A DNA stretch of 47,153 nucleotides from Anaerolineae bacterium (GTDB lineage: Bacteria > Chloroflexota > Anaerolineae > DRVO01): contig JABLXR010000034.1 of NCBI GenBank assembly GCA_013178015.1, positions 1-47,153 on the forward strand, given 5' to 3'. Under the pieces are notes generated by a model, which was given only the letters and a program-made list of their open reading frames with translations, did not search any database and was not told where the DNA came from. Shown here piece by piece: positions 1 through 47,153 of the stretch. Position 1 is the stretch's first letter. The number at the start of each line of letters is the position of its first letter. A program made the translations under genes and the position numbers.

Positions 1-240
1 CTCCACTGCGCTGCGGTGGTCGTCGCGGTCGTAGATAACGTGAATGGCATAGGAATCGGCCATCTCGGGGTAGATGCCATAGGCGGCGAAGCCTCCTCCC
101 AGCCCATTGCTTCGGTCGTGCATGGCCGCCATCAGGTCGCCGATCACCTGGCCCGGCACCATCCCCCCTGATTCGTCCAGCACGCCGCCAGTGGCACAAC
201 CAGCCGGCACGTATGGGTACTGGCTCTTGCTCGCAGACAC
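1..240 (-). CDS. Class II glutamine amidotransferase, GltB N-terminal type (partial, first 80 residues)
   Basis: The gene begins at a GTG (238-240) preceded by AAGGGGAG at good spacing and runs off the left edge. The visible 80 residues contain the block MHDRSNGLGGGFAAYGIYP and then a DSYAIHVIYDRDDHR segment, typical of the stand-alone amidotransferase domain related to the glutamate synthase large subunit N-terminus. In class II amidotransferases an N-terminal cysteine hydrolyses glutamine to release ammonia. The first cysteine here is residue 15 (AGCATGG), so a short propeptide of about 14 residues would have to be removed to expose it. That cleavage is inferred from family behaviour, not seen. 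The rest of the gene and its partner domains lie outside the window. Confidence 0.8.
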   Translation of the reverse strand, partial: MSASKSQYPYVPAGCATGGVLDESGGMVPGQVIGDLMAAMHDRSNGLGGGFAAYGIYPEMADSYAIHVIYDRDDHRSAVE

Positions 241-353
241 TGAAGCTCCCCTTGCAGACCGCCCCGCCCCGGAAAAGGCGGGCGACCCTGGAGGACTTCG
301 GCGGCACACGATGCCGCGTCGCGCCTCTACAGGGTCGCTTGGAGGTGAAAAGA

Positions 354-382
354 AGGCTATCAGCGCCCACCACGATTGTCAA
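354..382 (-). promoter_or_regulatory. Sigma70-type promoter for the amidotransferase gene
   Basis: On the minus strand a perfect TTGACA (377-382) is followed after 17 bases by TAGCCT (354-359), about 110 bases upstream of the GTG start at 240. The -10 box is weak, but the same TAGCCT box occurs at a second candidate promoter at 26067. Confidence 0.55.
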
Positions 383-883
383 CCTGGGCGCGTGACGGCT
401 CCAGATCGGGGGGGCGGATTCCGACTACCACTGCCGCCAAGGGCCTTCGCTGCGCTGACACCCTGAGAGCAAGCCTCGACTGCATGCCAGAACCACTGCT
501 ATCGAGGAGTACGGGTCTCCACGCGCGCCCTGCCTGCAAGCCACCGCCGCGTCTGGGGGTGTTGACCCCTCAGAAGGGACTTGGACGCCACCACCATGTC
601 CTCGCAGCCAGCCAAAGAGCCTGCCCTGAGAGCCGTTGGCCAACCCTCCTGCACGGTAATACCCCCCGTAAGCTCTCATGCTCTGCATGGGTTCTGGCTC
701 CGGCGCCCGTCCGCGGCCTCCGCCGCACGCCGCCTGCGGCGGCGCTGCGGCGCTGCCCGGGAGCCACACCACCCCGCCTGCATCCGGGTCGCCACAGCAG
801 CCCGCTCGCGCTATGATGCAGGGAGCACCGTGGTAGCGTAACCGGTGCCATGACCGGGTCAGTAGCGACGTCGGAGGTGAGGT
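383..883. other. Non-coding stretch, no supported gene
   Basis: No open frame here shows a plausible start, ribosome binding site and protein-like composition. The overlapping frames are rich in Arg/Pro/Ala as expected of GC-rich non-coding DNA. It holds the upstream regions of two divergent genes: the amidotransferase promoter at its left end and, at 812-817, a TATGAT that could be the -10 box of the LiaF-like gene but lacks a convincing -35 box. A strong hairpin lies at 721-752 and is listed separately. I see no RNA gene. Confidence 0.5.
721..752. repeat. GC-rich imperfect inverted repeat (hairpin)
   Basis: A 14-base left arm (721-734) and a 15-base right arm (738-752) are complementary apart from one bulged base and are separated by TGC. 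There is no T-run on either side, so it is not a clear intrinsic terminator. It could be a leader hairpin or simply GC-rich structure. Confidence 0.45.
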
Positions 884-1957
884 ATGAGCACCAGGCCGCG
901 CCAGCGGGGCACGGACATCTTCCTGCCTGTCTTCCTCATACTGATCGGAGTGGCCGCTCTCCTCGTGAACGCCAGCGGCGAGGAATGGGACCTGTGGCGA
1001 ATCATCCTTCTCGCCCTACCGATCCTGGTGTTGTCCATCGGCATCAACCTGGCGGCGGAGAACCGCAGGATGGCCACTGCCGTGGTGGTCACCGTGGTCG
1101 GGGCAGCGCTGCTGGCCCGACAGACTGGGCTGGTCGCCTGGCCCGTCCTGCCAGTGATCTCACGCGCATGGCCGCTGGTCGTCGTGGCTCTCGGGCTCGA
1201 TCTCGCCGTGGGGCGGACCACCTACCTGCGCCTGTTGCTCTCGGCGGCGCTCGGCGTCGCCCTGGTCGCGGCAGGTATCTGGGTATCTGCCCGAGAGGCA
1301 GAGACTGCGGTGGGGCGCCCGTCGCGGTCGGTGGCGTACGTCCTGGATGATGCCGGCGCTGCCTCAGTCTCTCTGAGCCCTGGCGCCGCCACCGTGCTCA
1401 TCCAGGAGTCCACTGAGCCGGCTACTCTACTGGGCGGAGCCATCACGCCCGATCCCGGGCAGGACCTAGCAGCCACCCTCGAGATAGCCGAGAAAAGCGC
1501 TCGCCTTTCTCTTACCCGTTCCGGCGAGGTCGCGTCGCTCTGGCCCATAAGCCCGCTCCCTGAGTGGGACCTGGTCCTGACTTCGGGCGTGCCCCTGGAC
1601 CTTGACCTGGACCTGGGCGCAGGGCAGTGCCGCCTGGATCTGAGCGGCCTCCAGGTTCGCTCGCTTGAGGTCTCGGTTGGTGTGGGCGAGTGCCTGGTCA
1701 CCCTCCCGGCGGTCCCCACCCTGAGGGCGCGCATCACCGGCGGGATCGGTCGGACCGAGGTGGTGCTGCCTGCTGGTATCGAGGCCCGCGTGGCCGCTGA
1801 CACCGGCCTCGCCACTACCAGGGTCGAGGGCGACCTGGCTCTGGTCGGCGAGGACGACGAGGACGAGTACGTGACCCCGGGCTACGCGGCAGCTTCCGTC
1901 AGGGCGGAGATCCAGACCGGCCAGGCCATCGGGGCTCTGGTGATTCGCCGGCCGTAG
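884..1957 (+). CDS. LiaF-like integral membrane protein with C-terminal beta-rich (toast-rack) domain
   Basis: The 357-residue product starts at an ATG preceded by GGAGGTGAG. The N-terminal ~135 residues hold about five hydrophobic segments (roughly 12-30, 38-58, 64-82, 88-108 and 112-132), with the pattern of a LiaF/DUF5668 transmembrane module. From about residue 140 a soluble beta-rich domain follows, with repeated short strands such as LDLDLDLGAGQCRLDLSG and GGIGRTEVVLPAGIEARV, characteristic of the toast-rack (DUF2154) domain of LiaF-type envelope stress proteins. An acidic loop (GEDDEDEY) precedes the last strand. In Firmicutes LiaF restrains the LiaRS system, but no sensor kinase or regulator is adjacent here, so the role is unknown beyond membrane or envelope association. 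Confidence 0.7.
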   Translation: MSTRPRQRGTDIFLPVFLILIGVAALLVNASGEEWDLWRIILLALPILVLSIGINLAAENRRMATAVVVTVVGAALLARQTGLVAWPVLPVISRAWPLVVVALGLDLAVGRTTYLRLLLSAALGVALVAAGIWVSAREAETAVGRPSRSVAYVLDDAGAASVSLSPGAATVLIQESTEPATLLGGAITPDPGQDLAATLEIAEKSARLSLTRSGEVASLWPISPLPEWDLVLTSGVPLDLDLDLGAGQCRLDLSGLQVRSLEVSVGVGECLVTLPAVPTLRARITGGIGRTEVVLPAGIEARVAADTGLATTRVEGDLALVGEDDEDEYVTPGYAAASVRAEIQTGQAIGALVIRRP

Positions 1958-2277
1958 CAGGCCGACGGGGCAAAGCTGTCGCTGCGAAGTCGTCAGCTCG
2001 CTGGGTCTCTCTCGAGAAGCAGGCCCGAGGCCTCTGCCGGAGCCGGCCCGTTCCCGAGGGGCAGCGCGCAGAGCCTCCCAGGGCCAGCGGCACTGCCTCC
2101 ACGGCCAGTCGGCATGTCGTTCGTCGTCGGCGCAGCGCAGGACCTGACTGGGATCAATGATCACACCCTGTGCCTCGGTCCGGAGGTCTCGCAAATGGGC
2201 CTGATCCTCCGTCGCAGGCTAGAATCTGGGCAGGAGAGGTAGCGCAGTAGTCGCATGAGAGTGATCGCGGTGCACAA
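1958..2277. other. Intergenic region, no supported gene
   Basis: These 320 bases separate two plus-strand genes. The minus-strand open frame crossing them is a shadow of the upstream gene. A TAGAAT at 2220-2225 could be a -10 box for the next gene, but no good -35 box is present. A nine-codon frame (ATG at 2255, TGA at 2279-2281) overlaps the GTG start of the next gene; there is no independent reason to think it is translated. Confidence 0.4.
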
Positions 2278-3600
2278 GTGAGGCTGATTAGCTGCAGTTC
2301 CCGGCGCCGGCGGTTGGTATACAGGATATCCGGCTTCCGGGCGTTCTTGGCAGCCGCATTAGCTCTGGCGTCGCTCCTGCTGGCTTCTTGCGCTCTCGGG
2401 AGCAGCGCCGAGCCCAGCTACGCAGAGCGCGTCCGAGAGGTGGTTGGCTCGCGGGAGTTTGACCTGGTACGCTGGGAGCTGCGGGCCGTACCGGTAGAGC
2501 TGGCTGGGCGTATAACCGTGCCCACGGTGGTCGCCGAGGGGCCCAGCGCCCAGATGCTGGTGCTCCAGTACCTTGAGGTGGCACAGATCCTGGCGCGCCT
2601 GCAGCGGGAGTGCGAGCGGACAGCAGCCTTGGAGGGGGGCTCGGCAGCCGCTTCGGCGACCATAGCTTCCCTAGAGCGGCAGATTGCAGCGTTACGGGCT
2701 GCTCAGCAGGAGCGCCGGCTGCAAGTGGAGCGCATCCTGGAGACGCAGGTGTCGGCCGTAATCGCCGACGAGGGTCTAGGTTGGCTCGGCACCCCATTGC
2801 CGCCACCGGCCTTCGACTTCGTCGAGCCTCCCGCCTACTTGGTGCTATCTCCTCGGGACGAGATCCGCTTGCGCATGGGGGTCTACCTTGAGCCCGAGAC
2901 AACCCTCAGCGAGCGCGAAGCGATCGAGGCTGCCCTCGAGGCAGGCCTGCCCAACACCAGCGCCCTGGTGGCGGGCACCGGAGGTTTCTCTACCTGGCCT
3001 GCCATGCTCGTAGATGCGGCTGGACTGGAGTGGATACTCTCTACAATAGCGCACGAATGGGCCCACGTATACCTGGTCGCCTTCCCCGTTGGTCGTGCCT
3101 ACTACGACAGTCCCGAGATGACCGCGATCAACGAGACGCTGGCCACCATCCTCGGAGACGAGTTGGGCGCACTCGCCATGCGCCGCTTCTATCCCGAGTT
3201 GGCACGCGAGCAGATCCATGACTCCAGACAGTGGGATGGTAGCGAGCTCCCTCCAGGGGCGAAGGCAGAGTCCACGTTCGATTTCGGGCGTGAGATGCGC
3301 CTGACGCGGGAGCGGGTGGACGAGCTGTTGGCCCAGGGCCAGGTGGAGGAGGCCGAGCGGTATATGGAGGAACGCAGAGTTCTCTTCGTGGAGCACGGTC
3401 ATTTCATTCGACGGCTCAATCAGGCCTACTTTGCCTTCCACGGTTCCTACCGCACTGGTCCTGCAGCCCCGGCCGACGACCCCATCCTGCCTCGGCTGCG
3501 AAAGCTCCGCGCTCAGTCTGGAAGCCTGAGGGAGTTCGTGGCCGCGGCGCGGGGCATATCCACCTTCGAGGAGCTTCTGGAGATGGTGCCTGAGCCCTGA
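2278..3600 (+). CDS. Putative lipoprotein with HExxH metalloprotease-like motif
   Basis: The 440-residue product begins at GTG; no strong ribosome binding site is visible and downstream TTG codons are alternatives. Basic residues, then a hydrophobic stretch ending LLLASC (about residues 28-41), form a lipoprotein signal peptide with a lipobox, so the protein is probably anchored outside the membrane. A coiled-coil-like region rich in Glu, Arg and Ala follows at about 95-155. The core has HEWAH at residues 259-263, and 22 residues later N-E-T-L-A, the spacing and sequence of a gluzincin zinc site (HExxH...NExxA) with Glu286 as third ligand. The C-terminal third is charged and helical. I do not recognise the family. 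A membrane-attached zinc peptidase is the best guess and rests on the motif alone. Confidence 0.6.
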   Translation: MRLISCSSRRRRLVYRISGFRAFLAAALALASLLLASCALGSSAEPSYAERVREVVGSREFDLVRWELRAVPVELAGRITVPTVVAEGPSAQMLVLQYLEVAQILARLQRECERTAALEGGSAAASATIASLERQIAALRAAQQERRLQVERILETQVSAVIADEGLGWLGTPLPPPAFDFVEPPAYLVLSPRDEIRLRMGVYLEPETTLSEREAIEAALEAGLPNTSALVAGTGGFSTWPAMLVDAAGLEWILSTIAHEWAHVYLVAFPVGRAYYDSPEMTAINETLATILGDELGALAMRRFYPELAREQIHDSRQWDGSELPPGAKAESTFDFGREMRLTRERVDELLAQGQVEEAERYMEERRVLFVEHGHFIRRLNQAYFAFHGSYRTGPAAPADDPILPRLRKLRAQSGSLREFVAAARGISTFEELLEMVPEP

Positions 3601-3738
3601 CCAGGCCATAGCCGTCCGCCTCTCTGCCGCCCCGCTGCTCGACGGGCAAGCGCACGCCCGCGCCTGGGACCACTCACGGCTCGGTGACAAGCGCCTCAGG
3701 CCCACTGCCTGCGCTCGCCCTCCACTGAGCGACCTGCT

Positions 3739-3767
3739 TTGCACCAACCTGCCCACCGCGCTATAAT
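3739..3767 (+). promoter_or_regulatory. Promoter of the rpmH-rnpA-yidD-yidC-jag-parAB cluster
   Basis: TTGCAC (3739-3744), a 17-base spacer and a perfect TATAAT (3762-3767) lie about 37 bases upstream of the rpmH ATG. All genes to parB follow on the same strand with overlaps or very short gaps, so this may drive the whole cluster. Confidence 0.75.
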
Positions 3768-3803
3768 GTTTCGGTCTATACGCACTTCGGATCGAGGAAT
3801 CGC

Positions 3804-3962
3804 ATGCCAAAGCGCACCTACCAGCCCAAGACGCGTCGTCGCTTGCGGCGACACGGGTTCAGAAGCCGCATGACGACTCAAGGGGGCCGCAGGGTCCTCA
3901 AGGCCAGGAGACTCAAGGGCAGATATCGGCTCACTGTGGGGCCCTCTCGCAACTCAGTCTGA
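3804..3962 (+). CDS. rpmH: 50S ribosomal protein L34
   Basis: A 52-residue, very basic protein that starts [19 protein letters not shown], the signature of L34, and continues with the conserved [14 protein letters not shown] and KGR blocks. It is a few residues longer at the C-terminus than the usual 44-46. L34 is part of the large ribosomal subunit near the exit tunnel side. It is the first gene of the cluster, and rnpA begins two bases after its stop, as is usual in bacteria. Confidence 0.97.
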
Positions 3963-3964
3963 GC

Positions 3965-4309
3965 GTGCACCGTTCACGGCGCATAACCAGCGCAGTGGAC
4001 TTCAACCGGGTGCGCCAGACGGGAAAGGCCTACAGGGATGCGCGCCTGGTTCTATTGGTGAGGCCCAACGGCCTCGAAGTCACACGATTCGGGTTCATCA
4101 CCAGTAGACGACTGGGAAAGGCAGTAGTGCGAAACCGCGTGCGGCGCCTCCTTAGAGAGGCATCGAGACAGCTGTGCGCGGACATGGCGGGCGGCTTTGA
4201 CGTGGTCGCTATCGCGACAAGGAAAGCGGTTGGCTCGAGCTATCATGAGATCAGACAGTCCCTGGAGGCCCTCGCACGCCAGGCCGGCATCTTGGGTGAC
4301 GGGAGCTAG
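3965..4309 (+). CDS. rnpA: Ribonuclease P protein component
   Basis: The 114-residue basic protein is the protein subunit of RNase P, which helps the catalytic RNA remove 5' leaders from precursor tRNAs. The conserved RNR motif is seen as [19 protein letters not shown] at about residues 50-68, preceded by the [11 protein letters not shown] strand, with [10 protein letters not shown] after it. The start is GTG, two bases after the rpmH stop, so any ribosome binding site lies within rpmH and translation is probably coupled. The length is normal for the family. The RNA partner rnpB is not in the window. Confidence 0.95.
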
Positions 4310-4517
4310 CCGAGCGCTTCTTCTCAATCTTATAGCGCTCTACCGGCGCTTCGTGAGCCCTGCCCTACCGCCTTCGTGCCGATTCTACCCGAGCTGCTCC
4401 CTGTACGCCGAGCAGGCCATCACCCGTTACGGCCCATGGCGAGGCACCAGCCTGGCGCTGAAGCGGCTAAGTCGCTGTCATCCGTGGAACCCGGGGGGAT
4501 ACGATCCGGTGCCGTAG
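4296..4517 (+). CDS. yidD: Membrane protein insertion efficiency factor YidD
   Basis: From a GTG at 4296 (a TTG at 4293 is also possible) the 73-residue product carries the YidD hallmark: [31 protein letters not shown], then [28 protein letters not shown]. The three-cysteine pattern with CHP and GGYDP is typical. A longer frame exists upstream but lies inside rnpA and does not resemble YidD. The gene overlaps the end of rnpA by 14 bases. YidD is a small peripheral membrane protein that aids YidC-dependent insertion, and yidC follows directly. Confidence 0.93.
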
Positions 4518-4559
4518 TACTGTCCCGACCGTGCAGGTCGCTGGAGGACTCATAGCCAT

Positions 4560-5429
4560 ATGTGGCAGACGCTCGTTGTTGGGCCGCTTTCGGAGGCGCT
4601 GAGGTTTATCGCCCAGAGCCTGGCGGCTGTGGGCATCCCCTATGCCTGGGGTTTCGCTATTGTTGCTTTCACCCTCATCATCAAGCTCATCACCCTGCCT
4701 CTCGCCATCCGGCAGACGGAATCCACGAAGAAGATGCAGGAACTGCAGCCTCAGCTGCAGGCTCTGCAGAAGAAGTACGCCGGGAATAAGGAGAAACTGG
4801 CCCAGGAGCAGATGAATCTGTACCGCGAGGCGGGCGTCAACCCCATGGGGGGGTGCCTTCCCTCTCTCATCCAGTTGCCAGTCTGGATCGGCCTCTACCA
4901 AGCCCTGATCAGCCTCGCCAATGCCGGGCTGCTCACCGGTGGCTTCCTGTGGATTCCGGACCTGTCCTTCCCCAATACCCAGGTCGGCACCCAATGGTTG
5001 TGGCCCGGTGGGTCGGCCTGGGCCGGGTGGGGTCACCTGGCCGCTTACCTGGTGCTCCCGATCCTGACCGTGGTGACTCAGTTGGTGACGCAGAAGCTGA
5101 TGTCCCCGCCCTCCTCCGGCCAGAGCCAGGGGGCCATGAACAGCGCCATGATGTTCATGCCCTTTATGTTCGGCTTCTTCGCCCTTACGTTCCCATCTGG
5201 ACTGGCGCTGTATTGGGTCACAAACAATGTGTTTACCATGATACAGCAGTATCTGCTTGGTGGCATGGGTACACGCGCTGTGGCCGGGGTTTCGTCGGGG
5301 AAGGCAGCCGAAGATGAGCAACAGGGAGCCGTTCCCGCAGCGGGCGAGGCTGGCTCCGAATCGCCCAGAGTGCCACGCCAGACACCAAGGAAGAGAACGC
5401 GAAATGGTAGGAAGCGACGAAGGAGTTGA
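4560..5429 (+). CDS. yidC: Membrane protein insertase YidC/OxaI
   Basis: A 289-residue membrane protein that inserts and folds integral membrane proteins. It has the short form without the large periplasmic domain of proteobacterial YidC. The first transmembrane segment (about 24-44) is followed by the cytoplasmic helical hairpin STKKMQELQPQLQALQKKY, then NPMGGCLPSLIQLPVWIGLYQAL, a hydrophobic block near 165-185, and the FPSGLALYWVTNNVFTMIQQ segment near the end, all conserved in the family. The tail is basic (TPRKRTRNGRKRRRS), as expected for ribosome contact. The start has GGAGG ten or more bases upstream. The jag gene overlaps its 3' end. Confidence 0.95.
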   Translation: MWQTLVVGPLSEALRFIAQSLAAVGIPYAWGFAIVAFTLIIKLITLPLAIRQTESTKKMQELQPQLQALQKKYAGNKEKLAQEQMNLYREAGVNPMGGCLPSLIQLPVWIGLYQALISLANAGLLTGGFLWIPDLSFPNTQVGTQWLWPGGSAWAGWGHLAAYLVLPILTVVTQLVTQKLMSPPSSGQSQGAMNSAMMFMPFMFGFFALTFPSGLALYWVTNNVFTMIQQYLLGGMGTRAVAGVSSGKAAEDEQQGAVPAAGEAGSESPRVPRQTPRKRTRNGRKRRRS

Positions 5430-6162
5430 GGTTGTAGGTCGCACCCTAGACGAGGCAGTGCAGAAAGGACTCGAACACCTGCAGCTTCGCCGGGATCAGG
5501 TGGACATACAGATCCTCTCCGATGGCGCCCGGACGCTCCTGGGGTTCCGGCCTGGCCAAGCCCGCGTGAGGGTGACGCCCAAACGGGCACCAGCGCCACC
5601 TCGGCAGCACCCGAGACGGGCTGTCGAGCCCACTCTGGCCAGTGAAGCGGAGAAGCCGCCTGAGAACGAGGAGGAACCGGAGGAACCGGAGGAGCTTGCC
5701 CCCGATCAGGAAGCCGACGTCGCGGCGCGCCTGCTCCAAGAGATGGTGCGGCGCATGGGCATCCGCGCTCGGGTGCAGGTTGAGCTGCCTACGGAGGATC
5801 AGCCCCTCCGGCTGAACATCGTCGGCAGGAACCTGGGAATCCTGATCGGCCGCCGGGGCGAGACACTCTCTGCCCTCCAGTTCCTGACTCGCATGATGGC
5901 TAGCCATCAGCTGCACAAGTGGATCAACCTGATCGTTGACGTGGATGACTACCGGAAGAAGCGTGAGGAGTCGCTCCGGCGCTTGGCTGTGCGGATGGCG
6001 CAAATGGCCGTCGAGACTGGCAAGGTGCAGGAACTAGAACCCATGCCCCCGGCAGAGAGGCGCATCGTCCACATCGCCCTCCGCGACTTTGACGGCGTCA
6101 GGACCGAAAGCCAGGGAGAGGACGAGAACCGCCGCGTCACCATAGTCCCGGTCCGCAGCTAG
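5404..6162 (+). CDS. khpB: RNA-binding protein KhpB/Jag (Jag_N, KH and R3H domains)
   Basis: The start was set at ATG 5404 because AAGGAAGAG precedes it and the protein then begins with the Jag_N domain (VVGRTLDEAVQKGLEHL, LGFRPGQARVRV) at about residues 5-58. An acidic Pro/Glu linker of about 45 residues follows. Next comes a KH domain with the IGRRGET loop at about 145 and an R3H domain (YRKKREESLRRLAVRMA and RRIVHIALRDFDGVRTES) at about 180-252. KhpB binds small RNAs and mRNAs and influences cell division and envelope homeostasis. The gene overlaps yidC by 26 bases, the usual neighbour. Confidence 0.92.
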   Translation: MVGSDEGVEVVGRTLDEAVQKGLEHLQLRRDQVDIQILSDGARTLLGFRPGQARVRVTPKRAPAPPRQHPRRAVEPTLASEAEKPPENEEEPEEPEELAPDQEADVAARLLQEMVRRMGIRARVQVELPTEDQPLRLNIVGRNLGILIGRRGETLSALQFLTRMMASHQLHKWINLIVDVDDYRKKREESLRRLAVRMAQMAVETGKVQELEPMPPAERRIVHIALRDFDGVRTESQGEDENRRVTIVPVRS

Positions 6163-6167
6163 CCAAC

Positions 6168-7028
6168 TTGGCCGCGCTCACTTACCTCGTCATCGGTCAC
6201 GTCACCCAGGATGTGGCCGACGGCAGCTTCGTTTTGGGGGGCACCGCGACCTACTCAGCTGTGACGGCGGCTCGACTGGGCTGCCGGGTGCGGGTCTTGA
6301 CAGCCGCTGCCCCATCGGTGGCGCCAGCACTGGAGGAGCTGACTCGGCCGGGCGACCTGGTCCTGGTGGAGTCGGCTAAGTCTACTGTGTTTCACAATGT
6401 GTACACGCCCAGGGGGCGCGAGCAGCGCCTTCTCTCGGTGGCGACGCCTCTGGCGCCGGCGCACCTGCCGGCCGGCTGGCGCCACCCCGACATCGCCCAC
6501 CTGGGGCCGGTGGCCCGCGAAGTGAGCGAGGAGTTCACGGGCGTCTTTCCCCGGCTCACTACTCTGGGCCTTACCCCCCAGGGGTGGCTGCGCACCTGGG
6601 ATCATGAGGGCAGAGTCGGGCCAACCCGATGGATGCCAGCGCCGGCCCGCCTGGCCAGGGCGCAGGCGCTGGTACTGAGCCAAGAGGACGTGGGCAACGA
6701 GACGGACCTGATCGGGTACTACGCGCGACACTGCCCTGTGACGGTGGTCACCCGGGGCTATCGTGGCTGCACTCTCTACCTTCGGGGAGCCGCCCACCAC
6801 CTCGACACTCGGGAGGCAAAGGAGGTAGACCCCACCGGCGCGGGCGATGTGTTCGCGGCCGCGTTCTTCATCAGGCTGCACGAGACCGGCGACCCATTCG
6901 CTGCCGCCGGGTTCGGCAATGCAGCCGGCTCAATGTCCGTCGAGGGTCCAGGCATCTCCGCCATCCCCTCGCGGGAACAGGTGGAGGCCTGGCTGGAGAG
7001 ACAGCGTCTCCCATATGCCGGCAGGTAG
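6168..7028 (+). CDS. PfkB-family carbohydrate/nucleoside kinase
   Basis: The 286-residue product starts at TTG five bases after jag. It has a PfkB fold: an N-terminal sheet with the GGTATYSAVTAARLG substrate-binding glycine motif at about 23-37 and the C-terminal catalytic signature DPTGAGDVFAAAFF near 225, where Asp of GAGD is the catalytic base. VLSQEDV and VTVVTRGYRGC correspond to the usual nucleotide-site strands. The N-terminal lid is short. Substrate cannot be assigned; such kinases act on sugars, nucleosides or related small molecules. Its position between jag and parA and a 14-base overlap with parA place it in the same transcript. Confidence 0.8.
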   Translation: MAALTYLVIGHVTQDVADGSFVLGGTATYSAVTAARLGCRVRVLTAAAPSVAPALEELTRPGDLVLVESAKSTVFHNVYTPRGREQRLLSVATPLAPAHLPAGWRHPDIAHLGPVAREVSEEFTGVFPRLTTLGLTPQGWLRTWDHEGRVGPTRWMPAPARLARAQALVLSQEDVGNETDLIGYYARHCPVTVVTRGYRGCTLYLRGAAHHLDTREAKEVDPTGAGDVFAAAFFIRLHETGDPFAAAGFGNAAGSMSVEGPGISAIPSREQVEAWLERQRLPYAGR

Positions 7029-7818
7029 AATCGTCGCCGTAGCCAACCAGAAGGGCGGTGTAGGCAAGACCACTACGGCGGTCAACCTCTCCGCAGCCAT
7101 GGCTCGCCTCGGGCTCTCCGCATTGTTGCTGGACTTCGATCCGCAGGCGAACGCTACGAGCAGCGTGGGAGTGGACCCCCGTCAGGTAGAGCGGAACGTG
7201 TATCACCTTCTGTCCGGCCGAGTGACCGCTCGGGAGGTGATCCTGCCCACCGCCACGTCCGGGCTGAGCCTTCTTCCCTCGGGGCCAGACCTGGCGGGCG
7301 CAGAGGTGGAGCTGGTGAACCTGCCGGGCAGGGAGTCATGCCTTAAGGAAGCTCTCGAAGGGGTGGAGCGCGAATACGACGTCACTCTGATCGACTGCCC
7401 TCCCAGCCTCAGCCTGCTTACCGTCAATGCCCTCGTGGCGGCTTCCAGCGGCGTGCTGGTCCCCGTGCAGACGGAATACCTGCCCCTGGAGGGACTCTCG
7501 CGCCTGATGGAGACATTGGAGGCGGTGCGACTGCGCTTCAACCGAGGTATGCGTGTGGTGGGCATCCTCATGACCATGTACGATGCGCGCACCAATCTCT
7601 CGGCCGAAGTAGTGCAGGAAGTGCGGCGCTACTTTCCCGGCCTCGTGTTCCGGGAGGCGATCCCGCGTTCGGTTCGACTCAGCGAGGCTCCCAGCCGAGG
7701 GGTCAGCGTGTTCGGCCATGCCCCAAGCTCCGCCGGGGCCCTCTCGTATGCCCTGGTGGCGGAGGAACTGCTGGCGCGGCTAGGGGTGCCAGCACACAGG
7801 GAGACACAGGATGCCTGA
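7015..7818 (+). CDS. parA: Chromosome partitioning ATPase ParA/Soj
   Basis: The start is ATG 7015, inside the end of the kinase gene; the longer frame upstream is a shadow. The protein opens with the deviant Walker A KGGVGKTTTAVNL at residues 13-25, followed by LLDFDPQANATSSVG (switch I), LIDCPPSL (Walker B) and VQTEYLPLEGL. This is the full ParA/Soj pattern at a normal length of 267 residues. ParA binds DNA non-specifically in its ATP form and moves ParB-parS complexes. parB overlaps by eight bases. No parS site was recognised within the window. Confidence 0.96.
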   Translation: MPAGRIVAVANQKGGVGKTTTAVNLSAAMARLGLSALLLDFDPQANATSSVGVDPRQVERNVYHLLSGRVTAREVILPTATSGLSLLPSGPDLAGAEVELVNLPGRESCLKEALEGVEREYDVTLIDCPPSLSLLTVNALVAASSGVLVPVQTEYLPLEGLSRLMETLEAVRLRFNRGMRVVGILMTMYDARTNLSAEVVQEVRRYFPGLVFREAIPRSVRLSEAPSRGVSVFGHAPSSAGALSYALVAEELLARLGVPAHRETQDA

Positions 7819-8689
7819 ACGAAGGAAGGCCCTGGGGCGAGGGCTCTCCGCCCTGCTGCCGCAGGCGGCCGATGCCTCTCAGGAGATACCGACTGCCGCC
7901 ATCTGCCCAGGGCCGCACCAACCACGGCGAGGCTTCGATGACGAGAAGCTGGCGGAACTGGCCGACTCGATCAGGCAGCATGGCGTCCTTCAGCCTGTAC
8001 TCGTGACGCCACTTCCTAGCCCGACTCCGGATGGTGCCTGCTATCGGCTGGTGGCCGGCGAGCGCCGCTGGCGCGCTGCCCTCTTGGCAGGCCTGGAACG
8101 ACTGCCCGCCATCGTACGCGAACTGGACGAACGCGAGTCACTCGAGGTTGCCCTGGTCGAGAACCTCCAGCGCGAGGACCTGAACCCGGTCGAGGAGGCC
8201 CGCGCCTACCACGAACTCCTGGAGAACTTCGGCCTAACGCAGGAGCAACTGGCCGAGCGCGTAGGCAAGAGCCGTTCGGCGGTGGCCAATTCGCTGAGGC
8301 TGCTCAAGCTCCCGGAGGCAGTCCTTCAGCTCCTGCTCGAGGACCGACTCACAGAGGGACACGCCCGCGCGCTCCTTGGTCTCCCTCCCTCCACCGATGC
8401 CACCGCCGTGGCTTCCGAGGTCTGTCGTAGGGGACTCTCCGTCCGCCAGACTGAGGAACTGGTGCGGCAGCTGGCGTCCGAGTCTCCCGGGCGAAGCCCC
8501 AGTGTGCGCCGAGACGCTCATGATCCGGTTGTGGAAGCGGAGAACGAGTCTCTGGTGGCGGCTCTGCGATCCAGGCTTGGGACCAGGGTGGACTTAGTGC
8601 GTGGCCGCCGCGGAGGGCGGTTGGTCATCCACTTCTACTCGGACGAGGAACTCGACGCCATCTTCAGGACCATAGGCGCCGAGCTGTGA
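7811..8689 (+). CDS. parB: Chromosome partitioning protein ParB/Spo0J
   Basis: The 292-residue protein starts with KALGRGLSALLP, typical of chromosomal ParB. The N-terminal CTPase domain shows HQPRRGFDDEKLAELADSI (about 36-56) and YRLVAGERRWRAALLAG (about 78-94), where GERRxRA is the nucleotide-contact motif. VALVENLQREDLNPVEEARAYHEL and the following helix-turn-helix (TQEQLAERVGKSRSAVANSLRLL) form the parS-binding part. The C-terminal ~45 residues form the dimerisation domain. It is translated with parA by overlap. It ends the plus-strand cluster and is convergent with selB. Confidence 0.96.
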   Translation: MPERRKALGRGLSALLPQAADASQEIPTAAICPGPHQPRRGFDDEKLAELADSIRQHGVLQPVLVTPLPSPTPDGACYRLVAGERRWRAALLAGLERLPAIVRELDERESLEVALVENLQREDLNPVEEARAYHELLENFGLTQEQLAERVGKSRSAVANSLRLLKLPEAVLQLLLEDRLTEGHARALLGLPPSTDATAVASEVCRRGLSVRQTEELVRQLASESPGRSPSVRRDAHDPVVEAENESLVAALRSRLGTRVDLVRGRRGGRLVIHFYSDEELDAIFRTIGAEL

Positions 8690-8875
8690 AGGCGAGCGTC
8701 GCGACCCCAACCGCCTGAGCGGGCACACTCCGGGGATCGGACCGGCTCCGTCTGGGATGCTAGAGACGTGTGGTCGGCATCCGCGCTTCCTGCCACTCGC
8801 GATGCCTATGGGGCTATGCCCAGCCCCAGCCGGCTACACCCGGTGGGCCCACGCCTTCAGACACGTCGCCGGAGC

Positions 8876-10801
8876 TCAGCCCTCCTGGTTGGGAAAGCGG
8901 CGGCCAGGCACGCGGAGGTCGCCCTGTCGGCGGGTGATGCCGGCGTCGTCAAGATCCGCCAGCAGGGCTAGGGTGGCCCGCCGGTTGCTGGAGAGCGCGT
9001 CGCGCACCTCGGCCACAGTCGCCCCTCCGGTGGCCCGAAGCAGGTCTGTGACCTTCCTCACGGCGGCGGCATACACTTCGCCGGCTATCAGCACGTCGTC
9101 CGGCAGCCTGCGCACCTCCCCCTGCGCCATCAGAGCATGCAGAAGGTCGTCCTCGGGGTCGGCGCCCAGATCGGCGAGAGTGACGCCACTGGCGCCCGCC
9201 TCGCGCAAGCGGGCGATCCACCGCCCAGCCCGAGCCCGTTCCTCCGAGGTCATCACCACCTGCCACTCAGGGAGCTTGACCCGGTCGCCCTCGGTCGCAA
9301 GCTGCCCGGTCGCCAGCCAACGGTCCAGGGCGGCGGCGAAGGGAGCTTGCCGCAGTCGGAGTCGGCGCCTTAGCTCTTCCCGCGGCATGCCGGGGCGCAG
9401 GTGGTGCTGCTCGTGATATCGGCTGACTTCCGCCAGAGCCTGCGCGGTCATGCGCTCCCAAGCCGAGACTTCCGCGACCACGCTCGACTCCGGCGACCCG
9501 CTGTCGGTAACCAAGACAGCCCGACCGTCACTCACCAGGCTGCGGGCCAACTCACCGGCCTGCGACACTGTCAGGTCCAGTGCCGCTCCCAGCGCCTCCA
9601 CCGTCATCAGCCCGGCCCGGTGTAGCTTCAGTACTGCCTGGCCGGCCTTGTCCGCAGCCTGCAACGCCGCCAGCCAGCCAAGCACCTCGGGGTCTCTCCG
9701 CCGGTGACGACGGCCCGGGTGTGCATCCACGATGGTGCCGCCCCCGATGGTCTCTGAGGGCGACAGGCTGCGCAGTATGAACCGATCGCCGTGGGTAAGC
9801 GGAGCCGGTCGGCTGCACAGCACTTGTGCCCACTGCTCCTCCCCCGGCGCCAACACGTCACCCTCCAGCAGGCGCAGGCGCGCCACGCAGTCGAAAGTAG
9901 TACAGAAGAAGTGGACCTCATCGGCATGAGACACGGGCCTTGATGCCTGTGGGAGCAGCCGAACCTGGACATCCAGAGTGGTGCTCGGGTGCATCCACCC
10001 GCCCACTACTAGGGCTTCCCCACGCTCTACCTCATCCTTCTGCACACCTACTACGTTGGCTGCCGTGCGACTGCCGGGGCTGGCTCGCTCCAGCGAGCGC
10101 CCATGCGTCTGCAGTGCCCGCACTCGCACCCGGGCCCCAGACGGCTGAATGGTGGCCTGGTCGCCCACCGAAAGAGTGCCCCCGGTCAGCGTCCCGGTTA
10201 CCACCGTTCCGTGACCCCGCAGGGTGAACACCCGGTCAATGGGCAAGCGCGGGCGGCCCTCGTCCGACGCCCAGGAGACCCGGGCCAGAGTACGGTCAAG
10301 CGCGGCCACCAACTCCGCGACGCCGGCTCCTGTGGTCGCGCTGACCACGTGGATGGGAGCTCCGGCTAAGGTGCTACCCATTAGCCCTTCGCGCACGTCT
10401 TCCCGGACGAGCTCCAGCCACTCCAGATCCACCAGGTCCGCCTTGGTTATGACAACCAGACCGGTCTCGACCCGCAGGAGATCGAGGATAGCCAGGTGCT
10501 CTCGGGTCTGAGGCATGATGCCTTCGTCGGCGGCCACAACAAGGAGGACGGCGTCTATGCCTCCCACTCCTGCCAGCATGTTGTGGACGAAGTCGCGGTG
10601 CCCAGGAACATCCACGATGCCGACGACCGTGCCACTCGGAAGCTCGAGCCACCCGAAGCCCAGATCTATGGTCATCTGGCGCTCCTGCTCCTCCCGGAGG
10701 CGGTCCGGATCCACTCCCGTCAGAGCCTTCACCAGCGTGGACTTGCCGTGATCCACGTGTCCGGCCGTAGCGACGACCCGATATCGCGCCTCGCTGGCCA
10801 C
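8876..10801 (-). CDS. selB: Selenocysteine-specific elongation factor SelB
   Basis: The 641-residue GTPase delivers Sec-tRNA to in-frame UGA codons marked by a SECIS hairpin. The GTPase motifs are GHVDHGKST (residues 14-22), MTIDLGFGW (switch II region), [13 protein letters not shown] and ITKADLVD. SelB differs from EF-Tu in the MTIDLGF motif, seen here, and in the C-terminal extension of about 270 residues after the beta-barrel domains that forms winged helices for SECIS RNA binding; the helices around 460-640 fit this. It starts with GTG eight bases after the coiled-coil gene. A candidate selenoprotein gene is in the same window at 28764-29768. selA, selC and selD are not present here. Confidence 0.94.
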
Positions 10802-10808
10802 AGGGCGC

Positions 10809-12008
10809 TTATCCCTCGCGCTGGCGGGTCACCAGCACAAAGCGCTCCTGGGCCGCCTCGAGGTAGGCCTCGGCCTCGACCTCCAGTGCCCGCCACAGAC
10901 GTTCGATCTCGGGATGTATGGCCTCCACAGTGGCCGCCAGGTTGGCGATGCGCTCGCCAAGGTCGTCCAGCCGGTTCTGGACGTCCGCCATGGCCCGGGC
11001 GGACTCCATCTCGTGGCGGGACCAGCGCTTGTTGCCTTCCTCCTGCCACTCCTCCAGCTCACGCCGCTGGCGTTCCTCAGCTACTCGCTGGGCCTCGGCG
11101 ATCTGGTGAGCATCTCGTGCCAGCCGCTCGTCCAACTGGGCTATAGTCTCCAGCGAGCGACGGGTGTCGTCGTGGGCTTCCCGGAAAGTGCGCATCTCCC
11201 TGGAGTAGCGCTCCAGGGTCTGCTCAAACTGCTGCACCCTCTCCCCCCACTCAGTGAGCTGACGAGTGATTTCAGCATGGTCGCGCAGATACCTGCCGGC
11301 GAACTCGGCATGCTTCTCGCTGATCTGCGGGATGGTCCCGCGCAGTTCTTCCAGGTCAGCCGCACCCTTGCGAATCTGCTCCTCGAGAAACTCCAGCCGG
11401 CTGGGGTACGGCTCGACCCGCTTGAACAGCTCAGACACCTCCTGCTGCAGCTGAGCGATTCGCTTCGCGTCCTGAATGCGCTGCTCCTCCAGATACGCGG
11501 CCCGCATGGGCCAGTCTCCGATGGCCTTGGACACCTCGGTAACCCTCTCGCGCAGAGCCACGATCTCCTGGGAGAGCCGCCTGTCCTCCGCCTGCCGCGT
11601 CTCCAGCCGGTCCTGCAGCTCGGGCAGAAGGTCGACCCGTTTGCGCAGTTCGGCTAAGGCCCGGCTTTGAGCCTCCACATCGGCGATACGCAACCGGGCC
11701 GCTTCCCTCTCTCCTCGGCGCCGCTCCTCCTCGAGGGCCTCGATCATCCCGGTGAACTCGCGCTTCAGGGCCTCAGCCTGGCGACCGAACTCCGGTACGC
11801 GCACTTGTTGTGCCTGAACAGCTACCAGGCGGCTTTCTAGGTCTTGGATCCTGCGTGCCTGCTCGCCGATCTCGGTGGCCTGGCTCTCCAGACGCTGCTG
11901 CAATCGGGCGATCTCAGCGCGATCGCGTCGGTGTTCCTCGTCCAACCACGAGAGTAGGTGCAGGGCCTGCGCCAGATCGCTAGGTTGGGCAGTTCGTTCA
12001 GCCGTCAA
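10809..12008 (-). CDS. Long coiled-coil protein of unknown function
   Basis: The 399-residue product starts with TTG, sharing four bases (TTGA) with the phoU stop. Apart from the first ~20 residues it is almost wholly helical with heptad-like hydrophobic spacing and very high Glu, Arg, Gln and Leu content, e.g. AEIARLQQRLESQATEIGEQ near residue 36. There is no signal peptide or transmembrane segment, so it is probably cytoplasmic. A periodic element ending in YPSRLEFLEEQIRKG / WPMRAAYLEEQRIQD appears twice, suggesting internal duplication. It lies between phoU and selB in one apparent transcript. No enzymatic motif is visible; a structural or scaffolding role is only a guess. Confidence 0.75.
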   Translation of the reverse strand: MTAERTAQPSDLAQALHLLSWLDEEHRRDRAEIARLQQRLESQATEIGEQARRIQDLESRLVAVQAQQVRVPEFGRQAEALKREFTGMIEALEEERRRGEREAARLRIADVEAQSRALAELRKRVDLLPELQDRLETRQAEDRRLSQEIVALRERVTEVSKAIGDWPMRAAYLEEQRIQDAKRIAQLQQEVSELFKRVEPYPSRLEFLEEQIRKGAADLEELRGTIPQISEKHAEFAGRYLRDHAEITRQLTEWGERVQQFEQTLERYSREMRTFREAHDDTRRSLETIAQLDERLARDAHQIAEAQRVAEERQRRELEEWQEEGNKRWSRHEMESARAMADVQNRLDDLGERIANLAATVEAIHPEIERLWRALEVEAEAYLEAAQERFVLVTRQREG

Positions 12009-12661
12009 GGGTTCAACTCCTCGATCTCTCCGGTGACTAACTGGACCACGCGCTCGGCGATGTTGGTGGCTCTATCGGCAGCGCGCTCCAGGTTGTGCGA
12101 CACCCACATGAGGTGTGTGGCCCGCGCAATGGTCTTGGGGTCGTCGAGCATGTAAGTGAGCAATTCCCGGTAGACCTGATCGGTCAGAGCATCCACCTCG
12201 TCGTCTCGCTCCGCCACCATCCGCGCCAGGGCAGCATCCCGCGCCACGAAGGAGCGCAGAGACGCGCCTATGAGCTCCCGAGCCACAGCAGCCATGCGGG
12301 GTATATCAATGAGGGGCTTGAGTTCCGGCTCCTCCAGTAAGCGAAGGGCGATCTTGCCGATGCCCTCGGCATAGTCGCCGATCCGCTCTAGCTCCACCAC
12401 GATGTTGAGAATGGCCACAATGATCCGCAGGTCCCTGGCCATAGGCTGCTGGGTGGCCAGAAGGACGATGCACTGCTCCTCGATGTCGTGCTGGGCGCGG
12501 TTGATCTGAGCATCATCGGCAATCACCTGGCGAGCCAACTCAAGGTCCCTCTCAGCCAGAGCCTTCACGGACCGATCCAGGGCCCTGTCTACCATGCCGC
12601 CCATGCTCATCAGAGCATCCTGCAAAGCACTTAGCTGAAGATCGAAGGTGTCTCGAGGCAT
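12005..12661 (-). CDS. phoU: Phosphate-specific transport regulator PhoU
   Basis: The start at ATG 12661 follows GGAGGGA and gives a 218-residue protein; the longer frame upstream is not PhoU-like. It has the two PhoU three-helix repeats with the metal-binding E/DxxxD signatures: VELERIGDYAEGIGKIA (about 90-106) and NLERAADRATNIAERVV (about 190-206). PhoU normally links the PstSCAB phosphate transporter to the PhoR kinase and dampens phosphate uptake. No pst or pho genes are adjacent. It is the first gene of the phoU-coiled coil-selB run. Confidence 0.94.
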   Translation of the reverse strand: MPRDTFDLQLSALQDALMSMGGMVDRALDRSVKALAERDLELARQVIADDAQINRAQHDIEEQCIVLLATQQPMARDLRIIVAILNIVVELERIGDYAEGIGKIALRLLEEPELKPLIDIPRMAAVARELIGASLRSFVARDAALARMVAERDDEVDALTDQVYRELLTYMLDDPKTIARATHLMWVSHNLERAADRATNIAERVVQLVTGEIEELNP

Positions 12662-12709
12662 CGGCAGTGCTCCCTCCTGGCACGACCGGCGGCGCGATGG
12701 CGATGCGCG

Positions 12710-12718
12710 ATTATAGCA
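12710..12718 (-). promoter_or_regulatory. Extended -10 promoter for phoU operon
   Basis: On the minus strand TGC immediately precedes a perfect TATAAT (12710-12715), forming an extended -10 element about 50 bases upstream of the phoU ATG. No consensus -35 box is seen at the right distance. Confidence 0.55.
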
Positions 12719-12769
12719 CTCGACACAGCATCCCACCAGAGGACCCAACAGCAACTGATCGAGAAGGCA

Positions 12770-12803
12770 GGAAAGGGCGGGGCCTGCAGGCCCCGCCCTT
12801 TCC
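12770..12803 (-). terminator. Perfect palindrome, likely terminator of hppA
   Basis: A 34-base perfect palindrome centred on TGCA lies 40 bases after the hppA stop and just upstream of the phoU promoter. RNA would form a stem of about 15 GC-rich pairs with a small loop. The downstream T content on the minus strand is modest (CCTTTCC within the arm), so it is a probable rather than certain intrinsic terminator. Confidence 0.65.
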
Positions 12804-12843
12804 CTCATCGTCATCGGCTTGGCAGATGGTGGAGAGTGAAGCC

Positions 12844-15105
12844 TCACTCTCCGCCGACAGCTGCCTCGACTGGCGCGCCCTCGGCGACGACGGGCATCTC
12901 TTCCTGCTTGCTGCGCATGATCGCCCACACCACCAGGGCCAGACAGGCCAGCGAGATCACCACGGTGATGGCGGTGAAGCGCCCGCCCTCGCGCACGATT
13001 ATGGGCAGGATAAGCAGCGACACCAGGTTCACGACCTTGATCATGGGGTTCAGCGCCGGGCCGGCAGTGTCCTTCAAAGGATCCCCGACCGTGTCACCAA
13101 TGACCGAGGCCTCGTGCTCAGGGGTCCCCTTGCCGCCGAACAGCCCATCCTCGATCACCTTCTTAGCGTTGTCCCACGCCCCACCGGTGTTGGCCAGGAA
13201 CACAGCCATAAGCTGGCCAGACACGATGATGCCGGCGTTGAAGCCGCCCAGTGCCCACTCACCCATGATGAACCCAATCGCTACCGGGACGAAAATGGCA
13301 ATGATCGCCAGGCTCAGCAGCTCACGCTGAGCGGCGGTGGTGACGATGTCCACCACCCGGCCGTACTCGGGCTTGACTTTTCCTTCCATCAGGCCCGGAA
13401 TGCGGAACTGGCGCCGTACCTCGTTCACCACCAGGCCGGCCGCTCGGCCCACGGCTAGGATGGCAAGCGAGCTGAACAGGAAGGGCACCGCCCCGCCTAC
13501 CAGCAGCCCCACGAAGACGCGTGGATCTGCCAGGTCAATAGCATGCACCACCTGATCCACCGCCAACTGGCCGGCAGCCACCATCTCCCGCTGAATGATG
13601 GCGGTGTCGGTGATAAAGGACCCGAACAGCGAAACTGCTGCCAACACCGCCGAAGCGATGGCAATTCCCTTGGTGATGGCCTTGGTGGTGTTGCCCACGG
13701 CGTCGAGGTCCGTCATTATCTGGCGCGCCCGCGGGTCCAGATCGGCCATCTCAGTGATACCCTGAGCGTTGTCAGAGATGGGCCCAAATACATCCATGGA
13801 CACGTTGTTACCGGTGTGGGTCAGCATACCGATGCCGGCCATGGCTACGCCATAGAGAACGAACGTGGGATTGGGGTCACCACCGTAGATGACGATGGAG
13901 GCAAAGATAGTCAGGGCGATGATCATGAGGGCCCATACCGAGCTCTCCAGCCCCACAGCCATGCCACGCAGCAGCAGCGTCGCGGCGCCCGTCTCGGCCG
14001 AGTGCGCGATCCGCTGCACTGGCGTCCGATGGGGATGCGTGAAGTAGCTGGTGTACTTGTTGAAGCCCACCGCGAGAAGGATACCCGCCGCGGTGCTCCA
14101 GAAGACTCGCATGTCGCCGACGTAGAAGTGGGCCAGCAGTCCGAAGCTCACGGTGGAAATGACGGAGGAGAGGTCGTAGCTGTAGTCCATGGCCTTGAAG
14201 GCGTCCTCGCCTACCGGCCACCAGGACACAGCGTATGTCCCAATGATCGAGCTAACCACACCGATGCCCCGAACCAGCAGGGGGAACACGATCCAGCGCA
14301 AGTCCACCGGCCCGCCTACGGGAGACAGCGCCAGACCCAGGATCATCGCCGACACCATGGTGACTTCGTAGGACTCGAAGATATCTGCCGCCATGCCGGC
14401 GCAGTCGCCTACGTTGTCGCCTACCAGGTCGGCGATCACGGCGGCGTTTCGAGGGTCATCCTCGGGGATGCCATGCTCAACCTTGCCCACCAGGTCCGCC
14501 CCAACGTCAGCCGCCTTGGTGTATATTCCGCCGCCGACGCGCATGAACAGGGCCAGTAGGGTGCCTCCGAAACCGAACCCGAGCAGCACCTCGGGGGCGT
14601 TGGCACCGTAGAGAATGAAGATCAGGGTGCCCCCCAGCAGACCGAGGCCGTCGGTCAGCATGCCGGTCACGGTACCGGCACGGTACGAGATCCTGAGCGC
14701 GTCATGGAAGCTAGTGCGGGCCGCCGAAGCCACCCGGACGTTGCCCTGCACCGCCATGTTCATGCCCAGGAAGCCGACTGTGGCCGAGAACAGAGAGCCC
14801 ATCAGGAAGGCAGCCGCCCGACCGATGGAGATGGAGGCTTCACGGTCGGCCAATGCGGCAGTCAGGTATAGGGCTACCGTGAGAAACACAATCAGGGACA
14901 AGATGGCCCTGAACTGCCGGCGCAGATATGCGTTTGCGCCCTCGCTGATGGCGTCCGAGATCTCCTGCATCCGAGCTGTGCCTTTGTCCCATCGAAGAAC
15001 CTGGCGGGTGAGGAAAGCAGCGTATAGCATCGCTAGCAGCGCTATCCCCACTACTGCCCAGAGCCCCGTCGACTCAAAGGCAGAAGCGCCTACCACACCG
15101 TGCAT
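12844..15105 (-). CDS. hppA: Membrane-bound H+-translocating pyrophosphatase, K+-independent type
   Basis: The start was placed at ATG 15105, since AAGGAGGG lies ten bases upstream; a TTG at 15129 is in frame but sits before that site. The 753-residue product has about 16 hydrophobic segments and the catalytic DVGADLVGKVE motif (Asp200, Lys208, Glu210), followed by GDNVGDCAGMAADIFESYE and, near the C-terminus, the second acidic site GGAWDNAKK and GDTVGDPLKDTAGPALNPMIK. Such enzymes hydrolyse pyrophosphate and pump ions outward. In the family the sequence GNTTxAIxKG has Ala in K+-dependent and Lys in K+-independent enzymes; here it reads GNTTKAITKG (Lys475, Thr478), indicating the K+-independent H+ pump class. 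Confidence 0.95.
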   Translation of the reverse strand: MHGVVGASAFESTGLWAVVGIALLAMLYAAFLTRQVLRWDKGTARMQEISDAISEGANAYLRRQFRAILSLIVFLTVALYLTAALADREASISIGRAAAFLMGSLFSATVGFLGMNMAVQGNVRVASAARTSFHDALRISYRAGTVTGMLTDGLGLLGGTLIFILYGANAPEVLLGFGFGGTLLALFMRVGGGIYTKAADVGADLVGKVEHGIPEDDPRNAAVIADLVGDNVGDCAGMAADIFESYEVTMVSAMILGLALSPVGGPVDLRWIVFPLLVRGIGVVSSIIGTYAVSWWPVGEDAFKAMDYSYDLSSVISTVSFGLLAHFYVGDMRVFWSTAAGILLAVGFNKYTSYFTHPHRTPVQRIAHSAETGAATLLLRGMAVGLESSVWALMIIALTIFASIVIYGGDPNPTFVLYGVAMAGIGMLTHTGNNVSMDVFGPISDNAQGITEMADLDPRARQIMTDLDAVGNTTKAITKGIAIASAVLAAVSLFGSFITDTAIIQREMVAAGQLAVDQVVHAIDLADPRVFVGLLVGGAVPFLFSSLAILAVGRAAGLVVNEVRRQFRIPGLMEGKVKPEYGRVVDIVTTAAQRELLSLAIIAIFVPVAIGFIMGEWALGGFNAGIIVSGQLMAVFLANTGGAWDNAKKVIEDGLFGGKGTPEHEASVIGDTVGDPLKDTAGPALNPMIKVVNLVSLLILPIIVREGGRFTAITVVISLACLALVVWAIMRSKQEEMPVVAEGAPVEAAVGGE

Positions 15106-15307
15106 GACTCCATGCCCTCCTTGAACCAATTGGGTCTATTGGCCCCAACGAGCACCAAGCCCAGATCCTTGTCGTGGATCAAGCAGCACTCGCCAGCGTC
15201 CCCACCGCACAAAAAGAGAGGGAGGCCAGGCCCCACCCCCCCTAGTCGCCACTAGCTCCGTCGCTTGGCGCGCACGCCACGCGGCCGCCAGCAAGACGCC
15301 CGCGGGC
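15106..15307 (-). promoter_or_regulatory. Long 5' leader of hppA
   Basis: The transcript from the promoter at 15314-15341 would have an untranslated leader of about 200 bases, long for a single housekeeping gene. It contains a hairpin with U-run at 15211-15242, a small GATCC/GGATC hairpin near 15165-15181, and a TTGGG/CCCAA pairing near 15130-15150 just before the ribosome binding site. This layout fits an attenuator or riboswitch, but I cannot match it to a known class. The remaining bases up to 15585 hold the promoter and nothing else I can support. Confidence 0.35.
15211..15242 (-). terminator. Terminator-like hairpin inside the hppA leader
   Basis: On the minus strand an eight-pair stem (AGGGGGGG with CTCCCTCT, two G-U pairs) is followed directly by CTTTTT. 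It lies between the promoter and the coding region of hppA, so if functional it would act as an attenuator. Confidence 0.4.
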
Positions 15308-15313
15308 GCCCGC

Positions 15314-15341
15314 ATTATATCACAGCGGCCCACCCTGTCAA
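15314..15341 (-). promoter_or_regulatory. Consensus sigma70 promoter of hppA
   Basis: On the minus strand a perfect TTGACA (15336-15341) and a perfect TATAAT (15314-15319) are separated by 16 bases. The site is about 210 bases upstream of the hppA start codon. Confidence 0.8.
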
Positions 15342-15585
15342 AACGCTTTTGAGCCTTCAGGGCCCGGGGTGCATCCTTGCCAAGTGGATCCACAGTGGCG
15401 AAGGTGCGAGGGGTAGAGGCCCCCTAGGAGCGCTGCCTAGGCTATAGCTCCGCCAGTGCGGACGTGGGCTTCTCGAGGGAGGACTAGAGGCGATGCCTCG
15501 CCCTGAGTGCCTCCCTGCCCCAGGCCAAGATCCACGCCTATCGCCGCCCGCCCACTGTCGCCCGAAGCCCGCGCGGCACTGCCGG

Positions 15586-16323
15586 TCACCACACGCCGGG
15601 CACCAGACGGTAACGCACCTTCTCGGTGTACTGCCGGTACCCGGGCAGCTCTTCCGACAGAGTCTGGTCCTCCAGAATCGTCCGAACCACCAGAAGAGCA
15701 CCGGTCAACAGGCCCGGCGCCAGCCCCCAGAGCGAGTCCAGCGCCAACGGTGTGGCCAGGTACGAGATTAGCGCAGCGGCGTAGCCGGGGTGGCGAACGT
15801 AGCTGTAGGGCCCCGTGTCCACCACCCTATGACCCCGCTCGGCCTGTATCCGCACTCCACCGGACAGGAACGGGTTCACGGCCATTGCCCAGGTACCCAC
15901 CCCGTAACTGAGGACCACGACTGCCAGGGCCATGATCTGCAACCCCAGGGCAAGATCCACAGACCAGCCGAGCCGCTGGTCCAGCCCGGCCGTCGCCCAG
16001 ATCACTAGCGGACCAACCAGGCCGGTCAAGGGGGAGAGCAAGCGATCCCATGGCTTGACGCCCTCTCCACCAACCCCCCGGGCTCGCTCAGCCAGCAGGT
16101 CCCGATTCACTAGGAAGGCGACCCCTCGGCTGGCCACGGACAGAACCACGACCGTGATGGAGTAAGCCCAGCCCATCCCCCACCGCCAGTCGCCCGAGGT
16201 GAGAAACAGAACCGCCGGCGCCAGCAGTACATAGACGGCGAAGAGCGCCACCGCCCCAGGGCCGAGCGAGCGGCGCGTCGGACGCTGAGCGTCTGCCACT
16301 GTGCCATTCTCAGTCAGCTGCAT
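15586..16323 (-). CDS. Isoprenylcysteine carboxyl methyltransferase-like membrane protein
   Basis: The start at ATG 16323 follows GGAGGAGGGAAG and gives 245 residues; the longer frame beyond it is a shadow. It has five or six transmembrane segments, and the C-terminal part carries GHRVVDTGPYSYVRHPGYAA (about 162-181), the SAM-binding RHPxY motif of the ICMT/phospholipid methyltransferase superfamily, followed by EDQTLSEELPGYRQYTEKVRYRLVPGVW, its usual tail with E..L....Y..Y...VRYRLIP. Bacterial members methylate small or lipid-like substrates, mostly unknown. It is a single gene, divergent from the sugar operon at 16555. Confidence 0.85.
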   Translation of the reverse strand: MQLTENGTVADAQRPTRRSLGPGAVALFAVYVLLAPAVLFLTSGDWRWGMGWAYSITVVVLSVASRGVAFLVNRDLLAERARGVGGEGVKPWDRLLSPLTGLVGPLVIWATAGLDQRLGWSVDLALGLQIMALAVVVLSYGVGTWAMAVNPFLSGGVRIQAERGHRVVDTGPYSYVRHPGYAAALISYLATPLALDSLWGLAPGLLTGALLVVRTILEDQTLSEELPGYRQYTEKVRYRLVPGVW

Positions 16324-16492
16324 CTTCCCTCCTCCGGCCGTCCCGTCATGCCCTCCAATCAGTGTCTCGGGCCGCGAACCTCGAGTATGCCCGACTGACT
16401 CTAGCGAGGACATGCCGGAGTGTCGCACCGGCGAGCTAGCGGCGTCCAACGGCCACAGTCGTTGCCGTGCCCGGTGGGCCACCCAGCCGCCG

Positions 16493-16521
16493 TTGCCACT
16501 CCCCTTGGGCCTGCCTATACT
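16493..16521 (+). promoter_or_regulatory. Promoter of the sugar catabolism operon
   Basis: TTGCCA (16493-16498), a 17-base spacer and TATACT (16516-16521) precede the aldolase ATG by about 33 bases. Four genes follow on the same strand. Confidence 0.65.
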
Positions 16522-16554
16522 GTCCAGCGCCGAACGTAGCCAACGGAGCCGCCT

Positions 16555-17322
16555 ATGGGCAAGTTGACCGCAAGTCTGGAAGCACTGGTGGAAATGTCTC
16601 GTCAGCTGGGCCACCCCGAGCGTGGCTACGTCATTCTGGGCGAGGGCAACACCGCCGCTCGAGAGGACGACGGCTCGTTCTGGGTCAAGGCGAGCGGCTA
16701 CTCGCTGCGCGAAATCGGGCCGGACGGATTCGTGCGGGTCGCCTTCGAGCCTCTGTTTGAGGCTCTCGGCCGTCCCCCAGACGACGAGCTGGCGGCCGAG
16801 ACGTTGCAGGCCGCCAAGATGGAGACGGACGCGCCCCGACCGAGTGTGGAGACTTTCCTCCATGCCATCGCCATCCGGGAGGCGGGGGCGCGCTTCGTCG
16901 GGCACACTCACCCAGTTTCGGTCAACCGGGTGCTCTGCAGCCGAATGGCCGAGGAGGCGGTCTCGGGGCGGCTGTTCCCCGACGAGGTCGTCAGTTGCGG
17001 CCCCGCTTCCCTCTACCTGCCCTACTGCGACCCTGGTGTCACCCTGGCGCAGGAGTTCCGAGCCTCCCTGGGCCGATTCCTGAAGCAGCATGGTCAGCCA
17101 CCCCGCGTGGTGCTGATCCAGAACCACGGCCTGATCGCCCTGGGCGACTCACCAGCCGAGGTGCTGGCCACTACGGCCATGGCCTGCAAAGCCTTCGACA
17201 TCCTTTGGGGCACCTATGCCCTCGGTGGGCCGCGTTTCCTTCCCCATGCCGAGGTGGACCGCATAGCAGGACGGCAGGACGAGCACTACCGCCGCCGCCT
17301 GATCAACCAACGTCAAGCATGA
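16555..17322 (+). CDS. Class II aldolase/adducin family protein
   Basis: The 255-residue product has the class II aldolase fold: EGNTAARED near residue 30 (substrate phosphate loop), VGHTHPVSVNRVL with His117 and His119 as zinc ligands, and QNHGLIALGDSPAEVL supplying the third His region near 190. Family members such as fuculose-phosphate aldolase or ribulose-phosphate epimerase act on phosphorylated ketoses. With an FGGY kinase and a sugar-phosphate isomerase in the operon, it probably cleaves a ketose-phosphate to a three-carbon unit plus an aldehyde. Substrate is not determinable. It overlaps a possible start of the next gene by ATGA. Confidence 0.82.
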   Translation: MGKLTASLEALVEMSRQLGHPERGYVILGEGNTAAREDDGSFWVKASGYSLREIGPDGFVRVAFEPLFEALGRPPDDELAAETLQAAKMETDAPRPSVETFLHAIAIREAGARFVGHTHPVSVNRVLCSRMAEEAVSGRLFPDEVVSCGPASLYLPYCDPGVTLAQEFRASLGRFLKQHGQPPRVVLIQNHGLIALGDSPAEVLATTAMACKAFDILWGTYALGGPRFLPHAEVDRIAGRQDEHYRRRLINQRQA

Positions 17323-17354
17323 CCGCCTCGATCAGCGGTGCTCAAGGAGACATG

Positions 17355-18344
17355 ATGGCCGACCGCGTCACCCTCGACATCGGAGTCAACGGGGCCTTCC
17401 TCACTCGTCGCTGGGAGGAGCCCGACAACTGGATGCGCCTCACGGCAGAGCTGGGCTACCCCTATCATGAGTTCTGCGCCGACGTCCTGGACCCATTCTT
17501 CTCTGGGGACCGCGCCTACCAAGTGGAGACCGCCCAAGCCGTGGCCGAAGCCGCCAGGCAGCAGGGCGTCATTGTGTGGGACCTCTACACCGGCGTGGCC
17601 ACCCACCGGTTTCACGGCCTCTCCCACAGCCATCCGGCAGTGCGGGCCCGGATGGCGGAATGGATCCGGCAGAGCATGGGCCTGGCACTGGCCATGGGTG
17701 CGCGGCGGGTAGGCGGGCACTGGGACGCCATCTCGGTCGAGAACCTTCAGGACGAGGTCCGCGCCCGGTCGGTAGAGGAGCGCACCATCGCCCAGTTCCG
17801 CAGCCTGGCTGCCTCTGCTGCCGAGGCCGGCCTGGCCGCCCTGTACAACGAGCAGATGTACATCCCTTCGGAACGTCCCTGGACCATCCGGGGAGCAGAG
17901 GAGTTTCTGCGGCGGGCCAACGAGGGACGGCCCGGCGTGCCCGTCTACCTGACGGTGGACGTGGGCCACCAGGCGGGCACACACTACGGGCTCTCGGGCG
18001 CGGACGTGGACTATCGAGCCTGGCTTCGGGCGATGGCGCCCTTCTGCGAAGTCGTGCATCTGCAGCAGACGACCCCAGATGCCAGCCACCACTGGCCCTT
18101 CACCGACGAGTACAACCGGCGGGGGCACATCCGCATGGACCAGGTGCTGGAAGCCATCGCCGAGGGCTTCGACAGAGCGGGCGAAAGCCCCCTGAGCCAG
18201 GTCATCTCCCCGGTTCGGCGGCAGATACTGGTGGCGGAGATCATCCCAGGGAGCACCAAGACGGAAGCCGATCTGCTGCAGGAACTGGAGATCACTGCCC
18301 GTTACCTGAGGCAATACGTGCCCGAGGGCGGTCTGACGCTCTAG
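17355..18344 (+). CDS. Sugar phosphate isomerase/epimerase (TIM-barrel, AP endonuclease 2 family)
   Basis: The start at ATG 17355 follows AAGGAG by five bases; an in-frame ATG at 17319 overlapping the aldolase stop is an alternative. The 329-residue protein has the xylose-isomerase-like barrel with conserved metal-site pieces: HRFHGLSHSHP (about 76-86), VGGHWDAIS, LYNEQMYIPSERPWTIRG (Glu near 165), VYLTVDVGHQAGTHYG (Asp-x-Gly-His near 205) and VVHLQQTTPD. Such enzymes interconvert ketoses or their phosphates using a divalent metal. In this operon it likely prepares the sugar for the kinase or aldolase. Confidence 0.78.
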   Translation: MADRVTLDIGVNGAFLTRRWEEPDNWMRLTAELGYPYHEFCADVLDPFFSGDRAYQVETAQAVAEAARQQGVIVWDLYTGVATHRFHGLSHSHPAVRARMAEWIRQSMGLALAMGARRVGGHWDAISVENLQDEVRARSVEERTIAQFRSLAASAAEAGLAALYNEQMYIPSERPWTIRGAEEFLRRANEGRPGVPVYLTVDVGHQAGTHYGLSGADVDYRAWLRAMAPFCEVVHLQQTTPDASHHWPFTDEYNRRGHIRMDQVLEAIAEGFDRAGESPLSQVISPVRRQILVAEIIPGSTKTEADLLQELEITARYLRQYVPEGGLTL

Positions 18345-18365
18345 CCGGCAAAGGAGCGGGGCGCA

Positions 18366-19868
18366 ATGAGTCTGCTGGGACTGGACATCGGGACCACCGG
18401 CTGCAAAGCCATCGTCTTCGGAGAGGATTTCCGCATCCTGGGCGCCGGCTATCGCGAGTACCCGCTTCTCCAGCCTCGGCCCGGGTGGGCCGAGCTCGAC
18501 CCGGTCGCCGTCTGGGCCAACGTAGAAGAGGCGATTCGCGAGGCTGTAGTCCAGGCAGGGAGAGCGGACCCGGTGCGCGGGGTGGCCGCGTCGGTCCAGG
18601 GAGAGGCAGCCTGCCCCGTGGACGAGCACTACCGGCCCTTAGGCAACAGCATCGTCACCTTCGATCCCCGCACCATCCCCCAGGCTCGACGCCTGGGCGA
18701 GGTGGTGGGGGCGGAGGCCGTCTATCGCCTGTCCGGTCAGCCGCTTCATCCCATGGGCACGGTGAACAAGATCGCCTGGTGGAAGGAGGAGCGCCCGGAG
18801 ACGTACGCCCGGACGCACAAGTTCCTCTGCTTCTCCGATTTCGCCCTGTCGCAGCTGGGCGTCGAGCCGGTCATGGATCCTTCCATGGCCGCCCGAACCA
18901 TGGCCTACGACATTGCCTCTAGAACTTGGTCGCCCGACGTTCTCGGCGCCTTCGGCATAGATGAGTCCATACTGCCTCGGGTGGCCGAGAGCGGCACTGC
19001 CGTGGGCGTGGTGCCGAATGCCGTGGCCGAGAGGTTGGGGTTGCCACCGGGCGTGGTGGCCTCCACAGGCGGCCACGACCAGCCCTGCGGCGCCCTTGGT
19101 GCCGGAGCGGTCTCTCCTGGCACGGCCATGTACGCCATAGGCACGGTGGAGTGTGTCACCCCGTGTCTGGACGCGTTCGTGCCGGGCTTGGGCAGCCGAG
19201 GCTTCCCCTGCTACCCTCACGTCGCTCCTAACCTGTTCGTCACGCTGGGCTTTAACTTCGGTGGCGGCTCCATACTGCGCTGGTATCGCGACCAGTTCGG
19301 CCAGGCCGAAAACAACCTGGCCCAGCAGACCGGGGCGAGTGTCTACGACCTGCTTCTCCAGCCGGTGGACACCTCTCCTGGTAGCCTGATGCTCTTGCCT
19401 CACTTCGCCGGCACCGGCACCCCCTGGCTCGACCCCGAGTCCAAAGGGGCCCTGATTGGGCTGACGCTGGGCAGCAGCAAGGCCGACGTAGTGAAGGCTA
19501 TCCTCGAAGGGACCACCTACGAGATCGCCTACAACGTGGAGGAGATGAGATCGGCAGGCGTCCCTCTGGCCGAACTCCGCGCCATCGGCGGCGGGTCTAG
19601 GTCCGCCACCTGGCTTCAAATCAAGGCAGACATACTGGGAGTGCCCCTCGCGAGACTGAGCATCTCCGAGGCCGCTTGTCTCGGGGCCGCGCTGTTGGCG
19701 GGACGGGGCGCCGGGCAGTTTGGCGATGTGGGCGCCGTCGCTTCGTCCGTGGCCGTGCCTGAGAGAGTGTTCGAGCCCGACCCCGACCGCCACGCTCGCC
19801 ACTCCGAGCGGCTAGTGCTGTACCGTCGGCTGTACCCGTCTCTGCGCGACCTGCTGCATGCTCTGTGA
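18366..19868 (+). CDS. FGGY-family carbohydrate kinase
   Basis: The 500-residue kinase opens with the phosphate-1 motif LGLDIGTTGCKAIVFGEDF and has GWAELDPVAVW, TGGHDQPCGALGAG (about 234-247, holding the catalytic Asp) and the C-terminal AIGGGSRSATWLQIKADILGVPL adenosine site, all FGGY hallmarks. Closest in pattern to xylulokinase/fuculokinase types. It transfers phosphate from ATP to a ketose or polyol. AAAGGAGCGGG precedes the ATG. It lies between the isomerase and the fused dehydrogenase, supporting one catabolic pathway. Confidence 0.88.
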   Translation: MSLLGLDIGTTGCKAIVFGEDFRILGAGYREYPLLQPRPGWAELDPVAVWANVEEAIREAVVQAGRADPVRGVAASVQGEAACPVDEHYRPLGNSIVTFDPRTIPQARRLGEVVGAEAVYRLSGQPLHPMGTVNKIAWWKEERPETYARTHKFLCFSDFALSQLGVEPVMDPSMAARTMAYDIASRTWSPDVLGAFGIDESILPRVAESGTAVGVVPNAVAERLGLPPGVVASTGGHDQPCGALGAGAVSPGTAMYAIGTVECVTPCLDAFVPGLGSRGFPCYPHVAPNLFVTLGFNFGGGSILRWYRDQFGQAENNLAQQTGASVYDLLLQPVDTSPGSLMLLPHFAGTGTPWLDPESKGALIGLTLGSSKADVVKAILEGTTYEIAYNVEEMRSAGVPLAELRAIGGGSRSATWLQIKADILGVPLARLSISEAACLGAALLAGRGAGQFGDVGAVASSVAVPERVFEPDPDRHARHSERLVLYRRLYPSLRDLLHAL

Positions 19869-19943
19869 TCGGACCTGGACCCGCACCTCGACGGGCGTCG
19901 GCAGCCCGGGCAGCAGTTCCGCCTAGCTTACTAAGGAGCCGCC

Positions 19944-22487
19944 ATGAGCGACCAACTGAACCGTTTCCGGCACGTGCGTCATCCCCTTCCCGAGGCCATG
20001 TGGACCTGGCCCCTCACGGGCGTGGGGCTAGATCACCTGGGCCATGAGCGCAAGGCCGTGACCGCGCCCATGCCCGACATAGGGCCCGACGAGCTGCTCC
20101 TGCGGGTGGACGCCGTGGGTCTCTGCTTCTCCGACACGAAGGTCATTGCCCAGGGACCAGATCACCCCAGGCTATACGGCCGGGACCTGAAATCGAACCC
20201 CGTCATTCTCGGTCACGAAGCGGCCATGACAGTGATGAGGGTGGGAAGCCGCCTGACCGGACGCTTTCACCTGGGCGAGCGCTACATCATCCAGGCTGAC
20301 ATCATCTACCGGGGGCAGGGGCTGGCCTTCGGCTACGCCCTGCCCGGCGCCATGAGGCAGTACGCCGTCGTCGGGCCGGAGGTGATCAACGGCGATGAGG
20401 GCTGCTATCTCCTCCCTCTCAACCCCGAGACGGGCTACGCCGAGGCCGCCCTCAGTGAGCCCTGGGCCTGTGTAGAACACTCCTACTCGCTGCAGTACCG
20501 TGCCGCCCTTCAGGACGGTGGCACGCTCCTCATCGCTGGCGGAAAGCCGGGTGTTGCCTACTCCTTCGAGTCCCTGGCCGCTGGCGGCAGGCCGAAACGG
20601 ATAGTCTTGGCCGGCGTCCCCCAGTCGGTGCGTTCCAGCGTTGTCGCCGCTTTCGGAAGTGAGGCCGTCTCCGAGGAGGAGACACCCCTGGAGCCGGGGA
20701 CCGTGGGGGCCCTACTGGAGGCGCACGGTGGCGGCTTCACTGATGTAGTTCTCCTGGATCCGGGCCCCGACGCAGTGGCTGCGTCCATGAAGGCACTGGC
20801 GAGGGGAGCCGCACTGGCCCTAGTGTGCACCGAGCCCCGCTCGATCATGGCCGATGTGGATGTGGGCCGGGTGCACTATGAGAACTGGGAAATCCTGGGG
20901 ACGACTAGCCTTGACGTGGCCCAGGCCTACGCTGGCGGCGTACGCACCGAGCTTAAGGCCGGCGGCAAAGCCCTCTTCATCGGTGCAGGCGGCCCCATGG
21001 GCCGGATGCACGTGCAGCGGGCCATACAGTCGGCGAGCGGTCCCTCTCTTGTGGTGGCCAGCGACACGAGCGACGAGCGGCTGGAGAGCCTGAGGACCAC
21101 GTTTGGGCCCGATGCCGAGCGCAGGAAGGTGAGCCTCGTGTGCGTCAACCCAGCCTCTCTGGGCCCAGAGCAATACGATGCCTTCCTCCGACGCCAGGCG
21201 CCAGACGGATACGACGATATTGTCCTGTTGGCGCCAGTCGCCAAGCTCATCACGACCAGCGTGCCTCACCTGGCCCATGGGGGCACGCTGAACATCTTTG
21301 CTGGCCTGGCGCGCGGTTCTATGGCAGAGGTTGACGCCTGCCTGTTCGCTACCAAAGGCATCCACTTCACCGGGTCCAGTGGCTCCTTCATAGCCGATCT
21401 GCAGGCAGTACTGGCCAAGGCCGAGCGGGGTGACCTGGCGCCTGAGCACTCAGTGGCGGCCATCGGCGGCATTCACGCCGGATGGGACGGGATGGAAGCC
21501 GTGATCAACGCCCGCTTCCCGGGCAAGATCGTTCTCTACCCCCAGATAGAGGACCTGCCCCTCACTTCACTCGCCGACCTGCATCAGGTCCTGCCCGACG
21601 TGGCCGCCAAGCTCGATGGGCAGGGTCGATGGACCAACGAGGCCGAGGAGGAGCTTCTCCGCCGGAGGCTGTCGCTTCCCGCCGGAATCACGGCTGAGTG
21701 GCGGCAACTCGTGGGTCAGAGTGCCGTGGTGACGGGGGCCGCGCAGGGCCTAGGAGAGGCCATTGCCCGCAGGCTGGCCCGCGAGGGAGCCAACGTGGTC
21801 CTGGGAGACCTGAACCTGCCCCGCGCTCAGGAGGTGGCTCAGGCCATAGAGAGGCAATACGGCACGCGGGCTCTCGCCATCCGCATGGACGTCACCGACG
21901 AGGACAGCGTGCGCGACGCACTGAGGCTGGCCGTAGCCGAGTTCGGCCGCCTCGACATCATGGTCTCAAACGCCGGCATTCTCCAGGCGTTCGACATCGC
22001 CGAGTTCCCCGCCGATGTCTGGCGCCGGGTCATTGAGGTGAACCTCACCGGTTACTTCATCTGCGCCCGAGAGGCGGCGCGCATCATGAAAGAGCAGGGG
22101 TCGGGCGTCATCCTGCAGATCAACAGCAAGTCGGGCAAGAAGGGATCCTTCCGTAACTCGGCCTACGCCTCCTCCAAGTTTGGGGGCATCGGCCTCACCC
22201 AGAGCATCGCCCTCGATCTGGCACCCTACAACATTCGCGTGAACTCCATCTGCCCCGGCAACCTGCTAGACTCGCCCCTGTGGGTGGACAGCCTGTACGA
22301 GCAGTACGCCCGGAAGTGGGGCATCACTCCTGCGGAGGTCCGGGAGAGATATCGGGCGCAAGTGCCACTGGGGCGCGGGTGCACCTACGAGGACGTCACC
22401 AACGTGCTGGTCTTCCTGGCCAGTCCCCAGGCGAGCTACATGACCGGCCAGGCCATCAACGTGACCGGCGGCCAGGAGATGCGCTAA
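19944..22487 (+). CDS. Two-domain sugar-phosphate dehydrogenase: MDR (SorE-like) fused to SDR (SrlD-like)
   Basis: An 847-residue single frame with AAGGAG before the ATG. Residues ~35-560 form a medium-chain dehydrogenase: GLCFSDTKV (zinc Cys and Asp), GHEAA (zinc His-Glu), ALSEPWACVEHSY and a nucleotide-binding GGKALFIGAGGPMG near 355. The four-cysteine structural zinc loop is absent. Its style recalls L-sorbose-1-phosphate reductase (SorE). Residues ~590-847 form a short-chain dehydrogenase: TGAAQGLG, NAG, the Ser and AYASSKFGG of the catalytic triad, then RVNSICPGNLLDSPLWVD and SYMTGQAINVTGGQEM, closely matching sorbitol-6-phosphate 2-dehydrogenase (SrlD) to the last residues. In known pathways SorE and SrlD act in sequence, so the fusion could convert one ketose phosphate to another through the alditol phosphate. 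Confidence 0.85.
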   Translation: MSDQLNRFRHVRHPLPEAMWTWPLTGVGLDHLGHERKAVTAPMPDIGPDELLLRVDAVGLCFSDTKVIAQGPDHPRLYGRDLKSNPVILGHEAAMTVMRVGSRLTGRFHLGERYIIQADIIYRGQGLAFGYALPGAMRQYAVVGPEVINGDEGCYLLPLNPETGYAEAALSEPWACVEHSYSLQYRAALQDGGTLLIAGGKPGVAYSFESLAAGGRPKRIVLAGVPQSVRSSVVAAFGSEAVSEEETPLEPGTVGALLEAHGGGFTDVVLLDPGPDAVAASMKALARGAALALVCTEPRSIMADVDVGRVHYENWEILGTTSLDVAQAYAGGVRTELKAGGKALFIGAGGPMGRMHVQRAIQSASGPSLVVASDTSDERLESLRTTFGPDAERRKVSLVCVNPASLGPEQYDAFLRRQAPDGYDDIVLLAPVAKLITTSVPHLAHGGTLNIFAGLARGSMAEVDACLFATKGIHFTGSSGSFIADLQAVLAKAERGDLAPEHSVAAIGGIHAGWDGMEAVINARFPGKIVLYPQIEDLPLTSLADLHQVLPDVAAKLDGQGRWTNEAEEELLRRRLSLPAGITAEWRQLVGQSAVVTGAAQGLGEAIARRLAREGANVVLGDLNLPRAQEVAQAIERQYGTRALAIRMDVTDEDSVRDALRLAVAEFGRLDIMVSNAGILQAFDIAEFPADVWRRVIEVNLTGYFICAREAARIMKEQGSGVILQINSKSGKKGSFRNSAYASSKFGGIGLTQSIALDLAPYNIRVNSICPGNLLDSPLWVDSLYEQYARKWGITPAEVRERYRAQVPLGRGCTYEDVTNVLVFLASPQASYMTGQAINVTGGQEMR

Positions 22488-22517
22488 GGCCCGCTCGGGC
22501 CTCAGCCGCTCCGGGGT

Positions 22518-23393
22518 TCAGCGGGCCAGGTAGATCGGGTTGCTCCAGGCCCGCCGGCCCTGTGGATCGTCCACTTCGAGACGCACGTACTTGGCTTCAG
22601 CGAGGCCGCCGAACTCGGCCTCGCTGACAGTCGTACCGGCTTCAGCGTGGACGCAGCCGCCGCGGTGCGCGTCACAGATGAAGGCGATGCGCCTGGCCTC
22701 TGACGTCCGGGCGTAAGCGCGGTTGCCGTCCACCACGAAGTCAAGTATCTCGGGGCCGGTGCTGGCATAGAAGCGCCCGGCCAGAAGCGCTTGGCGCAGT
22801 GCCGGGAGGCTGAGTTCGTCCGCTTGCACTGCCACCCAACCGCACCCGAAGTCGGCCCGGCTCCAATGAGCGTCGTCCACTGCCAGGCCCCACAGGCTTC
22901 TGCCCACGGCCAGGGCATCGTCCCAGTGGACGGCGGATAGCCCTTTGGCTATGTGCGCCTCGCAGGTGGCGTTATACACCTCGACCGCGAACACGCCGTC
23001 CACTCTCGCCACGGCCCACGAGGGCATACCGCACCAGTAGGGGTGGCAGAGTACGGCCAGACCCCCTGCTCTGGCTATGAATGAGACCACCGCTGCTGCA
23101 TCCCGGAGCTCCTCTCGGGCAGGGCAGTCGGGTACGTCGAGCCCAACGATGTGATACAAGCCTAGGTCCGAGTCGGTGCCGTCGAACTCCACTCCGGGCA
23201 CGATCAGGATTCCATCCGCCGTGAAAGGCGAAAGAGGCCTCCAGTGGTCAGTAACGGCCACGAAGTCATATCCGTGGTCTCGGTACCAGCGCACCGCGTC
23301 TTGCGGCGAGAGCTCGCCATCGGAGACAGTGGTGTGAGTGTGAAGGTTGCCCCGGAATGCCTTGGCCCCGGGGAGTAGGGTGCGCGCCTCCAT
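22518..23393 (-). CDS. PHP-domain metal-dependent phosphoesterase
   Basis: The 291-residue product starts at ATG after GGAGGAAC. The PHP metal-binding motif GNLHTHTTVSDGELSP lies at residues 15-30, followed by FVAVTDHW (about 44-51), GVEFDG, LAVLCHPYWC (about 114-123) and an Asp-rich AVDDAHW (about 170). These are the His/Asp ligands of a trinuclear site. The C-terminal ~80 residues form a small beta domain ending YVRLEVDDPQGRRAWSNPIYL, as in CehA/McbA-type PHP proteins. Substrate unknown; no signal peptide is evident. It is the last gene of the long minus-strand run and is convergent with the dehydrogenase fusion. Confidence 0.8.
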   Translation of the reverse strand: MEARTLLPGAKAFRGNLHTHTTVSDGELSPQDAVRWYRDHGYDFVAVTDHWRPLSPFTADGILIVPGVEFDGTDSDLGLYHIVGLDVPDCPAREELRDAAAVVSFIARAGGLAVLCHPYWCGMPSWAVARVDGVFAVEVYNATCEAHIAKGLSAVHWDDALAVGRSLWGLAVDDAHWSRADFGCGWVAVQADELSLPALRQALLAGRFYASTGPEILDFVVDGNRAYARTSEARRIAFICDAHRGGCVHAEAGTTVSEAEFGGLAEAKYVRLEVDDPQGRRAWSNPIYLAR

Positions 23394-23429
23394 GTTCCTC
23401 CATCCCGCGCGGTGCCCCGCGCCCGACTC

Positions 23430-24137
23430 CTACCTGGTGGTGCTCTCTGTTACGTCATCCAGCGTGCGCGCCAGAACGCGATATTGCTCAGCGCTGATGG
23501 TGCGCTTCTCGGAGCGCCTGAGAACGTCTTTCAGCGCTTTCGCGCGCACCATGGTCACGTCCGGGTTGCGGACTTCCAGATCTACCCGAGGGCTGAGGAA
23601 CACCACCAGCGGCTCCACCGGCGGAGCATCGCCCTCCAGGTTCTGCGACACCCACCGCTCCAGCGCTTCCTGCTCCCACTTCGCCTCCCTGACCGGGTTC
23701 CCAAGTGACTCCGGACTAAACAGGCGAAGCAGCCGACCCAGCGAAAATCGGCGTTCCTGCTTGCAGGACCGGCCCTCACAGATGACCTTGCCGGCAACGC
23801 TCTTCAGCACCACGGCGTACAGCGCTCGCGGCGTAAGCAGGACATGGTCGGCAGGTAGGTAGAAATTGTAGAGCCGGTAGCGATCATCCAGCCCCTTGAG
23901 AGCGTCAGCCAGCTCCTGGTCCGGCCGGGGGCGGCGCGCGAACCGGAACGCTTGCACAATCCCATACTGCGAGGCTATCACGCCCACGATGAGCAAGCCC
24001 AGGGTGTAGAACGCCCACTCCGGCCGAGTCAGCGAGATGACCAAGCCCGTCCCCAGTGCCAGCAGGCCCACGAGGTTGCTTATCTGAGCCGTCTTCGTCC
24101 GCCGCCGGATCAGGGGCTCGTTACTGATCACCCTCAT
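23430..24137 (-). CDS. Membrane protein with NERD-like nuclease-related domain
   Basis: The 235-residue product has two transmembrane segments (about 20-38 and 41-58), then a soluble domain: LADALKGLDDRYRLYNFYLPADHVLLTPRALYAVVLKSVAGKVI near 77-120 resembles the start of NERD domains (strand-loop with conserved acidic and Lys residues), and NPVREAKWEQEALERWV plus VEPLVVFLSPRVDLEV are the usual later parts. Nuclease activity is not assured, as the typical D-E-K core is weak. The ATG overlaps the plsX stop (ATGA), so it is translated with plsX. Confidence 0.6.
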   Translation of the reverse strand: MRVISNEPLIRRRTKTAQISNLVGLLALGTGLVISLTRPEWAFYTLGLLIVGVIASQYGIVQAFRFARRPRPDQELADALKGLDDRYRLYNFYLPADHVLLTPRALYAVVLKSVAGKVICEGRSCKQERRFSLGRLLRLFSPESLGNPVREAKWEQEALERWVSQNLEGDAPPVEPLVVFLSPRVDLEVRNPDVTMVRAKALKDVLRRSEKRTISAEQYRVLARTLDDVTESTTR

Positions 24138-25159
24138 GGATTCTCCTCCCGTGGGCTCTCCAGGGTACGCAGGCCATCGGCGATGGCGCCCACCAGGTCC
24201 TGGCGCGCGGCGTTAGCCCCTGCCCGGACCAGGCTGGCGATGGCGTTGGCCTGCGAGCGCCCGTGCCCCACCACCACTGCCCCCGCCACGCCCAACAGAG
24301 GAGCCCCGCCGATCTCGGTATAGTCCAGCCTGGCCAGCACCTTCCGCAGTGACGGTCGCAACAGGGCGCCGCCTATCTGGCCTCGTAGAGAAGCCTTGGC
24401 CTCTCTGCGCACCAACCCCACGATGAGGCCAGCTACTCCTTCCGCTGTCTTGATCAGCACGTTCCCGGTGAAGCCATCGGTCACCACCACATCTGCAGCC
24501 CCGGCGAACAGGTCCTTGCCCTCAACATTGCCCACGAACCGCAAGTTGCTGGCCTTCAGCAGGGGGTATGCCTCTTTGACCAGATCATTGCCCTTGCCCT
24601 CTTCCTCGCCGTTGGACATGAGCCCTACCCGGGGGGAAGCCACTCCCAGCACTCGGCTGCTGTAGACGTGGCCCATGAGCCCGAACTGCAGCAGGTCGTG
24701 GGGGCGGCACTCCGTGTTGGCCCCGATGTCTAGGAGCAGCGATTGGCCGTCCTGCGCCGGGAGGCAAGTCGCGAGAGCCGGTCGTCTGATCCCGCTGATT
24801 CGGCCCAGCTCGAATAGGGCCGCAGCGAGAGCAGCTCCGGTGTTCCCCGCGGTGACGAAGGCGTCGGCCTCGCCCCGCTTCACCAGGCGCAGGCCCACCG
24901 ACATGCTGTTGTCAGGGCGGCTTCGGACTGCCACCGCTGGCGCCTCGTCCATACCTACTTCCTGCGATGCGTGCCGAATGGTCAGCCGTCCGCTATCGCC
25001 TGAGATGCCCAGAGAAGCGGCGATCGTGGGTTCATCCCCTACCAGCACCACGTCCACATCGGGGAGGGCAGACACCGCCTGCACTGCTCCCGCCACTGCC
25101 GCTGGGACTCCGTTGTCCCCGCCCATAGCGTCCAGCACTACCCGTATACGACCGGCCAT
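24134..25159 (-). CDS. plsX: Phosphate acyltransferase PlsX
   Basis: The 341-residue protein begins IRVVLDAMGGDNGVPAAVAGAV, the PlsX signature. It continues with VLVGDEPTI, SMSVGLRLVKRGEADAFVTAGNTGAALAAALF, LLDIGANTECRPHDLLQFGLMG and VVTDGFTGNVLIKTAEG, all conserved. PlsX makes acyl-phosphate from acyl-ACP for phosphatidic acid synthesis with PlsY/PlsC. The usual rpmF or fabH/fabD neighbours are missing; instead it lies between an Fe-S flavoprotein-like gene and a NERD-like gene. Length is normal. Confidence 0.95.
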   Translation of the reverse strand: MAGRIRVVLDAMGGDNGVPAAVAGAVQAVSALPDVDVVLVGDEPTIAASLGISGDSGRLTIRHASQEVGMDEAPAVAVRSRPDNSMSVGLRLVKRGEADAFVTAGNTGAALAAALFELGRISGIRRPALATCLPAQDGQSLLLDIGANTECRPHDLLQFGLMGHVYSSRVLGVASPRVGLMSNGEEEGKGNDLVKEAYPLLKASNLRFVGNVEGKDLFAGAADVVVTDGFTGNVLIKTAEGVAGLIVGLVRREAKASLRGQIGGALLRPSLRKVLARLDYTEIGGAPLLGVAGAVVVGHGRSQANAIASLVRAGANAARQDLVGAIADGLRTLESPREENP

Positions 25160-25180
25160 ACCCCCGCCCAGGCCGCGGTG

Positions 25181-25963
25181 TTACAGCTCACCGCGAGCCA
25201 GTTCGAATGCGTGCACCGCCACCTCAGCGGCCGCACGGCGATCAGCCGCTTGCAGCCTCCTCGCTTCAGCGCACAGGCGCTTCACCTCTTCCGGTTCCCG
25301 TCCCAGTCCGGCAGCCTGCTCCGCCAACCAGATCAGCTCCTCCAGATGGTCGTGACAGGCGAACTGGAGCCCGTCGTAGTGCGCCAGCAACTCAGCCAAG
25401 TTGGCAAAGGGCACCGGCTCATCGGCCTGCCGCCCCAACTCGGCACCTGCCTCCCTCGCCGCTGCAATGGCCTGCTCCAAGTTGTAGCGCGTTGCCCCAA
25501 TGGGGTCCAGGGCTCGGTAGCCCCATAGGCACAAGAAGTCCTGCAGAGATCGTATGGCGCCGCTGATGCCGGTACCCGTCCCGCCTGCCACGGCGATCGC
25601 CAGAGCGGGCCTTCCATTGGGCTGGCGCGCCAGAGAAGCCCGACCCGGGATCCGGTACCGGTCCATGAAGACGTGGGTCAGCGCGTTGGCCTGCCACACG
25701 TAGACCGGTGCCCCGAGCACGAGGCCGTCTGCCTCATTCACCAGGCTGCTCAGCTCCCCGGGATCGGGAGAACGAATGCAGATGCCATCGGTGAAACACG
25801 GGGCCCCGCAGTCCTCGCAGGGAGCCAGCTCCCAGTCGGCCAAGTACTCGATCCTCGTGCTCGCCCCACTGCGCCGAGCGCCCTCCAATGCGGCACTGAC
25901 CAGACGGTGCGTCAGTCCCTGTTCCCTTCTCGGACTGCCCACAAGCCCCACTATCGCAGGCAT
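25181..25963 (-). CDS. Flavodoxin-fold NAD(P)H-dependent oxidoreductase with iron-sulfur flavoprotein-like cysteines
   Basis: The N-terminal ~190 residues form an FMN-binding flavodoxin fold: VGLVGSPRREQGLTHRLVSAAL (phosphate loop, residues 5-26), ADGLVLGAPVYVWQANALTHVFMDR and ALAIAVAGGTGTG. A four-cysteine cluster, CEDCGAPCFTDGIC (about 49-62, pattern C-x2-C-x3-C-x5-C), resembles the compact motif of iron-sulfur flavoproteins with one residue more, so a 4Fe-4S cluster next to FMN is plausible. The C-terminal ~70 residues are helical and of unknown role. It was probably transcribed from its own promoter at 26067. Substrate unknown. Confidence 0.75.
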   Translation of the reverse strand: MPAIVGLVGSPRREQGLTHRLVSAALEGARRSGASTRIEYLADWELAPCEDCGAPCFTDGICIRSPDPGELSSLVNEADGLVLGAPVYVWQANALTHVFMDRYRIPGRASLARQPNGRPALAIAVAGGTGTGISGAIRSLQDFLCLWGYRALDPIGATRYNLEQAIAAAREAGAELGRQADEPVPFANLAELLAHYDGLQFACHDHLEELIWLAEQAAGLGREPEEVKRLCAEARRLQAADRRAAAEVAVHAFELARGEL

Positions 25964-26066
25964 TCTGCTCCTCCCTGACTATGCTCGCTGACCGGCTCGG
26001 CCTGCCGTCCGGACCGTCGCGCCTACGCACGGTAGAAGGCACATTCGCCCATCGGGTTGGCTCCAC

Positions 26067-26095
26067 AGGCTAGCAGAGCCCGTCGGCGGGGTCAA
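26067..26095 (-). promoter_or_regulatory. Candidate promoter for the flavoprotein-plsX transcript
   Basis: Minus strand TTGACC (26090-26095), 17-base spacer, TAGCCT (26067-26072). The -35 box overlaps the stop of the upstream M20 gene. The 128-base gap before the flavoprotein gene supports a separate start. Confidence 0.45.
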
Positions 26096-27321
26096 TCGCC
26101 TGCTCCGGTCGCCTGAGTGAGGTAGCGCAGGGCACACCCAGCCAACAGGGCCGCCCCGATCGGCAGAGCGGCCTCGTCGACCTCAAAGGTGGGGCTGTGA
26201 CCCCAGGTCGGTTCCTGTCCCTCAGGGGTGACGCCCAGGCGAAAGAAGCAGCCCCGGCACTGTTGGGCCAGGAGGGAGAAGTCCTCCGCGCCCATGCTAG
26301 GCTCGATATCCCGCACTGCTCCGGCACCCAGCATCTTCTCCGCCACCTGCCGCACCAGATCCGTCAGAGCCCCATCGTTGACAGTGACCGGATATCCACG
26401 GCCTATGCCCACTTCGCAGGAGCCGCCCAAAGCCGCCGCTATTCCCGGAGCGATCTGCCGGATCTCGCTGTGGACTGCCTCGCGGGTGCGCTCGTCCAGC
26501 GTGCGGATGGTCCCCGTCATTACCACCGACTCGGGAATGATGTTCGCCCGCGTCCCGCCACTGATGGTCCCCAGGGAAACAACGGCGGGCGCTAGCGGGT
26601 CCACCGAGCGCGACACCACGCTCTGTAGGGAGCTCACGAGCTGCGAAGCGATGTAGATGGGATCGCGCGAGCGGTGCGGCTGAGCCGCATGAGCCCCACA
26701 CCCTTTCACCACCAACTGCAGCGAGTCTGAAGCCGCTTGCACCGCGCCAGCCCGTACCCCGACAGTTCCCGTAGGCAACTCGGTGATGACGTGCAGGCCA
26801 AATACCGCCGAGACCCCTTCCATGGCCCCGTCCTGGATCATCCGCGCTGCGCCAGAGAAGCCTTCGGAGTCGGCAGCCTCCTCGCTGGGCTGAAAGAGCA
26901 GTCGCACAGCCCCCGGTAACCGTCGGCCGCTCAGCAGACGAGCCGCCCCTAGAAGGATGGCGACGTGGGCGTCGTGCCCACAGGCGTGCATCAAGCCTGG
27001 CCGACGAGAAGCATAGGGGAGCGCGGTCGTCTCTTGGATGGGGAGAGCGTCCATGTCCGCCCTCAAAGCCACTACCGGCTCGGCGCTTCCTAGATCCGCC
27101 ACCACTCCCGTCCGGCCCACGCCCTCGCGGATACGCCACCCACCTCGTTTGCCGCCAGCACGATCCATCTGCCGCAACGACGAGACCACTAGCCGAGCCG
27201 TGCGAACCTCCTCGAAGCCCAGCTCGGGCCACTGGTGGATCTCCCGCCGCCACCGGACCAAGTCGCCAGCCATCTCCATCGCCTGCGACAGCAGGCCGTC
27301 GCTCCCCCTTGCAGCCGTCAT
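26092..27321 (-). CDS. M20D-family amidohydrolase/deacylase
   Basis: The 409-residue protein has the M20D layout: RREIHQWPELGFEE (about 26-39), VVALRADMDALPI, HACGHDAHVAILLGAA (metal ligands Cys-x-His and His, about 113-128) and LFQPSEEAADSEGFSGA, a dimerisation lid from about 190 to 305, and a final His in MGAEDFSLLAQ..GCFFRLG. Members hydrolyse N-acyl amino acids, including N-acetyl-diaminopimelate, hippurate and indole-acetyl conjugates. Its ATGA overlap with aspartate kinase suggests work on an aspartate-family amino acid, with N-acetyl-diaminopimelate deacetylase as one candidate; this is inference from position only. Confidence 0.88.
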   Translation of the reverse strand: MTAARGSDGLLSQAMEMAGDLVRWRREIHQWPELGFEEVRTARLVVSSLRQMDRAGGKRGGWRIREGVGRTGVVADLGSAEPVVALRADMDALPIQETTALPYASRRPGLMHACGHDAHVAILLGAARLLSGRRLPGAVRLLFQPSEEAADSEGFSGAARMIQDGAMEGVSAVFGLHVITELPTGTVGVRAGAVQAASDSLQLVVKGCGAHAAQPHRSRDPIYIASQLVSSLQSVVSRSVDPLAPAVVSLGTISGGTRANIIPESVVMTGTIRTLDERTREAVHSEIRQIAPGIAAALGGSCEVGIGRGYPVTVNDGALTDLVRQVAEKMLGAGAVRDIEPSMGAEDFSLLAQQCRGCFFRLGVTPEGQEPTWGHSPTFEVDEAALPIGAALLAGCALRYLTQATGAGD

Positions 27322-28736
27322 GAGTCCTCTCCCCTGCCCAGGCAGGAACGGTCGTGAACCGCCCGCACCGCCTCCTCTATGTCGGCTTCGTCCAGGACGA
27401 AAGAGAGGTTATGCTCTGAGGATCCCTGAGCGATGCATATCACATTTATGCCTCTGCTTCCCAGAGCGTCGAACACCCGGGCGGCTATCCCCGGCGTGCC
27501 TTTCATCGCGGCGCCGACCACCGCCACCACACCTACGTTGTTCTGAGCCCAGATGTCATCGATGTCGTGGCGAGCTTTCTCCACGGCGAACTCCGCTTCC
27601 AGTGCGGCAATGGCGCGCTCTGCCGAGGAGCCCGGAACCACAAAGCAGATGTTCTGCTCCGATGAGGACTGGGTGATCACCAGAACGCTTATCCCCTCCC
27701 GGGCCACAGCCGTGAAGACCTTGGCAGCGATGCCCGGAACGCCCAGCATCCCCCGGCCTTGCACCGTCACCAGGCTCAACCCTCTCACCGAGGTGATCCC
27801 GCGTACGCCCTGGGCCGAGGGCGCCGCCCTGGCCGTGATCAGGGTGCCGGGGTGGCTGGGGTTGAACGTGTTCTTGATGCGAATGGGAATGTCGGCAGCC
27901 TGTGCCGGCAGCATGGTCTTGGGGTGCAGCACCTTGGCGCCGAAGTATGCTAGCTCCGCTGCCTCCGCGTACGAGATCTCTGGCAAACTCCGGGCCTCCG
28001 GCACGATCCGAGGGTCTGCGGTTAGCACCCCATCAACGTCTGTCCATATCCAGATCTCCTCGGACGATAGAGCCGCTCCTATGAGTGAGCCCGAGTAGTC
28101 GCTGCCGCCTCGGCCGAGTGTAGTTGTCACACCAGCGCGGGTTGCCCCAAGGAATCCCGTCACCACAGGCACTGTGCCGGCCTCCAACAGAGGGAGCAGG
28201 GTGTCTCGGGTCGCCTGCCGCGTCTCCTCCAGGAGCGGGTTGGCGGAGCCGTAACAGGCGTCGGTGATCACTAGGCGCGTCGCCTCCACCGGGACCGAGT
28301 CGAAGCCCATACCCCGCAAGCACCCCGCCACGATGCGGCAGGACATGCGTTCGCCCAGGGCAATGATGGCGTCCAGGCCTCGAGCGGTAAGCTCGCCGAG
28401 GACGGACACGCTCTCGCACAGCCGCAGCAGCAGGTCCAGCAGAGACGACACCTCCTCCCCTATGGATTCGCGCTCGCCTTCGGGCACGCAGGCACTGATC
28501 GCCTGCAGATGTCGGGTCAGCAACTGCAGCCGCGTCGCCCGAAAAACGTCGGTCTGGCCCATCTCTGCCGATGTGGCGGACCGGATCAGGGCGTCGGTGA
28601 CGCCGCTCATCGCCGAGACAACGGCGACCACCGCGTGCCCCTCGTTGACGCTAGCTCCAATGAGCTCCGCCGTGCGTCGGATTGCCTCTCCATCACCGAC
28701 CGAAGTCCCGCCGAACTTCATGGTCCGGATGCGCAT
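27318..28736 (-). CDS. lysC: Aspartate kinase with two C-terminal ACT domains
   Basis: The start at ATG 28736 follows GGAGAGAGG; an upstream in-frame TTG lacks support. The 472-residue enzyme starts MRIRTMKFGGTSVGDG, and has GRGGSDYSGSLIGAAL, WTDVDGVLTADPRIVPEA and ISYAEAAELAYFGAKVLHPKTM, all typical of aspartokinase. Two ACT domains follow (about 320-470), with QSSSEQNICFVV and QGSSEHNLSFVL as the paired effector-site motifs. It catalyses the first step to lysine, threonine and methionine, and feedback by lysine and/or threonine is expected. It is an all-kinase form, with no fused homoserine dehydrogenase. Confidence 0.94.
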   Translation of the reverse strand: MRIRTMKFGGTSVGDGEAIRRTAELIGASVNEGHAVVAVVSAMSGVTDALIRSATSAEMGQTDVFRATRLQLLTRHLQAISACVPEGERESIGEEVSSLLDLLLRLCESVSVLGELTARGLDAIIALGERMSCRIVAGCLRGMGFDSVPVEATRLVITDACYGSANPLLEETRQATRDTLLPLLEAGTVPVVTGFLGATRAGVTTTLGRGGSDYSGSLIGAALSSEEIWIWTDVDGVLTADPRIVPEARSLPEISYAEAAELAYFGAKVLHPKTMLPAQAADIPIRIKNTFNPSHPGTLITARAAPSAQGVRGITSVRGLSLVTVQGRGMLGVPGIAAKVFTAVAREGISVLVITQSSSEQNICFVVPGSSAERAIAALEAEFAVEKARHDIDDIWAQNNVGVVAVVGAAMKGTPGIAARVFDALGSRGINVICIAQGSSEHNLSFVLDEADIEEAVRAVHDRSCLGRGEDS

Positions 28737-28763
28737 GCACCTCTCTCCACTCAACGCCTCGGC

Positions 28764-29768
28764 CTAGCCAGGCGTGCCAGTTGACTGAGCGTAGTACTCC
28801 TGCAGGTACCGGGTCTTCAGTGCCGTGATCTCGCCATCATCCATGATTTCCGGCCCCAGCGTCAGGCTCTTACTGGACACAGCCGGAGGGCTGCCCCGCT
28901 CCCCCAAAACCACCTCGGTGATGCCCAGGTACTCGCCCAGCCCCCCTGCCCGGACGAGAGCCACCGCCCCTTGCCAGGCCACTTCAGATTGCGGGGCTCC
29001 GGCTCCACCTCCGACAACCAAGTCTATCCTGGGGACCTGCTGTGCCAGCTCTCGTTCGGCTGCTGGTCCCAGGTTGGAGAGCACGATGACCAAGTGCGCT
29101 TGGTCGGCAAGCGCGGGAAAATGCTGCAGAGCCGCCGCGACCGGGTCGCCCACCTCGACCGGTTCCTCCATGGCTGCCCTGGGCGGCCCGGTGAGGCCAA
29201 GGACGGCGATCGTGGCCCCTTCCCGCTCGAGCAAGACGTATGGCGGGGCGAGCAGTTGCCCCTCGACCGTAAGGTTAGCGCTCACGATGGCGAAAGCGGC
29301 CTCCGCCATCCGTTCTCTCAGCACCTCGAGGCCTAGAGTTAGGTCCTGTGGCCCTAGCGCCATGGCATCGTACCCCATCAAGTTCATGGCCTCGACTGTG
29401 ATCCTGCCCTGGCTCCACTGGTTCAGGTCCTTTCGCGAGCCGGACGACAGAGTGTTGCCTGCGTCGAGCACCAGCCGGGCTACTCCGGCCTCGCTCCGTG
29501 CCCTAATCGCGCTGGCCCGCCGGGCCAGCCCCCCCTTGGGCGGGCTTCAGCCGCACGGGTCCACGTACCCCATCACGTCGTTGGTGTGGAAGATCAGCAG
29601 GCGGGTGCCTGCCGGAACCGCCCCTAGGGTGCGGGGCGTCACGGCCGCCGGCTGGTTCGCAGAAGTGACCTCCGCTGACGGTCTGCTCGACCGCATGCAG
29701 GCCGATAGCAGCGCTGTCATCAACAACGAGCCGCCCGAGCTCAGAAACGCGCGCTTGCTCCCGTCCAC
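28764..29768 (-). CDS. Candidate selenoprotein: lipoprotein of 5'-nucleotidase fold with Cys-Gly-Sec motif (UGA read-through)
   Basis: A GTG at 29768 follows GGAGG. The frame runs 73 codons to a TGA at 29547-29549, then stays open for another 260 codons to TAG at 28764. Both halves form one protein: a lipoprotein signal with lipobox LSAC (Cys24), the strand RLLIFHTNDVMGYVDPCG, the UGA as residue 74, then SPPKGGLARRA and DAGNTLSSG, as in 5'-nucleotidase-like proteins that carry PCGC...GGLARR. The UGA replaces the second Cys of that motif. Read as selenocysteine the product is 334 residues. The di-metal ligands are altered (NDVM for DxH, AGN for AGD, LGPQD for LGNHE), and no Cys other than 24 and 72 is present, so Cys72-Sec74 may be a redox pair. 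The C-terminal nucleotidase domain is absent. A true nonsense mutation is the alternative. Confidence 0.8.
29511..29546 (-). promoter_or_regulatory. Candidate bacterial SECIS element
   Basis: Directly after the UGA (29547-29549) the minus strand holds an uninterrupted eight-pair stem, GCTGGCCC (29522-29529) with GGGCCAGC (29511-29518), closing a three-base loop GGC. The loop starts 26 bases after the UGA and its first two bases are G. These are the distance and loop features I know for bacterial SECIS hairpins. The element is within the coding frame, as in bacteria. Confidence 0.65.
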
Positions 29769-29779
29769 TAGCTGACCTC

Positions 29780-30817
29780 CTACCTCTGCCTAGATCTCCT
29801 CGAGGCGGCCACCGCCGCCAGACCGGCGAAGCCCGCGGCGGCCAGCAACAGCCCCAAACCACCTCCACCAGACACCGCCGCCACCTCAACTTCCGGCGTC
29901 ACGTACAGAGCAGGCGGCAAGGTGGCCGCAGCGCTGGCCAGCACCCACACTTGCGGCGAGGGCCTGGGCGTGGCGGTCGGCGGCAGGGACGGCGCCGTCT
30001 GGCTTCGCCGCGGGCCCGCAGTCTGCGTCGCTGTCACGACGGCCTCAGGTGTTGCCGTCGAAGTGGTGGTGGGCGGCGACGTCTCGCTTGGCACAGGTGA
30101 TCCACTCGGCGAAGGTGGCATCTCCGGTGCCTGCGTCGAGGGCGAGACGGGTTCCGACGTGGCCGTGGGCGCCAGAGCCAGAGTGGCCTGAGGCTCCATC
30201 ACCGGCACCGACTCGTCCCGCACCAGGCTGACCGCGTCCAGGAAGGCCTGATCCGCTCCGTACGTCCGTGGGTTGTTCACCCGAACGAACACGGTGATCC
30301 GATCCGACTCTGCCACCGCACGCGCCCGCAACTCCGGGTTGGTGCGCTTCTTCTCCCACACTTCCGGGCTCCACACCACCGAAGGCGACTGCGGGTCCGT
30401 GCCACCCCAGGGGTCTATTCCCACGGCCCGGCCCATCTCCGGGCCCTCCGACTGGAAGACGGCCCAGCCGATGAAGGCCTCGTAGGTTGCGCCCAACTCC
30501 ACCCCGCTCACCTCCTGGTAGATGCCAGCAACGAAGCCCTCCCCGTCGCTCCAGATCCTGAGCGCTGGTTGCTTGGGAGTATCCGAGGCGGCGTCGAACG
30601 CCGGGTGCCCAGCGATCACGAACGGCCACCAGCCCGTAGGCACCTCGCCGCCAGGAGCGGCGCCGAAGGTGTCGAACTGGCAGTTGAAGGTCAAGTTGGC
30701 GGGGCTCTCGCAGGGGTCCTCGGCCGCCGCACCGCACCACCAGGCGATAGCCGCCACGGCGACCACCAGGAGGACCAGCCCAGACCTAGCTACGAAGGTT
30801 CCAGGCATCGCTCTCAT
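29780..30817 (-). CDS. Secreted, cell-surface anchored protein with Ser/Thr/Pro-rich stalk
   Basis: The start is uncertain: ATG 30817 or 30808 places the hydrophobic signal (VARSGLVLLVVAVAAIAWW) near the N-terminus, while the longest frame begins at 30859 inside lipM. After signal cleavage a globular domain of about 180 residues follows, starting DPCESPANLTFNCQFD and containing ATYEAFIGWAVFQ and ITVFVRVNNPRTYGADQAFLDAVSLV, a beta-sandwich (carbohydrate-binding-like) pattern. Then comes a ~100-residue linker rich in Pro, Thr and Ser, and a C-terminal Gly-rich transmembrane segment with a basic end (SRRSRQR). That is the architecture of a surface protein held by a C-terminal anchor. It is 11 bases upstream of the candidate selenoprotein, also exported. 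Confidence 0.65.
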   Translation of the reverse strand: MRAMPGTFVARSGLVLLVVAVAAIAWWCGAAAEDPCESPANLTFNCQFDTFGAAPGGEVPTGWWPFVIAGHPAFDAASDTPKQPALRIWSDGEGFVAGIYQEVSGVELGATYEAFIGWAVFQSEGPEMGRAVGIDPWGGTDPQSPSVVWSPEVWEKKRTNPELRARAVAESDRITVFVRVNNPRTYGADQAFLDAVSLVRDESVPVMEPQATLALAPTATSEPVSPSTQAPEMPPSPSGSPVPSETSPPTTTSTATPEAVVTATQTAGPRRSQTAPSLPPTATPRPSPQVWVLASAAATLPPALYVTPEVEVAAVSGGGGLGLLLAAAGFAGLAAVAASRRSRQR

Positions 30818-31601
30818 ATTTGGTCTGGGCGAGCCCCGAAGCGCGTCTGAGCTCGTCACGGGTCAGCGGAGCCTCTTCCCAGGTGATGCCCAGGGTTAGG
30901 GCCAGACCCCGAGCCAGCGCGTCCACCACTTCGTCGAAGCCAGCGGTGCGCCCCAGGGCCTGCGCCACCGTGGCAGCACGCTGCCGCAGCAAATCCCGGG
31001 CCCGTTCCCTCTCCTCCTTGGGCAGCTTCAGGAAATCCACCACCTCCCCTACGTCGCCCGAGAGAGGAATGGATCCGTGCTGCAAGACCCCATCGCCGCG
31101 TCTCCACTGGGCGCTCCCCACCAACTTGCGGCCGGCCGCCGTGAGCTCGTACCGCGACGGGGCATCGAAGCAGGCGGCGGAGGTGCCTCCCACCGTCACG
31201 GCGTTCCGCTCGTCCGACACCGGAAGGCCCAGTAGCGATAGCCCGCACCGAAACCCGGCGCTAAGCCGCCGGTACGACTCCAGAACTCCCCCGGCCATCC
31301 GCCAGTCCGCCGCCGGTGCGGCGATGCAGTAGGTCACCTCGTCGCGGTGCAGCACGGCGCGACCGCCACTGGGGCGCCGGACGAACCCCCAGCCTCGGCG
31401 GGCCAGGGCGGCGAGATCGAACCCCTGCGCCGTCTGCGAATAGCCGATGCTCAAGCACGTAGGTCGCCACCGATAGAATCGCAACGTGGGCGGTGAGTCG
31501 CCTCGTTCTGCCGACTCCAGAACGGCTTCGTCCAGACCCATGTTCATGGCCCCAGAGAACTCCCCATCCCGGATCAGCCGCCAGCAAGCGTGGTCAGACA
31601 A
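30786..31601 (-). CDS. lipM: Octanoyltransferase LipM (biotin/lipoate ligase fold)
   Basis: The 271-residue protein starts with TTG overlapping the radical SAM gene by eight bases. Motifs of the family: LRFYRWRPTCLSIGYSQ (about 41-57), RRPSGGRAVLHRDEVTYC (about 75-92), ACFDAPSRYELTAAGRKLVGSAQWRR (about 141-166) and VLQHGSIPL. The conserved Cys in ACFDAPS matches the acyl-thioester cysteine of LipM, which distinguishes it from lipoate ligase LplA and from LipB. LipM moves octanoate from acyl carrier protein to a lipoyl domain. Together with the adjacent radical SAM protein and dihydrolipoyl dehydrogenase, this is a lipoyl-cofactor cluster. Confidence 0.85.
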   Translation of the reverse strand: MSDHACWRLIRDGEFSGAMNMGLDEAVLESAERGDSPPTLRFYRWRPTCLSIGYSQTAQGFDLAALARRGWGFVRRPSGGRAVLHRDEVTYCIAAPAADWRMAGGVLESYRRLSAGFRCGLSLLGLPVSDERNAVTVGGTSAACFDAPSRYELTAAGRKLVGSAQWRRGDGVLQHGSIPLSGDVGEVVDFLKLPKEERERARDLLRQRAATVAQALGRTAGFDEVVDALARGLALTLGITWEEAPLTRDELRRASGLAQTKYESDAWNLRS

Positions 31602-32556
31602 CGCCGGCCTCGACCAGTTCTTTCAGTTGCGCCAGCCCGCTCGTCAACATAGCTTCGCGGGTCTCCTCCTGGGTCAGAGGGCGCGGGTAGTTGTAGAGGT
31701 CGCCGCCCGGGCGCTCATTGTAGTAGGGCCGGTTGCAGCCAGGGCAGCCGGATGTCTGGAACGCCATTCCATCGAGGAGGTGGCCGGCGGCCCGCTCCGG
31801 CAGGCGAGCCAGACGCCCCTCAGCATCGAAATCGCAATCGCCTGCTCGCACCACTCCGAGCGCGATCAGGTAAGCAGCAATCTGCACCCGGCGATAGCTG
31901 GGTAGCGGGGGCTGCCCGCTTCCGGCGAGGCGAGTTCCGGGCACCGGGCAGAAGGCGAACAGCCCCACCGTTGCCCCCAAGTCAGCGTAGAGCTGGGCCG
32001 CTTCCACCAACTCCTTCTCGCTCTCCCCTAGGCCGGCAATGAGGTGAACGGCAAGCCGCCCCGGGTGGTTGTGCGCGACGTGCTCGATCAGGTCGCGATA
32101 GAGCCGCCATCCGCCGCCCTTGACGGCGCCAAAGATCGCCGCGGTGGCAGCGTCCACGCCGAACCCGATGTGATCCACGCCCGCCTCGATCAATGCGTCA
32201 GCGGCCCGCGGAGTCGGGGGCAAAACCGACACATCCACCGGCAGCGCCAGGGCCTGCTTCAGCTCGCCAACGAGGGCGACAAGCCGATCGAAGGCGCCGG
32301 CCGCGGCAGTGCATTGCAGACACACCCTCTGGAACGCGCCCTCGCGCTCTCTCAGCGCATGCAGAACGTCCCGGACGGGGAAAGGGGGCCAGGAGACGCG
32401 GGAGAGCATGTCTTCGGGGCCCGTGCTGGAGCGTGCCTGAGCGCAGAAGCCGCAATCCCGCTCACAGCGCCCGCCGACCATCAGGTACGCCGTCGTGGGC
32501 GCTACTGTCAGCGGTATCCGGCACAATTCCAGCACGCTCGCGGTGCCCGCGGACAC
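31594..32556 (-). CDS. Radical SAM protein, probable alternative lipoyl synthase subunit (LipS-like)
   Basis: The GTG start lies 13 bases after lpd. The radical SAM cluster motif is C-x3-C-x2-C (CERDCGFCAQ, Cys31, 35 and 38). The barrel follows with VCLQCTAAAG, VDVSVLPPTP, GVDHIGFGVDAA and HLIAGLGESEKELVEAA. The C-terminus has SGCPGCNRPYYNERPGGDLYNYPRPLT, a cysteine-containing tail that could bind an auxiliary cluster. Canonical LipA has different N- and C-terminal cysteine motifs and is not what is seen here. Placement between lpd and lipM supports sulfur insertion into octanoyl groups, as by LipS1/LipS2. Only one such gene is present, so the partner, if needed, is elsewhere. Confidence 0.7.
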   Translation of the reverse strand: MSAGTASVLELCRIPLTVAPTTAYLMVGGRCERDCGFCAQARSSTGPEDMLSRVSWPPFPVRDVLHALREREGAFQRVCLQCTAAAGAFDRLVALVGELKQALALPVDVSVLPPTPRAADALIEAGVDHIGFGVDAATAAIFGAVKGGGWRLYRDLIEHVAHNHPGRLAVHLIAGLGESEKELVEAAQLYADLGATVGLFAFCPVPGTRLAGSGQPPLPSYRRVQIAAYLIALGVVRAGDCDFDAEGRLARLPERAAGHLLDGMAFQTSGCPGCNRPYYNERPGGDLYNYPRPLTQEETREAMLTSGLAQLKELVEAGVV

Positions 32557-32569
32557 CCCGACGCGCCGC

Positions 32570-33970
32570 TCAGACTCGGCGATAGTGGATCCCCTCCCCG
32601 CAGACGGCCGCCGTTGCCGCCTCCATCAGGCATTCCGATAGCGTCGGGTGCTGGTGCATAGTACTGGCCAGGTCGGATGCGCTTAGACCAGCTTTCACCG
32701 CCAGCGCCCCTTCGCCGATCAGCTCACTGGCGTGAGCCCCCATCATGTGCACGCCCAAGACCCGCCCCGTCTCGCTGTCGTACACTAGCCGGACTAGGCC
32801 CTCCTCCTCGCCCATGGTCAGTGCCCGCCCGCTAGCCGATAGCGGGAAACGAGCCACGGCCGGGCTGTAACCGGCAGCCTTGGCCTCGGCCTCTGTCAGG
32901 CCGACTCCGGCGATCTCTGGGTCAGTGAAGACGCAGTTGGGGACCGCCAGGTAGTCTATCTCCCTGTCCCCTCCCAGAGCGTTCTCGGCCGCTACCATGC
33001 CTTCGTGTGAGGCGACGTGGGCCAGCATCCAGCCTCCTACTACGTCACCAGCGGCGTATATGCCGGGCACGCTGGTGCGCAGGCGCGAGTCCACCCGGAT
33101 GAAGCCACCGCCGTCCGTCTCTACGCCTACCTCCTCCAGCCCCAGGCCCTGCGTCACCGGAGTCTGGCCCGTTGCTAGGAGGATGGCGTCGGCGTCCACG
33201 TGGGCTGTCTGGCCGTGGGCGCTATAGTGCAGCCTGAGCCTCCCTTCCACGGTCTCGATGCGATCGAACTCGAGGCCAACCGTGATACTCAGTCCCCTGC
33301 GCGCGGCCAGGGAGCGATACCGGCGGGCCAACTGGGGATCTACCGACTTGAGGAAAGTGCGCCGGCCCAAAACCGTGACCTGGCTACCCAGGTGGTGGAA
33401 GATGGTGGCCATTTCCATGCCCACCACGCTAGCGCCAACCACGACCAGCCGCCGCGGCAGCTCCTGCAGCCCAAGCAGCTGACGCGAGTCGAGCACGCCG
33501 GGCAGCTCGATGCCCGGCAGCGGCGGGCGCGCAGCCACCGAGCCGGTAGCGATCAGCGCGCTGCTGAATGATAGCTCCCTCGTTGAGCTGTCCGGTAGCC
33601 GCACCGCTGCCCGATCGGGAGCCACCAGGCGAGCTTCACCTGCCACCACCTCGACGCCCCGGGCATCCAGCAGCTCGCGGACCGATCCCACGATGCGAGA
33701 GACAATGGCATCCTTGCGTGCCATCACCGCCGCGAAGTCGGCCCGGACGCTGCCTTCGACGACCAGTCCATACCGGCTCGCCTCTCGCATCTTCCGGAAG
33801 AGGGTGGCGCTCTCCACCAGGGCCTTGGTGGGGATACAGCCACGGTTCAGGCACGTCCCCCCTATGCACTCCTTCTCAATCAGCGCCACCCGACCGCCCA
33901 ACTGGCTGGCCCGGATGGCGGCCACGTATCCCGCCGGCCCCGCTCCGATCACTACGAAGTCATAACGCAT
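32570..33970 (-). CDS. lpdA: Dihydrolipoyl dehydrogenase
   Basis: The 466-residue flavoprotein has the FAD motif VIGAGPAGYVAAIRASQLG (residues 7-25), the redox-active disulfide GGTCLNRGCIPTKALV (about 38-53), the NAD motif VVVGASVVGMEMATIFHHLG (about 175-194), the second FAD motif VPGIYAAGDVVGG and the C-terminal HQHPTLSECLMEA with the catalytic His-Glu pair. It re-oxidises dihydrolipoyl groups of 2-oxoacid dehydrogenases or the glycine cleavage system. No E1/E2 or gcv genes are adjacent; the neighbours are lipoyl-attachment genes. It has its own promoter. Confidence 0.93.
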   Translation of the reverse strand: MRYDFVVIGAGPAGYVAAIRASQLGGRVALIEKECIGGTCLNRGCIPTKALVESATLFRKMREASRYGLVVEGSVRADFAAVMARKDAIVSRIVGSVRELLDARGVEVVAGEARLVAPDRAAVRLPDSSTRELSFSSALIATGSVAARPPLPGIELPGVLDSRQLLGLQELPRRLVVVGASVVGMEMATIFHHLGSQVTVLGRRTFLKSVDPQLARRYRSLAARRGLSITVGLEFDRIETVEGRLRLHYSAHGQTAHVDADAILLATGQTPVTQGLGLEEVGVETDGGGFIRVDSRLRTSVPGIYAAGDVVGGWMLAHVASHEGMVAAENALGGDREIDYLAVPNCVFTDPEIAGVGLTEAEAKAAGYSPAVARFPLSASGRALTMGEEEGLVRLVYDSETGRVLGVHMMGAHASELIGEGALAVKAGLSASDLASTMHQHPTLSECLMEAATAAVCGEGIHYRRV

Positions 33971-34004
33971 GCCGCTCGGCCCGTCCCTGGGGAAGTAGTA
34001 GACG

Positions 34005-34034
34005 ATTATACGCGCCTCCTGAACCGACCGGCAA
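34005..34034 (-). promoter_or_regulatory. Promoter of the lpdA-radical SAM-lipM run
   Basis: Minus strand TTGCCG (34029-34034), an 18-base spacer and a perfect TATAAT (34005-34010) about 35 bases upstream of the lpdA ATG. Confidence 0.65.
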
Positions 34035-34041
34035 AGCTCCA

Positions 34042-34160
34042 GGCAGGTTACAGGTTACAGGCGACAGGTTACAGGGCCGGAGGCAGGGCAGGCACCACAG
34101 ATGCCCCCGAGACATGTCGCCTATCCCCTGTCCCCTGTCCCCTGTAACCTGTAACCTGCC
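34042..34160. repeat. Inverted pair of tandem heptamer repeats
   Basis: The left arm (34042-34076) is built of seven-base units of the type AGGTTAC and AGGCGAC. The right arm (34125-34160) is its near-exact reverse complement, with CCCCTGT repeated three times and then AACCTGT/AACCTGC. About 48 bases separate the arms, so a long cruciform or RNA hairpin could form. The repeat ends one base before the -35 box of the trpB promoter. Heptamer arrays of this kind occur as dispersed repeats in several bacterial groups; only one copy is in this window. Confidence 0.8.
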
Positions 34161-34161
34161 T

Positions 34162-34190
34162 TTGACAGTTCGGGCGCGGGCTCGTATACT
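34162..34190 (+). promoter_or_regulatory. Consensus promoter of the T-box/trpB2 transcript
   Basis: A perfect TTGACA (34162-34167), 17-base spacer and TATACT (34185-34190), directly next to the end of the heptamer repeat. Transcription would begin near 34197, just before the T-box leader. Confidence 0.8.
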
Positions 34191-34196
34191 GCCACC

Positions 34197-34470
34197 TACA
34201 ACAGGATACTCAAGGCGTGGATCAGGAGTAGTAAGCGGGCCGGCCAGGCCACCAGAGAGCCCGGGTGAGGTGAAAGCCGGGTGCCGGGGTCGCCGCCGAA
34301 TGGACCTGGGAGTCGCGGGTTGAAAGCATGCTGCAAGTAGGCCCTGCCGCCTGGCCATCGTTACAAGGCTCCGCCGCCTGGCGGCGGGTGAGAGAGGTCG
34401 CGTGGGCGACCTAAGCGGGGTGGCACCGCGGGAGGAACACTCTCGTCCCTAGTCGGACGGGGGTGTTTTT
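34197..34470 (+). promoter_or_regulatory. T-box riboswitch, tryptophan (UGG) specifier
   Basis: The leader shows all main T-box parts in order. AGTA in GGAGTAGTA (34225-34233) is the 5' side of the loop E motif. CCAGAGAGCCCGGGTGAGGTGAAAGCC carries the AGAGA and GGTGAAAG elements of distal stem I. GAA followed by TGG (34301-34303) is the 3' side of the specifier loop and reads a Trp codon. A perfect seven-pair stem III lies near 34395-34413, and the canonical GGGGTGGCACCGCG (34417-34430) holds the UGGC bulge that pairs with the uncharged tRNA 3' end. A terminator follows. Uncharged tRNA-Trp would allow read-through into trpB2. Confidence 0.9.
34436..34470 (+). terminator. Rho-independent terminator of the T-box
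   Basis: A 13-pair stem (34436-34448 with 34455-34467, three G-U pairs) with loop CTAGTC, ending in a run of five T. It overlaps the region downstream of the antiterminator, as in other T-box leaders. Confidence 0.88.
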
Positions 34471-34532
34471 GTTTGCCTGTGTGCGACGCCGGCCCTCCGG
34501 GGGCGGTAGGTCCCATATCTCGGGAGGTTGAC

Positions 34533-35891
34533 ATGGCAGTTGACTACAAGATCGTTCTGAGCGAGTCGGAAATCCCTCACGCCTGGTACAACGTTCAGGC
34601 CGATATGCCCACTGAGCTTCCACCGCCGGTGCATCCGGCCACCCACCAGCCGGTAGGGCCGCAGGACTTGGCTCCCCTTTTCCCCATGGCGCTCATCGAG
34701 CAGGAAGTCAGCACTGAGCGCTACATCGAGATCCCATCCGAGGTCCGTGACGTACTCCGTCTGTGGCGGCCTTCGCCATTGCACCGCGCCGTGCGACTGG
34801 AGAAGGCTCTGGGAACCCCGGCGCGCATCTACTACAAGAACGAAGGTGTCAGCCCCCCTGGCAGCCATAAGCCCAACACGGCCGTCGCCCAGGCCTACTA
34901 CAACAAGCGCGAAGGCGTCCGCGCCATAACCACCGAGACGGGAGCCGGACAGTGGGGCAGCGCCCTGGCCATGGCCACCCAAATGTTCGGCCTGCAGTGC
35001 AAGGTCTTCATGGTCAAGGTGAGCTACCAGCAGAAGCCCTACCGTCGGTCCATGATGCAGGTATGGGGCGCGGAGGTGGTGGCCAGCCCTAGCGAAGAGA
35101 CCGAGGCCGGGCGCAAGGTGCTGGCCCAGGACCCCAGTTCGCCGGGATCTCTAGGCGTGGCCATCAGCGAGGCGGTGGAGGTGGCAGCCCAGCGCGAGGA
35201 CACCAAGTACTCCCTGGGCAGCGTGCTCAACCACGTCCTCCTGCACCAGACCGTCATCGGCGAGGAATGCCTCAAGCAGATGCAGTTGGCCGGAGACTAT
35301 CCCGACGTGGTGATCGGCTGCGTTGGCGGCGGGTCCAACTACGCCGGGATTGCCTTCCCCTTCGTGCGGGAACGGCTCGATCGGAACCTCGACACTCGGT
35401 TTGTCGCCGTCGAACCCACCGCTTGCCCTACTCTCACTAAGGGCGTCTACGCCTATGACTTTGGCGATGTGAACTGCACCACCCCGTTGCTCAAGATGCA
35501 TACCCTGGGGCACGACTTCATCCCACCCGGGATCCACGCCGGTGGCCTTCGCTACCACGGCATGGCTCCTCTCGTGAGCGCCCTGGTGGAGGTTGGCATT
35601 ATTGAGCCCCGCGCCTACGGGCAGACGAGCGTGTTCGAGGCTGCCGTCACCTTCTCCCGGGCCGAGGGCATCGTCCCCGCTCCCGAGTCGGCCCACGCCA
35701 TCCGCGCCGCCATTGACGAAGCCCTTCAGGCCAAGGAGACGGGCGAGGAGCGATGCATCCTCTTCAATCTGAGCGGGCACGGGCACTTCGACATGGGCGC
35801 CTATGACGCTTACCTGGCCGGCAAACTCGAGGACTTCGAGTACCCCCGGGAAGCCATCGAGAGGTCGCTCGCCTATCTGCCCGCTGTGTGA
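34533..35891 (+). CDS. trpB: Tryptophan synthase beta chain, TrpB2 type
   Basis: The start is ATG 34533 after GGGAGG; the longer frame would begin inside the T-box. The 452-residue protein has the TrpB2-class features: an N-terminal extension ([18 protein letters not shown]), [15 protein letters not shown] lysine Lys113 in [13 protein letters not shown], the catalytic [10 protein letters not shown] and the PLP-phosphate loop [10 protein letters not shown]. It condenses indole with L-serine (or a serine derivative) to make tryptophan. No trpA is adjacent, which is common for TrpB2 and suggests indole salvage or partnering with an unlinked TrpA. Expression is controlled by the T-box. Confidence 0.94.
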
Positions 35892-35954
35892 TCACTCCCG
35901 TAGCCGGGTCGAAGGTGCCCCGGCATCTGGTACAAGGTCGTAAAGGAAGCCGTT

Positions 35955-37061
35955 ATGTCTAGAACGCTGGAAGTCCGGGTGCCCGGCCCCACCCCTCTTC
36001 CGCCTGAGGTCCGGGCCGCCCTCAGCCGGCCCATGGTGAGCCACCGGAGCAGGGAGTTCCGGGAGCTCCTTTCCTCCCTAGATCGGCGCTTGCGGCCCCT
36101 CATCGGCACCCCCGATGAGGTCGTGTTCCTGACCACCTCCGGCACCGGCGGCCTCGAGGCCGCGGTGGCTAACACGGTGGAGGCGGGCGACCGCGTGCTC
36201 TCCGTCTGTACCGGCTACTTCGGAGAGCGGTTCGCCGAGATCGCCCGCCGCTACGGAGCCAGCGTTGACTACCTGCGCTTCGAGCCAGGCCAGCCGGCCG
36301 ACCCAGCTACGGTCCGAGACCGGCTGGAGGCTAATGAGTACCGGGCGGTGCTGGTGACGCACTGCGAGACCAGCACCGGTGTCCTCAACGACGTCGTTGC
36401 CTTGGCCCAGGTCGTGCGCCAGGCACCCACAAAGCCCCTGCTTCTTCTAGACGCGGTCAGTTCCCTGGGTGCGGTGCCCTTCGACATGAACGCGATAGGT
36501 GCGGACATCGTCGTGACTGCTTCACAGAAGGCGTGGATGACGCCTCCGGGGTTGGCCATGCTGGCCCTCTCCCCCCCTGCCTGGAGCCGGGTGGAGAACT
36601 GCGCCACCCCCAGGCTCTACTTTGACCTCCTTGCAGCCAGGGACAGCGCCCGCCGCGGCGAGACTCCGTGGACCCCAGCTCTCACCCTGCTCTATGGCCT
36701 GGACGTGGCCCTCGACCTGATCGCTGACGAAGGGCCTCAGGCCGTCTTCGCCCGTCACCAGGCTTTGGCCCGTCTCGTCAGGGACGGGCTGCGCCGGCTG
36801 GGATTCGTCCCGCTGGCGGCGGAGGCCTATGCCTCCCCCACGGTTACCGCCGCCTACTTGCCCGCCGGAGTCAGGTTCGCGGAGCTGTCGCAGCATCTGG
36901 AAGACGAGTTTCGGGTGCAGGTGTCTGGAGGGCAGGGACCGCTGAAGGGAAAGCTGCTGCGCATCGGCCACATGGGCTACATCGCCGAGGGCAACGTTAC
37001 CTACCTGCTGGAGGCGATCGAAGCCGCCCTTCGGCGCTGCCGGTCCCCCGAGGCGACCTGA
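35955..37061 (+). CDS. Class V aminotransferase, probable serine pathway enzyme (alanine-glyoxylate/phosphoserine type)
   Basis: The 368-residue PLP enzyme begins VRVPGPTPLPPEVRAALSRPMVSHRSREF, the alanine-glyoxylate/serine-pyruvate aminotransferase signature. It has TTSGTGGLEAAVAN, LLLLDAVSSLG (Asp166) and VVTASQKAWMTPPG, with Lys192 forming the Schiff base. Close relatives function as phosphoserine aminotransferase in organisms that lack standard SerC. Its stop overlaps the serA start by one base (TGATG), and AAAGGAAG precedes its own ATG, so it very likely supplies the transamination step after SerA. Glyoxylate use cannot be excluded. Confidence 0.85.
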   Translation: MSRTLEVRVPGPTPLPPEVRAALSRPMVSHRSREFRELLSSLDRRLRPLIGTPDEVVFLTTSGTGGLEAAVANTVEAGDRVLSVCTGYFGERFAEIARRYGASVDYLRFEPGQPADPATVRDRLEANEYRAVLVTHCETSTGVLNDVVALAQVVRQAPTKPLLLLDAVSSLGAVPFDMNAIGADIVVTASQKAWMTPPGLAMLALSPPAWSRVENCATPRLYFDLLAARDSARRGETPWTPALTLLYGLDVALDLIADEGPQAVFARHQALARLVRDGLRRLGFVPLAAEAYASPTVTAAYLPAGVRFAELSQHLEDEFRVQVSGGQGPLKGKLLRIGHMGYIAEGNVTYLLEAIEAALRRCRSPEAT

Positions 37062-38653
37062 TGCCACGGGTCCTGCTGACCGACCCTATAGACGATGAGG
37101 CGGTTGCCCTTCTGGCCCGCGAGGCCGAAGTGCTGCAGGTGCCGCAAGGAGGGGACGCACGCCTAACTGAGTTGGCGTCCGGTGCCGACGGGATCATCGT
37201 CCGTAGTGGCACCCGGATTGCCCGTGAGGTGATCCTCTCGGCTCCCTCCCTGCGGGTCATCGGGCGGGCCGGCGTGGGCGTGGACAACATAGACCTAGAG
37301 GCAGCTACCGAGAGGGGCGTGTGGGTAGTCAATGCCCCCGACAGCAACTCCGTGGCGGTGGCCGAGCACGTCTTTGCCCTGATGCTGTGCTTGGCACGGC
37401 GCGTCCTGTGGGCGGCGGAGAGCTTGGCGCGCGGTGAGTGGCGCAGAGCGTCCTTCCGGGGCGAGGAGCTGAACGGCAAGGTCCTCGGCATCGTTGGGCT
37501 GGGGCGCATAGGAAGACGAGTGGCGGAGCGTGGTCGCGCCTTCGGAATGATCGTGCTGGCTCACGATCCCTTCGTCGCCCCCGCCCAGGCGCAGGCGGTG
37601 GGAGCTCGCCTCGTGCCCCTAGCCCAGCTGTTGAGGGAGAGCGACTTCGTCACCCTCCACCTTCCCTCCACCACAGAGACGGACGGGCTCCTGGGAGAAG
37701 AGCAACTGGCCGCCTGCAAGCCTGGCGCCTACCTAATCAACTGCTCGCGTGGAAGCGTGGTAGACGAAGCTGCGCTCCTAAGAGCCCTGGACTCCGGCCA
37801 CCTCGCGGGAGCGGGGCTGGACGTCTTCGCTTGCGAGCCGCCCAAGGACTCGCCCCTGGTTCGCCATCCTGCCGTAGTGGCCACGCCTCACATCGGCGGG
37901 ATGACTCGGGAGGCCCAGAGGAACGTGGCCCTGGCCGTAGCCGAGCAGGTGCTGGCAGTGCTGCAGGGGCGACCCCCGTCACACCCGGTGAACGCCCCCG
38001 CGTTGAGTCCCGAGGAGCAGGAACGGATTGGCCCCTACCTGGACTTGGCCCGGAGGCTGGGGCGGTTCTACGCTGCCGTGGCAGAACACCCCGTGGTGTC
38101 GGTGGAGATGTGCTTCGCCGGCCAGGCTGTCGAGACCGGCACCACCCTGATCACCGCAGCCGCCCTGCAGGGGCTGCTGGAGGGCGTGTCAGACATGCCG
38201 GTCAACCTCGTCAACGCGCGGGTGGCGGCACTGAGCCGGGGCATCTCGGTGACCGAGACCACCTCGGCGAGCGCGAGTCCTTACTCGGAACTGCTCTCCC
38301 TGACTATCCGAACCGACGATGGTCCGCATCGGCTGTCAGGGACGATACTCCACGGCCAGCCCTACATCGTTCGCATCGAGGACTTCTGGATTACCTTCAT
38401 ACCGGCCGGTACCCTGCTGTACACCGAGCACATAGAGCAGCCCGGCATCCTCGGGCGGATGGGCACGCTCCTGGGCGAGCGCAACGTGAACATCTCCTTC
38501 GTGCAGGTGGGAAGGAGCGCCCGAGGCGGCCGGGGAGTCATGATCCTGGGCATTGACGACGTCCTGTCCCAGGATGATCTGGGCGCCGTATGCCAGCAGC
38601 CTAGCGTCATCAGGGCGCGCCTGGTGCGGCTTCCGCCCGTCCCTTCCGGGTGA
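37061..38653 (+). CDS. serA: D-3-phosphoglycerate dehydrogenase, long form with ASB and ACT domains
   Basis: The 530-residue enzyme has the D-2-hydroxyacid dehydrogenase core: VIGRAGVGVDNIDLEAATERG, the nucleotide motif VLGIVGLGRIGRRVAERG (about 145-163), NCSRGSVVDEAALL with the catalytic Arg and THIGGMT with the catalytic His. The allosteric substrate-binding domain (about 320-450) and a C-terminal ACT domain (TEHIEQPGILGRMGTLLGERNVNISFVQVGR) follow, typical of the long SerA type. It starts the serine pathway and is likely inhibited by serine through the ACT domain. It forms a run with trpB and the aminotransferase behind the T-box. Confidence 0.95.
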   Translation: MPRVLLTDPIDDEAVALLAREAEVLQVPQGGDARLTELASGADGIIVRSGTRIAREVILSAPSLRVIGRAGVGVDNIDLEAATERGVWVVNAPDSNSVAVAEHVFALMLCLARRVLWAAESLARGEWRRASFRGEELNGKVLGIVGLGRIGRRVAERGRAFGMIVLAHDPFVAPAQAQAVGARLVPLAQLLRESDFVTLHLPSTTETDGLLGEEQLAACKPGAYLINCSRGSVVDEAALLRALDSGHLAGAGLDVFACEPPKDSPLVRHPAVVATPHIGGMTREAQRNVALAVAEQVLAVLQGRPPSHPVNAPALSPEEQERIGPYLDLARRLGRFYAAVAEHPVVSVEMCFAGQAVETGTTLITAAALQGLLEGVSDMPVNLVNARVAALSRGISVTETTSASASPYSELLSLTIRTDDGPHRLSGTILHGQPYIVRIEDFWITFIPAGTLLYTEHIEQPGILGRMGTLLGERNVNISFVQVGRSARGGRGVMILGIDDVLSQDDLGAVCQQPSVIRARLVRLPPVPSG

Positions 38654-38660
38654 AGCGCGG

Positions 38661-39155
38661 TCACCCGGTCGGTCCATCCTCCTCTACGATGTCCACTCTT
38701 CTGCCCCCGGTGACGCGCATCAGCTCGTCCAGCGTGATGGGGAAGACCGCCTGCGGGGCTCCTGCGGCGGCGTGGAGGAGCTGGAAGCGCCACAGACTGC
38801 TGTCCACCAGAACCGGCATTGCAGTGCGGTGCCCTACTGGTGGCACACCTCCCACGGCGTAGCCCGTCAGCTCCCGTACCTCATCCGCCGAGGCTAGCCG
38901 AACCTGCTGGGCTCCGCAGATAGCGGCGATCTTAGCTGTATCGGCCCGACAGTCACCAGCCACCAAAGCCAATACTCCCGACCCATCTGCGATGAACACG
39001 AGGGATTTCACTATGCTTCCGAGGGGCACTCCCAAAGCATCGGCGGCCAGCTGTGCCGTCCGCGTGCTCTGGTCCAGCTCGATGGGAGTTGCCTCCACTC
39101 CCAGTTCGAGCAGCGCCTGCCTCACTCGGTCTACAGACTTGGATCTCTTCGCCAC
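38661..39155 (-). CDS. YbaK/EbsC-family aminoacyl-tRNA deacylase
   Basis: The 164-residue product starts at GTG, sharing two bases with the dnaE stop. It has the YbaK fold: STRTAQLAADALGVPLGSIVKSLVFIADG with the conserved Lys in IVKSLVF (about 49), LALVAGDCRADTAKIAA, and VRELTGYAVGGVPPVGH (about 93-109) with the GGVPPVGH loop of the active site. Family members clear mischarged Ala- or Cys-tRNA-Pro in trans; which one cannot be told. It is probably co-transcribed with dnaE. Confidence 0.88.
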   Translation of the reverse strand: MAKRSKSVDRVRQALLELGVEATPIELDQSTRTAQLAADALGVPLGSIVKSLVFIADGSGVLALVAGDCRADTAKIAAICGAQQVRLASADEVRELTGYAVGGVPPVGHRTAMPVLVDSSLWRFQLLHAAAGAPQAVFPITLDELMRVTGGRRVDIVEEDGPTG

Positions 39156-42100
39156 TCAGGCACTACCTCCTTCGTATGCTCCTTCCACCCAGCAACGGCT
39201 GGCTCCGACCAGCCGGGCGAACTCCCCGGCGACGTCCTCGGTAGCCAGGGTGCGCGCATTGGGGAAGTCTATCCTCACACAGCGAGGCCCGTCGCGCACC
39301 ACTACCGAGAGCTCGTCACTGCCGCGGTAGCTGGTGGCCGTCTGTACTACTCGCTGTAGGCACTGGCGATCTTGCTGCAGGTCACCGCTCCTCCGCACCT
39401 CCACCACCAGGCGCCTTGGGGGCGCCTCCAGCACAGCGGGTGCGGCCACTTCGGCATGGTTGATCTGGTCGGTGACGCTCTCGCACAGGAGCTTGGGCCC
39501 GTCCCCCCGATTGTCCACTCTGCCCCGGACAAGCAGGATCTTGCCTTCCTCCCACAGAGCCTCGGTCTCGCGCAGGACCCGGGGGAAGACAACCACGTCC
39601 AGCGTGCCCTGCAGGTCCTCCAGGCGGACGAAGGCCATGCTCTCCCCTCGCCTGGTCGTGGTCCTCCGGACCTCCTGCACCACGCCGGCCATCGTGACCG
39701 CCTGGCCCGCCATTTCCTCAGTCACCTCGGTGCTGAAGGCAGTCACCAGTTCCGCCAGGCGCCGGCTCCACTTGTGCAGTGGATGCTCCGACACGTACAC
39801 CCCCAGAAGCTCCTTCTCCCACGCGAGCTTCTGCCTAAGAGATATCCCCTCACCATTCTGGGCGCCGCCGCAAAGGATTACCGTGTCCGCCTGCACCCCA
39901 CAGCTGACCTCGAACATGGTGAGCTGCCCGGCCTGGCGCGCCTGATGGATCTGGTGGCTGACGGACATGATCGTGTCCAGAGAAGCCAGCAACGAGGCTC
40001 GGTCGCCGAAGCAATCCAGTGCACCGGCCCGTACCAGGCACTCCAGCACGCGCTTGTTCATCTGCCGCAGGTCCACTCGAGCAGCGAAGGCGTCCAGACT
40101 CTCGAATGGACCTCCCTCGCGCCGAGCCTTCAGCAGCATCTGGATGGCCCCTTCGCCCACGTTCTTGATGGCACCAAGGCCGAAGCGGATGGCATCGCCC
40201 TCGATGGTGAACTCGATGGCGCTCCGGTTCACGTCCGGCTGCAGCACCTCGATGCCCAAGCGCCGGCACTCGGCGATGAGCCCGGCCACCTTGTCCGACC
40301 GGCTGCGCTCCACCGTTAGCGAGGCAGCCATGAACTCCAACGGGTGATGGGCTTTGAGGTAGGCCGTCTGACACACGATGGCAGCGTAGTCAGCGGCGTG
40401 TGCCTTGTTGAACCCGTAGTTGGCGAAGAACTCGAAGGCATCGAAGATGCGATTGGCCGCCTCCCGGCTCAGGCCACCGTGCTTCATCGCCCCCTGGACG
40501 AAGCCGTCCCTGTGCCTGATCAGGTCCGATTGCTTCTTCTTGGAGACCGCGCGGCGCACCTGGTCCGCCTCGCCAGGATCATAGCCCGCCAGGTCGGTCA
40601 GTATGCGGATGATCTGCTCCTGATAGACGCACACCCCATAGGTGTCGCCCAGGATCGGCTCCAGCGCCGGGTGCACGAACGACGGTTCCTTCTGGCCTCG
40701 CCGGCAGGCGATGAAGTCGTCTATGAACTGCATGGGTCCGGGACGGTATAGGGCTATGACCGCGGTGATGTCCTCGATGCTCTCGGGCTTGAGATCCCGC
40801 AACACCCGACGCATTCCGGCACTCTCCACCTGGAAGAGCCCGGTCACGTCGCCGGACGAGAGCAAGGCAAAAGACTCCGGGTCGTCCAGCGGAATGGTAT
40901 CAAGGTCATACCGCTTTCCGGTCCTCTCCTCGATCAGCTGGGCCGCCAACCTCATAACGGTTAGGGTGGAGAGGCCCAGGAAGTCCACCTTGAGTAGCCC
41001 CAGGTCCTCGACGACCTCCATGGGGTACTGGGTGATGGCGCCTTCACCATGAGTGGAGCGGTGCAAAGGGGTGTACTCCACCAGAGGCTTGTCGGCGATC
41101 ACCACTCCGGCTGCGTGAGTGCTGGCGTGACGGGCGATGCCCTCCAGGCCCTGAGCCGTCTCGATCAGATCTCGGATGTAGTCAGTGGATTCCACCAGCT
41201 CCCTGAGCTCAGTCACGTTGGCCAGCGCGTCGGCTATGGTCACTCTGGGGCCGAAGGGCACCAACCTGGCCAACCGATCTACCTCGGGCAGCGGAAGGTC
41301 CAGAGCCCTCCCGGCGTCACGGATGGCAGCACGCGCCCCCATGGTACCGAAGGTAATTATCTGGGCCACCCTGTCCTGCCCGTAACGCGAGACCACGTAG
41401 GCGATCATCTCGTCCCGGCGGTCGTCGGGCAGGTCCAGGTCAATGTCGGGCATCGTAATACGGCCGGGGTTGAGGAACCGCTCGAACATGAGTTGGTGGC
41501 CCAGCGGGTCCAACCGGGTGATGCCCAGAGCATAGGCTACGATGCTACCGGCGCCCGAGCCGCGCACGTTCCACCAGATGCCCCTCTTTCTGGCCTGATC
41601 CACCAGGTCCCAGACGATCAGGAAGTAGTCATCGAATCCCATCTGGTGGATCACACTGAGCTCATGGTCTAGCCTGCGGCGCACTTCCTCGGAGGGCTCA
41701 CCGTAGAGCCTGGCTATGCCGCGTTCGCAGAGCTCCCGGAGGTACGACTGCGGGTCAGCGCCCTCAGGGACCTCGAATCGAGGCAGATGATACTCGCGGG
41801 GGCCAAACCTAAACTGGCAGCGCTCGGCGATGATGAGGGTGTTGGCGATGGCATCCGGCATGTCAGGGAACAGCTGCTCCATCTCCTGGCGGCTCTTGAG
41901 GTAATATCCCTCATCGCTCATCCGCATTCGATCCGCTTGGCGCACTGTGGCCCCGGTCTGAATGCAGAGCAACACATCCTGGATCCTGGCGTCCTCTGGC
42001 CTGACGTAGTGGACATCGTTGGTGGCAACCACCTCGAGCCCCAGCGAGCGGGCAACCTCCACCAGGACACGGTTCACCCGAGCCAGCTCCGGTATCCCCT

Positions 42101-42629
42101 CGTGAGATTGCAGCTCCACGTAGAACCGGTCGCCGAAGACATCGCGGTACCAGCGCGCTACCTTCTCGACCTCGTCTCTTCGGCCCTCAGCCGCCAGCAG
42201 CGCCATCTCCCCGGTGCTGCAGCCGCTCAGGACGATGAGTCCCTCGGAGTGAGCGGCAAGGAACTCCTTATCCACTCGCGGGCGGTAGTAGAAACCCTCC
42301 AGCTGCGCGGCGGACGCAATGCGCAGCAGATTGGAGTAGCCGGTCGAGTCCTCCGCCAGCAACGTGATGTGCGAAGGCGAACGGTCGAGCTGCGGATCGC
42401 GGTCCTGCATCCGCCGAGGAGCAAGGTACATCTCACACCCTATGATAGGCTTGACCCCAGCCTCGACCGCAGCCCGGTGGAAGGGTACTGCGCCGTACAT
42501 CACGCCGTGATCGGTGAGGGCCACCGCCGGCATGGCCAGCTCCGCGGCTCGCTCGACCAGGTCCGTCACGCGCGACAACCCGTCAAGTAGCGAGAACTCG
42601 CTGTGTGCGTGGAGGTGCACAAAGGACAT
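39156..42629 (-). CDS. dnaE: DNA polymerase III alpha subunit
   Basis: The start at ATG 42629 gives the usual N-terminus MSFVHLHAHSEFSLLDG; an in-frame GTG lies 21 bases upstream. The 1157-residue protein has the PHP domain at 1-~270 with HLHAHSEFS and LTDHGVMYG, the polymerase core with PDIDLDLPDDRRDEMI (catalytic Asp pair near 395) and RGSGAGSIVAYALGI, the YGVCVYQEQIIRI and FFANYGFNKAHAADYA motifs, a helix-hairpin-helix region and a C-terminal OB domain (VTMAGVVQEVRRTTTRRGESMAFVRLED). It is the replicative polymerase of the DnaE1 class. The C-terminal tail after the OB domain is diverged, as usual. Confidence 0.96.
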   Translation of the reverse strand: MSFVHLHAHSEFSLLDGLSRVTDLVERAAELAMPAVALTDHGVMYGAVPFHRAAVEAGVKPIIGCEMYLAPRRMQDRDPQLDRSPSHITLLAEDSTGYSNLLRIASAAQLEGFYYRPRVDKEFLAAHSEGLIVLSGCSTGEMALLAAEGRRDEVEKVARWYRDVFGDRFYVELQSHEGIPELARVNRVLVEVARSLGLEVVATNDVHYVRPEDARIQDVLLCIQTGATVRQADRMRMSDEGYYLKSRQEMEQLFPDMPDAIANTLIIAERCQFRFGPREYHLPRFEVPEGADPQSYLRELCERGIARLYGEPSEEVRRRLDHELSVIHQMGFDDYFLIVWDLVDQARKRGIWWNVRGSGAGSIVAYALGITRLDPLGHQLMFERFLNPGRITMPDIDLDLPDDRRDEMIAYVVSRYGQDRVAQIITFGTMGARAAIRDAGRALDLPLPEVDRLARLVPFGPRVTIADALANVTELRELVESTDYIRDLIETAQGLEGIARHASTHAAGVVIADKPLVEYTPLHRSTHGEGAITQYPMEVVEDLGLLKVDFLGLSTLTVMRLAAQLIEERTGKRYDLDTIPLDDPESFALLSSGDVTGLFQVESAGMRRVLRDLKPESIEDITAVIALYRPGPMQFIDDFIACRRGQKEPSFVHPALEPILGDTYGVCVYQEQIIRILTDLAGYDPGEADQVRRAVSKKKQSDLIRHRDGFVQGAMKHGGLSREAANRIFDAFEFFANYGFNKAHAADYAAIVCQTAYLKAHHPLEFMAASLTVERSRSDKVAGLIAECRRLGIEVLQPDVNRSAIEFTIEGDAIRFGLGAIKNVGEGAIQMLLKARREGGPFESLDAFAARVDLRQMNKRVLECLVRAGALDCFGDRASLLASLDTIMSVSHQIHQARQAGQLTMFEVSCGVQADTVILCGGAQNGEGISLRQKLAWEKELLGVYVSEHPLHKWSRRLAELVTAFSTEVTEEMAGQAVTMAGVVQEVRRTTTRRGESMAFVRLEDLQGTLDVVVFPRVLRETEALWEEGKILLVRGRVDNRGDGPKLLCESVTDQINHAEVAAPAVLEAPPRRLVVEVRRSGDLQQDRQCLQRVVQTATSYRGSDELSVVVRDGPRCVRIDFPNARTLATEDVAGEFARLVGASRCWVEGAYEGGSA

Positions 42630-42678
42630 GGACGGATTACCTGCCTTCACTTCCGCTGCTGAGATGATGTCGCCACCC

Positions 42679-42708
42679 TTGGCGCCACTGCTTACCTGAC
42701 ACTAGAAT
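42679..42708 (+). promoter_or_regulatory. Candidate promoter of mutM
   Basis: TTGGCG (42679-42684), 18-base spacer, TAGAAT (42703-42708), about 43 bases before the mutM ATG in the short divergent region shared with dnaE. CAGGAGAA serves as ribosome binding site. Confidence 0.45.
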
Positions 42709-42750
42709 GAGGATTCCAGCTCACCCCATCCAGGAGAACGTGCGACCAAC

Positions 42751-43578
42751 ATGCCCGAGCTGCCCGAAGTGGAAACCGTGGCTCGAACTCTGAGGCCCAT
42801 GCTTACCGGCGCCGCCATCGCCGCCGTCGAGGTGCTGGATCCGCTCGTGGTTCGCCCCCCCGGCCCCGCCGCCCTAGCCTCCGGTCTGGAGGGTCGGAGG
42901 ATAGTCGGCATCGGGCGCCGAGGCAAGCATCTCATCTTGGCTCTCGATGATGCGTCGCACCTGGTGGTGCACCTTGGCATGACAGGCCAGCTGCTGCTCT
43001 CCCAGGGAGACGTTCCTCCCCCTCGGTTCGCTCGGGTGAAGTTCACCCTACAGGACGGGCGAGCTCTCTGGTACGCGGACATGCGCAAGTTCGGACGCCT
43101 CGGCCTGGTTCGTGACGTGACTGCCGATCTGGCCTCCCTGGGTCCCGAGCCCTTCGCCCCCGAACTCGACGCTGAGGCACTGCTGGCCCGCCTGGCGGGG
43201 AGGCGTCGCCCCATCAAATCGCTGCTCCTGGACCAGTCGTTCCTGGCCGGTCTGGGCAACATCTACGCCGACGAGGCGCTGTTCGAGGCAGGCATCCATC
43301 CCTGCACTCCTGCCAGAAACCTCACCTTGGCCGAGGCCGAACGGCTCCTGCAGAGCCTCCGCGGCGTGCTCGCTCGCGGCATCGCCAATAGAGGGACCAC
43401 CATCGCCGACTACGTTGACGGGCAGGGCCGGCCAGGCACTAACCAATGGCAACTCCGCGTGTACGGCCGCGCCGGCCAGGACTGCCCCCGCTGCGGCCGC
43501 CCCATTGAACGGCTTCGGCTGGCCGGCCGCAGCACGTGCTTCTGCTCCTCCTGCCAGCCAAGCCGGCCGAAGGTCTAG
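42751..43578 (+). CDS. mutM: Formamidopyrimidine-DNA glycosylase
   Basis: The 275-residue enzyme begins MPELPEVETVARTLRP, where Pro2 is the nucleophile and Glu3 the catalytic acid. HLGMTGQLL and YADMRKFGRLGLV follow, then the H2TH region SFLAGLGNIYADEALFEAGIHP (about 166-187), and the C-terminal zinc finger CPRCGRPIERL..GRSTCFCSSCQ. It removes 8-oxoguanine and formamidopyrimidines and nicks the strand. All catalytic and zinc residues are present. It stands alone, convergent with the next gene, with only seven bases between the stops. Confidence 0.96.
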   Translation: MPELPEVETVARTLRPMLTGAAIAAVEVLDPLVVRPPGPAALASGLEGRRIVGIGRRGKHLILALDDASHLVVHLGMTGQLLLSQGDVPPPRFARVKFTLQDGRALWYADMRKFGRLGLVRDVTADLASLGPEPFAPELDAEALLARLAGRRRPIKSLLLDQSFLAGLGNIYADEALFEAGIHPCTPARNLTLAEAERLLQSLRGVLARGIANRGTTIADYVDGQGRPGTNQWQLRVYGRAGQDCPRCGRPIERLRLAGRSTCFCSSCQPSRPKV

Positions 43579-43585
43579 TTGCGCG

Positions 43586-44878
43586 TTAGCGCTCGAATAG
43601 GTCGACAGGGTTGTCAACCAGCAAAGCGCGGGCAATCTCCAGTGCCTGCTCCTCTGTCATGGGCGCCATGTTGGGGTGCGTCCGGCTCCGCTCCACTCGA
43701 TCGGCCAACACCCAGGCCAGCTCGTACTTGTACATCCTGAACTTGGGTAGAATGAACTCGGCGCAGTAGGCATCCGAGTAGTACCCGATCAGCTTCGATA
43801 TCGGGACCACGTCCAGACGGCGCCGGGCCTCCCGGGCGATATCGACTGGGTTGTTCAGGTACCACCAGTGCCCACTGGGGTATACGTTGTGCCGTATCCA
43901 CGCCGAGGCCGCCAACTCCAGCCCCATAGTGTCGGCCAGAACCGACACGGGGAACCGAACATCCCAGTACTCATTGAATAGGTAATCGTACCCCGCCAGA
44001 GAGTTCACCGAGTCGAGCAGGTCTCGACCGCCGGTCACGCCGCGCGGGTAGGCGCCCCTCCGCACCCCCACCATGAGGTGGAATGGCTTCCGCACCGCGC
44101 GGCAGTTGTCGGCGATGCGGTTCAGGGCGTATGCCGCCCAGACCATGCGGCTGCCCTGGTCCAGCACCTCGCCGGCTAGGGCCCGGTCCAGGATGGCCGC
44201 AGCATCCGCGCCGGAGACGGGCCGAGTCTGGACGCCCGGCCAGGTCGAGATGGCGGCGTAAGCCATGCCTAGATCCACGAACCGGCGGAACACCTGCTCC
44301 AGGGCGGCCTCGAAGTCGCTCGGTGAGCGCACTGTCACGCCCGACGCCCGCTCCAGACGCTCCCGCTCCTCTGCCTTGTCAATCTCGAACACGAACGAAT
44401 CAGTCCGGAGACAAGGCACCAGCAGCTGGCGGTTCAGCCCCTCGAGCGGCTCGTCGCACTGGTTGGTCATGTAGATGCGTCGAATGTTGCTGCGCCGCAG
44501 CACCCGGTCACCATAGTCTGGCGCCTCGATGGCGTCCTGAGCCATGCGGTACAGCTCAGACCAAGAGCGAGACATCCACCAGCGTCGCTCGATGCCCAGG
44601 AACTCCTCCCCGATCGCCGCCAGCCACTCGAACTGGACCGTGTTAGCCAACAGGGGAAGGCGCTCCACCACCTGCCGTACCACTTCCTTCGGATCGGTCT
44701 CGTCGGCGAATCCGAGACGGTACTGGGCCGAGTTGGCCAGCTCGGTGTAGTAATGGTATCCGACGATGTCGGCTAAGCTCCGAGCGAACGGGCGGCGGGC
44801 GTCAATGTGAGTGTGAATGTCGTAGATGGGCAGGTCTTCGATCTGCTCGACCAGCCTGACGAGGAGCTCCGAATCCAT
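43586..44878 (-). CDS. Uronate isomerase-like amidohydrolase
   Basis: The start at ATG 44878 follows GGAGGGTCA and gives 430 residues. It has the amidohydrolase opening LPIYDIHTHIDARRPFARSLADIVGYHYYTEL with the HxH metal ligands at about 21-23, and NIRRIYMTNQCDEPLEGL, RTDSFVFEID and PFHLMVGVRRGAYPRG, in the order of glucuronate/uronate isomerases (UxaC family). The family interconverts hexuronates and ketohexuronates. It is close to UxaC in layout but shorter and diverged, so the substrate may differ. D-lyxose isomerase is its upstream neighbour, which fits sugar catabolism. Confidence 0.72.
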   Translation of the reverse strand: MDSELLVRLVEQIEDLPIYDIHTHIDARRPFARSLADIVGYHYYTELANSAQYRLGFADETDPKEVVRQVVERLPLLANTVQFEWLAAIGEEFLGIERRWWMSRSWSELYRMAQDAIEAPDYGDRVLRRSNIRRIYMTNQCDEPLEGLNRQLLVPCLRTDSFVFEIDKAEERERLERASGVTVRSPSDFEAALEQVFRRFVDLGMAYAAISTWPGVQTRPVSGADAAAILDRALAGEVLDQGSRMVWAAYALNRIADNCRAVRKPFHLMVGVRRGAYPRGVTGGRDLLDSVNSLAGYDYLFNEYWDVRFPVSVLADTMGLELAASAWIRHNVYPSGHWWYLNNPVDIAREARRRLDVVPISKLIGYYSDAYCAEFILPKFRMYKYELAWVLADRVERSRTHPNMAPMTEEQALEIARALLVDNPVDLFER

Positions 44879-44947
44879 TGACCCTCCGGGCAGCGCTGCT
44901 CGAGCGGGCCTCCGGGCCGGTCGGCTCGGCCCCACCCGCTCACCACG

Positions 44948-44976
44948 ATACTAACGCGACGATCCGAGACCGTCAA
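44948..44976 (-). promoter_or_regulatory. Promoter of the uronate isomerase-like gene
   Basis: Minus strand TTGACG (44971-44976), 17-base spacer, TAGTAT (44948-44953), about 70 bases upstream of the ATG. It indicates a transcript separate from the lyxose isomerase gene. Confidence 0.55.
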
Positions 44977-44981
44977 CGGCA

Positions 44982-45017
44982 AGGGCTCGAGCCGAGGTCG
45001 TCCCTGGCTCGAGCCCT
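44982..45017. repeat. Perfect 12-base inverted repeat, possible terminator of the lyxose isomerase gene
   Basis: AGGGCTCGAGCC (44982-44993) and its exact reverse complement (45006-45017) are separated by 12 bases. It is 60 bases after the lyxose isomerase stop and just before the promoter of the next gene. No T-run follows, so it could be a Rho-assisted terminator or an operator-like site. Confidence 0.5.
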
Positions 45018-45077
45018 GATGCCCCGAGAGTCCAGCCACTAACCTTCCCCGTGGCACGATGGCCAAGCGGGGCAGGC

Positions 45078-45647
<570 letters not shown>

Positions 45648-45671
45648 TCACTCGGTCCCGGCGACGGCAAT

Positions 45672-47153
45672 CTACGAGGCCGCCCGGGCGTGGCTGTCCA
45701 AGGCAGTGCGCATCACCTGCCGCAGCTCAGCGATGCCGAACGGCTTCACCAACACCGCGTCCACTTCCCCTTCAGCGGAGGGGCGATCGCCCTCTTCCGT
45801 CCAGCCGGTGATGAGCACTACTGGCACGGCTTTTCCACTGCATTTGGCGGCTCGCGCGAGCTGCCAGCCGGGCATGTCGGGCAGCCCCAGGTCAGTGAGG
45901 ACGAGATCGAACTCGTGGGCATCGAGCAGCTGCAGTCCCTCTCGCGCAGTGGCTGCGGCAGTAGCCGTGTGGCCGTCTAGCCGCAGCATGCGCATCAACA
46001 CCTCTCGCACCTGCGGCTCGTCGTCGATCAGCAGCACCCTCAGCGGCCGGCCTCCCGGCGTGTCCGGTCGCCCGAGATCAACGGCGGCATCCCCTACCGC
46101 TAGCGGCAGCGAGACGGTGAACACTGAGCCCACTCCGGGCTGGCTGGATACCTCTAGCTCCCCGCTGTGCTCCTCGACAATGCGCTTGGAGATGGACAGG
46201 CCCAGGCCAGTGCCACCCTCGCCCTTAGTAGTGAAGAACGGCTCAAACAGCCGCTCCATCACCTCCCCGCTCATGCCCACGCCGGTGTCCCGGACCGAGA
46301 GGCGAACGGTCTCGCCGTCTACCCACCCCTTCAGGGTAAGGACCCCACCAGCCGGCATGGCGTCAAGGGCGTTCAGCACCAGATTGGTCAGCACCTGACG
46401 CAGCGCTCCAGCATCGCCCTCCACCGGAAGCGGCGTCGCCAGGTCCAGTACCGTCTTGATGTAAGCCCCGCGCCGCTGCGCCTCATCCCGCCAACGCGGG
46501 CGCGTTATGTCAATGGTCTCCCGAGCCACCCCTGCCAGGTCCACTCGTGCCTGAACGCGCGGCCGTCGGGCTCCTCGCGAAAACTCTTGTAGGCGGCGCA
46601 CGATCCCGGCGCAGTCCTTGGATGTGCGTTCGATGGTACCGAAGTACTGGTGCATCTCCGACACGCTGTCGGCGATGAGCCCCAGTTGGGCTTGACCCAG
46701 CACCACCGCTAGGGAGTTGTTGATATCGTGCGCCGCCCCGGCGGCCATCTCTCCCAGGACTCGCAGGGCATCGTCTTCCATCGCCCGGCTCAAGCCGCCG
46801 CCTTCGCCGTTGCCTCTCTCTCCCGCGTCCGACCCGGCGTCGGGCTTGTGCTCCCGCCGACACAGGCAGCGCTCGAGCGCCAACCCGAGCACCGCAGCGA
46901 AAGGCGCCAGATCCAGCTCGATGGTGTCCCCTTCGGTGTCGGCCGCCAGCCGGGATACCAGCTCACCCTTGCGCCCCTCTGGCAAGTCGAAGCTGTGACG
47001 GGCATAGGTGGAGAAGCTGTGACGCTGCTGCTCCAACCGCCTCCACTCCTCCACCGTGGCCAGACGGACCCGCGGCACCGGGCCGGTTCGGCCTTCGCGA
47101 TCAAGAGTGCCAATGTAGACGCCCTTATCTCCCAAAGGCACGGCGCACTGGAC
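45672..47153 (-). CDS. Hybrid sensor histidine kinase with receiver domain (N-terminus cut by window edge)
   Basis: The frame is open to the right edge, so the start is outside. From the visible N-terminal side: a region of about 110 residues of unclear fold (perhaps the end of a GAF-type sensor), then the H-box LGEMAAGAAHDINNSLAVVLGQAQ, the N-box LRQVLTNLVLNALDAMPAGG, G1 DTGVGMS, F-box LFEPFFTTKGEGG and G2 GTGLGLSISKRI, and finally a CheY-like receiver with VLLIDDEPQVRE, LVLTDLGLPDMPG (phospho-acceptor Asp) and VDAVLVKPFG. No transmembrane segment or output domain is seen. No cognate regulator is adjacent in the window. Confidence 0.9.
   Translation of the reverse strand, partial: VQCAVPLGDKGVYIGTLDREGRTGPVPRVRLATVEEWRRLEQQRHSFSTYARHSFDLPEGRKGELVSRLAADTEGDTIELDLAPFAAVLGLALERCLCRREHKPDAGSDAGERGNGEGGGLSRAMEDDALRVLGEMAAGAAHDINNSLAVVLGQAQLGLIADSVSEMHQYFGTIERTSKDCAGIVRRLQEFSRGARRPRVQARVDLAGVARETIDITRPRWRDEAQRRGAYIKTVLDLATPLPVEGDAGALRQVLTNLVLNALDAMPAGGVLTLKGWVDGETVRLSVRDTGVGMSGEVMERLFEPFFTTKGEGGTGLGLSISKRIVEEHSGELEVSSQPGVGSVFTVSLPLAVGDAAVDLGRPDTPGGRPLRVLLIDDEPQVREVLMRMLRLDGHTATAAATAREGLQLLDAHEFDLVLTDLGLPDMPGWQLARAAKCSGKAVPVVLITGWTEEGDRPSAEGEVDAVLVKPFGIAELRQVMRTALDSHARAAS

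Follow-up and report, generated by a model that had tools for sequence, protein, structure and literature searches.

The DNA considered here (the window, 47,153 nucleotides in length) is one of the 97 contigs (contig 34) of a draft genome of 4.57 Mb, and carries on its minus strand an UshA-like selenoprotein gene (28764-29768), delimited by its reading frame, by its homologues and by a match to the NCBIfam model NF041198. The frame opens with a GTG at 29768, with GGAGG immediately on its 5' side, and extends to a TAG (28766-28764), its sole internal stop being a TGA at 29549-29547 (codon 74). As had been described in an earlier note on this DNA, two minus-strand frames of 73 and 260 codons are in phase and split only by this TGA, and similarity to one family runs across the junction, the match to NF041198 covering residues 55-291. 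Read through with selenocysteine (Sec), the product has 334 residues, and its N terminus resembles a lipoprotein signal (LLSAC, with Cys24 in the lipobox), making it a probable lipoprotein; the crude motif used for lipoprotein prediction finds a lipobox-type sequence in 41 of 66 members of the family. Apart from Cys24, the only Cys or Sec residues of the window protein (P0001) are those at positions 72 and 74, in the motif P-C72-G-U74 (PCG-U).

The gene is preceded by one for an exported protein (29780-30859, minus strand) that has no family match and displays a Ser/Thr/Pro-rich stalk, a C-terminal membrane segment and a basic tail, and is followed by an aspartate kinase gene (27318-28754, minus strand) recognized by a profile match. 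When neighbourhoods were compared across 24 loci, the stalk-like protein adjoined the selenoprotein gene in three of them (within the genus and in one further family) and the aspartate kinase in five, and no conserved redox partner was found beside the gene. The upstream row (30786-33970, minus strand) also includes a lipoate ligase-like protein, a LipS2-type lipoyl synthase (NF053743, 320 bits for a cut-off of 270) and a dihydrolipoyl dehydrogenase; as these lipoate genes are not conserved as neighbours in the 24 loci, no link to them is drawn.

When homologues were sought in 199 whole genomes from relatives, a distinct group of matches was obtained, composed of reading frames of about 320-500 codons interrupted by an in-frame TGA, and about 60 homologues from 47 of these genomes bear UGA at the very same column. 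The homologues are mostly 34-46% identical to the window protein (about 60% within the genus, mostly 34-44% elsewhere), and the frame is kept for about 255 residues past the UGA. As the protein similarity crosses the UGA, and the TGA recurs in the same column in homologues of 47 genomes, its presence in the frame is not due to chance. The usual pattern at the site is PCGU, four residues, then GG(L/V/M)ARRA, and in most members the mature part contains one Cys and one Sec, which form the CxU pair. Among the aligned sequences, 61 have UGA at the column of residue 74, and a single homologue (L074, from genome G004) has Cys there instead, in the context PCAC (PCACDPAVGGLARR); in all homologues read that carry a stop here, that stop is UGA. 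A maximum-likelihood tree separates 20 ordinary proteins, as a single group with strong support (100/99), from every UGA member, and places the Cys form L074 among the latter. Outside of these genomes, the viral contigs scanned contained no relatives, and the best matches of a plasmid search were ordinary 5'-nucleotidases.

Some members depart from the usual motif, with the site variants CGGU, CGVU, CNTU and PATU, as well as U-G-U and U-U in genome G125, which has seven family matches. Two paralogues of that genome, L066:1634-2563 (+) and L093:1553-2425 (-), have the Cys of the CxU motif also replaced by UGA (TGA-GGC-TGA), or present TGA-TGA without Cys, and are possibly a diselenide version of the protein, or copies in early decay. 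Forms with a CxxU motif occur in the same branch (CGVU in L094 of genome G019, CNTU in L108/L159 of genome G208) and are paired in the tree (87/88); L094 retains the His of HTNDTHG.

The insertion of Sec in bacteria requires selA, selB, selD and tRNA-Sec, and all four are present in the genome of the window. The gene for the selenocysteine-specific elongation factor selB lies in the window itself (8876-10801, minus strand; TIGR00475, 336.6 bits for a cut-off of 242.25), as the earlier note had stated, and its proposal to look for selA, selC and selD elsewhere in the genome was borne out by the finding of selA (536 bits), of a tRNA-Sec with a UCA anticodon (76.7 bits for a cut-off of 47; named tRNA-SeC, anticodon TCA, by ARAGORN) and of selD (342 bits). 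The latter (L015) has one in-frame TGA of its own, in the well-known motif GUAAK (G-U-AAK), and is a second selenoprotein gene of the same genome and a positive control. Among the 47 genomes with UGA members, selB exceeds its cut-off in 43, and in the remaining four (G001, G014, G063 and G125) selA and tRNA-Sec exceed theirs. Co-occurrence with selB is by itself weak support, because selB is common anyway in the genomes of relatives (160 out of 199 above cut-off).

Downstream of the UGA, a SECIS-like hairpin (29511-29529, minus strand) is formed by the stem GCUGGCCC / GGGCCAGC and a 3-nt loop (GGC), as delineated by an alignment of 61 sequences, by covariation and by folding. These 61 sequences have constant spacing and are gap-free after the UGA, so that columns can be numbered from the T of TGA, the hairpin occupying columns 21-39. 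The stem comprises eight pairs (columns 21-28 with 32-39), begins 17 nt past the UGA, and has at loop column 29, the first G of the loop, a G in all aligned sequences; the family thus displays what is expected of a bacterial SECIS, namely a stem-loop soon after the UGA with a G in a small apical loop. Over the whole stem, 88.3% of cells are paired, a value matched by none of 500 shuffles, and 37 cells carry double changes versus 12.6 in shuffles (0/500), while sliding the stem partner abolishes the covariation signal. Pairs 24-36 and 27-33 are paired in 61 of 61 sequences, with double changes in 8 and 14 of them, respectively, and are the informative ones, because both of their sides fall on third codon positions and several other pairs are fixed by the protein. 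In the Cys homologue L074 (one sequence only), a G stands opposite a G at 24-36, a pair that is intact in all UGA sequences. Compared with synonymous-codon shuffles of the same peptide, the fold at this locus has a z of -3.43, and 65 UGA sequences average -1.69, whereas compared with dinucleotide shuffles the hairpin of the window is unremarkable for its composition (z -0.98), so that the case for the hairpin is made by the family and not by one sequence. Neither the window nor the UGA region had any match in Rfam, by gathering threshold or by E-value, a blank that does not speak against a SECIS of the bacterial type.

Taken together, the Sec machinery, the conserved UGA, the Cys homologue and the covarying hairpin strongly support the earlier proposal that residue 74 is Sec, and we assign a probability of about 0.95 to the reading of this locus as a real selenoprotein gene. 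A pseudogene or a sequencing error, with a nonsense TGA disrupting a 5'-nucleotidase-like gene, might be suspected in a draft assembly, where one stop easily arises by error, and for a joined protein that remains below every Pfam and NCBIfam cut-off, but is ruled out for practical purposes by a TGA conserved at the same column in sequences this divergent, by the long frame maintained beyond it and by the covarying hairpin. Could the UGA nevertheless be subject to plain readthrough, or be decoded as a different residue (Trp, for instance, or Cys, via a near-cognate tRNA)? Here too conservation decides against it, and this reading is highly improbable in a genome with a complete Sec system and a UGA-containing selD, in a family whose Sec column aligns with the Cys of L074, where the stop is UGA in every stop-bearing member read and is followed by a hairpin that covaries.

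How does this protein relate to selenoproteins already described? The earlier note suggested that the family is absent from lists of bacterial selenoproteins, which proved wrong: UshA-like selenoproteins (COG0737, with a CxU motif) were listed in the 2008 GOS selenoproteome (PMC2398784), are found again in reviews of 2022 and 2026 (PMC9312934 and PMC13188914), and are represented in NCBIfam by two models, NF041198 (UshA_like_PCGU) and NF049981 (UshA_like_Sel_2). The joined protein has no named match above any cut-off in Pfam or NCBIfam. Its best NCBIfam match is NF041198 (151.5 bits for a cut-off of 275), a model that also matches all 52 aligned members, and whose cut-off is reached in none of 400 Chloroflexota genomes; the best E-values among the 52 members (2.7e-62 for NF041198 and 2.1e-19 for NF049981) imply scores below the cut-offs of both models. 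With NF041198, the window protein shares the superfamily domain, the PCG-U motif and the Cys two residues before Sec, but it differs by its size, as its 334 residues match only positions 22-270 of a 519-position model (the comparison being made via the profile only). It is comparable in length to NF049981 (262 positions), another UshA-like selenoprotein model, which has in contrast a CxxU motif instead of CxU and is matched with 62 bits for a cut-off of 140. On these sequence comparisons, the window protein is assigned to the known UshA-like selenoprotein kind, and represents a short, single-domain Chloroflexota branch lying outside current models.

An AlphaFold2 model of the window protein (pLDDT 95.1, pTM 0.93) superposes onto the N-terminal metallophosphatase domain of UshA, CD73, SoxB and NadN with Z scores of 33-36 over at least 270 residues, and the profile search agrees with this match. 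The calcineurin-like metallophosphatase fold is recovered across the whole domain, and the window protein is predicted with high confidence to correspond to the N-terminal domain of UshA/CD73/SoxB. It resembles in this respect the 5'-nucleotidases UshA and CD73 (1ush and 4h2i, Z about 36), but it stops after this first domain, lacking their C-terminal substrate-binding domain, and has a CGU motif in place of metal ligands. It similarly resembles the thiosulfohydrolase SoxB (2wdc, Z 35.3), whose model TIGR04486 matches all 52 members (E < 1e-10), but scores only 52 bits against it for a cut-off of 550, and lacks the metal ligands and the C-terminal domain of this enzyme as well. The ligand set of active UshA-type enzymes (HTNDxHG, DxGD, GNHE, H and GHxH) is absent as a whole, with only Asp64 kept among the eight aligned metal-site positions of the window protein (DMNPQNGG). 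The same holds more broadly, as no more than three of the eight positions are kept in 61 of 64 family members, while all eight are kept in 12 of 16 ordinary relatives. None of the 64 members has the Asn or the His of GNHE (columns of Asn140 and His141); the His of HxG (His66) is found in two, those of GHxH in three (His255) and one (His257), and the bridging Asp (Asp105) in 23. Judging from the aligned residues, the dinuclear metal site is shown to be lost throughout the short Chloroflexota branch.

Would the protein still be a working phosphohydrolase, in which Sec replaces a lost metal ligand or acts as a nucleophile in the former nucleotidase site? The fold shared with UshA, CD73 and SoxB, the position of the CGU loop immediately after the first metal-binding strand, and the retention of Asp64 in 62 of 64 members and of His at the His232 column in 32 of 64, speak in its favour. 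They are nevertheless outweighed by the near-complete disappearance of the other ligands and by the missing substrate-binding domain, which make this an improbable reading, and metal-dependent hydrolase activity of the window protein is considered unlikely on the residues that it retains. The description of the gene as 5'-nucleotidase-like, given in the earlier note, accordingly stands for the fold and probably not for the activity.

The reading that we favour instead, with some reservation, is that of an exported selenenylsulfide/thiol redox protein built on a dead 5'-nucleotidase fold. SelB and tRNA-Sec would decode the UGA of codon 74 as Sec, steered by the downstream hairpin, a step that is well supported at the sequence level; the product, judging from its N terminus, would be exported as a lipoprotein. 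A redox role of the Cys72-Sec74 pair is suggested by the loss of the metal site, together with the fact that this CxU pair contributes the sole Cys and Sec residues outside the lipobox in most members. A selenenylsulfide between Cys72 and Sec74 would then perform extracytoplasmic thiol/selenol redox chemistry, and the former substrate cleft, once used for phosphate esters, may serve as a binding scaffold. Alternatively, rather than acting in redox chemistry, the protein may retain part of its metal site, or an altered one, or may serve only in binding. More tentatively, and at somewhat less than even odds, the redox reading may be extended to a large, unnamed Chloroflexota branch, often present in several copies, in which a dead 5'-nucleotidase fold would have become an extracytoplasmic CxU redox lipoprotein, with possible diselenide forms among the copies of G125.

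As its members score below the cut-offs of the models for UshA-like selenoproteins, this selenoprotein, which is common in uncultured Anaerolineae, has probably been split into two broken fragments by annotation, an expectation drawn from these scores, and such split annotation would lead to selenium use in Chloroflexota being undercounted. The branch also illustrates cleanly how a hydrolase fold can lose its metals and keep a Cys/Sec pair, a combination through which the function of UshA-like selenoproteins becomes testable.

Follow-up and report, generated by a model that had tools for sequence, protein, structure and literature searches.

A LipS2 gene between lpdA and a probable lipM in an Anaerolineae bacterium with a LipS1 gene on another contig

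Three lipoyl-related genes lie together on the minus strand

We analyzed a stretch of 47,153 nucleotides from an Anaerolineae bacterium, referred to here as the window. According to the list of open reading frames, three minus-strand ORFs exactly span positions 30786-33970, in the order lpdA, radical SAM gene and lipM. Only 13 bases separate lpdA from the radical SAM gene, which overlaps lipM by 8 bases, and the three genes are presumably cotranscribed. The features are as follows.

32570..33970, minus strand: lpdA, dihydrolipoyl dehydrogenase (E3 / L-protein), at the head of the cluster, 466 aa (TIGR01350, Pyr_redox_2, Pyr_redox_dim)
31594..32556, minus strand: lipS2, radical SAM lipoyl synthase subunit, 320 aa (NF053743, ligand positions, tree)
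32443..32466, minus strand: radical SAM motif C31-x3-C35-x2-C38 of LipS2, from the sequence; invariant in 39 of 39 LipS2 rows
32320..32322, minus strand: C79 codon of LipS2, matching by spacing the T. kodakarensis auxiliary-cluster ligand C85; invariant in 39 of 39 rows
32044..32046, minus strand: H171 codon of LipS2, which by spacing matches T. kodakarensis LipS2 H178; conserved in all 39 rows
31735..31746, minus strand: C271-P-G-C274 codons of LipS2, matching by spacing T. kodakarensis C276 and C279; present in 38 of 39 rows, the remaining row being a gap
30786..31601, minus strand: lipM, probable octanoyltransferase, 271 aa (PF21948), a single catalytic domain without an LplB part

The 466-aa protein passed the TIGR01350 dihydrolipoyl dehydrogenase model in a profile search (485.8 bits, cut-off 408.8), and a domain search identified both Pyr_redox_2 and Pyr_redox_dim. 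Taken with the model matches of the two other proteins, the ORFs confirm the earlier note on this DNA, which had placed a radical SAM gene between lpdA and a gene of the lipM type.

The 271-aa protein is probably a LipM octanoyltransferase

The 271-aa protein has the lipoate/octanoate transferase fold (PF21948, 105.9 bits, cut-off 27). NCBIfam returned no LipM model match for it; its weak best matches were ligase models, all far below their cut-offs, and its best solved relative (6.3e-18) is the lipoate-protein ligase A 2ars, which we take to be the Thermoplasma enzyme. These matches would suit a lipoate-protein ligase (LplA) that uses free lipoate or octanoate rather than a LipM, a reading that we consider unlikely. 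LplB (NF053749) was unmatched at E 0.01 in the protein and was not found in the ORF downstream, and contig C15 carries a different gene that resembles a ligase and includes an LplB-like part (51.3 bits, below the cut-off of 65). Moreover, Cys144 of the protein sits in a SAACFDAPS loop before GRKLVGSAQ, and in the alignment the ligase 2ars lacks both the inserted loop and the cysteine. The active-site cysteine of B. subtilis LipM is found in a loop preceding a K-x-x-G-S-A-Q motif. Cys144 is present in 11 of 20 rows, the other nine having a gap there, in an alignment that holds no biochemically proven LipM. Passages of PMC9307952 contain nothing on the LipM cysteine. With a single cysteine and a missing LplB part as the grounds for the distinction, the protein is probably a LipM octanoyltransferase.

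The radical SAM protein matches LipS2

The 320-aa protein passed the NCBI curated LipS2 equivalog model NF053743 with 320.1 bits (cut-off 270), covering profile positions 3-292 of 292, and failed the LipA model PRK05481 (15.5 bits, cut-off 203). By this curated model, the radical SAM gene of the window is LipS2 specifically, which supports and narrows the LipS-type reading proposed earlier. The phylogenetic comparison suggested in the same note gave a concordant result: in a tree of 99 of 200 LipS rows, one BioB (C-terminus cut) and one LipA, 51 LipS1 rows and 48 LipS2 rows were separated by one branch (SH-aLRT 99), and the window protein grouped with the LipS2 rows. The BioB and LipA rows stand on very long branches, and their placement is unsure. 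A search of the bacterium's own genome with the 320-aa protein found no match beyond itself.

The C-x3-C-x2-C motif noticed earlier was confirmed as C31, C35 and C38. The accompanying observation, that the protein is without LipA-type extra cysteine motifs, also stands, with the correction that it has auxiliary-cluster positions of its own, C79, H171, C271 and C274. In T. kodakarensis LipS2 (TK2248), the auxiliary [4Fe-4S] ligands C85, H178, C276 and C279 were identified by mutagenesis (Neti et al. 2022, PMC9585515). The window protein shares with it the radical SAM motif and the auxiliary-cluster positions, an equivalence drawn from spacing and column conservation, with the T. kodakarensis sequence outside the alignment. 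The C-terminal SGCPGCNRPYYNERPGG is present in the 320-aa protein; this cysteine-rich tail had been put forward as a family marker, but it is not new, being part of the published LipS2 iron-sulfur site (PMC9585515).

We also re-examined the Foldseek matches of the predicted LipS2 fold (pLDDT 85.8). Its best alignment was with the lipoyl synthase LipA (Z 16.4, 3.5 Å, 228 residues), tied within 1 Z with HydE, methylornithine synthase and others. Because radical SAM enzymes of many functions fall within this interval, the structural comparison leaves the function of LipS2 unsettled. A sequence search of solved structures returned no relative of LipS2 or LipS1 at E 0.001.

A LipS1 gene lies elsewhere in the assembly

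Classical LipA is a single protein that inserts both sulfurs and yields the same final product as LipS1/LipS2. The LipA N-terminal model LIAS_N (PF16881) had no match in the bacterium's genome, the model spanning only the N-terminal part of LipA, so that a LipA truncated where a contig ends might escape it; of 14 control genomes, the same search was positive in 9, with 7 over the cut-off. On this result we rejected a classical LipA elsewhere in the genome. A LipS1 gene was found in the same assembly on contig C44 (NF053742, 261 bits, cut-off 230), and its product carries the reported ligand set C47/C51/C54, H168, C240, C287 and C288, all of them conserved without exception in 42 rows. The earlier note had asked whether the LipS protein works alone or with an unlinked partner, and had proposed a genome search for lipA and a second LipS; the search thus points to a partner on another contig. 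The two outcomes that it had named beforehand as contrary to its proposal, a place in a biotin synthase clade and an ordinary lipA, did not appear in the model scores, the tree or the LIAS_N search. Lipoyl targets are encoded as well: an E2 with an E3-binding domain adjoins a fused E1 on C51, and GcvH is on C54.

Since the assembly is fragmented (97 contigs), C44 is assigned to this organism on the basis of binning and composition. We compared the composition of seven contigs of this genome and eleven loci of other genomes with the window mean. C44 was near the window: its chunks lay at distances of 0.148 to 0.188 and those of the other own contigs at 0.118 to 0.173, while the congener locus lay at 0.185 and the other ten foreign loci at 0.238 to 0.585. 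Contamination therefore gained no support from this test, although the C44 chunks lay slightly farther from the window mean than those of the other own contigs.

A ThiF-like gene adjoins the bacterium's LipS1. Only one other fetched locus had a match to it near LipS1 (L100, 3.6 kb away), and it was absent from the best 80 named LipS2 loci. No neighbour common to all unlinked LipS1 genes was seen in the fetched loci. Separately, lpdA and genes that resemble gcvH and gcvP by eye are recurrent neighbours of LipS1 or LipS2 in a subset of genomes.

LipS1 accompanies LipS2 in most sampled genomes of the class that have LipS2

We then considered 150 genomes drawn evenly from the class, among them the bacterium itself, a congener and a family relative. 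LipS2 was over the cut-off in 31 of the 150; 29 of these 31 also had LipS1 and 3 had LipA. Tested against each other across the sample, LipS2 and LipA gave a Fisher p of 1.7e-15, a value that ignores relatedness. LipS1 was detected at E 1e-20 in 39 genomes (38 over the cut-off), eight of which also had a LipA match, and LipA at E 1e-3 in 105 (101 over the cut-off). Ten genomes had LipS1 without an over-cut-off LipS2; their best LipS2 match was 200 to 231 bits in five and background in five. The two genes were on separate contigs in 17 of 29 genomes, with 16 of 29 the safer figure because in genome G133 LipS1 lies next to a LipS2 fragment where its contig ends, a probable contig break.

The two exceptions bear on a different explanation, namely that LipS2 of this family acts without LipS1, inserting both sulfurs or using another partner, the LipS1 gene on C44 then being either acquired late or misbinned. 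The two other family members in the analysis, G025 (93% complete) and G060 (80% complete), have the lpdA-lipS2-lipM cluster, and neither has LipA or a LipS1 over threshold (the best match in G025, 20 bits, is background); in addition, the ThiF-like neighbour of the bacterium's own LipS1 was unmatched directly beside LipS1 in the other fetched loci. However, two misses among 31 are, by our estimate, about what incomplete assemblies would produce, and 46 of 50 LipS2 genomes of a named collection have LipS1, although that collection is no independent check on the two exceptions, since its L146 and L172 were taken as the same records as G025 and G060. Furthermore, T. kodakarensis LipS2 halted at the 8-mercapto stage (PMC9585515), and the composition of C44 is close to that of the rest of the genome. 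We therefore regard it as very improbable that in this family LipS2 can finish the lipoyl group in the absence of LipS1, either alone or with some other second enzyme.

Gene order in named LipS2 loci also links these enzymes. Among the best 80 of at least 406 confirmed loci, a set that leans to close relatives and includes some loci cut by contig ends, the whole order lipS1-lipS2-lipM-lpdA occurred in 15, natural LipS1-LipS2 fusions in 3 and natural LipS2-LipM fusions in 5. The reading that the window protein resembles biotin synthase and inserts sulfur into some other substrate can be set aside with near certainty: LipS2 was formerly annotated as biotin synthase (PMC9585515), the window protein has a weak match to BioB (TIGR00433, 37.5 bits) and biotin synthases are among its structural matches (Z 14.7 to 15.3), but that score is far under the cut-off of 225 while the LipS2 model is passed, all LipS2 auxiliary ligand positions are present, and lipoyl genes neighbour lipS2 in this genome and many relatives.

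Discussion

We propose, with a probability of roughly nine in ten, that the three genes constitute an operon for lipoyl assembly by the known LipS1/LipS2 system, whose LipS2 half is on this contig. In our model, LipM would load octanoate onto the lipoyl-domain lysine of GcvH and of the 2-oxoacid dehydrogenase E2. LipS2 would then use SAM radical chemistry and a sacrificial auxiliary [4Fe-4S] cluster to place the first sulfur, by homology on C8, after which LipS1, encoded on C44, would place sulfur on C6. As the complexes turn over, LpdA would return the dihydrolipoyl group to its oxidised form. The sites at which sulfur is inserted, and their order, were demonstrated in T. kodakarensis (PMC9585515), and the proteins described here are predicted to catalyse the same steps. 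LipS1 and LipS2 are thus predicted to cooperate in this genome.

The T. kodakarensis system also resembles this one in having its LipS1 partner elsewhere in the genome, TK2109 and TK2248 being numerically far apart (PMC9585515). It differs in that lipS2 of the window, whose function is predicted, is flanked by lpdA and the gene of a LipM-type transferase. The same enzyme set, bacterial LipS1/LipS2 with the octanoyltransferase LipM, has been described with examples from Schekmanbacteria, Synergistota and Thermotogota (Tanabe et al. 2023, PMC10332631), where the pairing with LipM implies that sulfur insertion follows octanoylation by the transferase. The Chloroflexota in that paper have a rearranged lipS2-lplA-lplB-lipS1 order, unlike the window cluster, and a term search of its main text returned no 'lpdA', 'dihydrolipoyl' or 'dihydrolipoamide dehydrogenase'. 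Also comparable are the lipS1-lipS2-lipM-lpdA loci of Bacillota such as Desulfotruncus arcticus (L161) and Sporomusa ovata (L195), with the same genes adjacent on one strand; these clusters include lipS1 and end with lpdA, whereas the window cluster starts with lpdA and has its lipS1 partner on a different contig.

The finding of LipS2 with a distant LipS1 is real, but mostly already explained by known systems. The bacterium appears to make lipoic acid, a vitamin-like cofactor, through the known LipS1 and LipS2 instead of LipA, and an annotation limited to this contig would overlook the second half of the pathway. Because lipS1 and lipS2 are often separated in the genomes sampled from this Chloroflexota class, searches for the pair should cover whole genomes. 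The natural fusions offer single-chain proteins for structural work on LipS enzymes, and, like the gene linkage, the LipS1-LipS2 and LipS2-LipM fusions would fit a relay in which the octanoyl domain passes from LipM to LipS2 and then to LipS1.

The radical SAM protein of the cluster matches LipS2

As the earlier note had observed, lpdA, a radical SAM gene and a lipM-type transferase gene lie consecutively in the window at 30786-33970; all three are on the minus strand. The window is contig C34 of an assembly of 97 contigs (4.57 Mb, 95% complete), which its nearest named relatives place close to Anaerolineae (phylum Chloroflexota), and the region contains the following features.

33970-32570, minus strand: lpdA, first gene of the cluster
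32556-31594, minus strand: radical SAM gene (lipS2), second gene, 13 bases from lpdA
31601-30786, minus strand: transferase gene (lipM), third gene, overlapping the radical SAM gene by 8 bases
29780-30859, minus strand: unassigned ORF 3' of lipM, overlapping the lipM 3' end by 74 bases as called

Because the genes are separated by so short a gap and then overlap, this tight spacing suggests that lpdA, lipS2 and lipM form a single predicted transcript. Searches of Pfam and NCBIfam at E 0.01 found nothing for the ORF at 29780-30859. It has a counterpart in both relatives from the window genome's family and, by eye, appears to be a secreted protein anchored in the membrane at its C-terminus, with a linker rich in Thr and Pro.

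The LipS-type identity proposed for the radical SAM protein held up against the curated NCBI model for LipS2 (NF053743), which it matched with 320.1 bits (cut-off 270) over profile positions 3-292 of 292. Its scores for biotin synthase (37.5, cut-off 225) and for the lipoyl synthase LipA (15.5, cut-off 203) were far below threshold. Among 39 aligned LipS2 rows taken from fetched loci of the class, the radical SAM motif (C31, C35, C38) was invariant, as were C79 and H171 (39/39), while C271 and C274 were present in 38 rows, the remaining row having a gap. According to Neti et al. 2022 (PMC9585515), mutagenesis of Thermococcus kodakarensis LipS2 identified C85, H178, C276 and C279 as likely ligands of an auxiliary [4Fe-4S] cluster, which serves as the sulfur donor. 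By spacing, these residues correspond to C79, H171, C271 and C274 of the window protein. Thus, the cysteine-rich tail SGCPGCNRPYYNERPGG, which had been put forward as a family marker, instead holds part of this known cluster site (C271 and C274).

The LipS1 partner is encoded on another contig

No LipS1 was found within the window. The search of the genome that the earlier note had called for revealed a LipS1 on contig C44 of the same assembly; nothing in the genome matched the N-terminal domain of LipA.

C44 14747-15505 (L004:9721-10611 in the fetched locus), minus strand: lipS1, 261 bits, cut-off 230

In this LipS1 every ligand position reported for the protein is present, among them the CC pair close to the C-terminus, and all are invariant in 42/42 rows. 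C44 is near the window in tetranucleotide composition: its values of 0.148 to 0.188 compare with 0.118 to 0.173 for other contigs of the assembly and 0.185 for the locus of a congener, and ten loci from other genomes lie at 0.238 to 0.585. Lipoyl targets are also present: an E2 carrying lipoyl and E3-binding domains, adjoining a fused E1 (contig C51), and GcvH (contig C54), beside two ORFs whose starts, by eye, resemble glycine decarboxylase.

Encoded on the same strand, a ThiF/MoeB-family E1-like gene (L004:10608-11663) overlaps the lipS1 start by 4 bases. It possibly represents a sulfur-carrier link; among the other fetched loci a similar gene was matched in L100 alone, 3.6 kb from LipS1, and a literature search pairing 'LipS1' with 'ThiF' found no paper.

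LipS2 usually occurs with LipS1 and seldom with LipA in the class

Of 150 class genomes drawn evenly, 31 had LipS2 above its cut-off, and 29 of these also had LipS1. A LipA match occurred in three of the 31 (two of them below the LipA cut-off); chance alone would predict about 22 (Fisher p 1.7e-15 over the 150 genomes, kinship ignored). LipS1 and LipS2 shared a contig in 12/29 genomes and were on separate contigs in 17, in one of which (G133) the split resembles a contig break. In genome G013 both genes are far from the ends of their contigs (394 kb and 456 kb), so their separation there is not an assembly edge. The lpdA-lipS2-lipM order without a nearby lipS1 was seen in 7/31 genomes (L068, L071, L084, L089, L093, L094 and the window's own locus, L092); in L068 the lpdA match is partial and lies 0.7 kb away, and in L084 one ORF intervenes.

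Both LipS2 genomes lacking LipS1, G025 (93% complete, 530 contigs) and G060 (80%, 440 contigs), are the two other members of the window genome's family that were examined; each has lpdA, lipS2 and lipM, only background matches to the LipS1 family model and to the window genome's own LipS1, and no LipA. Two misses among 31 is about the number that incomplete assemblies would give. Since both are in this one family, LipS2 might act there without LipS1, a reading that we consider very improbable.

Elsewhere in the class, lpdA directly adjoins lipS1, not lipS2 (L107, L110, L117, L118, L121). Seven loci (L097-L103) carry a second, divergent LipS2-LipS1 pair, in which LipS2 scores 200 to 231 bits, under the cut-off; six have a ligase-like gene nearby and four an FAD oxidoreductase-like gene. 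These pairs resemble published lipS1-lpl-lipS2-lipT clusters and occur in genomes that carry LipA or the main pair as well.

Four-gene clusters and gene fusions among wider relatives

Among the best 80 of 406 confirmed LipS2 loci in GTDB representative genomes (Chloroflexota, Bacillota, Bathyarchaeota and others), LipS1 was inside the locus in 60, LipM was beside or fused to LipS2 in 49, and LpdA was within 3 kb in 20. All four occurred together in 15, including Desulfotruncus arcticus and Sporomusa ovata. Twenty loci had no LipS1 in reach, and 16 of these 20 genomes have it elsewhere (one match just under cut-off, 227 bits); the four exceptions are the window genome's two family relatives and two assemblies of Bathyarchaeota (1.3 and 1.5 Mb). 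Eight of these 80 loci contain fusions as single predicted ORFs.

LipS1-LipS2 (three loci): L165:4533-6380; L180:1094-3172; L185:4897-7026
LipS2-LipM (five loci): L147:5968-7797; L173:5944-7815; L201:5971-7743; L203:5860-7806; L205:5968-7758

Neither fusion is mentioned in the available portion of Tanabe et al. 2023 (PMC10332631) or in the material returned by a literature search on LipS1/LipS2 fusions.

A proposed LipM-based route to the lipoyl cofactor

The 271-aa transferase is probably LipM, since it is without an LplB part and has Cys144, which we take to be the catalytic cysteine of LipM, in a loop absent from the related ligase 2ars. Tanabe et al. 2023 (PMC10332631) describe some bacterial phyla in which LipS1/S2 is paired with LipM and not with a ligase. 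A second lipoyl locus lies on contig C15 of the same genome.

L140:8907-12669: four genes in a row, namely a ligase-like gene with an LplB-like part, a GcvH-like gene, a CCG/Fe-S protein (TfrB-like) and a nitrate-reductase-gamma-like membrane protein

This arrangement is reminiscent of the LbpA/Hdr-like sulfur-oxidation setting and, given the ligase-like gene with its LplB-like part, the genome appears to encode a ligase as well as LipM.

We propose a likely path in this organism in which LipM would first transfer the octanoyl group, LipS2 would then place sulfur at C8 and LipS1 at C6, and LpdA would redox-cycle the finished cofactor. The order C8 then C6, shown in T. kodakarensis (PMC9585515), is inferred by analogy for the window organism. 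The cluster is not a new kind of system; it is the known LipS1/LipS2 system with the partner elsewhere in the genome.
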